From: Pokkaliibacter plantistimulans
Lineage (GTDB): Bacteria > Pseudomonadota > Gammaproteobacteria > Pseudomonadales > Balneatricaceae
Assembly (NCBI RefSeq): GCF_003194385.1
Contig: NZ_LAPT01000092.1
Location: forward strand, 1-51,262
DNA: 51,262 bases
Direction: 5' to 3'
This document shows positions 1 through 51,262 of the stretch, one piece after another (within the stretch, counting starts at the first letter, position 1; every line of letters begins with the position of its first letter). The notes beneath the pieces are model-generated. The model did not search any database. It saw only the letters and a program-made list of their open reading frames with translations, and was not told where the DNA came from. Made by a program: the position numbers and the translations under genes.

Positions 1-109
1 CTATTAACCCAGAGAATGACCCACTTGCTAAAACATCGAATAAGCTAAAACTCCACAACTAAACCTATTTTTTCGTATCTGCCTGCCAGTACCTTACTTA
101 AAGCGGAAG
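1..109. other. Unassigned flank left of the IS remnants
   Basis: About 110 A+T-rich bases precede the first recognisable IS end. No reading frame, RNA or terminator could be recognised here. Confidence 0.4.
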
Positions 110-254
110 TGTAGTGGCTCAATGATTTCGGACACTCAGTAAAGCGTTATTCTAACGCGCTCAGTGAGGTGCCTTGTTTATGAGCAAACGTCGTCAGTCC
201 TTTACTCCAGAGTTCAAGCTGGAGGCCGCCGCGTTAGTGACCGAGAAAGGCTAG
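110..254 (+). mobile_element. Left-end remnant of an IS3-family element
   Basis: The segment begins with an imperfect copy of the terminal sequence also found at about 1190-1215 in the opposite orientation; both carry TGT, GGCTC, AATGATT and GGACAC in the same order. It continues through an orfA leader into the first 24 codons of orfA at 180, then breaks at about 254. Only the left end is left, so it cannot move by itself. Its outward-facing end mirrors the minus-strand remnant that follows, suggesting rearrangement between two related inverted copies. Confidence 0.7.
180..254 (+). pseudogene. IS3-family transposase OrfA, N-terminal fragment
   Basis: ATG at 180 opens a 24-codon frame reading MSKRRQSFTPEFKLEAAALV and TEKG before TAG at 252. 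This is the usual N-terminus of IS3-family OrfA (basic start, then FxPEFKLEAA ahead of the helix-turn-helix). The helix-turn-helix and leucine zipper are absent because the fragment is cut at the junction with the next IS remnant. It has no function as it stands. Confidence 0.75.
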
Positions 255-279
255 GCGGATTCAACCGGTCGCCGCAACA

Positions 280-891
280 CTGGTCAGAGTGAAACATCAG
301 CTGCTGCGGGCAACCTCGCGACTTGTAGGCCACGCGTAACGCGCGCGTTGTGAGCTGCGAGTCAGGTCGATTGGACAGCGCCCAACCGACGATGCGTCGT
401 GCATACAAATCCATGACGGCTGCCAGGTAGATCCAGCGATTACCCGCCCAGATGTATGTCACATCACCGCACCAAACTTGGTTGGGGCCGCTCACTGTAA
501 ATTGCCGATTCAGTGTATTGGCCGCAATGGTGCTTTCATCATCGGCCTTGCGGTAGCGATGCTTGCGACATTGCGAACTGAATAGTCTGGCTTCTTTCAT
601 CAGGCGCCCAGCCAGAAAACGGCCAACCTGCACGCCCTGCATTCGCAGCGCTGCCGATAATGTTCTAGCTCCTGCGGAACCTCGACTTTTTGCATGAAGC
701 TCGGTAGCAAGATGACGCAAAGCAATTCGCCTGCGATCAACTCGGCGACGGCGCTTACATGCTTCGTAAACGCTGCTGCGCTGCACATCAAACACCCGGC
801 ACAGTTCGGCTCGTGGATACTGCTCACCCAATACCTCGATCAGCGCTACTGATCGAGGGAGTCCGACATCAAGAGAGCGGTAGCCTTTTTT
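280..891 (-). pseudogene. IS3-family transposase OrfB, 3'-truncated
   Basis: The frame holds the IS3 OrfB N-terminal HTH_21 region (CRVFDVQRSSVYEACKRRRR), then the rve integrase core with the first catalytic Asp in WCGDVTYIWAGNRWIYLAAV and the second in MFHSDQ. Homology stops immediately after HSDQ at about 280; the following CCGDRLNPP is junction sequence, and the catalytic Glu region is lost. A TTG at 831 is the nearest separate start, but expression would normally come by frameshift from orfA. Confidence 0.8.
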
Positions 892-1145
892 AGGATCTCT
901 TTCTCCCGTTCCAGGCGTCGAACCTGGGCCTCCAGCTCCTGTATGCGTCTTTGCTCAGAAGCCAGGGCCTTGCTGCGTGCCGGCGTAGTGCCGCCTCGCT
1001 CACTGCGCAGTTGCTCTACCCAGCGACGCAATGCAGTCGGGCCTACACCTATCGATTTGCAGGCTTCAGGAACGGAGTACCCCTGATCCAAAACCAGGCT
1101 GGCTGTTTCGAGTTTGAAATCTGTACTGAATTATCTTCTGGTCAC
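846..1145 (-). pseudogene. IS3-family transposase OrfA with nonsense codon 5
   Basis: Reading from GTG at 1145, the frame gives V-T-R-R-stop-F-S-T-D-F-K-L-E-T-A-S-L-V-L-D followed by QGYSVPEACKSIGVGPTALR. That is a normal OrfA N-terminus with TAA (1133-1131) where family members have a Lys or similar codon. Downstream are a helix-turn-helix (GYSVPEACKSIGVGPTALRR) and a leucine zipper (IQELEAQVRRLEREKEILKK). A TTG at 1091 could restart translation, but inside the DNA-binding domain. OrfA normally provides end recognition and is fused to OrfB by frameshifting. Confidence 0.75.
885..891 (-). promoter_or_regulatory. A6G slippery heptamer for -1 frameshifting
   Basis: On the minus strand A-AAA-AAG lies in the orfA frame as the codons AAA AAG (Lys-Lys). 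The -1 frame downstream is open and runs straight into orfB (GYRSLDVGLPRSVALIEVLG). This is the classic programmed-frameshift site of IS3-family elements, retained although the element is dead. Confidence 0.75.
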
Positions 1146-1215
1146 GCAAACACCTCATGGTTGAGGCCAAGCTTAACGCCCTATCGGGGTGTCCAGAATC
1201 ATTAGAGCCGCAACA

Positions 1216-1567
1216 CTTGTCCTAAGGTTTGAGATTTCGAAAGCTTGGTATCGGTGACATGGCTTCCACTATTTCCATGAAAAAATACCATGCTCTGAAA
1301 AGCACGGAAAAATGGGGTCTACCCCCATTAAAACCGGGCCTTTAGGCCAACTCGATACCATGCCAACACTGAAGCAAAGGACATGGTATTGAGCGTCATG
1401 CATGGCTTTAGATGCAGTCAATACCCCGTACCATGCCACACAAACACCGTGCTTGGCGATGCAGAACGCTACCCGAATTTGCCAGACCCAAAAAGCCAAA
1501 AGCCCGCAATTACACGGGCTTCAGGGCATTTTTTGCTAGATCGTGCCGGGCAGTGCCGGACGCGTGA
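1216..1567. other. Intergenic region between IS remnant and guaA
   Basis: No gene is recognised in these 352 bases. The motif ACCATG recurs in ATACCATGC or GTACCATGCC contexts near 1286, 1356 and 1429, with an inverted copy near 1382. The guaA terminator lies at its right end. Confidence 0.5.
1486..1521 (-). terminator. guaA Rho-independent terminator
   Basis: Arms AAGCCCG (1500-1506) and CGGGCTT (1515-1521) form a 7-bp stem with an 8-nt loop. On the minus strand the hairpin is followed by TTGGCTTTTT, about 45 nt beyond the guaA stop codon. Confidence 0.75.
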
Positions 1568-3148
1568 TCATTCCCACTCAATGGTCGCTGGTGGCTTGCT
1601 CGATACGTCATAGGTGACACGAGAAACCTGAGCGATTTCGTTGATGATGCGGCTGGAGACGGTTTCCAGCAGCTCATAGGGCAGGTGCGCCCAGCGTGCG
1701 GTCATAAAGTCGATGGTTTCTACCGCGCGCAGCGCGATAACGTACTCATAACGACGACCATCACCTACCACACCCACTGATTTCACCGGCAGGAACACGG
1801 CAAAAGCCTGGCTGGTCTTGTGGTAGAAGCCTGAGCGATGCAGCTCTTCGATAAAGATCGCATCGGCTTCGCGCAGGATGTCGGCGTATTCTTTCTTCAC
1901 TTCGCCAAGGATACGCACGCCCAGACCTGGGCCGGGGAACGGGTGACGATAGACCATGTCGTATGGCAGGCCCAGTTCCAGACCGATGCGGCGCACTTCG
2001 TCTTTGAACAGTTCACGCAGGGGCTCGACCAGCTCGAACTTCATGTCTTCAGGCAGGCCACCCACGTTGTGGTGAGACTTGATGACATGGGCCTTGCCAG
2101 TCTTGGCAGCGGCAGATTCGATCACGTCAGGGTAGATGGTGCCCTGAGCCAGGAACTTAACGTCCTGCAGCTTGGCTGCTTCATCGTCAAACACGTGAAT
2201 AAAGGTGTTACCGATGATTTTGCGTTTCTTCTCAGGATCCGCTTCGCCCTGCAGCAGGCCCAGGAACTGCTCTTCTGCATTGACGCGGATAACCCGTACG
2301 CCCATGTTGTCGGCGAACATTTTCATGACCTGATCGCCTTCGCCTTTGCGCAGCAGACCATGGTCAACGAATACGCAAGTCAGCTGCTCACCAATGGCAC
2401 GGTGCAGCAGTGCAGCAACAACAGAGGAGTCAACACCGCCTGACAGGCCCAGCAGCACCTTCTGATCACCAACCTTGGCGCGTACCTGAGCAATGGCATC
2501 ATCGATGATGTTGGCCGCGTTCCACAGCGCTTCGCAGCCGCAGATGTCTTTGATAAAGCGGCTCAGAATGCGGCCACCCTGTTTGGTGTGGGTCACTTCA
2601 GGGTGGAACTGCACGCCGTAGAAGTTCTTGGAGGGGTGGCACATGGCAGCAATAGGTGCGCTTTCAGTCGCGGCGACTGTATGGAAACCTTCAGGCAGCT
2701 CAACCACTTTGTCGCCGTGGCTCATCCACACGTCCAGCATCAGCGAGCCGTTGTTGGCGATATGGTCTTCGATACCGTCCAGCAGGCGACTTCCGCCTTC
2801 AACGATACGTACCTGAGCATAGCCGAACTCACGCTTGTCAGAGCTGGCAACCTTGCCGCCCAGCTGCTCGGCCATGGTCTGCATACCGTAGCAGATGCCC
2901 AGCAGGGGGATGCCCATGTCGAACACGCCAGCAGGAGCACGGGGCGAACCCAGCTCAGTCACAGACTCGGGGCCACCGGCAAGGATGATACCTTTAGGGT
3001 TGAAGGCACGAATCTCATCTTCGGTCATGTCGAATGGATGAATTTCGCAGTACACACCGATCTCACGAACACGACGCGCGATCAGCTGAGTGTACTGGGA
3101 GCCGAAATCGAGAATCAGCATCCGTTGGGCATGAATGTCGACTGCCAT
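1568..3148 (-). CDS. guaA: GMP synthase (glutamine-hydrolysing)
   Basis: Converts XMP, glutamine and ATP to GMP, the last step of GMP synthesis in the cytoplasm. The N-terminal class I glutamine amidotransferase (about 1-205) has the nucleophile Cys86 in GICYGMQ and the His/Glu pair in [10 protein letters not shown]. The ATP-pyrophosphatase domain begins with the P-loop [10 protein letters not shown], and the C-terminal dimerisation domain ends in PATIEWE. The length of 526 residues is normal. The ATG at 3148 has GGAG seven bases upstream; ATG codon 10 ([10 protein letters not shown]) is a weaker alternative. The gene lies 181 nt behind guaB on the same strand, but a terminator hairpin sits between them, so its expression may depend on readthrough or on a promoter of its own. 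Confidence 0.97.
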
Positions 3149-3184
3149 AACTTATCTCCACAACTGCCCGATGAGGGCTAGCTG

Positions 3185-3215
3185 AAAAAGAAAAATGGGG
3201 CTGGAAACAGCCCCA
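3185..3215 (-). terminator. Intercistronic terminator between guaB and guaA
   Basis: A perfect 8-bp stem, TGGGGCTG (3196-3203) and CAGCCCCA (3208-3215), closes a 4-nt loop. On the minus strand it is followed by ATTTTTCTTTTTC. This is a textbook intrinsic terminator 37 nt upstream of the guaA start, so it ends or attenuates guaB transcripts before guaA. A small second hairpin (GCCC/GGGC near 3165-3178) lies between it and the guaA start. Confidence 0.85.
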
Positions 3216-3329
3216 CCTTTACACTGTCAGAATTTACGACTGAGCAGGCAAACCACTCAGCCCTGAATACGACCCAAGTCACCTGCGCCGGGGCAGCACC
3301 TGCATGCCCTCCCCTGCTTTCAGGTGGTA

Positions 3330-4799
3330 TCAACCCATACGGTAGTTGGGTGCTTCCTTGGTGATAGTCACATCGTGTACGTGGCTTTCGTTGATACCGG
3401 CATTGGTGATGCGCACAAACTGTGGCTTGGTACGCATTTCATCAATGTTGGCACAACCGGTGTAGCCCATGGAGGAACGCAGGCCACCCATCAGCTGGTG
3501 AACCACTGCGGCCAGCGGGCCCTTGCAGGGAACGCGACCTTCGATACCTTCCGGCACCAGCTTTTCAACACCGGCTTTGGCATCCTGGAAGTAACGGTCA
3601 GAAGAGCCCTGAGACTGAGACATGGCACCCAGTGAGCCCATGCCACGGTAAGACTTGAAGGTACGGCCCTGGAACAGTTCCACTTCACCGGGCGCTTCAT
3701 CGGTACCGGCCAGCAGACCGCCGACCATGACCACGCTGGCACCAGCAACGATGGCTTTGGCCAGATCACCAGAGAAACGGATACCGCCGTCAGCAATGAC
3801 GGGGATACCTTTTTCCTGCATGGCTTCTACCACGTTGGCCACCGCACTGATCTGCGGAACGCCTACGCCAGCGATAATACGGGTAGTACAGATAGAGCCT
3901 GGGCCGATACCGACCTTGACGCCGTCAGCACCTGCTTCAGCCAGCGCCAGTGCCGCTTCAGCAGTAGCAATGTTGCCACCGATAACCTGTACCTGCGGGA
4001 AGTTTTCCTTGACCCAGCGAACGCGGTCAATAACGCCTTTGGAATGGCCGTGGGCAGTATCCACCACGATCACATCCACACCAGCCTCAACCAGTGCCGC
4101 CACGCGGTCACCTGTATCAGCGCCGGTGCCTACCGCAGCGCCTACGCGCAGGCGGCCATCAGCGTCCTTACAGGCATTGGGGAAAGCTTCGGCTTTGTGC
4201 ATGTCTTTTACGGTACGCATACCGCGCAGACGGAATTCATTGTCGACGACCAGCACTTTTTCGATGCGGTGCTTGCGCAGCAGGCCGATGACCACATCGT
4301 GTGCTTCACCTTCTTTTACGGTTACCAGACGCTCTTTGGGCGTCATGATCTTGGTAACAGGCGTATCCAGATTGTCTTCAAAGCGCACGTCACGGCTGGT
4401 CACGATACCAACCAGTTCGCCCTTGTCGACCACTGGGAAGCCAGAGAAGCTGTAGCGACGCACCATGGCCAGTACTTCACGCACGGTGGTTTCAGGGCTA
4501 CAGGTAACGGGATCTTTCACCACACCGCTCTCGAACTTCTTCACTTTGCGGACTTCTTCCGCCTGCAGTTCGATGGTGAGGTTCTTGTGGATGATACCGA
4601 TGCCGCCTTCCTGAGCCAGAGCAATGGCCAGACGCGCTTCGGTAACGGTATCCATGGCAGCGGACACCAGTGGGATGTTCAGGGTGATTTCACGGGTAAG
4701 CCGTGTCTTGAGGGTGACGTCCTTTGGAAGGACATCGGAGTAACCGGGCACCAATAGAACATCGTCAAAGGTGAGTGCTTCTTGAGCGATACGCAACAT
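3330..4799 (-). CDS. guaB: Inosine-5'-monophosphate dehydrogenase
   Basis: Oxidises IMP to XMP with NAD+, the committed step to guanine nucleotides. The TIM barrel is interrupted by a tandem CBS pair at about residues 93-205 ([16 protein letters not shown], then [13 protein letters not shown]), the regulatory Bateman module. The catalytic Cys304 lies in GPGSICTTR, and the mobile flap with its Arg/Tyr region is [20 protein letters not shown]. The 489 residues match the family. The start at 4799 precedes [20 protein letters not shown] good promoter lies about 50 nt upstream. guaA follows on the same strand beyond an intrinsic terminator. Confidence 0.97.
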
Positions 4800-4846
4800 A
4801 GTCCGCCTGCCTGTATATCGAGGAGAGGGATTAAAAGAAGCGCCAC

Positions 4847-4876
4847 ATTATATCCCGATTTTCCCGGACGGCACAA
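4847..4876 (-). promoter_or_regulatory. guaB promoter
   Basis: On the minus strand a consensus -10 TATAAT (4852-4847) lies 18 bp from a -35 TTGTGC (4876-4871). The predicted start is near 4840, giving a leader of about 40 nt before guaB. No PurR-like operator was recognised with confidence. Confidence 0.65.
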
Positions 4877-4960
4877 TCAACATCTGATCAGTTGCTACCC
4901 AGAAGACGGCATCCATGTGGGCGGTGAATGTGCCTTCTTGTGTGGTACGACAGCGCTGAC

Positions 4961-4989
4961 TTCAAGTAGTGGCAATGAGCTGGTATGGT
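4961..4989 (+). promoter_or_regulatory. Candidate xseA promoter
   Basis: TTCAAG (4961-4966) and TATGGT (4984-4989) are separated by 17 bp, and the -10 has an extended TGG in front. The predicted start near 4996 leaves a short leader of about 23 nt. Confidence 0.45.
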
Positions 4990-5018
4990 CGCCGGGTTGA
5001 TCTCTCACGGAACCCATC

Positions 5019-6419
5019 ATGTCTACCAGCACCAGTGCCATTCTCACCGTTAGCCAGCTAACCCATCAGGCCCGTCTGATTCTGGAGCAGGGCTTCCCCA
5101 TGGTGGTGGTTGTCACCGGTGAGATTTCCAATTTCAGCAGCCCCGGCTCCGGCCACTGGTACTTCACCCTCAAGGATCATCAGGCGCAGATTCGCTGTGC
5201 CATGTTCCGCAATCGTAATCAGCTTTCCCGCTACCGTCCGCGCAACGGTGAACAGGTCAATCTTTATTGCCGCATCAGCCTGTATGAACCTCGGGGTGAC
5301 TTTCAGGTCATTGGGGAACGGATAGAGCCTGCAGGGCTTGGCAGCCTGCAACAAGCCTTTGAACAGTTGCAGCAGCGACTCGGGGCCGAGGGGCTGTTCG
5401 CCCAGCAGCACAAACAGCCCATACCGACCCAGCCGCAGCAGATTGGTGTGATTACTTCACCGACGGGAGCAGCAGTCAGAGATATCCTGACCGTGCTCAA
5501 ACGACGTTGCCCGGCCATTCCGGTTGAGCTGTTCCCGGTCGCGGTGCAGGGCAATGAGGCCGCCGGGCAGATTGTTCGTGCTATTCAGCTGGCTAACCAG
5601 CTGAATCAGTGTGATGTGCTGATCGTCGGTCGTGGTGGTGGTTCGCTGGAAGACCTGTGGCCGTTTAACGAAGAGATTGTCGCCCGCGCCATCTTCGCCA
5701 GCCGTATCCCGGTCATTTCTGCTGTCGGGCATGAGACCGATGTGACCATCAGCGATTTTGTTGCCGATCTGCGCGCCCCTACACCGTCAGCAGCGGCGGA
5801 ACTGGTCGCCCCCGATCAGCAGGTGTGGGAGCAAAGGTTGACGCAGCTGCAGCGGCGCCTGCGGGATGGCTGGAGCCGACAGTTGCGCTCCCGCCAGCAT
5901 CTGCTGCAACAGACTCAGCGTCGGCTGCGTGACCCGCGCCAGTATCTGCACACCCAGAAGCAACGACTGGACAACTACGAGCAACGCCTGCAGCGCTTGC
6001 AGCAGCGTCATCATGCCCAGCTGCGGCAACGTCTGCAGCAACTGCAGCACCGTCTGGAGTTTCAGGCACCGGCCAGACGCCTTGACCGCCAGCGTCAGCA
6101 GCTGCAGGACTTGCAGCAGCGCTTGCAACGCAGCATCAGTGACCGCCTGTTGCAGCAGCAACAGCGGGTTGATCAGTTGACCATGGCAGTCACTGACAGC
6201 GGCAATAAAAAGATCAGCACTGCACAGGAGCAGCTGCGCACAGTGATGCAGCAGCTGCATCTGGTCAGCCCGCTTGCCACCCTCGAACGCGGTTACGCCA
6301 TCCTGCAGGACGAGCGTGGCCAGGTGATTCGCCGCGCCAGCGAAGTCAGGGAAGGTAATCAGCTGCTGGCTCGACTGGCTGAGGGACAACTTCACCTGAC
6401 CGTTGATAAAAATAAATAA
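5019..6419 (+). CDS. xseA: Exodeoxyribonuclease VII large subunit
   Basis: Catalytic subunit of exonuclease VII, which degrades single-stranded DNA from both ends with the small subunit XseB (not in this window). An N-terminal OB fold (about 1-105, containing [20 protein letters not shown]) precedes the catalytic core with [16 protein letters not shown] and [21 protein letters not shown] long Gln/Arg-rich coiled coil covers about 260-400, and the terminal segment is [16 protein letters not shown]. The length of 466 is slightly above the usual 450 or so. It is divergent from guaB. A Fur box for the next gene begins three bases after the stop codon, so xseA may share the small RNA terminator at 6564-6593. 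Confidence 0.96.
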
Positions 6420-6421
6420 AA

Positions 6422-6441
6422 ACCATTCTCATTAGCATTGA
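6422..6441 (+). promoter_or_regulatory. Fur-box-like operator of small RNA 1
   Basis: On the minus strand the tandem hexamers AATGCT-AATGAG-AATGG run into TTTTTA. The 15-mer TGAGAATGGTTTTTA matches about 10 of 14 positions of the 7-1-7 Fur consensus. It overlaps the upstream edge of the -35 element. It is weaker than the paired site at 8329, but shares 15 bp with it (TCATTAGCATTGACA). Confidence 0.5.
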
Positions 6442-6466
6442 CATCACCTCCCTGCTTTGCCACTAT
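6438..6466 (+). promoter_or_regulatory. Promoter of small RNA 1
   Basis: Consensus -35 TTGACA (6438-6443), 17-bp spacer, -10 CACTAT (6461-6466). The predicted start is near 6473. The -35 and flank are identical to the promoter at 8352. Confidence 0.65.
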
Positions 6467-6472
6467 GGCCCA

Positions 6473-6593
6473 CAGGAAACGCGATGCAGCTGTATTACAC
6501 CATGATGTTCATGGCGTGCTGGTCACTGGTCGTTTTCTCTCATCAAAGCTAATCACGGTTCTTAGCCCCGCCCCATCGCGGGGCTTCTTTTTT
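6473..6593 (+). ncRNA. Putative Fur-regulated small RNA, copy 1
   Basis: A predicted transcript of about 120 nt starts after a TTGACA/CACTAT promoter with an adjoining Fur-like box and ends at a strong Rho-independent terminator. It has a 5' hairpin (CCATGA at 6500-6505, TCATGG at 6509-6514) and then a 40-nt segment (6532-6571) identical to 8463-8502, including TTCTCTCATCAAAGCTAATC. The shared core is U-rich and predicted unpaired before the terminator, as expected of an Hfq-dependent seed. The layout resembles RyhB/PrrF iron-sparing RNAs, but I do not recognise the sequence as a named family member. No convincing coding frame is present. Confidence 0.7.
6564..6593 (+). terminator. Terminator of small RNA 1
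   Basis: AGCCCCGC (6564-6571) pairs with GCGGGGCT (6578-6585) around a 6-nt loop, followed by TCTTTTTT. It may also terminate xseA. Confidence 0.9.
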
Positions 6594-6757
6594 CCGGCGT
6601 TGTATATCCCCTCGCTTACCGACACCTCTGCACGAGCTGCGCTGGCAGACTGCCCGCTGTTCTGCAATGGCCAGGTGCTGACGCCTTCCTCAATAAGAAA
6701 CACTTAGACACAACTCGCGCCCTTTTAATTTCCAAAATCGACGATATTTATTTCGCC

Positions 6758-6769
6758 ATATCGCGATAT
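6758..6769 (+). promoter_or_regulatory. Candidate operator of the ArsR-family regulator
   Basis: ATATCGCGATAT is a perfect 12-bp palindrome 33 bp upstream of the regulator's start. ArsR/SmtB-type proteins commonly bind AT-rich dyads of the ATAT...ATAT type in their own promoters, so autoregulation through this site is a reasonable inference. Confidence 0.5.
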
Positions 6770-6802
6770 AGAGAAATACTCAGACACTGGTGAGCATGCC
6801 CC

Positions 6803-7111
6803 ATGAACTCAAGCCCCGATATCGACGCCATCGTCAAGGCACTGGCCCACCCGGTCAGACGCCAGATACTGGCGTGGCTTAAGGAGCCTGAACACTGGTT
6901 CGCCACCCAGGCCACTCCACTGGAGCTGGGTGTTTGCGCAGGAATGATCTTCCAGCAGACCGGTCTGTCTCAGTCGACGACTTCAGCCCATCTGGCCGCC
7001 TTGCAGCGGGCAGATCTGGTCACGACCCAGAAGATCGGCCAATGGATCTACTTCCGGCGCAATGAACCGGTCATCCAGGCCTTTTTACAAACGTTCAGTG
7101 CCACGCTGTGA
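6803..7111 (+). CDS. ArsR-family winged-helix transcriptional regulator
   Basis: A 102-residue protein whose whole length is a winged helix-turn-helix: ALAHPVRRQILAWL is the first helices, and QQTGLSQSTTSAHLAALQRA with DLVTTQKIGQWIYFRR is the recognition helix and wing. It has a single cysteine (Cys45 in ELGVCAGMIF) just before the DNA-binding helix and lacks the paired ELCVCDL metal site of classical ArsR. Sensing is therefore more likely redox or electrophile based than arsenic based; this is inference. It precedes the old yellow enzyme gene by 109 nt on the same strand, a common pairing for flavin ene-reductases. A palindrome lies at 6758-6769. Both genes sit between the two small RNA genes. 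Confidence 0.85.
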   Translation: MNSSPDIDAIVKALAHPVRRQILAWLKEPEHWFATQATPLELGVCAGMIFQQTGLSQSTTSAHLAALQRADLVTTQKIGQWIYFRRNEPVIQAFLQTFSATL

Positions 7112-7220
7112 GCCCGGCACTGAACCATTGATGCGTTACTGAACGAGCGAACACCGAAAGAGGCTCCCCTGTTTCGGTGAAATGATGCTCTTTGATGGTA
7201 AGAAACGAGGAAAGTACCCC

Positions 7221-8279
7221 ATGTCCGTATTGTTTGAATCTCTGCAAGTCGGCGCCCTGCAACTCCCCAACCGTATTGTCATGGCACCGCTGACCCGTTG
7301 CCGTGCCGATGAAGGCCGGATTCCCAATGCACTGATGGCGGAGTACTACACTCAGCGTGCCAGTGCTGGCCTGATCCTGACCGAAGCCACCTCTGTCACC
7401 CCCATGGGCGTGGGTTATCCCAACACTCCGGGGATCTGGAACGAGGCACAGGTACAAGGCTGGCGCCAGGTGACCGAGGCAGTACATGCCAAAGGTGGCC
7501 GTATCATGCTGCAGCTGTGGCACGTTGGCCGCATTTCTGACCCCATCTATCTCGACGGCGAATTGCCGGTCGCCCCCAGCGCTGTGCAGCCTGCCGGTCA
7601 TGTCAGTCTGGTGCGCCCGGAAAAAGCCTTCGTCACTCCGCGCCCGCTGGCTACCGAAGAGCTGCCCGGTATTGTCGAGGCGTATCGTCAGGGTGCCATC
7701 AATGCCAAAGCGGCAGGATTTGACGGTGTCGAAGTGCACTCCGCCAACGGCTACCTGCTGGAGCAGTTCCTCGCTACCGGCAGTAACCTGCGCGATGACC
7801 AGTATGGTGGCTCGGTAGAAAACCGTGCCCGCCTGCTGATGGAAGTCACCGATGCCGTCATCAGTGTGTGGGGAGCGGATCGCGTGGGCGTTCACCTGTC
7901 TCCACGTGGCGATGCACACGATATCAGGCACAGTGATCGCGAAGCGGTGTACTCCTACGTCGCCCGTGAACTTGGCAAACGCAAGATTGCCTTTATCTGT
8001 GCCCGCGAAGCTGAGGGTGATGACAGTCTCGGCGCCAAACTGAAAGACCTGTTTGGTGGCGTCTATATTGCCAATGAAAAATTCACCGCCGCCTCCGCTG
8101 AAGCGGCCATTGAACGCGGTGTGACCGATGCAGTTGCCTTTGGCGTACCCTATATTGCCAACCCTGACCTGCCTGAGCGCTTTGCACAGGGAGCAGCGCT
8201 GAACGCACCCGATACCAGCACGTTCTATGGTGCCGGTGCAGAGGGCTATACCAGCTACCCAACGCTGGGTGCCAGCTGA
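7221..8279 (+). CDS. Old yellow enzyme family ene-reductase (NemA-like)
   Basis: FMN-dependent NAD(P)H oxidoreductase that reduces activated C=C bonds and nitro compounds such as N-ethylmaleimide or nitrate esters. Family features are the N-terminal LPNRIVMAPLTRCRA (the Thr modulates flavin potential), HVGRISDP, the substrate-anion pair His173/Asn176 in VEVHSANGYLLEQFL, and DQYGGSVENRARLLMEV. The C-terminal phosphate-binding end is AVAFGVPYIANPDLPERF. I chose ATG 7221 because GAGGAAAG lies 8 bases upstream and the family starts with a short lead into LFxxxxxG; an ATG at 7182 has no such site. The product is 352 residues. It is probably co-transcribed with the ArsR-type gene. No terminator precedes the second small RNA promoter. 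Confidence 0.9.
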   Translation: MSVLFESLQVGALQLPNRIVMAPLTRCRADEGRIPNALMAEYYTQRASAGLILTEATSVTPMGVGYPNTPGIWNEAQVQGWRQVTEAVHAKGGRIMLQLWHVGRISDPIYLDGELPVAPSAVQPAGHVSLVRPEKAFVTPRPLATEELPGIVEAYRQGAINAKAAGFDGVEVHSANGYLLEQFLATGSNLRDDQYGGSVENRARLLMEVTDAVISVWGADRVGVHLSPRGDAHDIRHSDREAVYSYVARELGKRKIAFICAREAEGDDSLGAKLKDLFGGVYIANEKFTAASAEAAIERGVTDAVAFGVPYIANPDLPERFAQGAALNAPDTSTFYGAGAEGYTSYPTLGAS

Positions 8280-8328
8280 GAAGCGGATTACGGTCCAGCC
8301 CGTTCAGCCGGGTGCAACACAAAAATTA

Positions 8329-8347
8329 AATGAAAATTATTATCATT
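8329..8347 (+). promoter_or_regulatory. Fur box of small RNA 2
   Basis: AATGAAAATTATTATCATT contains TGAAAATTATTATCA, which matches 13 of 14 positions of the 7-1-7 Fur consensus TGATAATnATTATCA. It ends 4 bp upstream of the -35 element, so bound Fur would block RNA polymerase. Confidence 0.8.
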
Positions 8348-8351
8348 AGCA

Positions 8352-8380
8352 TTGACAGGAAAAGACTAGCTCCCTAGTAT
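8352..8380 (+). promoter_or_regulatory. Promoter of small RNA 2
   Basis: TTGACA (8352-8357), 17-bp spacer, TAGTAT (8375-8380). The predicted start is near 8387. This is a near-consensus sigma-70 promoter. Confidence 0.75.
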
Positions 8381-8386
8381 GCGTCG

Positions 8387-8522
8387 TCAGGGAACGCAAT
8401 TACCCATGCCTCCACCCCTTCAGCAAGTTCGCTTGCTGCACATAGCCCGGCGGTCATAGGTTGTTTTCTCTCATCAAAGCTAATCACGGTTCTTAGCCCC
8501 GCTCTTGCGGGGCTTCTTTTTT
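8387..8522 (+). ncRNA. Putative Fur-regulated small RNA, copy 2
   Basis: A predicted transcript of about 136 nt under the best Fur box in the window. Its 5' half carries a perfect UUCG-capped hairpin (CAGCAAG 8421-8427, CTTGCTG 8432-8438) unrelated to the 5' hairpin of copy 1. From about 8452 it becomes homologous to copy 1, with 40 identical bases at 8463-8502 and the same terminator stem. Conservation of an unstructured core plus terminator, with divergent 5' halves, is what paralogous RyhB/PrrF-type RNAs show. By established Fur biology it would accumulate under iron starvation. Targets are unknown. No protein-coding frame is convincing. Confidence 0.75.
8495..8522 (+). terminator. Terminator of small RNA 2
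   Basis: AGCCCCGC (8495-8502), loop TCTT, GCGGGGCT (8507-8514), then TCTTTTTT. It probably also ends the upstream ArsR/ene-reductase transcript. Confidence 0.92.
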
Positions 8523-8845
8523 CTGGTCCGCACCGTTTTCTGACGCAGTGTGCGGACGGCGCCAGCAAGTTTCACATTCCTTTCCTCATCCCCTCATTTC
8601 ATCCTGTATGATGCACGACAACACATACTCGCCCGACCTTTCCCCCAATATGGAACGATTTGCAGATTTGTCGGTCAGATACGCCATCGGTAGGTTCCTG
8701 ACTGCACATTTGTCTGAGCTTCACGGCCCCCTTAAAGCGCTCTGGTAGCTGTACTACGCGCGGAACCTCAGCAAGTCACAGAGGGTGGCCGCGCAGCAAG
8801 CCTGGGCATGATGACCGACCGATCAATCCTTTTCAGCGACGCGCC
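8523..8845. other. Intergenic region upstream of baeS
   Basis: These 323 bases contain no convincing gene. A short open frame (8548-8748) has no family resemblance and no ribosome-binding site. A TGTATGAT sequence near 8607 could be a -10 for baeSR, but no matching -35 stands out. Confidence 0.4.
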
Positions 8846-10282
8846 ATGATCAACAGTCTGAAACTCAAAGTATTTCTGGTCCTGCTGGCGACCATCGCCG
8901 CTGTCGTGATGACAGCCTTTGTCGTATTCCAGTGGAGTTTTCAGCGCGGCTTTATCGACTATCTGCATTCACAGGAGCAGAGCCGCATCCAGCAGGTCAC
9001 TCAGGAAGCCTGCCTGCTCTACAAACAGAGCAACTCCTGGACGCCGGTGGTAGACAATGCCGCCCTGTGGCGCCGCGTGCGCTACGCGGGCAATGTCGAT
9101 GCCGACATTATCGTCAAGGCGCTGGACGACTATGAAAGCCGCACCAATGAGCCCCTGCCAGACTGGAGCAATGCCAGCCTCAATGACGGCGACACCCCCT
9201 TCGAAGCACGTCTTTCACTCTATGACCCACAAAAGAACTGGCTGACCGGCAGCAGCAATAACGAGCGCCCGTCAGACTTTTATCCCATCAGTTGTGAACA
9301 CAAGCTGACAGGTTTTATCGGCGTGGTCATGAAGCCGGAAATGCTGCATATGCGCGATCAGGCTTTTACTGAGGAACAGACTCAGAGTTTTGTCATCCTT
9401 GCGCTGGTGACCGTGTTTATTGCGACGCTGGTGGCCTGGCCTGTGGCCCAGCGCCTGACCCGGCCCCTCAAGGCCCTGAGTAACGCCAGCCATAAACTGG
9501 CTAACGGCGAATACTCCATCCGCCTGAACAACCGCTCCAAAGATGAAATTGGCCGTCTGGCCAAGGACTTCAACCGCATGGCGCAGACCCTGCAGGAAAA
9601 CGAAGAAGGCCGGCGTCGCTGGATGGCGGGGATCGCCCATGAGCTGCGGACACCGCTGGCCATCCTGCAAGGTGAGATCGAAGCCATTCAGGACGGCATC
9701 CGCCCTCTCAATCAGCAGAGTCTGGCATCACTTCACCATGAGACTCAGCAGCTCAAACGCCTGGTGGATGACCTGTACGAACTCGCGCTCAGTGACCGTG
9801 GCGTGGTCAGCTACCGCATGGAAGATATTGATCTGGTTGAATGTCTGGAACAAAGTGTGGAATCGAGCCGGCACAGCTTCGAAGAGAAGAATCTCGATCT
9901 GAGCCTCGATGTGGGCACCATTACCCATATTCCACTGAAAGCCGACTACCGCCGCCTGAGCCAGCTGTTTACCAATCTACTCAGCAACTCGACGCGCTAT
10001 ACCGACGCTCCCGGGCAATGTCGGGTCAGTGTGGCGGTCGCGGACGACTGGGCAGAGATTAACGTGATGGACAGCAGCCCCGGTGTCGAGCCGGAAAACC
10101 TGCCACGCATGTTTGAACGATTTTTCCGTGGTGAAGGTTCGCGTAACCGCGCCTACGGCGGCGCCGGCCTTGGGCTGAGTATCTGCCACAACATTGTGGA
10201 GGCTCATGGCGGCACAATTGAGTCACGCCCCTCACCCCTGGGGGGAGTATGGATACATGTGAAGCTCCCGCTGGATACCTGA
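8846..10282 (+). CDS. baeS: Envelope-stress sensor histidine kinase BaeS
   Basis: Inner-membrane sensor of the BaeSR envelope-stress system, which in other gammaproteobacteria controls RND efflux pumps and Spy-like chaperones. It has an N-terminal membrane helix (about 8-28), a periplasmic sensor domain, a second helix (about 180-200) and HAMP (RPLKALSNASHKLANGEYSI). The DHp domain carries phosphoacceptor His265 in AGIAHELRTPLAILQGEIEA. The ATPase domain has the N box QLFTNLLSNSTRYTD, a G1 box DSSPGV, the F box MFERFFRGEGSRNR and the G2 box GGAGLGLSI. E. coli BaeS likewise has DSAPGV instead of DxGxG, supporting the assignment. It is 478 residues long, and baeR follows after 46 nt. Confidence 0.9.
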   Translation: MINSLKLKVFLVLLATIAAVVMTAFVVFQWSFQRGFIDYLHSQEQSRIQQVTQEACLLYKQSNSWTPVVDNAALWRRVRYAGNVDADIIVKALDDYESRTNEPLPDWSNASLNDGDTPFEARLSLYDPQKNWLTGSSNNERPSDFYPISCEHKLTGFIGVVMKPEMLHMRDQAFTEEQTQSFVILALVTVFIATLVAWPVAQRLTRPLKALSNASHKLANGEYSIRLNNRSKDEIGRLAKDFNRMAQTLQENEEGRRRWMAGIAHELRTPLAILQGEIEAIQDGIRPLNQQSLASLHHETQQLKRLVDDLYELALSDRGVVSYRMEDIDLVECLEQSVESSRHSFEEKNLDLSLDVGTITHIPLKADYRRLSQLFTNLLSNSTRYTDAPGQCRVSVAVADDWAEINVMDSSPGVEPENLPRMFERFFRGEGSRNRAYGGAGLGLSICHNIVEAHGGTIESRPSPLGGVWIHVKLPLDT

Positions 10283-10328
10283 ATTACTGCAGAAACGACT
10301 ATTTACTTAACTTGATTGGAGTGACGGG

Positions 10329-11018
10329 ATGCCAAACAAAATTCTGGTCGTCGAAGATGAACCCAAGCTGGCCCAGCTACTGACTGACTATCTCAGCAGC
10401 TCAGGGTATGACTGCCGCCACATCGACAACGGTGATGAGGTGGAGGCCTGGGTCAAGGCCAACAGCCCTGACGTGATTCTGCTCGACATCATGCTACCCG
10501 GCAAAGACGGTCTGAGCCTGTGCCGTGATATCCGCATGTTCAGCAGCGTGCCCATCATCATGGTGACAGCACGCGTGGAAGAGATTGATCGTCTGATCGG
10601 TCTGGAAATGGGTGCCGATGACTATATCTGCAAACCCTTCAGCCCGCGCGAAGTGGTAGCCCGCGTCAAGGCCATTCTGCGTCGCCAGTCGCTGCTGGCC
10701 GAACCCAACAGCAGCGAAGCCCAGGAGTCCATCCTGACGCTGGACCCGCACAGCATGCGCGCAACCCATCAGGGCCGCCATGTGGAGCTGACGCAGGTGG
10801 AATTCCAGCTGCTGTCGGTGCTGTACCAGTCACCCGGCCGTATCTTTACCCGTGAGCAGATCATGCAGCGTATCTATGGCGATCACCGTATCGTCAGCGA
10901 CCGTACCATCGACAGCCACATCAAGAAGCTGCGTCGCAAGATCGAGCAGCTGATCCCCAATACCCTGCTGATTCAGTCAGTCTACGGTGCCGGTTACCGT
11001 TTCGACCTGCCCGGTTAA
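10329..11018 (+). CDS. baeR: Response regulator BaeR
   Basis: OmpR/PhoB-class regulator of the envelope-stress response. The receiver domain (about 1-118) has the acidic pair in ILVVEDEPKLAQLL, phosphoacceptor Asp53 in VILLDIMLPGKDGL, Thr in IIMVTARVEEIDRL and Lys in DDYICKPFSPREVVARVKAI; the last two closely match BaeR. The winged-helix output domain (about 130-229) ends with DRTIDSHIKKLRRKIE and SVYGAGYRFDLPG. GGAGTGACGGG precedes the ATG. It is co-directional with baeS and likely co-transcribed. Confidence 0.92.
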   Translation: MPNKILVVEDEPKLAQLLTDYLSSSGYDCRHIDNGDEVEAWVKANSPDVILLDIMLPGKDGLSLCRDIRMFSSVPIIMVTARVEEIDRLIGLEMGADDYICKPFSPREVVARVKAILRRQSLLAEPNSSEAQESILTLDPHSMRATHQGRHVELTQVEFQLLSVLYQSPGRIFTREQIMQRIYGDHRIVSDRTIDSHIKKLRRKIEQLIPNTLLIQSVYGAGYRFDLPG

Positions 11019-11038
11019 GCCATACCACACGCCTGTCA

Positions 11039-11062
11039 CGGCGGAGTTAAACAGCTCCGCCG
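11039..11062. terminator. Hairpin between convergent baeR and deoR-type genes
   Basis: CGGCGGAG (11039-11046) pairs with CTCCGCCG (11055-11062) around 8 nt. Neither strand has a clear T-run after it, so termination is plausible from position (convergent genes) but not proven by sequence. Confidence 0.45.
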
Positions 11063-11091
11063 AACAACTGCCCTCATTACCCAGCCTATTT

Positions 11092-11856
11092 TCAGTCTGT
11101 ACCGGCGACCCGCCAGCGGTCGGCAGCAATAACCTGCTGCAACACGCCCGGTGCCGGCTGATCACAGATCACCAGATCAAAATCCGTGATATGCCCAACC
11201 TGACAGGTCGCCTCCTTCCCCATCTTGGTACTGTCTACCGCCAGAATACGGATACGGCAGCTCGCCAGCAGGGCTTCACGTGCCAGTACCTCATCGTCGT
11301 TGTAGTCGTACAGCGCGCCATCTGCGCCGATGCCTCCCACCGACACCACGCCGACATCGGCCCGATAGCGCTGGAAGAAACGTAACGCTTCGCCGCCGAT
11401 CACATCCTGATCACGCTTGCGTACCCGCCCACCGGCGATGGTCAGTTCACAATCGGGATGCAGGCACAGATAGCGCAGCGCGTGCAGGTTATTGGTCAGC
11501 ACATGCAGACCACGATGTTCCATCAACCCGCGGGCAACCTGCTCCACCGTGGTGCCAGTACCAAGAAACACCACCTGATAGTCCTCCAGCTGAGCCGCCA
11601 CCGCCTGACCAATGCGCTGCTTACCCTCAATATTGAGAATTTCCCGCTGCTCAAAACTGATATTTTCGCGGCTGGGAAAGGGCGCCACCTGCCCGTGACG
11701 ACGCAACAACAGCCCTTGTTCAGTCAGCCCGCGGATATCACTGCGCAGGGTCTGAATCGACACCCCGAACTGCTCCGCCAGCAGCTCCACACTGAGAGGG
11801 CCGGACTGGTTCACCTGATCGACGATGGCCCGTCGGCGCTGTTCCAGTGTCAACAT
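11092..11856 (-). CDS. DeoR-family transcriptional regulator
   Basis: A 254-residue repressor-type protein. The N-terminal helix-turn-helix is in LSVELLAEQFGVSIQTLRSD followed by GLLLRRHGQV. The C-terminal DeoRC sensor domain (about 75-235) has the phosphorylated-effector fold hallmarks FLGTGTTVEQVARGL, LTNNLHALRYL, TIAGGRVRKRDQDVIGGEAL and VSVGGIGADGALYDY. DeoRC domains usually bind phosphorylated sugars or related metabolites. It is transcribed away from the ABC importer/phosphatase operon that starts at 12040 and probably regulates it: three ACGAAA repeats lie between them. The ligand cannot be told from sequence, though a phosphorylated compound fits the neighbouring phosphatases. Confidence 0.88.
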   Translation of the reverse strand: MLTLEQRRRAIVDQVNQSGPLSVELLAEQFGVSIQTLRSDIRGLTEQGLLLRRHGQVAPFPSRENISFEQREILNIEGKQRIGQAVAAQLEDYQVVFLGTGTTVEQVARGLMEHRGLHVLTNNLHALRYLCLHPDCELTIAGGRVRKRDQDVIGGEALRFFQRYRADVGVVSVGGIGADGALYDYNDDEVLAREALLASCRIRILAVDSTKMGKEATCQVGHITDFDLVICDQPAPGVLQQVIAADRWRVAGTD

Positions 11857-11882
11857 CTGCTATCCCTCATCTCCTCAAGACT

Positions 11883-11909
11883 GTCTTTATATAAAACGAA
11901 AACAATTAA
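11883..11909 (-). promoter_or_regulatory. Candidate promoter of the DeoR-type gene
   Basis: On the minus strand TTGGTT and TATAAA with a 16-bp spacer lie about 30-55 nt upstream of the start codon. The ACGAAAA repeat (read as TTTTCGT) falls within the spacer, so the regulator could repress itself. Confidence 0.4.
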
Positions 11910-11980
11910 CCAATCAAACGAAAGATAACATTCATAAAAATGTAAAAACCCTTCGCTAACCTCAGCAACGAAAGATGACA
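11896..11980 (+). promoter_or_regulatory. Three ACGAAA direct repeats, candidate DeoR operators
   Basis: ACGAAAACAATTAAC starts at 11896, ACGAAAGATAACA at 11918 and ACGAAAGATGACA at 11968. Spacings are 22 and 50 bp, all on one strand. Many DeoR-family proteins bind repeated TTTCG-type (reverse CGAAA) motifs, so these are good operator candidates in the divergent promoter region. Confidence 0.55.
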
Positions 11981-12039
11981 ATACCACCCTGCAACCATTG
12001 AACCGGCCCTTTGCGTGCCTGCTTCCGGGAGTGATAGAC

Positions 12040-13023
12040 ATGTCCATTCGTTACGTAACCGCCCTGACTCTGGCTCTGTGTGCCAGCACCAGCCTGTCGG
12101 CCCAGGCTCAGGACACCCTGGTGCTCTATACCAGCCAGCCCAACACTGATGCACAGTCCACCGTCGATGCCTTCAAAAAGGCCAATCCTGATATCGATGT
12201 GGAATGGGTGCGCGATGGTACTACCAAACTGATGACAAAGCTGCGTGCGGAAATGGCTGCTGATGCCGCCAAGGCCGATGTGTTGCTGATCGCTGACAGC
12301 GTGTCGATGGAATCGCTGAAGCAGGATGGCCAGTTGCAGCCTTACCTCAGCGCCGAGCGCAGCCACTATGATCCAGCCCTGTACGACAAGGAAGGCTACT
12401 ACTACGGCACCAAGCTGATCACCACGGGTATCGCCTACAACACCAAGGCCGCCATGCAGCCCGCCTCATGGAGCGATTTGGCCAAGCCCGAAGCTAAGGG
12501 TCAGGTAGCCATGCCGAGCCCTCTGTATTCCGGTGCCGCACTGATTCATCTGGCAGCACTGACCAACGACAAGACCTTTGGCTGGGACTATTACAAGGCG
12601 CTGAAAAACAACGACACCATGGCCCAGGGTGGTAATGGCGGCGTGCTCAAGGCGCTGGCCTCCGGCACCAAGAGCTACGGCATGCTGGTGGACTACATGG
12701 CGATCCGTGAGAAGGCCAAGGGTGCCCCCATCGATTTCGTCTTCCCCAAAGAAGGGGTGAGCATGGTTACTGAGCCGGTCGCGATTCTGAAGCAGGCCAA
12801 ACATCTGGCCGCCGCGAAGAAGTTTGTCGACTTCGTGCTGTCGCAACAGGGCCAGCAACTGGTGCTGAGCCAGGGTTATATTCCTGCCCACAATGACATG
12901 CCCGTCCCCGAAGGCTTCCCCGCGCGTGCCAGTATCAAACTGCTGCCCTTCGATGCCGCACTGGCGCTGAAACAGGCCGAGCAGGATAAAACCGAGTTCG
13001 CTGATATCTTTGGCGCCCAGTAA
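12040..13023 (+). CDS. ABC transporter periplasmic substrate-binding protein
   Basis: A 327-residue extracytoplasmic solute-binding protein of the SBP_bac_6/FbpA-like class, used by importers of ferric iron, phosphonates and related anions. The Sec signal is MSIRYVTALTLALCASTSLS with cleavage after AQA. The mature start DTLVLYTSQPNTDAQSTVDA and the segment VEWVRDGTTKLMTKLRAEMA are typical of the class; the latter resembles 2-aminoethylphosphonate binding proteins. The Tyr pair of FbpA-type iron ligands is not evident. ATG 12040 is preceded by GGGAG and gives a clean signal peptide; an upstream TTG at 11998 does not. The stop overlaps the permease start by one base. Ligand unknown. Confidence 0.88.
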   Translation: MSIRYVTALTLALCASTSLSAQAQDTLVLYTSQPNTDAQSTVDAFKKANPDIDVEWVRDGTTKLMTKLRAEMAADAAKADVLLIADSVSMESLKQDGQLQPYLSAERSHYDPALYDKEGYYYGTKLITTGIAYNTKAAMQPASWSDLAKPEAKGQVAMPSPLYSGAALIHLAALTNDKTFGWDYYKALKNNDTMAQGGNGGVLKALASGTKSYGMLVDYMAIREKAKGAPIDFVFPKEGVSMVTEPVAILKQAKHLAAAKKFVDFVLSQQGQQLVLSQGYIPAHNDMPVPEGFPARASIKLLPFDAALALKQAEQDKTEFADIFGAQ

Positions 13024-14801
13024 TGATGACGGATCGTCCTTCAGGCGCTCTCGCCGCTCCCGCGACCACCGGTCGCGGGAGCGGCCTGCTGCTCGGGTGG
13101 TGTCGACGCAACCCGTCGGCAACCGCCAGCCAGCAGGTGCTGCTTTATGCACTGTTGCTGATCATTCTGCTGCTCAGCGTATTGCCAAGCCTGCGTTTGC
13201 TATGGCAAGCCCTGCAAGGCTGGCAGCAGGGCCTGGATGCCCCCTTTATCAGAATGCTGCGCAGTGCGGCGACCTGGACAGCGCTGGAGCACAGCCTCTA
13301 TACCAGCCTGCTGGGCACCGCACTGGCCCTGTTGCTCGGGGGGCTGTTCGCCCTGATTCTCACCCTGACCGATGTGCGCGGCCGCAGTCTGTGGGTTTTC
13401 CTGTTCATGCTGCCGATGATGATTCCACCGCAGGTAACCGCGTTGAGCTGGCTGCAGTTATCCGGCCCGGCCAGCCCGTTACTCAACACCCTCGGCATTG
13501 CCCCGCCGCTGGGCAGCCCGCAACCGCTGTACTCCGCCGAGGGAGTTGCCCTGTTGCTGGGTATTCAGCACGCGCCGCTGGTGTTTCTGGCATTACGTAC
13601 CCATTTGCTGGCCATTCCTCGTGAACTGATTGAGGCCGCCCGCCTCAGCGGCGCCCATCAGCGCCGGGTCCTGTGGGATATCCTGCTGCCCCTGTGTCGT
13701 GGCGGCCTGTGGACCGGCGCGGCCATCGCCTTTGTTTCCTGTCTGGGCAACTTCGGCATTCCTGCCATGCTCGGCATCCCGGCTTCTTACTACGTCCTGC
13801 CAACGCTGATCTATCAGAAGATGGCCAGCTTTGGCGCCGACATGCTCAGTGATGTCGCCAGCCTGTCGGTGCTGATCGGCGTGGTCGCGCTTACAGGCGT
13901 CGCCCTGCAAAACCGGATTCAGCGTCAGCAGGCGCTGCCACTGCTGGGCATGGCCGGACGGGCACTGGACTTCCAGCTGGGACGCTGGCGCCCGTGGACG
14001 GAGCTGGCGTTAGCGCTGATTCTGCTGTTGATTCTGCTGCTGCCACTGCTGGCCCTGATCACCAGCTCGCTGGTCCCCGCACTGGGTGTACCGCTGAACT
14101 GGCACAGCCTGACTTTTGCTGCCTATCAGGAAATGCTCAGCCATCAGGGCGCAACGCTGCGCGCGCTGGGTAACAGCCTGCTGCTGTCGACCGTGGCGGC
14201 CCTGCTATTGATGCTGATCAGCCTGCCACTGGCCTATCTGCTGGCACGCCGCCAAAGTCCGCTCATACACTGGCTGCATGCGGCAATCGATGTGCCCTAT
14301 GCCCTGCCGGGCGTGGTGCTGGCCATTGCCTGTATTCTGCTGTTCGCCCGCCCCCTGCCCTGGCTGAATATCAGCCTGTACGGCAGTCTTGGCATCATTC
14401 TGGTGGCGTATCTCGCTCGTTTTCTGGCCGTCAGCCTGAAACCCGTGCACAGCTCCATGCTGCAACTGGACCCGGCTCTGGAAGAAGCTGCACAACTGGC
14501 CGGGGCCGGATTGCTGCAGCGTCTGTTCAGTATTGTGTTGCCGCTGCTGGCGCCCTCTGCCTTTGCAGGCTGCCTGCTGGTATTTCTTACCGCCGTCAAT
14601 GAACTGACCGTCTCCGCGCTGTTGTGGAGTGCAGGCAATGAAACCCTCGGTGTACTGATCTTCAATCTTGACGAAAGCGGAGACGCGGTATTGGCATCAG
14701 CGGTGGCAGTGATGATCGTCGCGCTGGTCGCTGCCCTGATGACCGTGCTCAACCTGCTTGGCCGTTATCTGCCACAAGGAGTGATTCCATGGCAACGCTG
14801 A
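13023..14801 (+). CDS. ABC transporter fused inner-membrane permease
   Basis: A 592-residue FbpB-type permease in which two permease units are fused head to tail, giving about 12 membrane segments. Each half has the EAA cytoplasmic loop that contacts the ATPase: EAARLSGAHQRRVLWDILLP in the first half and EAAQLAGAGLLQRLFSIVLP in the second. Membrane segments are obvious, for example VLLYALLLIILLLSVLPSL and LALALILLLILLLPLLALI. The start overlaps the stop of the binding-protein gene (TAATG), and the end overlaps the ATPase gene by 13 bases, so the three are translationally coupled. Confidence 0.93.
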   Translation: MMTDRPSGALAAPATTGRGSGLLLGWCRRNPSATASQQVLLYALLLIILLLSVLPSLRLLWQALQGWQQGLDAPFIRMLRSAATWTALEHSLYTSLLGTALALLLGGLFALILTLTDVRGRSLWVFLFMLPMMIPPQVTALSWLQLSGPASPLLNTLGIAPPLGSPQPLYSAEGVALLLGIQHAPLVFLALRTHLLAIPRELIEAARLSGAHQRRVLWDILLPLCRGGLWTGAAIAFVSCLGNFGIPAMLGIPASYYVLPTLIYQKMASFGADMLSDVASLSVLIGVVALTGVALQNRIQRQQALPLLGMAGRALDFQLGRWRPWTELALALILLLILLLPLLALITSSLVPALGVPLNWHSLTFAAYQEMLSHQGATLRALGNSLLLSTVAALLLMLISLPLAYLLARRQSPLIHWLHAAIDVPYALPGVVLAIACILLFARPLPWLNISLYGSLGIILVAYLARFLAVSLKPVHSSMLQLDPALEEAAQLAGAGLLQRLFSIVLPLLAPSAFAGCLLVFLTAVNELTVSALLWSAGNETLGVLIFNLDESGDAVLASAVAVMIVALVAALMTVLNLLGRYLPQGVIPWQR

Positions 14802-15895
14802 TCCCCTCTTCGGATTTACCGGCTCGGGGCCTGCGCCTGCATGGCGTGCACAAGGAGTTTGCCGGACAGACAGTAGTTGACAATCTCAATCTGGAGATCG
14901 AGGAAGGCAGCTTTGTTGCCCTGCTCGGCCCCAGCGGCTGTGGCAAGACCACGACACTGCGCATGATTGCCGGTTTCGACACCCTGAGCTCAGGCCGTAT
15001 CAGTCTTGGCTCAACTGTACTGGCCAGTGACCATCAGCAGCTGCCGCCGGAGCTGCGCAACATGAGCATGGTGTTTCAGTCCTATGCCCTGTGGCCTCAC
15101 ATGACGGTGGCTGACAACGTCGGCTACCCACTCAAGCTCAAGGGCTACAAAGGCAGCGACTATCAGCGCCGGGTACGCGAAGCCCTTGCCACCGTGCAGA
15201 TGGAGCCCTACGCCCAGCGACGCCCGCAGGACCTCAGTGGCGGCCAGCGCCAGCGTGTTGCCCTGGCGCGCTGCCTGGCGTCAGAACCCAGAGTCGTGCT
15301 GCTGGATGAGCCACTGGCCAACCTCGATCGCCATTTGCGCGCCTCGATGGAAGACAGCTTTCGTGACTTTCATCGTCGCACCGGTGCCACATTTATTTAC
15401 GTCACCCATGATCAGGCCGAAGCCATGGCACTGGCCGACCGCATTGCCGTCATGCATAAAGGACAGCTGGTGCAGTGGGACGCGCCGGAAGCGCTCTATC
15501 AGCGTCCGCAAAATGCCTGGGTAGCAGGCTTTATTGGTCAGGGCAGTGTAGTGCGTTTGCCACTGAGCAGCAGTGAACGCCTGCTGTCCTCTGCTCAGGT
15601 GCAGCAGGCGCTAGCAGCCCTGCAGAACAAGCCCTCTGCGACAGAGGAGGTGCTGATTCGCCCCCAGCATGTTGAGCTTGATCCCGCTGGGGTGCCGGCT
15701 ACCGTGACTCATTGCGTGTTCAAGGGCGAACGCTACCAGTTTGTCTTGCAGCTGCAGGACGGTCAGAGCCTTCAGGCTTACCACTGGCAGGGCCTGCCCA
15801 CAGGTGCACAGATCGCGATCACTGTCCGGCAGGGCTGGCGTCTGCAGGAACAACCTGCAGGCAGCACTCGCCCCACTCTGGCCAGCGTGGCCTGA
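14789..15895 (+). CDS. ABC transporter ATP-binding protein
   Basis: Cytoplasmic ATPase of the importer, 368 residues. Motifs in order: Walker A LLGPSGCGKTTTLRM, Q-loop MVFQSYALWPHMTVADNV, signature LSGGQRQRVALARCLA, Walker B RVVLLDEPLANLD, and switch His in FIYVTHDQAEAMALADRI. A C-terminal TOBE-like domain covers about 245-355, as in PotA/FbpC-type proteins. The ATG lies within the 3' end of the permease gene after AAGGAG, giving tight coupling. Together with the two preceding genes this is a complete type I importer. Confidence 0.95.
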   Translation: MATLIPSSDLPARGLRLHGVHKEFAGQTVVDNLNLEIEEGSFVALLGPSGCGKTTTLRMIAGFDTLSSGRISLGSTVLASDHQQLPPELRNMSMVFQSYALWPHMTVADNVGYPLKLKGYKGSDYQRRVREALATVQMEPYAQRRPQDLSGGQRQRVALARCLASEPRVVLLDEPLANLDRHLRASMEDSFRDFHRRTGATFIYVTHDQAEAMALADRIAVMHKGQLVQWDAPEALYQRPQNAWVAGFIGQGSVVRLPLSSSERLLSSAQVQQALAALQNKPSATEEVLIRPQHVELDPAGVPATVTHCVFKGERYQFVLQLQDGQSLQAYHWQGLPTGAQIAITVRQGWRLQEQPAGSTRPTLASVA

Positions 15896-15908
15896 GAGCA
15901 GCACAACG

Positions 15909-16961
15909 ATGAGCACCAGAATTCAGATACTCAGCGGCTTTGATGCCAAGGCACCTGCCGCCATCCTGATCAGCACACCCAAGGTACGCCTGCTGCTGGA
16001 TGCCGGTGGGCCGTTGCAGGCTGACCAGCCCTGTGACTGGTTTGCAGGCATTGAGGCTGACGCCCTGATCCTCAGCCACGATCATGTCGATCATATCGGC
16101 AGTGTCGGGCAGTTGCCGTCCATGCAGGTCTACGCCACCGCCCCTGTTGCAACCCAGCTGCCGGGGGGCTGCCTGCACCGGCTGTTACCCGCGCAGGGTG
16201 ACATCGACATCGGCGGTATACGCCTGCGCTGTGGCCGGGCCGGGCATTCGCTGGGTGGGGTGTGGCTGCACCTTGAGCTGGCGGGCGGACTGTTCTACAG
16301 CGGTGATTTTTCGCTGGAGTCGCAACTCTATCCCTTCGATGTGCCACCGCCTGCAGCCACCGCCCTGCTCGATGCGTCCTATGGTAGTTACCAGACGCCG
16401 CAGCAGCATTGCCTTGAAACACTGCAAGCCTTGTTCGCCGAACCCTGTCTGTTCCCGGTGCCGCCCAGCGGCCGGGCCATTGAAATGGCACTGTGGTTTG
16501 ACGCTCTGGGCCTGACCAGCTGGTCGATGGACAACGCCTGCTATCAGGCACTGCTGACACTGCTTCAGCAGCCCGCCGGGCTGTTTGCCCCCGGCACCTA
16601 TGCCCGCTTGCAGCAACTGGCGATGCAGTACCGCGGTTTCGATGATCAGGCCCAGCTGCTGCTGGCGGCTGACCCGGAAGGCCTGAGTGGTGAGGCCGGG
16701 CGACTGATTGCTGACCCCGACTGTCGCCATCAGGTGATCTATACCGGCTATCTGCCGCCCGCAGCTCAGGCCGCCGTTGAGGAGGGTCGTGCCCGTTTTG
16801 CCCGCTGGAATGTTCACCCCCGCCAGCAGGATGTGCTGTGGCTGGCCGAACAACTGCAGGCCCGTCGGGTAATGCCGTTGTTCACCCCCCTGCAGCGCGC
16901 GCACTGGCAAGCCCAGCTGGGTGAGCGCCTCTGGCTGCAGCATGACTTCATACTGGAGTGA
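15909..16961 (+). CDS. Metallo-beta-lactamase fold hydrolase of the beta-CASP (Cft2/Ysh1) type
   Basis: A 350-residue protein with the MBL zinc motifs LILSHDHVDHIGS, AGHSLGG and YSGDFS, followed by DASYGSY, which corresponds to the EsTYG signature of beta-CASP nucleases such as CPSF-73/Cft2 and RNase J. Established members cleave nucleic acid phosphodiesters, but the short cap region and this context (importer genes 5', phosphatases 3') would also fit a small-molecule phosphodiesterase. ATG 15909 was chosen because an upstream in-frame extension from 15741 lies entirely within the ATPase gene. It begins 13 nt after the ATPase stop, so it is part of the same operon. The substrate is unknown. 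Confidence 0.8.
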   Translation: MSTRIQILSGFDAKAPAAILISTPKVRLLLDAGGPLQADQPCDWFAGIEADALILSHDHVDHIGSVGQLPSMQVYATAPVATQLPGGCLHRLLPAQGDIDIGGIRLRCGRAGHSLGGVWLHLELAGGLFYSGDFSLESQLYPFDVPPPAATALLDASYGSYQTPQQHCLETLQALFAEPCLFPVPPSGRAIEMALWFDALGLTSWSMDNACYQALLTLLQQPAGLFAPGTYARLQQLAMQYRGFDDQAQLLLAADPEGLSGEAGRLIADPDCRHQVIYTGYLPPAAQAAVEEGRARFARWNVHPRQQDVLWLAEQLQARRVMPLFTPLQRAHWQAQLGERLWLQHDFILE

Positions 16962-17008
16962 CTCTCTACCGGAATGCCCCTAACCGGAATGACTTAGTAC
17001 TGGATTGA
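16950..17008 (+). repeat. Four degenerate TACYGGARTG repeats
   Basis: TACTGGAGTGACT, TACCGGAATGCCC, AACCGGAATGACT and TACTGGATTGAGC follow one another at 15-18 nt intervals from the end of the hydrolase gene into the intergenic space. They may be slippage or duplication products; no function is evident. Confidence 0.4.
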
Positions 17009-17021
17009 GCGCTGGCTCAAT
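17004..17021 (+). other. Perfect hairpin upstream of the histidine phosphatase gene
   Basis: ATTGAGC (17004-17010), loop GCTG, GCTCAAT (17015-17021), with no T-run. It lies 27 nt before the next start codon and could be an mRNA processing or translation-control stem. Confidence 0.45.
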
Positions 17022-17047
17022 GCACTCAATCGATAAGGAATAGCGTG

Positions 17048-17620
17048 ATGCCCCTTTCTTTACCCGCCTTGCTGGCCAGACCCTTTGTATTTGTCCGCCA
17101 TGGTGAAACCGCTCCCAACCGGCAGGGCATCATCGCCGGTAGCACAGACGTCCCGTTGAACGCTGAAGGTGAGCAGCAGGCGCGCAGTGCCAGTGTGCTG
17201 GTCAGCCAGCAACACTGGTCAGTGGTGGCCGTCAGCCCGATGCTACGTGCTCGCCAGACTGCCAGCCTGTTGCTGCCCGATGCCTCGCACCACTTGATCG
17301 ATGATCTGCGCGAACGCCATTGGGGTCAGCTGGAAGGGCAGCCCCTGGCGGCGTTGCCCCCCTATGAACAGACACCACCGGGCGGCGAGTCCTGGTCGGC
17401 TTTCCAGCTGCGGGTACTGCAGAGCCTCAACCTGCTGCTGACACAGTATGAGTTGCCGCTGATAGTGGCTCACTCCGGCATCTTCCGGGTCATTCGTCAG
17501 GCAATAAGTGGCACGCCTTATGGTGAGCGCATTGGCAATGTCCAGCCCCTGCTGATCCAGCCTGATAGTCAGGGAGGCTGGCAGCTCCTTTCTCTGACAC
17601 CAACGATAACTACTTCCTAA
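17048..17620 (+). CDS. Histidine phosphatase family protein
   Basis: A 190-residue member of the phosphoglycerate-mutase-like histidine phosphatases (CobC/broad-specificity type). The catalytic RHG is in FVFVRHGETAPNRQG, the second half of the phosphate pocket is SPMLRARQTASLL, the acid is in LRERHWGQLEG, and the second His is in LIVAHSGIFRVIRQ. ATG 17048 has AAGGAA well placed; a GTG one codon earlier is also possible. It follows the beta-CASP hydrolase on the same strand after 86 nt, and likely removes a terminal phosphate from whatever the importer delivers. Substrate not predictable. Confidence 0.88.
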   Translation: MPLSLPALLARPFVFVRHGETAPNRQGIIAGSTDVPLNAEGEQQARSASVLVSQQHWSVVAVSPMLRARQTASLLLPDASHHLIDDLRERHWGQLEGQPLAALPPYEQTPPGGESWSAFQLRVLQSLNLLLTQYELPLIVAHSGIFRVIRQAISGTPYGERIGNVQPLLIQPDSQGGWQLLSLTPTITTS

Positions 17621-17686
17621 CAGGCTGTTCACAATCTGAACGCCGACTGGCAACAACGCTCTTTCGTTTTAATCAGGAGACTCATT

Positions 17687-18184
17687 TTGAATGCATCGAC
17701 GACTGTCTCTGCAGCATCTTCAAATGCAATGACACTGCGCGACTGTGTACTGGTAGATGTGGATGGCACTCTCGCCACCTTCGACCCCGAAGCCGTGCGC
17801 CATTGGGTACTGGGAGAGGAGAAGCACTGGGACCCCTTCTTCGAATTTATGGCCGATGCGCCTCCCGTCACGCCTATCGTGCAGCTGGTCAAACTGCTGC
17901 AGGGCAGTGGTCAGGCGATTGTCATCTGTACCGGGCGCCCCGAGTCACATCGTCAGGCCACCCTCGACTGGCTGGACCTTCATGGTATTCCTTACGATGC
18001 GGTCTATCTGCGGCCATTGCAGACTGATCATTGGTGCGATGAGGAAGTGAAAAGCCATCTGCTGGAACAGATCGGCAGTGATGGTTTCCAGCCCTGGCTG
18101 GTCATTGATGATCGTGATGGTGTCGTCGCTAACTGGCGGAAACTGGGGCTGACCTGCCTGCAGTGTGCTCCGGGCGCCTTTTAA
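17687..18184 (+). CDS. HAD-type phosphatase resembling the polynucleotide 3'-phosphatase domain of PNKP
   Basis: A 165-residue HAD protein. Motif I is LVDVDGTLATFD, motif II is VICTGRPESHRQATLDWLDL, the motif III Lys is in EEVKSHLLEQI, and motif IV is WLVIDDRDGVVANWRKLGLT followed by CLQCAPGAF. The spacing and the C-terminal DDR-VV-WR-G-C-Q-F pattern match the 3'-phosphatase half of T4-type polynucleotide kinase/phosphatase; the kinase half is absent. The start is TTG 17687, supported by AGGAG seven bases upstream; the ATG at 17729 is internal and lacks such a site. It is the last gene of the operon and lies 66 nt behind the histidine phosphatase. Confidence 0.82.
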   Translation: MNASTTVSAASSNAMTLRDCVLVDVDGTLATFDPEAVRHWVLGEEKHWDPFFEFMADAPPVTPIVQLVKLLQGSGQAIVICTGRPESHRQATLDWLDLHGIPYDAVYLRPLQTDHWCDEEVKSHLLEQIGSDGFQPWLVIDDRDGVVANWRKLGLTCLQCAPGAF

Positions 18185-18235
18185 ACAGCCTTTGTTTATC
18201 TAAATTCATCTAACCGTCTAAACCCATCCAATAAG

Positions 18236-18274
18236 TGACAAGGTATGCGCGATGCGTGCCTTGTCAGGGCTTTT
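18236..18274 (+). terminator. Likely terminator of the importer/phosphatase operon
   Basis: TGACAAGG (18236-18243) pairs with CCTTGTCA (18259-18266), extended inward by further pairs including wobbles, then GGGCTTTTA. The T-run is short. Confidence 0.6.
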
Positions 18275-18604
18275 ATAGAAATAATGCTGCTTAAGTGGCA
18301 TTCCCCTGATCCATACTGCACTCGCAAAATCCTCTACTACACTTACATCCTGACTTACGCTTATCCTGATCATAGGTTTCCACGCAGCGTCTTGTGGCTG
18401 ACACAGAAAGCGGAACCGCTGTAAACGAGTCGACACTTAGACTCACGCAGGCTTCGTAACTCGCTGATTTTAAATTGTGAATGGAATCTATCGACACAGA
18501 GAATACGGGACATCGCCCCAGAACACGTTCTGAGACACACTGCATGCAGAACAGGTACAGCACTCCTGCAGGGATTCGAGCAGTAAACGGATGAAAGAGA
18601 CAGC
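18275..18604. other. Intergenic region upstream of the hybrid kinase
   Basis: 330 bases without a recognisable gene. Small dyads are CAGAAC-AC-GTTCTG (18519-18532) and CTGCATGCAG near 18539. No promoter stands out. Confidence 0.4.
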
Positions 18605-23431
<4,827 letters not shown>

Positions 23432-23551
23432 ATGCACTGCGCTGTGTGCGGCCAAGCCCCTTGAACACAGCCGTGCCGAACAGATATCAACGGCTTCCCG
23501 TCAGGCATTTTGCCCTGCGGCCGAAACCAAATACGGAAAATGGAGTACCCC

Positions 23552-24652
23552 ATGACGGGAAGTCGAACCGGTGAACGCGACACTATTCTGGTAGTGGACG
23601 ACACCCCGGACAATCTCACCCTGATGGCAGCGTTGCTGAAGGATACCTATAAGGTGAAGGTCGCCAATCATGGTGAACGTGGTTTGCGTATTGCCACAGC
23701 GGCCCCTCATCCTGATCTGATCCTGCTGGACATCATGATGCCGGACATGGACGGCTACGAGGTCTGCCGTCAGCTCAAGGCAAACCCTGAAACGGCGGAT
23801 ATCCCGGTCATATTTCTGACAGCAAAAGCGGAAATGGAAGACGAGCAGCTGGGTCTGGAGCTCGGTGCCGTTGACTACATTACCAAACCCATCAGTCCGC
23901 CGATTGTACTGGCGAGGGTAAAAACCCATCTGACCCTCAAAGCCAGTGCCGACTTCCTGCGCGATCAAAATGCCTTTCTGGAGCGGGAGGTCAACCGCAG
24001 AACCGAAGAGGTGCATGCAATTCAGGACGTGACCATCATGGCACTGGCATCACTGGCAGAAACCCGAGACAACGAGACTGGGAACCATATCCGCCGTACC
24101 CAGCACTATGTCAAAGCGCTGGCCGAACAGCTGAAGGACAACCCGCGCTTTGCAGCCACGCTGACAGACAAGAATATCGATTTACTGTTCAAGTCCGCAC
24201 CGCTGCATGATATCGGCAAGGTAGGCATTCCAGACCCCATTTTGCTCAAGCCAGGCCGCTACGAGCCAAGCGAGTTTGAAATCATGAAGGCGCACCCTGA
24301 AAAGGGGCGAGATGTGATTATCAATGCAGAGCAGGCATTAGGCCGAGAGGTACCCTTTCTGACCTTCGCCAAGGAAATTGCCTATTCTCATCATGAAAAA
24401 TGGGATGGCTCTGGCTACCCTCAACAGCTCAAAGGCGATGATATTCCGGTGGCGGCACGGCTGATGGCACTGGCCGATGTGTATGACGCACTGATCAACA
24501 AGCGCATCTATAAACCCGCCATGCCGCACGAGCAGGTACGAGACATTATCGTCGAAGGCCGTGGCAAGCATTTTGATCCCGATGTTGTTGATGCCTTCCT
24601 GACAATACAACAGCAATTTATCGGGATATCGAAACGGTTCTCTGATCAGTGA
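23552..24652 (+). CDS. Response regulator with HD-GYP c-di-GMP phosphodiesterase domain
   Basis: 366 residues. The receiver domain has phosphoacceptor Asp60 in LILLDIMMPDMDGYEV and the conserved Lys in VDYITKPISPPIVLARV. A coiled linker (LRDQNAFLEREVNRRTEEVH) leads to an HD-GYP domain with ETRDNETGNHIRRTQ, His219-Asp220 in PLHDIGKVGIPD, KAHPEKG, and the GYP signature SHHEKWDGSGYPQQL. Established HD-GYP proteins linearise c-di-GMP to pGpG/GMP, so this should lower c-di-GMP on phosphorylation. ATG 23552 has GGAG six bases upstream; an ATG at 23540 is an alternative. It probably receives phosphate from the hybrid kinase before it. Confidence 0.92.
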   Translation: MTGSRTGERDTILVVDDTPDNLTLMAALLKDTYKVKVANHGERGLRIATAAPHPDLILLDIMMPDMDGYEVCRQLKANPETADIPVIFLTAKAEMEDEQLGLELGAVDYITKPISPPIVLARVKTHLTLKASADFLRDQNAFLEREVNRRTEEVHAIQDVTIMALASLAETRDNETGNHIRRTQHYVKALAEQLKDNPRFAATLTDKNIDLLFKSAPLHDIGKVGIPDPILLKPGRYEPSEFEIMKAHPEKGRDVIINAEQALGREVPFLTFAKEIAYSHHEKWDGSGYPQQLKGDDIPVAARLMALADVYDALINKRIYKPAMPHEQVRDIIVEGRGKHFDPDVVDAFLTIQQQFIGISKRFSDQ

Positions 24653-24760
24653 GGTTTTTATCTTGCTATCGAGGCTCAGCATGGAGAGGCGAAGTAAGTC
24701 CCGGTAAGACGATGGGGGTCTGCGAGCAAACTGTTGTCGCTCTGTCTGAATGATTGAATG

Positions 24761-24795
24761 ACTGGCAAGAAGAACCAAAGGGTCTTCTTGCCAGT
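24761..24795. terminator. Bidirectional hairpin between convergent genes
   Basis: A perfect 13-bp stem ACTGGCAAGAAGA (24761-24773) and TCTTCTTGCCAGT (24783-24795) with a 9-nt loop. T-runs are poor on both sides, but the stem and position between convergent genes suggest transcription termination. Confidence 0.6.
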
Positions 24796-24815
24796 CTTGC
24801 TGCCCAAACCACCGT

Positions 24816-25055
24816 TTACTCTTCCGTTTCTGGTGCCGCCGTCTCTCCGCTTTCTGCAACGTCGGCAATCCGCTCTCCTTGCAGATGAGCCAGGCGATTC
24901 TCTAGCGCCTCCAACTGCTCCTCAAGCTTGTCTTGCAACGCTTCATCATCTCTCTCAACTGCCCATTCAAGACGCTTCTCGACCTGAGCAATCTGCTCTT
25001 CCAGACGCATTACCTCCCAACGCATGGCTGTCTTCTCTCCCAACCAATGAGTCAC
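24816..25055 (-). CDS. Small coiled-coil protein of unknown function
   Basis: 79 residues. The middle is strongly heptad-like and charged (RLEEQIAQVEKRLEWAVERD, then LQDKLEEQLEALENRLAHLQ), followed by an acidic tail. No catalytic motif or membrane segment is visible. The GTG start at 25055 follows GGGGGA with 7-nt spacing; ATG codon 11 is possible. The Shine-Dalgarno bases lie in the 3' arm of a hairpin (25065-25090), so initiation may depend on unfolding. It is convergent with the HD-GYP gene. I do not recognise a named family. Confidence 0.6.
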   Translation of the reverse strand: MTHWLGEKTAMRWEVMRLEEQIAQVEKRLEWAVERDDEALQDKLEEQLEALENRLAHLQGERIADVAESGETAAPETEE

Positions 25056-25064
25056 CAGGATTTC

Positions 25065-25090
25065 CCCCAGCCTGAACCTTCAGACTGGGG
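25065..25090 (-). promoter_or_regulatory. Hairpin covering the ribosome-binding site of the coiled-coil gene
   Basis: CCCCAG (25065-25070) pairs with CTGGGG (25085-25090), with inner pairing CTGAA/TTCAG. In the minus-strand mRNA its 3' arm contains the GGGG of the putative Shine-Dalgarno sequence. Confidence 0.4.
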
Positions 25091-25402
25091 ATTGACAGAA
25101 TATAGACCGTTCCAGACACAGGTGCGCGCCTGTATCTTTTGATGAAAATTGCCACTTTCTAAATATTGTTTTCCAAAGCTGAAGGCAACCGTTTTTTTAC
25201 AGTTACACGCCCCCTGCGGCAGGCAAATAGGAGAAGAAGACATCTTTAATACTATCTGGCTCATAAACCATGACCTTGAACTGCCTGGCAAGCACACAGC
25301 GCCATCACCAACTACACTTGTGGTGACTTACTCAGTGCAACATGAACCGTTACCTGTCCCTTTCCACACTGTACCTGTCACGATCAGGAGCTACAGGAAT
25401 CC
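25091..25402. other. Intergenic region upstream of the GNAT gene
   Basis: About 310 bases with no recognisable gene or strong promoter; it includes an A+T-rich stretch near 25140-25200. Confidence 0.4.
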
Positions 25403-25840
25403 ATGCATATCCGCCAAGCTATTCCTGACGATGCCGCAGCGCTGGCGCGTCTCTGTATTCACCTGGGCTCACCTGCAGATAACGAATTGCTTACCTCGAG
25501 AATGATTCGCCTCTGTGCGATGGCCGATCATCAAATCTGGGTAGCCTGCACACCTACCGGACATCTCTGTGGCTGGCTGCACATCGCTATCGTGTTTTCG
25601 CTGGATTGTGGCAGGCAGGCATTGATTCAAGGTCTGGGAGTTGAAGCGCCCTATCAGGGACAGGGGACAGGACGCAAACTGCTGCAACATGCAGAAGGCT
25701 GGATCATTCAGCAGCATTGCTCTGTCCTGCTGGGTTCAGCTGACGCCCATCAGGAGGGTCGGCAGCTGTTCTTTCAAGCGGAAGGATTTCAGTGTCAGAA
25801 CAATCAATTTATCTATCGCAAATCGCTGCTCCGGCATTAA
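25403..25840 (+). CDS. GNAT family N-acetyltransferase
   Basis: 145 residues with the GNAT fold order: MHIRQAIPDDAAALARLC at the N-terminus, a central strand ALIQGLGVEAPYQGQGTGRK carrying the acetyl-CoA pyrophosphate loop QGQGTG, helix LLQHAEGWI, then GRQLFFQAEGFQ near the end. Acetyl acceptor unknown. AGGA stands 5-6 bases before the ATG. The last codons overlap the stop of the convergent YqfO-like gene. Confidence 0.87.
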   Translation: MHIRQAIPDDAAALARLCIHLGSPADNELLTSRMIRLCAMADHQIWVACTPTGHLCGWLHIAIVFSLDCGRQALIQGLGVEAPYQGQGTGRKLLQHAEGWIIQQHCSVLLGSADAHQEGRQLFFQAEGFQCQNNQFIYRKSLLRH

Positions 25841-26148
25841 AACGAAGCCAGCGGCCAGACCTCATAGGCCACTTCATCGTAGGGGTGAGCCTGCTTTAGT
25901 GCAGTCACGGCGTCAGCAATCACTGCATCCGCAGCGACCAGCTCAACCCGCCACTCCTCCACCTGCTGCAGACGCCCTTCATCACCGATGAAGGGCTGAC
26001 TGCCCGCCAGAGGACGAAACTGCCCCACCCCCTTGAGTTGAAAGCAGCAGGCTTCATAGTTGCCAATACGACCAGCCCCCGTGGCAAAAACAGCATCTTT
26101 GACTTGTTGCAGATGACTCTCAGGGACAAAAAATACCAGCTTGTACAT
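25837..26148 (-). CDS. YqfO/NIF3 insert-domain-like protein
   Basis: 103 residues matching the small PII/CutA-like domain found as an insert in YqfO-type NIF3 proteins: start MYKLVFFVPESHLQQVKDAV, middle GRIGNYEACCFQLKGVGQFR and PLAGSQPFIG, C-terminus HPYDEVAYEVWPLASF. In many proteobacteria it occurs stand-alone, as here, with no defined role. ATG 26148 was preferred over an upstream start at 26178 because MYKLVFF is the family N-terminus and AAAGG lies ahead. It is the last gene of a minus-strand run chaC, small membrane protein, this gene, with gaps of 13 and 29 nt. Confidence 0.82.
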   Translation of the reverse strand: MYKLVFFVPESHLQQVKDAVFATGAGRIGNYEACCFQLKGVGQFRPLAGSQPFIGDEGRLQQVEEWRVELVAADAVIADAVTALKQAHPYDEVAYEVWPLASF

Positions 26149-26177
26149 GACTTGACCTTTCCTCTTACAGGCGGTCA

Positions 26178-26315
26178 TCAGCTCCCCGCCAGATGACTCA
26201 TTTGCAGCATCAGCAATATAAACAGCCCAACCACGACCAGTACCAGCCAGCGCAATGTCATGCAGGTGGCACAGGGCTTCTTTCGGGCTTTGCTGCCATT
26301 CCGTTTCGTCGTCAT
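26178..26315 (-). CDS. Small single-pass membrane protein (45 residues)
   Basis: A frame too short for routine calling: basic N-terminus MTTKRNGSKARKKP, then CATCMT with a CxxC pair, then one hydrophobic helix LRWLVLVVVGLFILLMLQ, ending HLAGS. The ATG at 26315 has AAGGAG exactly five bases upstream, the best ribosome-binding site of this cluster. It sits 13 nt behind chaC and 29 nt ahead of the YqfO-like gene, as in an operon. The positive-inside rule predicts a cytoplasmic N-terminus and CxxC close to the membrane. Function unknown. Confidence 0.7.
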   Translation of the reverse strand: MTTKRNGSKARKKPCATCMTLRWLVLVVVGLFILLMLQMSHLAGS

Positions 26316-26328
26316 AGCCACTCCTTCA

Positions 26329-26976
26329 TTACGTCTGCAGGCTCCTCACCAGCTCGCCGCAGTCAGTACGAGCAAAATCAGTACAAGACAGTGTTTGAGC
26401 CTGTTGCAGAATAGTCTGCAGATGACGACTGGGCAGCCCCCGTGCCTCCAGTTCAGACAGGGTAGCGGCAAGATAATCCAGACTACGCCCACTCTTCCCC
26501 ACTGCACGAGCAACAGCCAACGCGGCCTTGTCAGGCGTGAGCGCTCCCGCATACTGGTGGTGGGTTTTATCCACAACAAAACACAGGGCATGTTGTCGCC
26601 CCTGATCGGTATGCACCCACAGATAGCGAGGCTGATACACAGCCGTTGTCAGCTCACGCTCCGCCAGATAACTCAGCACCTGCCATTGTGTGGCTTCATC
26701 AACTCGATAAACCCGCCCACGGCAACAACCGCCCTGATCAAGTCCGAACACCAACCCGGGCTGATCGGGAGTACCACGATGCACATGGGACCATACGCAC
26801 AGTGAGCGATGGTAGCCATACAGCAGCGCTTCATGCGCCTCGATAAAGGGAAAATCCGGCCGCCAGATCAGTGAGCCGTAACCAAATACCCACAGACTAC
26901 CGGACGGTGGCTGTGCAATGTGGGCTTCCTGGCAGCGGTGGGTGCCGGAATGTGACATCGCCGTTGAGAACGTCAT
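26329..26976 (-). CDS. ChaC-like gamma-glutamylcyclotransferase
   Basis: 215 residues. Proteins of this family cleave glutathione to 5-oxoproline and Cys-Gly. The glycine-rich substrate loop is LWVFGYGSLIWRPDFPF; the following HRSLCVWSHVHRGTPDQPGL and GRVYRVDEATQWQVLSYLAE with catalytic Glu in ERELTTAVYQPRYL are characteristic. ATG 26976 gives a 25-residue lead before the fold; ATG codon 7 is an alternative, and neither has a strong ribosome-binding site. It heads the three-gene minus-strand run. Confidence 0.88.
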   Translation of the reverse strand: MTFSTAMSHSGTHRCQEAHIAQPPSGSLWVFGYGSLIWRPDFPFIEAHEALLYGYHRSLCVWSHVHRGTPDQPGLVFGLDQGGCCRGRVYRVDEATQWQVLSYLAERELTTAVYQPRYLWVHTDQGRQHALCFVVDKTHHQYAGALTPDKAALAVARAVGKSGRSLDYLAATLSELEARGLPSRHLQTILQQAQTLSCTDFARTDCGELVRSLQT

Positions 26977-27366
26977 AACCTGTTAGCGCTGTGAAAGTGA
27001 ATCGGTAGTGAGAATGGCAGCAATTTATCTGCCAATGCGATCGTATACCGGCACTAAATCATTCCTCAATGCGGGGCTCGCCGAGATTGATCCCCGGCGT
27101 TACTCTGCTACCTTAACGAAGTGGCCTGCCGATATACGCACCAATGTTCTTTGTCTGCCCCGTGCACGATGTGCCAGGCATCGGCCACCCGGTGTTGAAT
27201 CAACCGCCGAAATGATCGATGAGGCCCACAAGTTTGTGACTACCGTTGAGATCAAGAACATTCAGGTGACTCCAGATTGTCGGCCACCATGCCAGAGGGA
27301 GTGCTCCACAAGGCAGTCTGTTCCAAAAAGCAGTCTGCGTGACTCATCACAAGGAAACCGTGCCTA
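26977..27366. other. Intergenic region, no gene recognised
   Basis: 390 bases between chaC and a small membrane protein. A 119-codon frame on the plus strand (27008-27367) has no family resemblance and a poor start, so it is not called. No clear promoter or RNA. Confidence 0.4.
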
Positions 27367-27675
27367 GTGTCCAGCCCAGCCAAGATATTGCTCACCCGCG
27401 CTCTTCCTCTACTACTAGGCCTGTTGTTGCTGGCGACCAGCATGGCTCATCGGATCATTGCCTTGCATCAGACTCCCAGCCCGGTACTGCTCAGCATTGA
27501 GATGATACTGTGGCTGGCCATGGCCGCTTTTGCACTGATGCTCCTGCTGGCCAGTGTCTATCAGGCCATAAAGGGCAAGGGGCGATCCGCCCGACGCAAT
27601 CTGCTGATCCTGTTTGGCTGTCTCATTCTCAGCAGCTCCGCATGGGCCATCTGCCCGCCAGCGACCCTGTTCTGA
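27367..27675 (+). CDS. Small polytopic membrane protein, unknown function
   Basis: 102 residues with three hydrophobic segments: ILLTRALPLLLGLLLLATSM, VLLSIEMILWLAMAAFALML with LLASVY, and NLLILFGCLILSSSAWAI. A basic loop (KGKGRSARR) separates the second and third. Start GTG 27367 follows AAGGAAA about 9 bases upstream. It is convergent with the lipoprotein gene, leaving only 4 bases between the stops. No family recognised. Confidence 0.6.
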   Translation: MSSPAKILLTRALPLLLGLLLLATSMAHRIIALHQTPSPVLLSIEMILWLAMAAFALMLLLASVYQAIKGKGRSARRNLLILFGCLILSSSAWAICPPATLF

Positions 27676-27679
27676 CAGG

Positions 27680-28156
27680 TCACTGGGTCGACAAACCGCC
27701 GATCTCATCAGGGCATTTGACGTGCCGGGGAAAGGCATCAGCACTTTTGTACAACGCCACATTGACCCCATCGATCAGCCACTGCCCTTGCTCGCGCAAG
27801 TACTCCAGACTAAAGGTCATGGGCTCATCATTGATATCGTAACCGTTAACCAGCAGGCAATGCCTGGCACTCCCGGCTGCGCTCTCATGATGTGCCACTT
27901 CATGTTTCATATAGGTGGGAAACCAAAGCTGGTCACGGGCATCCTGATGAGCCCCTGCCACATCGACGATACGACGGCTGAAGTACTGTGGATATTCCTT
28001 GTCCGCCTGCTCCGCCTGGACTACTGCGACATACTGTCGGTAACGCTGGTAGAGAGACTCGGTGGAGTCAGGCCTGGTTGCTTTCGGCACCGTTGCACTG
28101 CAACCCACCAGCGTGACCAGTAGCCCTCCTGCAATAGCTGAGGTCAATATCCGCAT
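27680..28156 (-). CDS. Putative lipoprotein
   Basis: 158 residues. The signal peptide MRILTSAIAGGLLVTLVGC ends in an LVGC lipobox, so the mature protein would begin at Cys19 and be lipid-anchored, probably in the outer membrane (residue +2 is Ser). The mature part has no recognisable domain; it includes SLYQRYRQYVAVVQAEQ and QGQWLIDGVNVALYKS. ATG 28156 has AAGGAG 8 bases upstream; a longer frame to 28288 would translate the 16-bp tandem repeat and is rejected. The repeat array lies 28-107 nt upstream of the start, in the probable leader or promoter. Confidence 0.75.
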   Translation of the reverse strand: MRILTSAIAGGLLVTLVGCSATVPKATRPDSTESLYQRYRQYVAVVQAEQADKEYPQYFSRRIVDVAGAHQDARDQLWFPTYMKHEVAHHESAAGSARHCLLVNGYDINDEPMTFSLEYLREQGQWLIDGVNVALYKSADAFPRHVKCPDEIGGLSTQ

Positions 28157-28183
28157 CCTTTGCACTCCTTTTCCCATAGTAGT

Positions 28184-28263
28184 GGTTTTCCGTAGTGATG
28201 CTTTTCCGTAGTGATGCTTTTCCGTAGTGATGCTTTTCCGTAGTGATGCTTTTCCGTAGTGAT
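28184..28263. repeat. Five-copy 16-bp tandem repeat
   Basis: Unit GCTTTTCCGTAGTGAT is repeated head to tail five times (28184, 28200, 28216, 28232, 28248); the first copy differs at one base and the other four are identical. Such arrays vary in copy number by slippage. It lies upstream of the lipoprotein gene. Confidence 0.95.
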
Positions 28264-28401
28264 AGTCATTGCCCTTTTCGTCTTTCATCCTGAACCGGTG
28301 ATCCCAATGACGACGTGTAGGGCAACGAAAGCTGTCCTGTTATCATGGAGCCCTTCGACCAGCACAACAACCCAACCTGCTCAATCAACAACACCCGTCA
28401 C

Positions 28402-28908
28402 ATGACTACACTACGCTACCTGAACGGCTATCCTGACCACCTGCTGCAACAAGTCCGCACGCTGATCGACCGTCAGCAGTTAGGTAGCTGGCTGAATCAA
28501 CGTTATCCCGATGGCCACGATGTCATCAGTGACCGCGCACTGTACGACTATACGCAAGAGCTGAAAAGTCGCTATCTGCGTACCGCTCCTCCCATTAGCA
28601 AAGTCTGTTACGACAGCAAGATAAATGTGCTGCAGCATGCTCTGGGATTACATACCAGCATTTCCCGCATCCAGGGTGGCAAGCTGAAGAACAAGAAGGA
28701 AATTCGGATTGCAGCGCTGTTTCGCAAAGCCCCGATGGCGTTCTTGCGCGTGATCGTAGTGCATGAGTTGGCTCATCTGCGTGAGCGTGATCACAACAAG
28801 GCGTTTTACCAGCTTTGTCTGCACATGGAACCTCACTATCACCAGCTGGAGTTCGATATGCGGCTTTATCTGACCCATCAGGAGCTGCTGACGGGGTCAG
28901 CTGTGTAA
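28402..28908 (+). CDS. YgjP-like M48-type metallopeptidase domain protein
   Basis: 168 residues. The zinc motif is VIVVHELAHLRERDHNKAFY, with the two His and the catalytic Glu of HExxH; the third ligand region follows in LCLHMEPHYHQLEFDMRLYL. The lead-in LGLHTSISRIQGGKLKNKKE is typical of the family. Start MTTLRYLNGYP at 28402 matches related proteins; an ATG at 28345 would add 19 unrelated residues. No strong ribosome-binding site is visible. Physiological substrate unknown. Confidence 0.85.
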   Translation: MTTLRYLNGYPDHLLQQVRTLIDRQQLGSWLNQRYPDGHDVISDRALYDYTQELKSRYLRTAPPISKVCYDSKINVLQHALGLHTSISRIQGGKLKNKKEIRIAALFRKAPMAFLRVIVVHELAHLRERDHNKAFYQLCLHMEPHYHQLEFDMRLYLTHQELLTGSAV

Positions 28909-28916
28909 CCCTGACG

Positions 28917-29315
28917 TTATTGCAAGTCTGGAGGCAGCACCTGCTGTCTGGCAGCAAATGAGTCCAGCAATGCGGTAGAGTAACGCGCAGCAACCAGCTC
29001 TTTACCCTGAGAAAGTAACTCCGGATGAGCCTCCAATAACTGTTGCCAGGTTGTATAAAGCCCGCTGCGCTGCCTCTCGTCCACCAGCCTTAACATCGCA
29101 TCGGTCAAAGTAGCATGATACAGATCAGGCACACCCAGATGGGTGGCATAGCGGCGAATCCCTTCCGCCAGCCGGCCGAAAGTCAACTCGTAATCAGCCT
29201 CCAGCTGTAGCAGAAGCCATGCCAGACGCAGATGGTTGCGATGCTTGAACTGCTCTGCTGGCAACTCAAGCTCCTCAAAGGCCTGCAGGAATAGCTGATC
29301 TTCGTTACTGATCAT
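28917..29315 (-). CDS. Conserved protein of unknown function
   Basis: 132 residues, helical and soluble. The segment FKHRNHLRLAWLLLQLEADY and the later LGVPDLYHATLTDAMLRLVD resemble a widespread uncharacterised family with conserved HRxHxRLAW and YHxTLT motifs, which could form a metal or substrate site. GAGGAG lies 7 bases before ATG 29315. It is convergent with the YgjP-like gene and lies 36 nt upstream of the EamA transporter's downstream end, on that strand. Confidence 0.75.
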   Translation of the reverse strand: MISNEDQLFLQAFEELELPAEQFKHRNHLRLAWLLLQLEADYELTFGRLAEGIRRYATHLGVPDLYHATLTDAMLRLVDERQRSGLYTTWQQLLEAHPELLSQGKELVAARYSTALLDSFAARQQVLPPDLQ

Positions 29316-29351
29316 GTGAGGCTCCTCATCAAATAAATACCAATAGGTTTT

Positions 29352-30275
29352 TTATATTTTGCTCTTGCCACGCAGCAGGGTCGCCAGCTGCCGCCAACGG
29401 TTAACAATCAGGGCAAGGAAAATCAGTGAACATCCCAGCAGCTGGTTCCGACTCATTGCTTCGCCATACCAGAGGGCAGCCATCACTGCCGTCCACACAG
29501 GCTCCATCATCATAACCAGGGCAGCCCGGGAAGCCGTGGTCTGGCCCTGAGCATAAATCTGTAAAAAAAAGCGCAGGCTGGTGGCGATCAATACACTGGC
29601 GAAAAACCATCCCCACATCGCAACTGTCGTGCTCTGCGGCCAGCTTTCGATTAACAGGGACAGGATCATGTTGATCGCACCAACCACTGCCAGCTGGATT
29701 GCAACCAGCTGCATGACAGGCAAGCTCGCCGCATAGCGAGTATTAAGATTAAATAGGATGGCGAATAATAGTGCAGACAACAGAAACCAGATATGCGCCA
29801 ACTCAAGATCAAAACCTCTGTCCCACGCCAGACAGACCACACCGATCAGAGCGATCAGCAACGCCAGCCAGACACTCAACGGCGAGCGTTGTCGATACAT
29901 GAACCAGCCCACTACCGGTACCAGCAGCACACCAAAACAGGCCAGAAATGCCCCAACGCCAATCTGCGTTGCATGACTGAGGCCGAACACCCAGCACACC
30001 ATCGCTAACGACATCAGGCCGCCAGTCACCAGGGCACGCAGCCAGTTACGTGCACTGGTGCGCTGCATGTAGCGCCACCCGACGATCACCAGTATCAGGC
30101 TGGCCAACAAGAATCGCAGACCAATAAAGAGGAGCGGGGGCCAGCTGGCAACAGCCTCCTTGGAGAAGATCCACCCCAAGCCAGCCAGAAAGGTGACACC
30201 AAATAAAATACCATCAGCCCGAGCCGCCTGGGCGGGGTCAGGTTGAGCAGTCAAAGCAGCTTGGGAGGAAGACAT
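29352..30275 (-). CDS. EamA/DMT-family transporter
   Basis: About 307 residues with ten predicted membrane helices in two EamA repeats (for example ILFGVTFLAGLGWIFSKEAV near the start and AALVMMMEPVWTAVMAALWY near the end; the latter carries the conserved Pro/Glu of the family). Such drug/metabolite transporters export amino acids or related metabolites; the substrate cannot be inferred. I chose ATG 30275; in-frame starts at 30299 and 30347 would add a non-conserved lead. The N-terminal 20 residues before the first helix are Ala/Gln-rich. Confidence 0.87.
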   Translation of the reverse strand: MSSSQAALTAQPDPAQAARADGILFGVTFLAGLGWIFSKEAVASWPPLLFIGLRFLLASLILVIVGWRYMQRTSARNWLRALVTGGLMSLAMVCWVFGLSHATQIGVGAFLACFGVLLVPVVGWFMYRQRSPLSVWLALLIALIGVVCLAWDRGFDLELAHIWFLLSALLFAILFNLNTRYAASLPVMQLVAIQLAVVGAINMILSLLIESWPQSTTVAMWGWFFASVLIATSLRFFLQIYAQGQTTASRAALVMMMEPVWTAVMAALWYGEAMSRNQLLGCSLIFLALIVNRWRQLATLLRGKSKI

Positions 30276-30550
30276 AGTCTGGCCTGAGGTCGTACACATG
30301 GGGCTGGCGCTAACGCCAAACAGAGAAGGTGTTACAACTAACAGCAACGTAACAGGGTGGCTATTCTCAGTTCAATCCCCCTGTCTGGCAAGGGCTACCG
30401 ATGGCACCAGTGAGTCGCGTCATAGAGGTAAACAGAAGATACACAGATTCTCTGAGTCAGGAGAGACTGCCGCAGTCAGTACAAAAACCATTGCGGCTTT
30501 TGCGCTACGATACTGCGGCCTCAAAGGCGTCTGCCAATAGACACTCAGGG

Positions 30551-33187
<2,637 letters not shown>

Positions 33188-33458
33188 TATTATGCCTGCT
33201 TTTAAGACTCTGTCGTCACCCCACTGCATGCGCTGCAGGGCATAGCCCGCGTGCGTCATCGGGTATGGATTGCCTGCTGTCTGCTCCGGCTTGATCGGAC
33301 CTGGCACCAGCGAAGGCGATAGCGCTGACCTTACAGTATTTGTTGTTACATAACTGACAACGAACTGCGTTGGACAGGTGATAAAGTGCGATTGCCACGG
33401 CCCTGCTCCAATAAACTTGCTCAGCGCTGTCCGACACTTTTGACTGAATGGAACCGGC
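33188..33458. promoter_or_regulatory. Divergent amgK/lptD promoter region
   Basis: 271 bases. On the minus strand TTGTCA and TACTGT with a 16-bp spacer (around 33330-33358) are a plausible amgK promoter. No strong lptD promoter or sigma-E motif was found by eye. Confidence 0.35.
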
Positions 33459-36320
33459 ATGACAGCCAGACATCACTTTGTGAAAACTCCCCTGGTCCTC
33501 GCCATCGGTGCCGTGATTGTACTGATGAAGCAAGGGCAGGCCTATGCTGCCACTCCAGCGCCTGCGGACTCGACTGAGGCAGGCTGGAATTGCAGCCAGA
33601 CAGCAAATGGTCGTTGGGACTGCAACCCGTCAGCCCAGGCTGACAGCCCTCCCGCCCTTGAGCCAGCTGTGCCCGCGAAGGTTACTGAAGCCGATGAAGA
33701 GGCTGTGCAGGCTCAGCTCGCACCTCTAGACAGTCAGAGCAGCCAGCCCTCTCAGCACACTGAGACGGACGCAGTACAAGAGCCTGCCAGAGAGGCGGCA
33801 GCTCCTATGGACACGTCAGAGTCAGCGGCTCCCGCAGATACCGCGAAAGCTCCAGACTCGTCCTCCAGGGCAGAGGCAGGCACATCCAGCCCCGCTGCAA
33901 CCTATGTTGCCAGCCAGGCCAAAACCAGCGAGACAGTAACAGACAACCCTTCCTCGTTGCAGGACGCCGGACTGGCTGGCAGTCAGTCCGCAGCGGTCGC
34001 TCAAGGCTGGCCGATTGAGAACAAACCTGCCGCAGGCAGTGCGATTCCTACCCCATACTCTTATCTGGACTGGTATCAGAACCCAAAGGGGGTGGATCCG
34101 ACCAATCACTGTGAGGGTTTCTATCAGGAACCCAGCTTCACTGCGAATGACCTCAAACAGCCACAAGAGCATCAGCAGGTTTATGTACTTGCCAATCGCA
34201 GTAGCACCCGTCTCGGCGATGACAGCGAACTTTATGGCCCCGTTTACGTGCGCCAGGGAGCGCAACGGGTCGCTGCTGATTATGCCAAATACGATCAAGC
34301 CAATGGCGAAGTCCATCTGCAAGGTAACTTGCGTTACCGTCAGCCGGGCATGCTGGTGGTCGGCCAGAGCGGTGATGTGAACCTCAACTCCTCTGCCAGC
34401 ACTATGCACGACGTCCAGTTCGTTCAGTACGGACTTCATCTGCGCGGTGTCGCTGCATCGCTGAGCAATAACGAGAAAGAACAGCGGACTGAATTGAGCA
34501 GTGCCTATTTCACCCGGTGTGAACCTGGCAATGACAGCTGGACCCTGCACGGCAGCAGTATTGTCCTGCACAAGGATGAAGGTTATGGCGAAGCCTACAA
34601 TGCCACCTTACGGGTCGCTGATGTTCCTATTCTCTACTTGCCGTGGTTTTCCTTTCCGATCTCGGATAAGCGCAAAAGCGGTTTCCTCTACCCCGACTTC
34701 AGCGTCAACTCCAAGGATGGTATCGAGATCGCTACGCCCTACTACCTGAACCTGGCACCGAATTACGACGCCACCATCACCCCACGCCTGATAGAGAAGC
34801 GCGGACTGCTAACCGAAGCTGAATTCAGATACATGAACGACTGGTCATATAACACTTTTAGTGGTGCCTATATGCCACATGACCAGATTGCCGATAAGAC
34901 TCGTTGGTTGTTGGGCATCGACCACAAGGGTAATCCATCACCACAGCTGTATACTCGGGTGTATGCTACAAAAGTGGGTGATATCGATTACCAGAAAGAC
35001 CTGTCCGTCGATTTATCAGTAGAAAAGGACACCCACCTGGATCAGGTCGGAGAGGTTCGCTACTACGGCGACAACTGGAATGCCGGAGCGCGGGTCAAGT
35101 ATTATCAGACGCTGGACGACACCATAGCCAATCCTTACCAGGAGTCACCGCACTTCGATGTATCCGGCAGCGTGCCCAACTCAGTTCAAAATCTGGGCTT
35201 GGGCTACAGCTTCCAGACCACCAATTTCACCCGTAAACAGGACAAGTTAAGTGGTATAGACAAGGCCACCGGCCTGCGAACTGTGGCTCAGGCCAATGCC
35301 AGCTACAATCTGGTGCGCCCCTGGGGCTTTGTCCGCGGCAGCACCCGCCTGAACCAGCGTTTCTACTCTCTGGACAACATGCCCACCGGGTATGCCGACA
35401 GCGATCAGTTCACTATTCCTACCGCTACGCTGGATACCGGCCTGGTCATGGAGCGTCAGTATGACTTCCGTGATGAGAGTTTCACCCAGACTCTGGAGCC
35501 TCGCCTGTTCTACACCTATACCCCTTATCAGGATCAGTCCAGGCTACCGCTGTTTGATACGGATGAGCTGACCTTTAACTACGATCAGCTTTGGCGTGAC
35601 TACCGGTTCACCGGTCAGGATCGCATCGGTGACATGAATCAAGTATCAGCAGGCTTGACCTCACGCTTCTACGAAGATGATGGCAGTCAGCGGGCGATGC
35701 TCGGTCTTGGCCAGACGTTCTACTTCCAGGATCGCAAGGTACGACTTGAAGAAGATGATGAGACGCTCACCTCATCAACCTCCCCGATTGCTAGCCGCGG
35801 CGAGTTCCAGATCAACCAGCGCCTGTCGCTGCTGGCAGACGCGGTGTGGAGCCCGCAACAGAGCGTACTGAGTGACAGTGGCGTGACACTCCGTTACCAA
35901 AGCGATATCGACCACATTATCAACCTGCGTTTGCGCAAGTTTTACGAAGATGACCCGGAAAGCAGCAGTTTCAATCGGGATGACTTCCAGTATCAAACCG
36001 ACATGTCAGTCATCTGGCCGATCAGTGCCCAGTACTCACTGCTCGCACGCTGGAACCGGGACATTGAAGAAAGCCGTACGCTGGAAACCATGCTGGGCGT
36101 GGAATATGAAAACTGCTGCTGGCGTGTGCGCGCTTTGCAGCGCAACTGGTACGATGGCGACGCGGAGGATGATGAGCGTCGTAAAAGCGGTGTATTCCTG
36201 CAGTTCACCCTCAAAGGACTGGCCGGTTTCAATACTGGCTTTGGTGACAATGGTAGTAATACCTCTTCCATTCTCGAAGAAATTACAGGATTCGAAGAAC
36301 GTGAAAGCAACAACAAATAA
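33459..36320 (+). CDS. lptD: LPS-assembly outer-membrane protein LptD
   Basis: 953 residues. Inserts lipopolysaccharide into the outer leaflet with LptE. It has a signal peptide with cleavage near Ala30-Ala31, Cys45 and Cys55 (WNCS, RWDCN), then an Ala/Glu/Ser/Pro-rich stretch (about 60-190), then [12 protein letters not shown] and the beta-taco/OstA region ([20 protein letters not shown]), and the 26-strand barrel domain. The C-terminal pair NCCW provides the disulphide partners known from E. coli LptD. The acidic linker makes it much longer than the 780-residue E. coli form. surA overlaps its last 20 bases. Confidence 0.95.
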
Positions 36321-37635
36321 GCGCAGCGCGCTGCGTCATTTCCGTCATCTGTTTTTGCTCGGAGCCGTTATCACTCCTGTCTGCTGGGCTGCTTCGGCAG
36401 CCAAGCCTGCCCAACCTGCTGCCGCCGTTGACCGGCAACTGGATGGTGTAGCGGCCATCGTTGATGATGATGTCGTACTGAATAGCGAACTGGATCGCCG
36501 TATTCGCATGGTGCAGCAGCGCTTCAAAGATAAACAGCTGCCCCCCTATGACCAGCTACGTCATCAGGTCCTGGAGCAACTGGCCATGGAGCGCCTGCAA
36601 TTGTCGCTGGCTAAACAGCGCGGCATCCGCATCAGTGATAACGAGCTGAATGCGGCCCTGACCAAAACAGCCGCGGCCAATAACATGGATTTGCTGCAGT
36701 TCAAGAACGCGCTGGAAGCAGAAGGTACCTCTTTTGATGGTTTCCGCGAAGAAGTGCGTAATACCATCACTATCCAGAAACTGCAGCAGCAGGCCGTCAA
36801 CAGCCGCATTCACATTTCTGATTCAGAAGTGAAGCAACTGATGCAGAATCCCAACTCTGCCTTCGGCTCACTGAAGTTTCACTTGCATCACATCCTGATC
36901 CCGATACCAGAGACCCCCTCCCCCAAGCAGATTGACGAAGCCCAGGCCAAAGCTAGGCAGGTGTATGAGGACGCCAAAAAAGGCGCCGACTTCGACCAGC
37001 TCGCACTGGCTTATTCCAGTAGCCAGACGGCATTGGAAGGGGGTGATATGGGCTGGAAATCCACTGCCGAGCTGCCGAGTATTTTCACCGATGTTGTCCC
37101 CACTATGGGGGTAGGCGATGTTGCCGGACCGATCCGTAGCGCCAGCGGCTTCCATATCGTCAAGCTGGTCGATCGTCAGGGCGCTCCCAATACCGTGATC
37201 GAGCAGACTCATGCCCGTCATATTCTGCTTACCCCTTCAGCCATTCGTGACGAAGCTCAGACCAAGGCGCTGGCAGATCGCCTGCGTCAGCGCATCAACA
37301 ATGGCGAAGACTTTGCCAAGCTGGCCAAGGAGTATACCGACGATCTGGGCTCGAAGGTGTCTGGTGGTGATCTCAACTGGGTCAACCCTGGCCAGACCGT
37401 ACCCGCCTTTGAGCAGGCCATGAACCAGCTGCAGCCCGGTGAAATCAGCCAACCCATTCATACCGAGTTCGGCTGGCATATCATCCAGGTACTGGAGCGC
37501 CGCAAGGAAGACATGAGTAAAAACATGCTGGAGGCTGAAGCTCGCAACATTCTGCGTAAACGTCGCTATGAGGAAGAACTGCAGAACTGGCTACGTGAAA
37601 TTCAGGCAGAGGCCTATATTGACTACAAGTACTGA
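36301..37635 (+). CDS. surA: Periplasmic chaperone/peptidyl-prolyl isomerase SurA
   Basis: 444 residues. Escorts outer-membrane proteins, LptD included, to the BAM complex. The signal sequence [20 protein letters not shown] ends near WAASA. An N-terminal chaperone domain ([19 protein letters not shown]) precedes two parvulin domains, about 192-293 ([15 protein letters not shown]) and 302-403 ([21 protein letters not shown]), and the C-terminal helix. The start is taken as GTG 36301, which is in frame, overlaps lptD by 20 bases and gives a complete signal peptide; no ATG fits. Longer forms would read through lptD in another frame. Confidence 0.94.
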
Positions 37636-37648
37636 GTTCCAGCACGGC

Positions 37649-38647
37649 ATGACAGCCCCGCTGAAGGCCCCTATGGTGATCACTGCCGGCGAACCTGCTG
37701 GCATTGGTCCTGATCTGGTCCTGATGCTGGCACAGCAGCCACGCCAGCATCCCTGGCTGGTGATTGTCGACCCCGAGTTATTGCGGCAACGAGCGATTCA
37801 ACTGCATCTGCCTATTGAAATAGTACAGTGGCAGGCCGGCGATACCGTGCCACAGGCTGCGGGGGTACTTGGGGTCATAGCTGAACATCTCACTTCACCA
37901 TGCCGCACCGGTGAGTTAAGCACGACCAATGCCTCCTATGTGCTGCGCACACTTGAGCGCGCCACTCAGGGTTGCCTGCAGGGCTGTTACAGCGCCATGA
38001 TCACGGCCCCTGTTCACAAGGGGGTGATCAATGATGCGGGCATTGCTTTCAGTGGACACACCGAATTCCTGCAGGAGCTGTGCAAGGTCCCCAAAGTGGT
38101 GATGATGCTGGCTACACAGGGCTTGAAAGTAGCGCTGGCGACGACACATTTACCGTTACGTGCGGTGGCCGACGCCATTACGGCACCATTGCTGGAGGAA
38201 GTGATCGGCATTCTGGATCAGGACCTGCGTATCTGGTTTGGGCTGGCATCGCCACGTATTCTGGTGTGCGGGCTCAACCCTCATGCAGGAGAGGGCGGAC
38301 ACCTGGGGCGAGAAGAGATCGACGTGATCGAACCATGCCTCGAGCGACTGCGCCAGCAGGGTCTACAACTGATCGGGCCGCTGCCTGCGGACACGTTGTT
38401 CACAGACAAACACCTGCAACAGGCTGACGCTGTGCTGGCGATGTATCACGATCAGGGCTTACCCGTGCTTAAATACAAAGGCTTTGGCCAGGCCGTTAAC
38501 ATAACGCTGGGCCTGCCCATTATTCGAACCTCCGTAGATCACGGCACGGCGCTGGATCTGGCAGGAACAGGACGCGCCGATGCCGGTAGTCTGGCGACGG
38601 CACTGCAATACGCTGCCCACATGGCAGCTATCAAAGAGCATTTATGA
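37649..38647 (+). CDS. pdxA: 4-hydroxythreonine-4-phosphate dehydrogenase
   Basis: 332 residues. NAD-dependent step of DXP-dependent pyridoxal phosphate synthesis. The N-terminus [19 protein letters not shown], the active-site [20 protein letters not shown] and TEFL, and metal ligands in [16 protein letters not shown] and [15 protein letters not shown] are those of PdxA. ATG 37649 lies 13 nt after the surA stop; an upstream extension to 37568 falls within surA. Its stop overlaps the rsmA start (ATGA). Confidence 0.95.
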
Positions 38648-39513
38648 CATCGAAACACTCTGGGACGCACAAGAACCCCGGCTTTCAGGCCCGCAAGCGC
38701 TTCGGCCAAAACTTTCTGCATGACGCCGGTATCATCGGCCGCATCATTCGTGCTATCAATCCTCAGCCCGGCCAGCGTATTGTCGAAATCGGCCCGGGCA
38801 TGGGAGCACTGACTCAGGACCTGATTGCGGCTGCCGGACAGCTGGATGTGGTCGAGCTTGACCGCGATCTGATCCCGATTCTGCGAACCAACCTGTTTCG
38901 CCATCTGGACACGCTGAGAGTACACGAGGCCGATGCGCTGAAATTCGATTTTTCCAGTCTGCTTCATGAGCCCGCTGAACAGCTGCGGGTTGTTGGTAAC
39001 CTTCCCTACAACATATCGACTCCGCTGATTTTCCATCTGCTGTCCTATCAGAGCCGCATCAAGGACATGCACTTCATGCTGCAAAAGGAAGTGGTGGAGC
39101 GGATGGCAGCAGGGCCAGGTGACAACAATTACGGTCGCCTGAGTATCATGACCCAGTATTACTGCCAGGTTGTGCCCTTGTTCCTGGTCGGGCCCGGTGC
39201 TTTTAACCCGCCCCCCAAGGTCGACTCAGCTATTGTGCGTCTGGCGCCTTACACAGAGCTGCCACACCCGGCACAATCTCTGCCAGCTCTGGATTTGGTG
39301 GTGCGCACGGCCTTCAGCCAGCGACGCAAAACCCTGCGCAACACGCTCAAACCTCTGCTGGAGGCGTCACATATTGAATCTCTGGGAATTAACCCGGGAG
39401 ATCGCCCCGAGCATCTGAGCCTGCAGGATTACGTTCGCCTCAGTGACCTGTACTTTCAGCTCCACCCCACGCCAGTCACTGATACCACTGACGGATCAGG
39501 AGCAGCAGAATGA
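38644..39513 (+). CDS. rsmA: 16S rRNA dimethyladenosine transferase
   Basis: 289 residues. Dimethylates A1518 and A1519 in helix 45 of 16S rRNA; loss gives kasugamycin resistance (ksgA). [23 protein letters not shown]-binding [24 protein letters not shown] and the N6-amino-methylase motif [15 protein letters not shown] are intact; [13 protein letters not shown] follows near the end. Starts within the pdxA stop (ATGA) and overlaps apaG by 4 bases, so three genes are coupled. Confidence 0.97.
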
Positions 39514-39890
39514 GTACAGAGATGCCCCCCATCACGGTAGATGTGGAAACGCAGTACCTGAGCGACCAATCGGTGCCCGAAGAAAACCGTTTCGTCTTCA
39601 GCTATACCATCACCATCCACAATACGGGTCTGCAAGCTGCGCAACTGCTGAACCGCCACTGGATTATCACGGATGGCAACCAGCAGATTCAGGAAGTCAA
39701 AGGCAAGGGTGTGGTCGGTGAACAACCACTGATAGCCCCCGGCAGCAGCTATCAGTACAGCAGTGGCTGCGTGCTGGCGACAGCTGTTGGCAGCATGCGT
39801 GGTTATTACGAAATGAAAGGCGAAAATGGACAGCTGTTCCAGGCCCCCATCCCAGCCTTTACTCTGGCCAAACCCATGGCATTGCATTAA
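39510..39890 (+). CDS. apaG: ApaG protein
   Basis: 126 residues with the fibronectin-like ApaG fold: ITVDVETQYLSDQS at the N-terminus, FSYTITIHNTGLQAAQLLNR, the pyrophosphate-binding-like GKGVVGEQPLIAPGSSYQYS and a C-terminal GYYEMKGENGQLFQAPIPAF. Its exact role is not settled; it is tied to ApaH and Co2+ resistance in enterics. Starts in the last codons of rsmA. A 17-bp direct repeat begins at its stop codon. Confidence 0.95.
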   Translation: MSTEMPPITVDVETQYLSDQSVPEENRFVFSYTITIHNTGLQAAQLLNRHWIITDGNQQIQEVKGKGVVGEQPLIAPGSSYQYSSGCVLATAVGSMRGYYEMKGENGQLFQAPIPAFTLAKPMALH

Positions 39891-39920
39891 ACCCACAGCA
39901 ACTTTAAACCCACAGCACCT
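39887..39920 (+). repeat. 17-bp direct repeat at the apaG stop
   Basis: TTAAACCCACAGCAACT (39887-39903) and TTAAACCCACAGCACCT (39904-39920) differ at one base. The first copy contains the apaG stop codon, so the repeat looks like a recent tandem duplication. Confidence 0.85.
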
Positions 39921-40068
39921 TTGGCAAGGCAACATTCTTGCATTGAGCAGAGCGTAGCCTTGCATTAACCTGCCACGGTAAGCTCGCAAGCAAAATGGCT
40001 GCGACTTCACATGATGCTCAGACAACCTCACTGGTGATTGATTAACTCTTTATCTCTGCAGGAGTTGC

Positions 40069-40890
40069 ATGGCCACCTACGTTATTGGTGACATTCAGGG
40101 CTGCTATCAGGAACTGATGGCGCTGCTTGACCTTATTCAGTTTTCCGCCTCAGACCGGCTGTGGCTGACCGGGGATCTGGTCAATCGCGGTCCAGGTTCT
40201 CTGGCAACATTGAGGGCGATCAAGCAACTCGACAGCCAGGTGATTACGGTACTTGGTAACCATGACCTGCATCTGCTGGCGGTCGCCTATGGCCATGGCA
40301 CCTGCAAGCGCGGTGATACTATTGATGACATTCTTGCTGCGCCGGACTGCGATGAACTCCTGGACTGGCTGCGTTATCGTCCACTGCTGCATCTGGAAGA
40401 GCGCAAGGTACTGGTTCATGCAGGCCTGCCACCAATCTGGTCCGCAGATGATGCCCAGAGCTTCGCTCACGAAGTCGAAGCCGTACTGCGCAGCGACGAC
40501 TACCTGCGCTACTTCGCCAACATGTACGGCAATCAGCCCGATTGCTGGCGCGAGCATCTGAGTGGCCCCGCCCGCTGGCGCATCATTACCAACTATCTGA
40601 CCCGTATGCGCTTTGTCGGCCCGCGAGGCGAGCTGGAACTCAAGAGCAAAAGCGAGCTGAATGCAGCGCCAGCAGGCTATCGTGCCTGGTTCTACTACCC
40701 CAATCCGGAATGGGCAGGATACCGCATATACTTTGGCCACTGGGCTGCACTGGTAGGCCATACCGGCATGCATGACGTATTCGCCCTCGACACGGGATGC
40801 GTCTGGGGCAATTCCCTTACCGCTCTGCGCCTCGAAGACCAACGCTTGTTCAGTGTACCGAGTCGCCAACCCCGAACTATCGAAAACTAA
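40069..40890 (+). CDS. apaH: Bis(5'-nucleosyl)-tetraphosphatase, symmetrical
   Basis: 273 residues. Hydrolyses Ap4A to two ADP and removes Np4 caps from RNA. The calcineurin-like metallophosphatase motifs are ATYVIGDIQGCYQEL, LTGDLVNRGPGSL, VLGNHDLHLLAVAYG and LVHAGLPPIW, with ALDTGCVWGNSLTALRL at the end. AGGAG lies six bases before ATG. It follows apaG after 178 nt, longer than usual, with no terminator seen between them. Confidence 0.96.
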   Translation: MATYVIGDIQGCYQELMALLDLIQFSASDRLWLTGDLVNRGPGSLATLRAIKQLDSQVITVLGNHDLHLLAVAYGHGTCKRGDTIDDILAAPDCDELLDWLRYRPLLHLEERKVLVHAGLPPIWSADDAQSFAHEVEAVLRSDDYLRYFANMYGNQPDCWREHLSGPARWRIITNYLTRMRFVGPRGELELKSKSELNAAPAGYRAWFYYPNPEWAGYRIYFGHWAALVGHTGMHDVFALDTGCVWGNSLTALRLEDQRLFSVPSRQPRTIEN

Positions 40891-40969
40891 CCGACCTCAG
40901 CTTCATCCGCATTCCGTGTCACCGTCAGTGGCACAAAGGTCGTAGCCAGACTTTGCAGGAGCCACCCGC

Positions 40970-41296
40970 ATGAACAACTTCACTCGTATTTCCCCCAGCC
41001 AGGCCAAGGACATGATTGGCAACGGAGCACAGGTCGCGGATATTCGTGACCCGGTATCCTACAGCAATGGCCATATTCCCGGTGCTTCGGCACTGAGTAA
41101 TGAAAACCTGCAACACTTTCTGGAAAGCGCTGACCCGGATCATCCCCTGATCGTCGTGTGCTATCACGGACACAGCAGCCAGAGCGCCGCCAGCTTTCTT
41201 GCCAATCACGGTTTTGAACAGGTTTACAGCATGGATGGCGGCTTTGAAGAGTGGCGCACACTGTTTCCTGCCGACATTGCCACAGGTAACAGCTGA
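40970..41296 (+). CDS. glpE: Thiosulfate sulfurtransferase GlpE
   Basis: 108 residues, single rhodanese domain. The active-site Cys is in VVCYHGHSSQSAASFL, matching the GlpE CxHGxSS loop; VADIRDPVSYSNGHIPGA is the upstream rhodanese motif. It transfers sulfane sulfur from thiosulfate to cyanide or thioredoxin. CAGGAG precedes the ATG by about ten bases. Its last base is the first of the cca ATG (TGATG). Confidence 0.93.
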   Translation: MNNFTRISPSQAKDMIGNGAQVADIRDPVSYSNGHIPGASALSNENLQHFLESADPDHPLIVVCYHGHSSQSAASFLANHGFEQVYSMDGGFEEWRTLFPADIATGNS

Positions 41297-42390
41297 TGCA
41301 GATCTATCTGGTCGGCGGAGCCGTACGGGACACATTGCTTGGTCGCCCCGTACTGGAGCGGGACTGGGTCGTGGTCGGTGCAACAGCGGAACAGATGCTG
41401 TCATTGGGTTATACCCAGGTAGGCAAGGATTTCCCCGTATTTCTGCACCCTCACAGCCATGAGGAGTACGCCCTTGCTCGCACCGAGCGCAAGTCAGGGC
41501 GTGGCTATACCGGCTTTGTCTGCCACGCCAGCCCTGATGTCAGTCTGGAAGAAGATCTCGCCCGTCGAGACCTGACCATCAATGCCATGGCCATGGATGA
41601 CCAGGGTCATATTGTCGATCCTTATGGTGGTCAGTCCGATCTGCAGCTTCGTCAGCTCCGTCATGTCTCCCCTGCGTTCAGCGAAGATCCGCTGCGTATC
41701 TTACGCGTTGCCCGCTTTGCTGCCCGCTATGCCGAACTGGGCTTTCAGGTAGCGCCTGCAACCAATGAGTTGATGCGCAGTATCAGTGCCTCCGGCGAGC
41801 TGGAAAGCTTAGTGCCAGAGCGCATCTGGAAAGAAATGAGCCGAGCCTTGATGGAGCCGAAACCGCAATGCTTTTTCCAGGTTCTGGCAACGGCCAATGC
41901 TCTCAGCGGTATTCTGCCGGGACTCTGCGACTGGCCCGACACGGGCGATGATCTATTGCAGCACGCAGTTACTGCGCAACTGCCGCTGGCTTGTCGCTAT
42001 GCCTTGCTGAGCTTGTTGAGCGAACAGCCTGAACGCTGGGCTGAACATCTGAAAGTCCCCAATGAGGAGCGACAGCTGGCACAGTTGCTGCGGCGTCAAG
42101 GCTCTGCCTGCTTACAGGCGGACAATGCAGAAGACTGGCTGACGGTTCTGGAGGGGTGTGATGCGCTGCGGCGGCCGGAGCGTTTTGCTCAGTTTCTGGC
42201 ATGCCTGCCAACACTCGCCGTATTCCACGGGCAGCCGGCACCCGCGGCTAACGCTATGCAGAATTGGCAAATGCGCCTGGCGCATATCAAAGCGGTAGAT
42301 GTTGCCCCACTGCTTGCACTGGGACTTAAAGGCAAAGATCTGGCTCAGCGCATTCGCAGTGAGCGACTGGCTATCTTACAAAGCCACTAG
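41296..42390 (+). CDS. cca: CCA-adding tRNA nucleotidyltransferase with altered catalytic motif
   Basis: 364 residues. Adds or repairs the 3' CCA of tRNAs. MQIYLVGGAVRDTLLGRPV, FPVFLHPHSHEEYALARTER, RRDLTINAMAMDDQG and SEDPLRILRVARFAARY clearly match class II bacterial Cca. Two things are odd. The first catalytic Asp (Asp21 of DRDWVVVG) is Glu here: ERDWVVVG, codon GAG at 41356. And the C-terminal HD phosphohydrolase domain of E. coli Cca (CHDLGKG) cannot be found; the corresponding region is ALLSLLSEQPERWAEH. The protein is about 50 residues shorter than the E. coli form. Coupled to glpE by a one-base overlap. Confidence 0.92.
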   Translation: MQIYLVGGAVRDTLLGRPVLERDWVVVGATAEQMLSLGYTQVGKDFPVFLHPHSHEEYALARTERKSGRGYTGFVCHASPDVSLEEDLARRDLTINAMAMDDQGHIVDPYGGQSDLQLRQLRHVSPAFSEDPLRILRVARFAARYAELGFQVAPATNELMRSISASGELESLVPERIWKEMSRALMEPKPQCFFQVLATANALSGILPGLCDWPDTGDDLLQHAVTAQLPLACRYALLSLLSEQPERWAEHLKVPNEERQLAQLLRRQGSACLQADNAEDWLTVLEGCDALRRPERFAQFLACLPTLAVFHGQPAPAANAMQNWQMRLAHIKAVDVAPLLALGLKGKDLAQRIRSERLAILQSH

Positions 42391-42403
42391 CGAAATGAGT
42401 TGA

Positions 42404-43009
42404 TCAGTCGTTACTTGTGAGCGGCTGCCAAAGCTCGCCCGGCATATCAGCAGGCAAAACCATGGCAGCAGTTTCAGGCCAGATAACGCTGCCTTGCTGG
42501 GAAATGACCCGCCCTTGCCACTGATAGTCTACGGTCCAGATACGCTGCTCGGTATCACTAAACTGCCGCCAACAGGTCTGATAGTCATCAGCGCTCCCCG
42601 GATGGGGCATCGCTCCCGCCACCTCGGCCATGGGCAGGAGCATGTGGGCGTAACTCAACAAATCCTTGCGCGGCAGGCTGAGCGTCGCAAAGCGCCCATG
42701 CCAGTCAGCATAGGTGAGAATATCGATGTCCAGGGTACGCGAACTGAACTTCACGGCATCACTGGGGCGACCATGACGCAACTCAATCTCACGCAGCCTG
42801 GCTGCCAGAGCATCCAGCGGTAGTTCAGTGGTGAAGCCAACCACCATGTTGAAAAACGCAGGGCCGTTAAAGCCCACAGCCGGGCTTTCATACACAGATG
42901 ACAACAGCAAATCACCAAAATGCTGCTGTAACTCGTCCAGACCTTGAGCAAGGTGAAACTCACGCTGCTGATTGGAGCCCAGACTGACAAATACGCTGAT
43001 CAACGCCAC
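42404..43009 (-). CDS. folK: 2-amino-4-hydroxy-6-hydroxymethyldihydropteridine pyrophosphokinase
   Basis: 201 residues. Transfers pyrophosphate from ATP to hydroxymethyldihydropterin in folate synthesis. FVSLGSNQQREFHLAQGL, YESPAVGFNGPAFFNMVVGF and the metal-binding SSRTLDIDILTY are present; IELRHGRPSDAVKFSSRTLD gives the conserved Arg residues. About 40 residues at the C-terminus extend beyond the usual 160-residue core and have no recognised motif. The start is GTG 43009 inside the folB 3' end (10-base overlap); TTG 43003 is an alternative. Confidence 0.9.
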   Translation of the reverse strand: MALISVFVSLGSNQQREFHLAQGLDELQQHFGDLLLSSVYESPAVGFNGPAFFNMVVGFTTELPLDALAARLREIELRHGRPSDAVKFSSRTLDIDILTYADWHGRFATLSLPRKDLLSYAHMLLPMAEVAGAMPHPGSADDYQTCWRQFSDTEQRIWTVDYQWQGRVISQQGSVIWPETAAMVLPADMPGELWQPLTSND

Positions 43010-43362
43010 TCACCCCGCTCAATTTCCACTCCCACTTCAGCGGCGCTGATCACTGCACCAGGCTTCGCTACCCGAACGCGTATCCACGGCAAGCGAAACT
43101 CACGCATGAGCAAATGGGCTACTTCTTCTGCCAGGGTTTCCACTAACTGAAACTCACTGCCGCCGACAAACTCGTGCAGGCGATCAGCGACCTCCTTGTA
43201 GCTTGGTGTGCAGTTGATATCGTCACCACTGGCTGCAGGGCGAATATCCGTCCCCAGATCCAGATCCAGTAACAGACGCTGTCTGATCTCCCGCTCCCAG
43301 TCGAACACACCGATAAGGGTTTCGATCGCCAGACCACGAATAAATACTTTGTCCATGCCCAT
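43000..43362 (-). CDS. folB: Dihydroneopterin aldolase
   Basis: 120 residues. Cleaves dihydroneopterin to hydroxymethyldihydropterin, the substrate of FolK. DKVFIRGLAIETLIGVFDWE carries the conserved Glu, YKEVADRLHEFVGGSEFQLV and ETLAEEVAHLL lie in the middle, and the catalytic Lys is in VRVAKPGAV. ATG 43362 is used; ATG two codons later is possible. folB-folK form an overlapping pair; both make successive steps. Confidence 0.94.
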   Translation of the reverse strand: MGMDKVFIRGLAIETLIGVFDWEREIRQRLLLDLDLGTDIRPAASGDDINCTPSYKEVADRLHEFVGGSEFQLVETLAEEVAHLLMREFRLPWIRVRVAKPGAVISAAEVGVEIERGEWR

Positions 43363-43532
43363 CCTCAGATGACGTTTGTGCGACTGGCACGTATGCTAGG
43401 CCCTGAACTGACGCCAACACGAGCCTTGCTGTAGCCAGAAGGCCCCCATCAGCAGCCACGAGCTTAAAGTCGTGGCAACTGCAAGGGACTGACACAGCAC
43501 CCTGACCACAATAACTGGCCGAGGACATCACC

Positions 43533-44108
43533 TTGCCCGAACTCCTGGTCTTAGCCGCCTTGCTTATCCTGGCCTACCTGCTTGGCTCGATGAACTCAGC
43601 CATTTTGATCTGTCGTTGTTTTAACTTGCCAGACCCACGCCAACATGGCTCCGGTAATCCAGGCGCGACCAATGTTTTACGCCTGGGGGGCAAGCTGCCT
43701 GCCCTGCTGACCCTTTGTGGCGATGTCAGCAAGGGTGTCATCCCCACGATAACCGCCGACTACTTGCATTTTTTACCATTGGGCCTGAGTTTAGTGGCCC
43801 TGGCTGCCGTAATGGGTCATCTGTTCCCAGTGTTTTTTGGTTTTGCCGGTGGGAAAGGCGTAGCGACAGCCTTCGGCAGCATATTAGCAATCAGCCTGCC
43901 TCTGGCTGTCAGCTTGTTACTTTGCTGGCTGGCAGGGGCCCGAGTGCTGCAACGCTCCTCAGGTGGAGCGCTTTGTGCGGCCTTAGCAGCACCGGTTCTA
44001 AGCTACTGGCTGGCACCAGCCTATCTGCCGTTGATGCTGGCATTATGCGCTATCTTGATGTTCCGTCATGGCGACAACTGGCGCAGCTGGCATCTGCCAC
44101 CCAAATAG
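43533..44108 (+). CDS. plsY: Acyl-phosphate:glycerol-3-phosphate acyltransferase
   Basis: 191 residues, polytopic inner-membrane enzyme that makes lysophosphatidate from acyl-phosphate. Family motifs are LLGSMNSAILICRCFNLPDP, RQHGSGNPGATNVLRLGGK and VMGHLFPVFFGFAGGKGVAT with the acyl-phosphate glycines. The start is TTG 43533: GAGG lies eight bases upstream, and the next ATG falls inside the conserved LGSMNSA motif. Convergent with tsaD, with only four bases between the genes. Confidence 0.94.
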   Translation: MPELLVLAALLILAYLLGSMNSAILICRCFNLPDPRQHGSGNPGATNVLRLGGKLPALLTLCGDVSKGVIPTITADYLHFLPLGLSLVALAAVMGHLFPVFFGFAGGKGVATAFGSILAISLPLAVSLLLCWLAGARVLQRSSGGALCAALAAPVLSYWLAPAYLPLMLALCAILMFRHGDNWRSWHLPPK

Positions 44109-44112
44109 CAGC

Positions 44113-45147
44113 TCAGCCAGCAGAGGGCGGCGTCAACTCACTCAGTGGCCAACGTGGACGAACCTGCACCTGCAAATCCTGTCGTTCCCCCGCCAGCAGC
44201 CGCTGGCAGCCCGCGTAGGCGATCATGGCGCCATTATCGGTACAAAACCTTGGCCGAGCATAAAACACTTCGCCCTGCATGGGGCGTAAAGCAGCTTCCA
44301 GTCGTTCACGCAGCGCCTTGTTAGCACTGACACCACCGGCAATGACCAGACGTTTCAAACGTGCTTCCTGTAAAGCGCGCTTACATTTGATGACCAGTGT
44401 GTCCACCACAGCATCCTGAAATGCCCAGCAGATATCGGCCTGGGTTTGCGGCTCCAACACTCCCTGCTGCTGATGATCAGTTACCGTATTTAGCACCGAT
44501 GTTTTCAGTCCGCTGAAGCTGAAATCAAGCCCTGGCCGGTTGGTCATGGGTCGGGGAAAAGTGAAGCGACCAGCAACGCCCTGCTCTGCCAATGCAGCAA
44601 CACGAGGTCCGCCAGGATAGCCCAGCCCCAACATCTTGGCAGTCTTATCGAATGCCTCGCCGGCAGCATCATCCAAAGACTCGCCCATCAAACGGTAACG
44701 GCCGATACCATCGACCCTCACCAATTGGGTATGCCCACCAGACACCAGCAACGCCAGGAAAGGGAAAGTGGGAGGATTATCTTCCAGCATCGGCGCCAGC
44801 AGGTGTCCCTCCATGTGATGCACACCGATAGCAGGGACACCCCAGGCCATTGCCAGACTGCGGGCGGTGGATGCACCGACAAGCAGGGCACCAATTAAGC
44901 CCGGGCCGGCGGTATAGGCCACACCATCTATCTGACCGCGGGGTAAACCTGCCTGAGCAAATACTTCACTGACCAGCGGTAACAACTTGCGTACGTGATC
45001 TCGCGAAGCCAGTTCCGGAACCACACCGCCAAACTCGGCATGCATTTCCACCTGAGAAAATAACGCATCGCCCAACAAGCCATGCTCTGAATCAAAAATC
45101 GCCACCCCTGTTTCATCACAGGAGGTTTCGATACCTAGTACACGCAT
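44113..45147 (-). CDS. tsaD: tRNA threonylcarbamoyladenosine transferase TsaD
   Basis: 344 residues. Transfers the threonylcarbamoyl group to A37 of ANN-decoding tRNAs with TsaB and TsaE. ASKHA-fold motifs are [35 protein letters not shown], metal ligands in [12 protein letters not shown], the nucleotide loop [10 protein letters not shown], and [16 protein letters not shown] plus [15 protein letters not shown] 45147 ([10 protein letters not shown]) is the family start; a TTG four codons earlier is less likely. Divergent from rpsU as in many gammaproteobacteria. Confidence 0.96.
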
Positions 45148-45278
45148 GAGTTGGCCCAAAAAACCGTAAATAGATAGATAGAAGGAAGCGCCAGAACCAT
45201 ATCAATGACGGCCTGAGCGCGCCTCGCATGGCAACGGAGTAAATCCAGGAAGGGGTTCACGCCGAATAGCAGGGCGTT

Positions 45279-45306
45279 ATCATACCAGCACCCTATGGGG
45301 AGCCAA
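45279..45306 (-). promoter_or_regulatory. Candidate tsaD promoter
   Basis: On the minus strand TTGGCT (45306-45301), 16-bp spacer, TATGAT (45284-45279) preceded by an extended TGG. It predicts a leader of about 125 nt. Confidence 0.5.
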
Positions 45307-45393
45307 AGGCACTTGTCACGAGATTAATACGCGCACTTACAGCAACTGAGGTAGTGGGAAAACAAGTTTAACAACAAGAGCAACAGCCAAGAG

Positions 45394-45422
45394 TTTACAG
45401 TTAGGGCTGAGGCATCTAGAAT
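45394..45422 (+). promoter_or_regulatory. rpsU promoter
   Basis: TTTACA (45394-45399), 17-bp spacer, TAGAAT (45417-45422). The predicted start, about 45428-45430, coincides with the leader hairpin. Confidence 0.65.
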
Positions 45423-45427
45423 AACCG

Positions 45428-45453
45428 CGCCCGTTTCTGGGCGTTATTTTTTT
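45428..45453 (+). promoter_or_regulatory. Terminator-shaped hairpin at the 5' end of the rpsU transcript
   Basis: CGCCC (45428-45432) pairs with GGGCG (45439-45443), followed by TTATTTTTTT. It is shaped like an intrinsic terminator but begins at the predicted transcription start, 25 nt before rpsU ATG. It either terminates transcripts entering from upstream or acts as a 5' structure of the rpsU mRNA. Confidence 0.65.
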
Positions 45454-45478
45454 AAACCAACCATACGAAGGAAGTTAA

Positions 45479-45694
45479 ATGCCTAGCGTAAAAGTTAAAG
45501 ATAACGAGCCGTTTGACGTAGCCCTGCGTCGTTTCAAGCGTTCCTGCGAAAAAGCAGGTGTTCTGGCTGAAGTTCGTCGCCGCGAATGCTACGAAAAGCC
45601 CACTACTATCCGTAAGCGTGAAGCTGCCGCTGCTGTTAAGCGTCACCTGAAAAAGCTGTCTCGCGAACAGCGTCGCATGCAGCGCCTGTACTAA
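45479..45694 (+). CDS. rpsU: 30S ribosomal protein S21
   Basis: 71 residues, the standard length. [40 protein letters not shown] and [14 protein letters not shown] are near-invariant in gammaproteobacteria. S21 sits by the anti-Shine-Dalgarno helix of 16S rRNA and is needed for initiation. AAGGAAG lies five to six bases before ATG. It is the first gene of the rpsU-yqeY-dnaG-rpoD cluster. Confidence 0.98.
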
Positions 45695-45773
45695 GTTACA
45701 GCTGCAAGCAAGCCTGTCCCGCTGCAGGTGACAGATGCCTAGCGAAGCAAGGCGAAAGCCAAGCATACCGCAG

Positions 45774-45810
45774 CGACTGAATGTCGTTGGCAACATAGAT
45801 ACTTCAGTCG
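45774..45810 (+). other. Stem-loop between rpsU and yqeY
   Basis: CGACTGAA (45774-45781) pairs with TTCAGTCG (45803-45810); smaller pairing TGT/ACA occurs inside. No T-run, so an mRNA-stability or processing element is likelier than a terminator. Confidence 0.45.
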
Positions 45811-45869
45811 TTCCGGCCAACTGCCGAACGGCCTGATGACAGAATTCACCCCAATGTGTGGATATGGGC

Positions 45870-46322
45870 ATGTCAGATACCGGATTGAAACACAGCATCA
45901 CTGAAGCAATGAAAGCAGCGATGCGTGCACGTGACCAGAAACGCCTGGGCACCATCCGTCTGATGCTGGCAGACATTAAACGCATTGAAGTTGACGAACG
46001 AATCGAACTTGATGACGCCCGCATTCTTGCCGTGCTGGACAAAATGCAGAAGCAGCGTCGCGATTCCATTGAGCAGTTTGCTCAAGCCGGTCGCCAGGAC
46101 CTAGTCGACATTGAGACCGCCGAAATGGAGGTGATCCAAACTTTTCTTCCAGCACCTTTCACCGATGAAGAACTGGAAATACTTATCGAGCAAGCTATCA
46201 CTGAGTCCGGCGCTGAATCCGCCAAAGACATGGGCAAAGTGATGGGGCTGCTGAAACAGCGTGCCCAGGGCCGTGCCGATATGACAGCTATCAATAAAAA
46301 GGTGAAAGCACGCTTGGGCTAA
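45870..46322 (+). CDS. yqeY: GatB/YqeY domain-containing protein
   Basis: 150 residues. It matches the stand-alone YqeY family: ITEAMKAAMRARDQKRLGTI, KRIEVDERIELDDARILAVL, YQ-type RQDLVDIETAEMEVIQTFLP and a C-terminal KVMGLLKQRAQGRADMTAIN. The domain binds tRNA in GatB of amidotransferases, but the free protein has no proven activity. Between rpsU and dnaG, its usual location in Pseudomonas-like genomes. Start ATG 45870 is preferred; ATG 45864 or GTG 45858 in the same frame are possible. Confidence 0.9.
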   Translation: MSDTGLKHSITEAMKAAMRARDQKRLGTIRLMLADIKRIEVDERIELDDARILAVLDKMQKQRRDSIEQFAQAGRQDLVDIETAEMEVIQTFLPAPFTDEELEILIEQAITESGAESAKDMGKVMGLLKQRAQGRADMTAINKKVKARLG

Positions 46323-46360
46323 AATGTCCCGGAGCGTATACCACAGCGCCACAGTGAATC

Positions 46361-46389
46361 TTATCAGTTGATAATTTTTTACTTATCAA
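46361..46389 (+). terminator. AT-rich hairpin with T-run between yqeY and dnaG
   Basis: TTATCA (46361-46366) and TGATAA (46369-46374) are followed by TTTTTT. The same TTGATAA can instead pair with TTATCAA at 46383-46389. It is a weak, probably partial terminator, in a position comparable to the internal terminator ahead of dnaG in E. coli. Confidence 0.45.
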
Positions 46390-46449
46390 CCGCTATCTGC
46401 AGCCAGCAATATTGTACGTAAGGCTGGCTGCTGCTAGTTTCTTTGATGC

Positions 46450-46477
46450 TTAGCCATCTGAGATTAAGCCTTATATA
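46450..46477 (+). promoter_or_regulatory. Possible internal dnaG promoter
   Basis: TTAGCC (46450-46455), 16-bp spacer, TATATA (46472-46477). The -35 is poor. The 26-bp dyad that follows would overlap the start site. Confidence 0.3.
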
Positions 46478-46502
46478 GCTTGGCAAGTGCACTTGCAAAG
46501 CT
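46477..46502 (+). promoter_or_regulatory. 26-bp dyad upstream of dnaG
   Basis: AGCTTGGCAAGTG (46477-46489) and CACTTGCAAAGCT (46490-46502) are inverted with one mismatch in 13, centred 64 bp before the dnaG start. As DNA it looks like an operator; as RNA it folds as an 11-bp stem with a 4-nt loop. Confidence 0.65.
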
Positions 46503-46553
46503 GATTTGAGGCTCAGTTATCTCGCCCACTACCGAGCAGCACCGCCTAACATC

Positions 46554-48575
46554 ATGGCAGGAAAAATTCCTCAACGTTTTATCGATGACTTGTTATCGCG
46601 CACCGATATTGTCGATGTCATTGATGAGCGCGTGCCGCTGAAAAAGACAGGTAAAAACTACTCAGCCTGCTGTCCGTTCCATCAGGAAAAGTCCCCATCG
46701 TTCTCTGTCAGCCCCGACAAACAGTTCTACTACTGCTTTGGCTGTGGCGCTTCTGGCAACGCGCTTGGCTTTATCATGGAGTATGACCGCGTCGAATTTC
46801 GTGGCGCAGTCGAGACATTGGCACAGCGTGCCGGGCTTGAAATCCCAACGGAAGCCCAGGACAACGACAGCAAGGAAGACAAGCAGACACCCATTCTGGC
46901 CATACTGGAAGAGGTCGCCGAGTGGTATAGCCTGCAGCTGAAGGAGCACCTTCAACGCGATAAAGCGATCAGCTATCTGCGTAAGCGCGGCCTCACCGGG
47001 CAAACAGCCAAAGCATTTGGCATAGGCTTTGCGCCGCCTGGCTGGGATAACGTACTGTCCCGTTTTGGCACCACGGCAGCCCGACGTCAGGCACTGATTG
47101 ACGCGGGACTGCTGATCGACAAGCCTGAAGAAGGCAGGTGTTATGACCGTTTCCGCGACCGCATCATGTTCCCCATACGCAACAGCAAGGGCAAGATCAT
47201 CGGTTTTGGCGGTCGGGTATTGACCAATGAAAAACCTAAGTACCTGAACTCACCGGAGACTCCCGTTTTCCATAAGAATCAGGAACTGTATGGCCTCTAT
47301 GAGGCGCGCAAGTACTGTAAACGACTGGAACGCTTCGTCATTGTCGAAGGCTACATGGATGTAGTGATGCTAGGCCAACATGGCCTGCACGAGGCCGTTG
47401 CAACTCTGGGTACGGCGACTAGCGATACTCATCTGCGCACCCTCTTCCGCCGCGTGGAAGAAATTGTATTCTGCTTCGATGGCGATGAAGCGGGGCGTAA
47501 AGCTGCCGAGCGCGCACTCATGACCGTGCTACCACTAATGGAAGATGGTCGGCAGGCCCGCTTCCTTTTCCTTCCTGATGGTGAAGATCCCGACAGTCTG
47601 ATCCAACAGGAAGGCCTTGAGGCATTCCAACGCCGCCTGAATCGGGCACAAAGCTTCTCTGATTTCCTTTTTGATCACCTCCAGGGCGGAGAGGTGCCAG
47701 ACACTGCTGAAGCCAAAGCAATGCTGAGCAAGCGTGCACTACCACTGATTGCCCAGATTAAAGAAGGCATCCTCAAGCAGCTGCTGATGGATAATCTGGC
47801 CCATCTCACTGGCATGGACAGCCAACGCTTGCAGCAATGGCTGGAACACGATCAGCCTGCCCCCATCAAAGACATCAACGCTTATCAGGAGCCTGCCTGG
47901 GACGAGGCCCATCCAGCAGAATACGCTGACTATGCGCCAATAGGCATGCCTGCAGCAGATGACAATGAGTTTGGCTATCCACCCTATTACACCGAAGATG
48001 AAGAGGCCTTCTCCTCTCCAATGCCATTAACTGGTAAAAAGGAATGGAAGAAAAAAGGCGGTAAAAAGCAAAAAGGGGAATGGAAAAAATCAGCTGCAAA
48101 ACACGAAAAAGAAGAACCCATAGGCAAGGTCGTGCGCATGACCCCTTGCCGAGCAGCGGTGCTGACTCTCATTCGCAGCCCAGAAGCCTTGGCCGATCTT
48201 GATATCGACCTCAACTATCTGCACTCCTTTGCCGATAGCGAAATTCATTTCCTGCTGGAACTGATCACCTATTTGCGACATCAACCAGAAGCAGGATTTG
48301 CAGATCTCGCTGCACATTTTGACTTTGCCAATAACCCAAGTTGCCGATTCCTCAATCAGCTGTCAGAAATCAGCTATCAGGCTGATGCCGATGACGGACA
48401 ACGCTACTTGCGCAGCAATCTCATACGATTACAGATTGATGCAATTCAGCAGCAATATGAGTCATTGCAGGAAAAGCTTCTCAAGCAGATCCGCTTTACT
48501 GAAGAAGAGAAACAACAGTACCGGGATTTGCAGCCAAAACGGTTGGAGCTGCAACAACTTCTCAAGGGTCAATAA
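46554..48575 (+). CDS. dnaG: DNA primase
   Basis: 673 residues. Synthesises RNA primers at the replication fork with DnaB. The zinc-binding domain has CCPFHQEKSPSFSVSP and YCFGCGASGNALGF. The TOPRIM core has the metal-binding FVIVEGYMDVVMLGQHG and CFDGDEAGRKAAERA, and an RNA-polymerase-like GRVLTNEKPKYLNSPETPVF region. The C-terminal helicase-binding domain follows an unusual lysine/glutamate-rich linker near 496-525 (KKEWKKKGGKKQKGEWKK), making the protein longer than the 581-residue E. coli enzyme. ATG 46554 (MAGKIPQRFI) is the family start; upstream codons from 46506 are not conserved. Confidence 0.96.
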   Translation: MAGKIPQRFIDDLLSRTDIVDVIDERVPLKKTGKNYSACCPFHQEKSPSFSVSPDKQFYYCFGCGASGNALGFIMEYDRVEFRGAVETLAQRAGLEIPTEAQDNDSKEDKQTPILAILEEVAEWYSLQLKEHLQRDKAISYLRKRGLTGQTAKAFGIGFAPPGWDNVLSRFGTTAARRQALIDAGLLIDKPEEGRCYDRFRDRIMFPIRNSKGKIIGFGGRVLTNEKPKYLNSPETPVFHKNQELYGLYEARKYCKRLERFVIVEGYMDVVMLGQHGLHEAVATLGTATSDTHLRTLFRRVEEIVFCFDGDEAGRKAAERALMTVLPLMEDGRQARFLFLPDGEDPDSLIQQEGLEAFQRRLNRAQSFSDFLFDHLQGGEVPDTAEAKAMLSKRALPLIAQIKEGILKQLLMDNLAHLTGMDSQRLQQWLEHDQPAPIKDINAYQEPAWDEAHPAEYADYAPIGMPAADDNEFGYPPYYTEDEEAFSSPMPLTGKKEWKKKGGKKQKGEWKKSAAKHEKEEPIGKVVRMTPCRAAVLTLIRSPEALADLDIDLNYLHSFADSEIHFLLELITYLRHQPEAGFADLAAHFDFANNPSCRFLNQLSEISYQADADDGQRYLRSNLIRLQIDAIQQQYESLQEKLLKQIRFTEEEKQQYRDLQPKRLELQQLLKGQ

Positions 48576-48699
48576 TCAAATAACCCTTGAAAAAACGGCG
48601 ACTTGGCACAATTAAGCTACAATACTTGCCTGACCCCCTCCAGAGTCAGATAAAGTTCACCTCTTGTGATACAGGCTGGAACTGGGAGCCGCACCCTTC

Positions 48700-48729
48700 T
48701 GGCACAAAAAACCGTCTATAGGTTATAAT
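48700..48729 (+). promoter_or_regulatory. Candidate rpoD promoter
   Basis: A consensus TATAAT (48724-48729) lies 45 bp before the rpoD start. The best -35 is TGGCAC (48700-48705) at 18 bp, which is poor. It would give rpoD a transcript of its own besides readthrough from dnaG. Confidence 0.5.
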
Positions 48730-48773
48730 ATGCGGCTTTGTTCCTCACTCGCGTCACGTTCTATAGGGTATCT

Positions 48774-50630
<1,857 letters not shown>

Positions 50631-50652
50631 TCGCTAAGCACGAAATGCAGAA

Positions 50653-50679
50653 CAAAAACCCACCCTGGTGGGTTTTTGT
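50653..50679 (+). terminator. rpoD terminator
   Basis: CCCAC (50659-50663), loop CCTG, GTGGG (50668-50672), extended by AAAAA/TTTTT pairing and followed by TTTTTGTG, 22 nt after the rpoD stop. Confidence 0.92.
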
Positions 50680-50732
50680 GCATTTAGCCTGCTTATATCG
50701 TAAAAAAATCAACAGTTTAGTATTAAAGAGTG

Positions 50733-50761
50733 TTGGCACTGCTGCACTGCATCGGTATAAT
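50733..50761 (+). promoter_or_regulatory. tRNA-Ile2 promoter
   Basis: TTGGCA (50733-50738), 17-bp spacer, consensus TATAAT (50756-50761), then the G+C-rich discriminator CGCTGCCG typical of stringently controlled stable-RNA promoters. The tRNA begins 13 nt downstream of the -10. Confidence 0.85.
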
Positions 50762-50773
50762 CGCTGCCGTTTC

Positions 50774-50849
<76 letters not shown>

Positions 50850-50864
50850 TATACCTGTTTATAG

Positions 50865-50944
50865 CTGTCTCTATCTGTCTATGAACACCCCTCAAGAGCC
50901 CGCCATATGCGGGCTTTGTTGTCTCTGGCTGTCTCTCCCTGTCT
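50865..50944 (+). repeat. Five phased CTGTCT repeats between tRNA and integrase
   Basis: CTGTCT occurs at 50865, 50875, 50929 and 50939, and TTGTCT at 50919. Spacing inside each group is exactly 10 bp, one helical turn. Possible arm-type integrase or excisionase binding sites. Confidence 0.65.
50897..50920 (+). terminator. tRNA terminator
   Basis: AGCCCGC (50897-50903), loop CATAT, GCGGGCT (50909-50915), then TTGTTGT. It lies inside the phased repeat array. Confidence 0.7.
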
Positions 50945-51017
50945 ATCCCTATCATTGAAATTTTTGTATGCCTATGTGTATTCTCAGGTCTGATTTGAAC
51001 CGGAGGCATACAAGCTC

Positions 51018-51262
51018 ATGAAGCGTTCAGATATCAAGCGTCGGCCCATGTCTGACACAACTTTGTCAGGACTTGAACCGGAAACCGGGGTCTATCGAGA
51101 GCTGGACGGCAACGGCCTGTACATCAAGGTGAAGCCTTCGGGTGCCAAGTCTTGGGAGCTGCGTTACAAGAAGCCCGATGGAAAGTGGTCATGGGTTGGC
51201 CTGGGTGGATACCCTAACGTCAGTGCCTCCCTTGCGAGAAGGAAAGCCTCTGAGCTGAGGGC
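51018..51262 (+). CDS. Tyrosine recombinase/integrase of the P4 class, 5' part (runs off the window)
   Basis: The visible 81 codons are the N-terminal arm-binding domain (DUF4102) of prophage/genomic-island integrases: MSDTTLSGLEPETGVYRELD, then GNGLYIKVKPSGAKSWELRY and WVGLGGYPNVSASLARRKAS, the standard GLYLxVxPSGxKxWxxRY and LGxYPxVSLAxARxKA pattern. GGAGG lies about ten bases before ATG 51018. The catalytic Arg-His-Arg-Tyr part is beyond the end of the window. Located directly after tRNA-Ile2, it should catalyse integration and excision of an element extending to the right. Confidence 0.93.
   Translation, partial: MKRSDIKRRPMSDTTLSGLEPETGVYRELDGNGLYIKVKPSGAKSWELRYKKPDGKWSWVGLGGYPNVSASLARRKASELR

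What the first reader, a model, noticed from the sequence alone, without database searches (positions are those of the whole stretch)
6420..8522. Twin Fur-controlled small RNA genes bracketing an ArsR regulator and an ene-reductase
Seen: two transcription units on the same strand, 1.9 kb apart, each with a Fur-like box, TTGACA with 17-bp spacing, a 40-nt identical core and the same terminator stem. The second Fur box matches 13 of 14 consensus positions. Known: duplicated Fur-repressed RNAs such as PrrF1/PrrF2 control iron-sparing in pseudomonads. Inference: this is a RyhB/PrrF-like pair of this lineage, not flagged by protein-based annotation, with a redox regulator and a flavoenzyme enclosed between the copies. 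That arrangement would link iron starvation with electrophile or redox stress.
Basis: partly seen in the sequence, partly recalled or inferred. Interest (0 to 1): 0.85.

Follow-up and report, generated by a model that had tools for sequence, protein, structure and literature searches.

The report
PrrF iron-sparing small RNAs beyond Pseudomonas
This stretch holds two copies of a small-RNA gene related to the PrrF RNAs of Pseudomonas, each behind a predicted iron-sensing (Fur) switch; the RNAs likely shut off an iron-using enzyme when iron is scarce, and relatives in several other bacterial families show that this RNA family reaches well beyond Pseudomonas.

Summary
Two units 1,931 bp apart share an identical 40-nt core, a terminator, TTGACA and a Fur-like box; copy 2's box is the only zero-mismatch match in the 5.8-Mb genome. 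Both are divergent PrrF RNAs: Rfam RF00444 matches (E 3.7e-7, 1.5e-4) but below its curated cut-off (51 and 39 of 90 bits). A model built on them finds the family at E<=1e-7 in 54 of 390 genomes of the order (8 families), 13 with tandem arrays of 2-5 copies. Of 116 genomes of the own family, one other (Balneatrix alpica, three tandem copies, same site behind xseA) has a full-core match. The core pairs with the Fe-superoxide dismutase ribosome-binding site: rank 1 of 601 own gene starts tested, better than with the sodB leaders of 11 relatives without a full core, and not with the Mn-type enzyme, which has a weaker Fur-like box of its own. Predicted job: iron sparing, Fe-SOD off, Mn-SOD on. The proposed link to the enclosed ArsR/ene-reductase is not supported: Balneatrix lacks them in its array, a Caballeronia plasmid carries them with no PrrF beside them, and arsR shows no pairing. 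Nothing was tested at the bench.

The parts
6415..6433 (+). Fur-like box of copy 1 (3 mismatches to AATGANAATNATTATCATT)
6438..6466 (+). Promoter of copy 1: TTGACA, 17 bp, CACTAT (weak -10)
   Evidence: sequence
6474..6592 (+). prrF1-like small RNA, predicted 119 nt (5' end inferred from the promoter)
   Evidence: RF00444 39.2 bits, E 1.5e-4; R1 82.2 bits (a training sequence)
6532..6571 (+). 40-nt core identical in both copies; contains CTCATCAAAGCTAATCACGG
6564..6592 (+). Intrinsic terminator of copy 1
   Evidence: helix covariation over the family
6758..6769 (.). Perfect palindrome ATATCGCGATAT upstream of arsR, possible ArsR operator (inferred)
6803..7111 (+). ArsR-family regulator, enclosed but probably unrelated to the RNAs
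   Evidence: PF01022, NF033788 63 bits over cut-off 55
7221..8279 (+). Old-yellow-enzyme ene-reductase, NemA-like
   Evidence: PF00724; NF007899 378.9 bits, just under cut-off 403
8329..8347 (+). Fur-like box of copy 2, the best match in the genome (0 mismatches)
8352..8380 (+). Promoter of copy 2: TTGACA, 17 bp, TAGTAT
8389..8521 (+). prrF2-like small RNA, predicted 133 nt (5' end inferred)
   Evidence: RF00444 51.2 bits, E 3.7e-7; fold z -3.06
8463..8502 (+). 40-nt core of copy 2
8495..8521 (+). Intrinsic terminator of copy 2
5019..6419 (+). xseA, the upstream neighbour shared with Balneatrix alpica
   Evidence: TIGR00237 511.6 bits; tblastn to L012

Best explanation
These are two divergent copies of the PrrF small RNA, each behind a predicted Fur-repressed promoter, and they likely act when iron is scarce by pairing with the ribosome-binding site of the Fe-superoxide dismutase mRNA, which would block its translation. 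Shown by sequence: homology to PrrF, the Fur-like boxes, terminators, the family across the order, and complementarity to sodB that is missing in relatives without a full core. Inferred: Fur binding, transcription, Hfq dependence, repression of sodB. The own genome's Mn-type SOD has a Fur-like box about 100 nt before its start and no complementarity, so low iron would swap Fe-SOD for Mn-SOD. The stronger box and -10 of copy 2 predict that it is the more tightly controlled copy. The enclosed arsR/ene-reductase pair is most likely cargo sitting between the copies, not part of the circuit.
For: Sub-threshold RF00444 matches spanning the whole model in both copies. Best Fur-box match of the genome at copy 2. 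Family members at E<=1e-7 in 54 of 390 genomes of the order, 80 copies; 77 of the 80 were read and all hold GCTARTCA. Of 70 R1 matches, 60 have a Fur-like box at p<=0.05 and 59 a TTGAC upstream. Terminator: all 7 pairs have changes on both sides. sodB: -36.0 and -31.8 kcal/mol for copies 2 and 1, rank 1 of 601 own gene starts, 0 of 2,000 shuffled cores as good for either copy; sodB of 11 relatives without a full core -10.8 to -20.1 with copy 2 (11 of 11 weaker); cognate pairs beat permuted pairs over 13 genomes, p 0.0002; Mn-type SOD -11.5, rank 521 of 601. Fur-like box before the Mn-type SOD.
Against: Both copies score below Rfam's gathering score. Copy 1 has a weak Fur box and -10. With the 34-nt cores, 4 of 13 Fe-type sodB leaders were not significant (p 0.11-0.21), Balneatrix among them. 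Foreign cores can pair with the own sodB as well as the cognate one (-39.1, -36.5), and the permutation test ignores kinship. sdhC, a classical target (recalled), does not discriminate: CCGTGA at its start occurs in 14 of 14 genomes with and 13 of 14 without a full core, and own sdhC ranks 194 of 601. One of the 'without' genomes, G004, turned out to hold a shortened-core candidate. The Mn-SOD box has 3 mismatches, a level at which the reversed control pattern gives 11 matches against 36. Pairing energies ignore accessibility. No expression data.
Confidence: 0.87

Rival explanations
1. The pair plus ArsR and ene-reductase form one regulatory module that links iron starvation to electrophile or redox stress, for instance by read-through from copy 1 into arsR or by PrrF pairing with the reductase mRNA.
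For: The genes do lie between the copies; the reductase start pairs at -22.5 kcal/mol, fifth of 45 window genes.
Against: Balneatrix has three tandem copies at the same site with no gene between; a Caballeronia plasmid carries the ArsR/reductase pair (64% and 66% identity) with no PrrF in the 7,410 bases read; terminator after copy 1; arsR pairing -13.4; own palindrome before arsR. Genomic islands inserted at prrF1/prrF2 of P. aeruginosa are in print (PMC8373256, abstract and passages), so unrelated cargo there has precedent.
Confidence: 0.08
2. The units are Fur-regulated RNAs that arose independently and only resemble PrrF by convergence on the same seed and architecture.
For: 5' halves are not alignable with Pseudomonas PrrF and the 5' hairpin of the Rfam model is not aligned; the Fur box lies before the -35 here but after it in the Rfam-recognised copies of family f21.
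Against: Core shared with those copies over CTCATCA..GCTAATCACGGTT, graded intermediates in other families, some of which also have the box before the -35.
Confidence: 0.04
3. One or both units are decayed copies without function.
For: Copy 1 has a poor -10 and a Fur box at 10 of 14 positions.
Against: Core and terminator are 91% identical between the copies while promoters (62-69%) and 5' halves (53%) have drifted, which points to constraint or gene conversion on the active part.
Confidence: 0.05

Closest known systems
PrrF1/PrrF2 of Pseudomonas (Rfam RF00444)
   Same: Fur-like box, core CTCATCA..GCTAATCACGGTT, intrinsic terminator, similar size (116 and 114 nt in P. aeruginosa per PMC2851614, passages), two copies, sodB as predicted target (PMC13104616, abstract and passages).
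   Different: 5' half not alignable; RNA start resembling AGGAAACGC that can pair with the core (no shuffled control); Fur box before instead of after the -35; below Rfam's cut-off; copies 1.9 kb apart around two protein genes.
PrrF array of Balneatrix alpica DSM 16621 (found here)
   Same: Same core, box before -35, same site behind xseA, same family.
   Different: Three copies 225 and 290 bp apart, no gene between.
RyhB of E. coli (RF00057)
   Same: Same predicted job: Fur-repressed iron sparing with sodB as target (recalled).
   Different: No sequence homology: 18.3 bits, E 3.6.
ArrF of Azotobacter and NrrF of Neisseria
   Same: Called iron-repressed homologues of PrrF in PMC2851614 (passage).
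   Different: Not compared here.

Membership tests
PrrF (RF00444) | Match to the family's covariance model | tested here: inconclusive
   Model positions 1-150 with E 3.7e-7 and 1.5e-4, but 51.2 and 39.2 bits against the gathering score of 90
PrrF (RF00444) | Curated gathering score of 90 bits | tested here: not met
   also not met in any of the 15 loci outside family f21 among 20 scanned. It is a curator's score cut-off, not a biological feature
PrrF (RF00444) | Conserved core CTCATCA..GCTAATCACGGTT | tested here: met
PrrF (RF00444) | Fur box at the promoter | tested here: met
   Copy 2 best in genome; copy 1 weaker. Its place relative to the -35 differs from family f21
PrrF (RF00444) | Intrinsic terminator | tested here: met
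PrrF (RF00444) | 5' hairpin of the Rfam consensus | tested here: not met
   Positions of the 5' stem are deleted in both alignments
PrrF (RF00444) | Complementarity to the sodB ribosome-binding site | tested here: met
   Rank 1 of 601 gene starts; weaker in 11 of 11 relatives without a full core
PrrF (RF00444) | Induction in low iron, Fur repression, Hfq use | not testable with these tools
   Needs RNA and mutants
RyhB (RF00057) | Sequence homology to RyhB | tested here: not met
   18.3 bits against 55, E 3.6

The most novel reading that the evidence does not exclude
PrrF is not a Pseudomonas invention but an old iron-sparing RNA of the whole order, present in at least eight families and repeatedly amplified in tandem (up to five copies). 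Its core is two-part: the TCTC..CATCA half has coevolved with the sodB leader, the TAATCACGG half reads sdhC, and lineages have lost the sodB half while keeping the other. Copy number and Fur-box strength per copy would set the threshold and depth of the iron-sparing response.
Probability: 0.7. Interest if true: 0.74.

Novelty: new variant of a known kind. Interest (0 to 1): 0.6.

Why it matters
Among 20 loci scanned, Rfam's PrrF model passes its cut-off only in the family that is probably Pseudomonadaceae, so annotation that relies on it would miss the RNA in the other seven families. Published accounts call tandem prrF restricted to P. aeruginosa (PMC2851614) plus single strains of P. denitrificans and P. 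mendocina (PMC4211561) and tie it to heme and infection; tandem arrays in six families make that argument testable. The own genome also gives a readable Fe-to-Mn SOD switch: one Fur-like box before Mn-SOD, another before an RNA aimed at Fe-SOD.

Tried and rejected
sdhC as a discriminating target: it looked decisive (CCGTGA at the GTG start in 14 of 14 genomes with a full core) until the control: 13 of 14 relatives without one have it too. The longer GTGAATAGC occurs in 9 of 14 against 0 of 14, but not in the own genome or Balneatrix, and kinship confounds it.

Weak model hits in the own family (R1 24.6-39 bits; R2 29-35 bits): my first look ignored the strand of the hit when it scanned for Fur boxes. 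The strand-aware repeat covered 32 of these loci: 31 have no Fur-like box (p 0.16 or more) and are mostly bare terminators; L141 (G004) has a Fur-like box (15 of 19) and TAATCACGG, so it is a real candidate for a shortened relative. L094, the R1 hit in G116 at E 3.4e-5, was dropped as false before R2 was built. L052, L053, L057 and L059, close kin of kept loci, were also left out of the R2 alignment.

G187 was dropped from the sodB permutation (its only match is of the second SOD type, p 0.64). L113 was read from an internal ATG by my script. The first reductase translation, was out of frame; the identity quoted is. A 22-codon reading frame in copy 1 was considered as a dual-function RNA and set aside: I saw no matching frame in copy 2, but did no systematic test.

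Literature: PrrF with Halomonas, Azotobacter, Marinobacter, Oceanospirillales genera, Pseudomonadaceae, RF00444, RyhB with Halomonas, and Balneatrix showed no report of a native PrrF by sequence outside Pseudomonas and Azotobacter. Only open-access text is held, and lists were capped (15 of 297 shown, none of the 15 with PrrF), so this is not proof of absence.
Full report
What is there. Two transcription units on the + strand, 1,931 bp apart, have the same layout: a Fur-like box, TTGACA, 17 bp, a -10, a variable stretch, a 40-nt identical core and a GC-rich terminator with a T-run. xseA lies upstream, an ArsR-family regulator and a NemA-like ene-reductase between, and a BaeSR-like two-component pair downstream. 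The Fur pattern AATGANAATNATTATCATT with up to 3 mismatches matches only at these two promoters in the window, against 0.08 expected. In the whole genome (19 forward and 17 reverse matches, 6 and 5 for the reversed control pattern) copy 2's box is the only zero-mismatch match. Copy 1 is weaker: 10 of 14 positions, and CACTAT as -10.

What it is. Rfam lists no RNA here at its curated thresholds, but at relaxed thresholds RF00444 (PrrF) matches both units over model positions 1-150: copy 2 51.2 bits, E 3.7e-7; copy 1 39.2 bits, E 1.5e-4; the gathering score is 90. The core and terminator align well; the 5' hairpin of Pseudomonas PrrF is missing. The own genome has these two; the third match is 18.6 bits and overlaps another Fur-like box.

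Relatives. A model (R1) from 8 core-plus-terminator sequences was run over 116 genomes of the family: only the own genome and one other score above 80 bits; the next is 39 and is a bare terminator. Over 390 genomes of the order R1 finds 49 at E<=1e-4, one of them a false hit (G116); in 274 genomes of the class, 3, all of the own order. A second model (R2, 65 sequences) finds 85 of 390 at E<=1e-3; scores fall off without a clean gap, so I took E<=1e-7 as a cautious line: 54 genomes, 80 copies, 8 families (f1, f2, f7, f16, f21, f35, f37, f38). I read 77 of the 80 copies; all hold GCTARTCA. Twenty of the 54 genomes have two or more copies, and 13, in 6 families, have them within 400 bp: up to five in G364, four of them 277 bp apart in a row. 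The searches scored only 13 (order), 19 (class) or 45 (family) candidates per genome, so counts are lower bounds.

Shortened cores. Just below that line lie RNAs that keep GCTAATCACGGTT and a terminator but not the CTCATCA half: five of six further loci read (G400, G307, G287, G243, G171), four of those five with a Fur-like box at p<=0.05; the sixth, G433, has the full core. In the own family G004 has GGTAATCACGGCTT, a terminator and a Fur-like box (15 of 19 positions, p 0 of 100 shuffles). Its region pairs with its own sdhC start (-31.2 kcal/mol, p 0.007) but not with its own sodB (-18.9, p 0.2). So G004, one of my 'without PrrF' controls, is better called 'without a full core', and shortened RNAs could be what keeps CCGTGA at sdhC in relatives. 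I had no searches left to look for them in the other genomes.

Constraint. All 7 terminator pairs have changes on both sides; covariation for the whole structure (11 pairs) is 0.569 against 0.166 in shuffles and at most 0.119 in slid versions. Of 70 R1 matches inspected (one of them false), 60 have a Fur-like 19-mer upstream at p<=0.05 against shuffles of their own upstream DNA and 59 a TTGAC within 180 nt; of 8 further copies above the line, 5 have such a box. Of the 59, the box precedes TTGAC in 16, own and Balneatrix copies included, and follows it in 43, all family f21 copies among them: the switch has been rearranged.

Target. In 13 genomes with PrrF the Fe-type sodB leader was paired with the core; with 34-nt cores 9 of 13 reach p<=0.05 around the Shine-Dalgarno sequence. 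Five SOD genes of the second type gave p 0.50-0.76 (one from a wrong start). With 42-nt cores the own pair is -36.0 (copy 2) and -31.8 kcal/mol (copy 1); with sodB leaders of 11 relatives without a full core copy 2 gives -10.8 to -20.1 and copy 1 -10.6 to -21.4 (3 of the 14 relatives searched have no match to this SOD family). Over 13 genomes cognate pairs are stronger than permuted ones (-342.5 against -305.8, p 0.0002; kinship not corrected). Foreign cores can pair with own sodB as strongly (-39.1, -36.5), so specificity is partial. Among 601 gene starts in 704,566 bases (12%) of the own genome, a set chosen to include sodB, sdhC, Mn-SOD and Fur-box neighbourhoods, sodB ranks first (next -32.7; mean -16.1, sd 4.5); none of 2,000 shuffled cores does as well for either copy. 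The targeted enzyme is Fe-SOD by NCBIfam (354.9 bits, cut-off 348; named nearest structures are Fe-SODs). The second SOD is nearest Mn-SOD models and structures (271 bits, under its cut-off of 363), ranks 521 of 601, and has a Fur-like box centred 107 nt before its start, with 3 mismatches, a level at which some chance sites are expected. Another box (1 mismatch) lies between a fumC-like and an aconitase-like gene, others near TonB-receptor-like and ECF-sigma-like genes (names are my reading of the translations).

Mechanism (committed, likely). With iron, Fur would sit just upstream of the -35 of both copies and before Mn-SOD. Without iron, both RNAs and Mn-SOD would be made; the RNAs, presumably with Hfq, would cover the sodB ribosome-binding site through GGTTGTTTTCTCTCATCA and GCTAATCACGGTT. 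The 5' end can pair with the start of the core in all five copies of this lineage (-5.3 to -11.5 kcal/mol, no shuffled control), perhaps protecting the RNA until it meets a target. None of this was measured.

The enclosed genes. Balneatrix has none in its array. Caballeronia sp. SBC2 plasmid pSBC2-2 carries the same pair (ArsR 64%, reductase 66% identity) with no PrrF in the 7,410 bases read (best R2 score 6.9 bits); a second Caballeronia record shows the same two-piece match in the listing. The pair has a palindrome of its own upstream. Pairing of the RNA with arsR is -13.4 and with the reductase -22.5. I read the pair as cargo. In P. aeruginosa genomic islands insert at the prrF1/prrF2 locus, one genome keeping both flanks (PMC8373256, abstract and passages).

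Novelty. PMC2851614 (passages) states that tandem prrF is restricted to P. aeruginosa; PMC4211561 (passages) adds one P. denitrificans and one P. mendocina strain; PMC13104616 (abstract and passages, 2026) compares Pseudomonas species only. PMC13414033 (passages) mentions the P. aeruginosa PrrF1 scaffold engineered into a Halomonas, not a native one. My searches showed no report of the wider family, within open-access text and capped lists.

Noticed in passing
L141 (G004:C58:53314-53360, minus strand): Shortened PrrF-like RNA in the own family: TAATCACGGCTT plus terminator and a strong Fur-like box, pairing with its own sdhC start (p 0.007) and not with sodB (p 0.2).
   Followed up: partly
L247, L249, L250, L251, L252: RNAs with only the GCTAATCACGGTT half of the core in two other families; four of the five have a Fur-like box at p<=0.05.
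   Followed up: partly
window 6484-6552: Copy 1 contains a 22-codon frame (MQLYYTMMFMACWSLVVFSHQS) with AGGA upstream, ending at the TAA inside the core. Probably chance, but a dual-function RNA is not excluded.
   Followed up: partly
L077 (G364:C3:1547636-1548842): Five tandem PrrF copies, four of them 277 bp apart in a row: recent amplification.
   Followed up: partly
G000:C158:33828-33846 (L224): Strong Fur-like box (1 mismatch on both strands) between a fumC-like and an aconitase-like gene, divergently placed.
   Followed up: partly
L212 77-1216, minus strand: The start of a gene that looks like a periplasmic sulfate-binding protein pairs at -31.1 kcal/mol with both copies (third of 601): possible further target linking iron and sulfur.
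   Followed up: no
L118, L123 and L152-L165: The sdhC start context CCGTGA is almost invariant with or without a full-core PrrF (27 of 28 genomes over).
   Followed up: partly
family f1 (116 genomes): Only 2 of 116 genomes of the own family hold a full-core PrrF at a convincing score; what the others use for iron sparing is open (shortened RNAs, as in G004?).
   Followed up: partly
L020, L030, L035 (genus g13): Recurrent TTTTATCCTCATCAT plus terminator without a convincing Fur box upstream: possibly another small RNA or leader.
   Followed up: no
window 8846-11018: BaeS/BaeR-like two-component pair right after copy 2 (under NCBIfam cut-offs); Balneatrix has a phasin-like gene there instead (my reading).
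   Followed up: no
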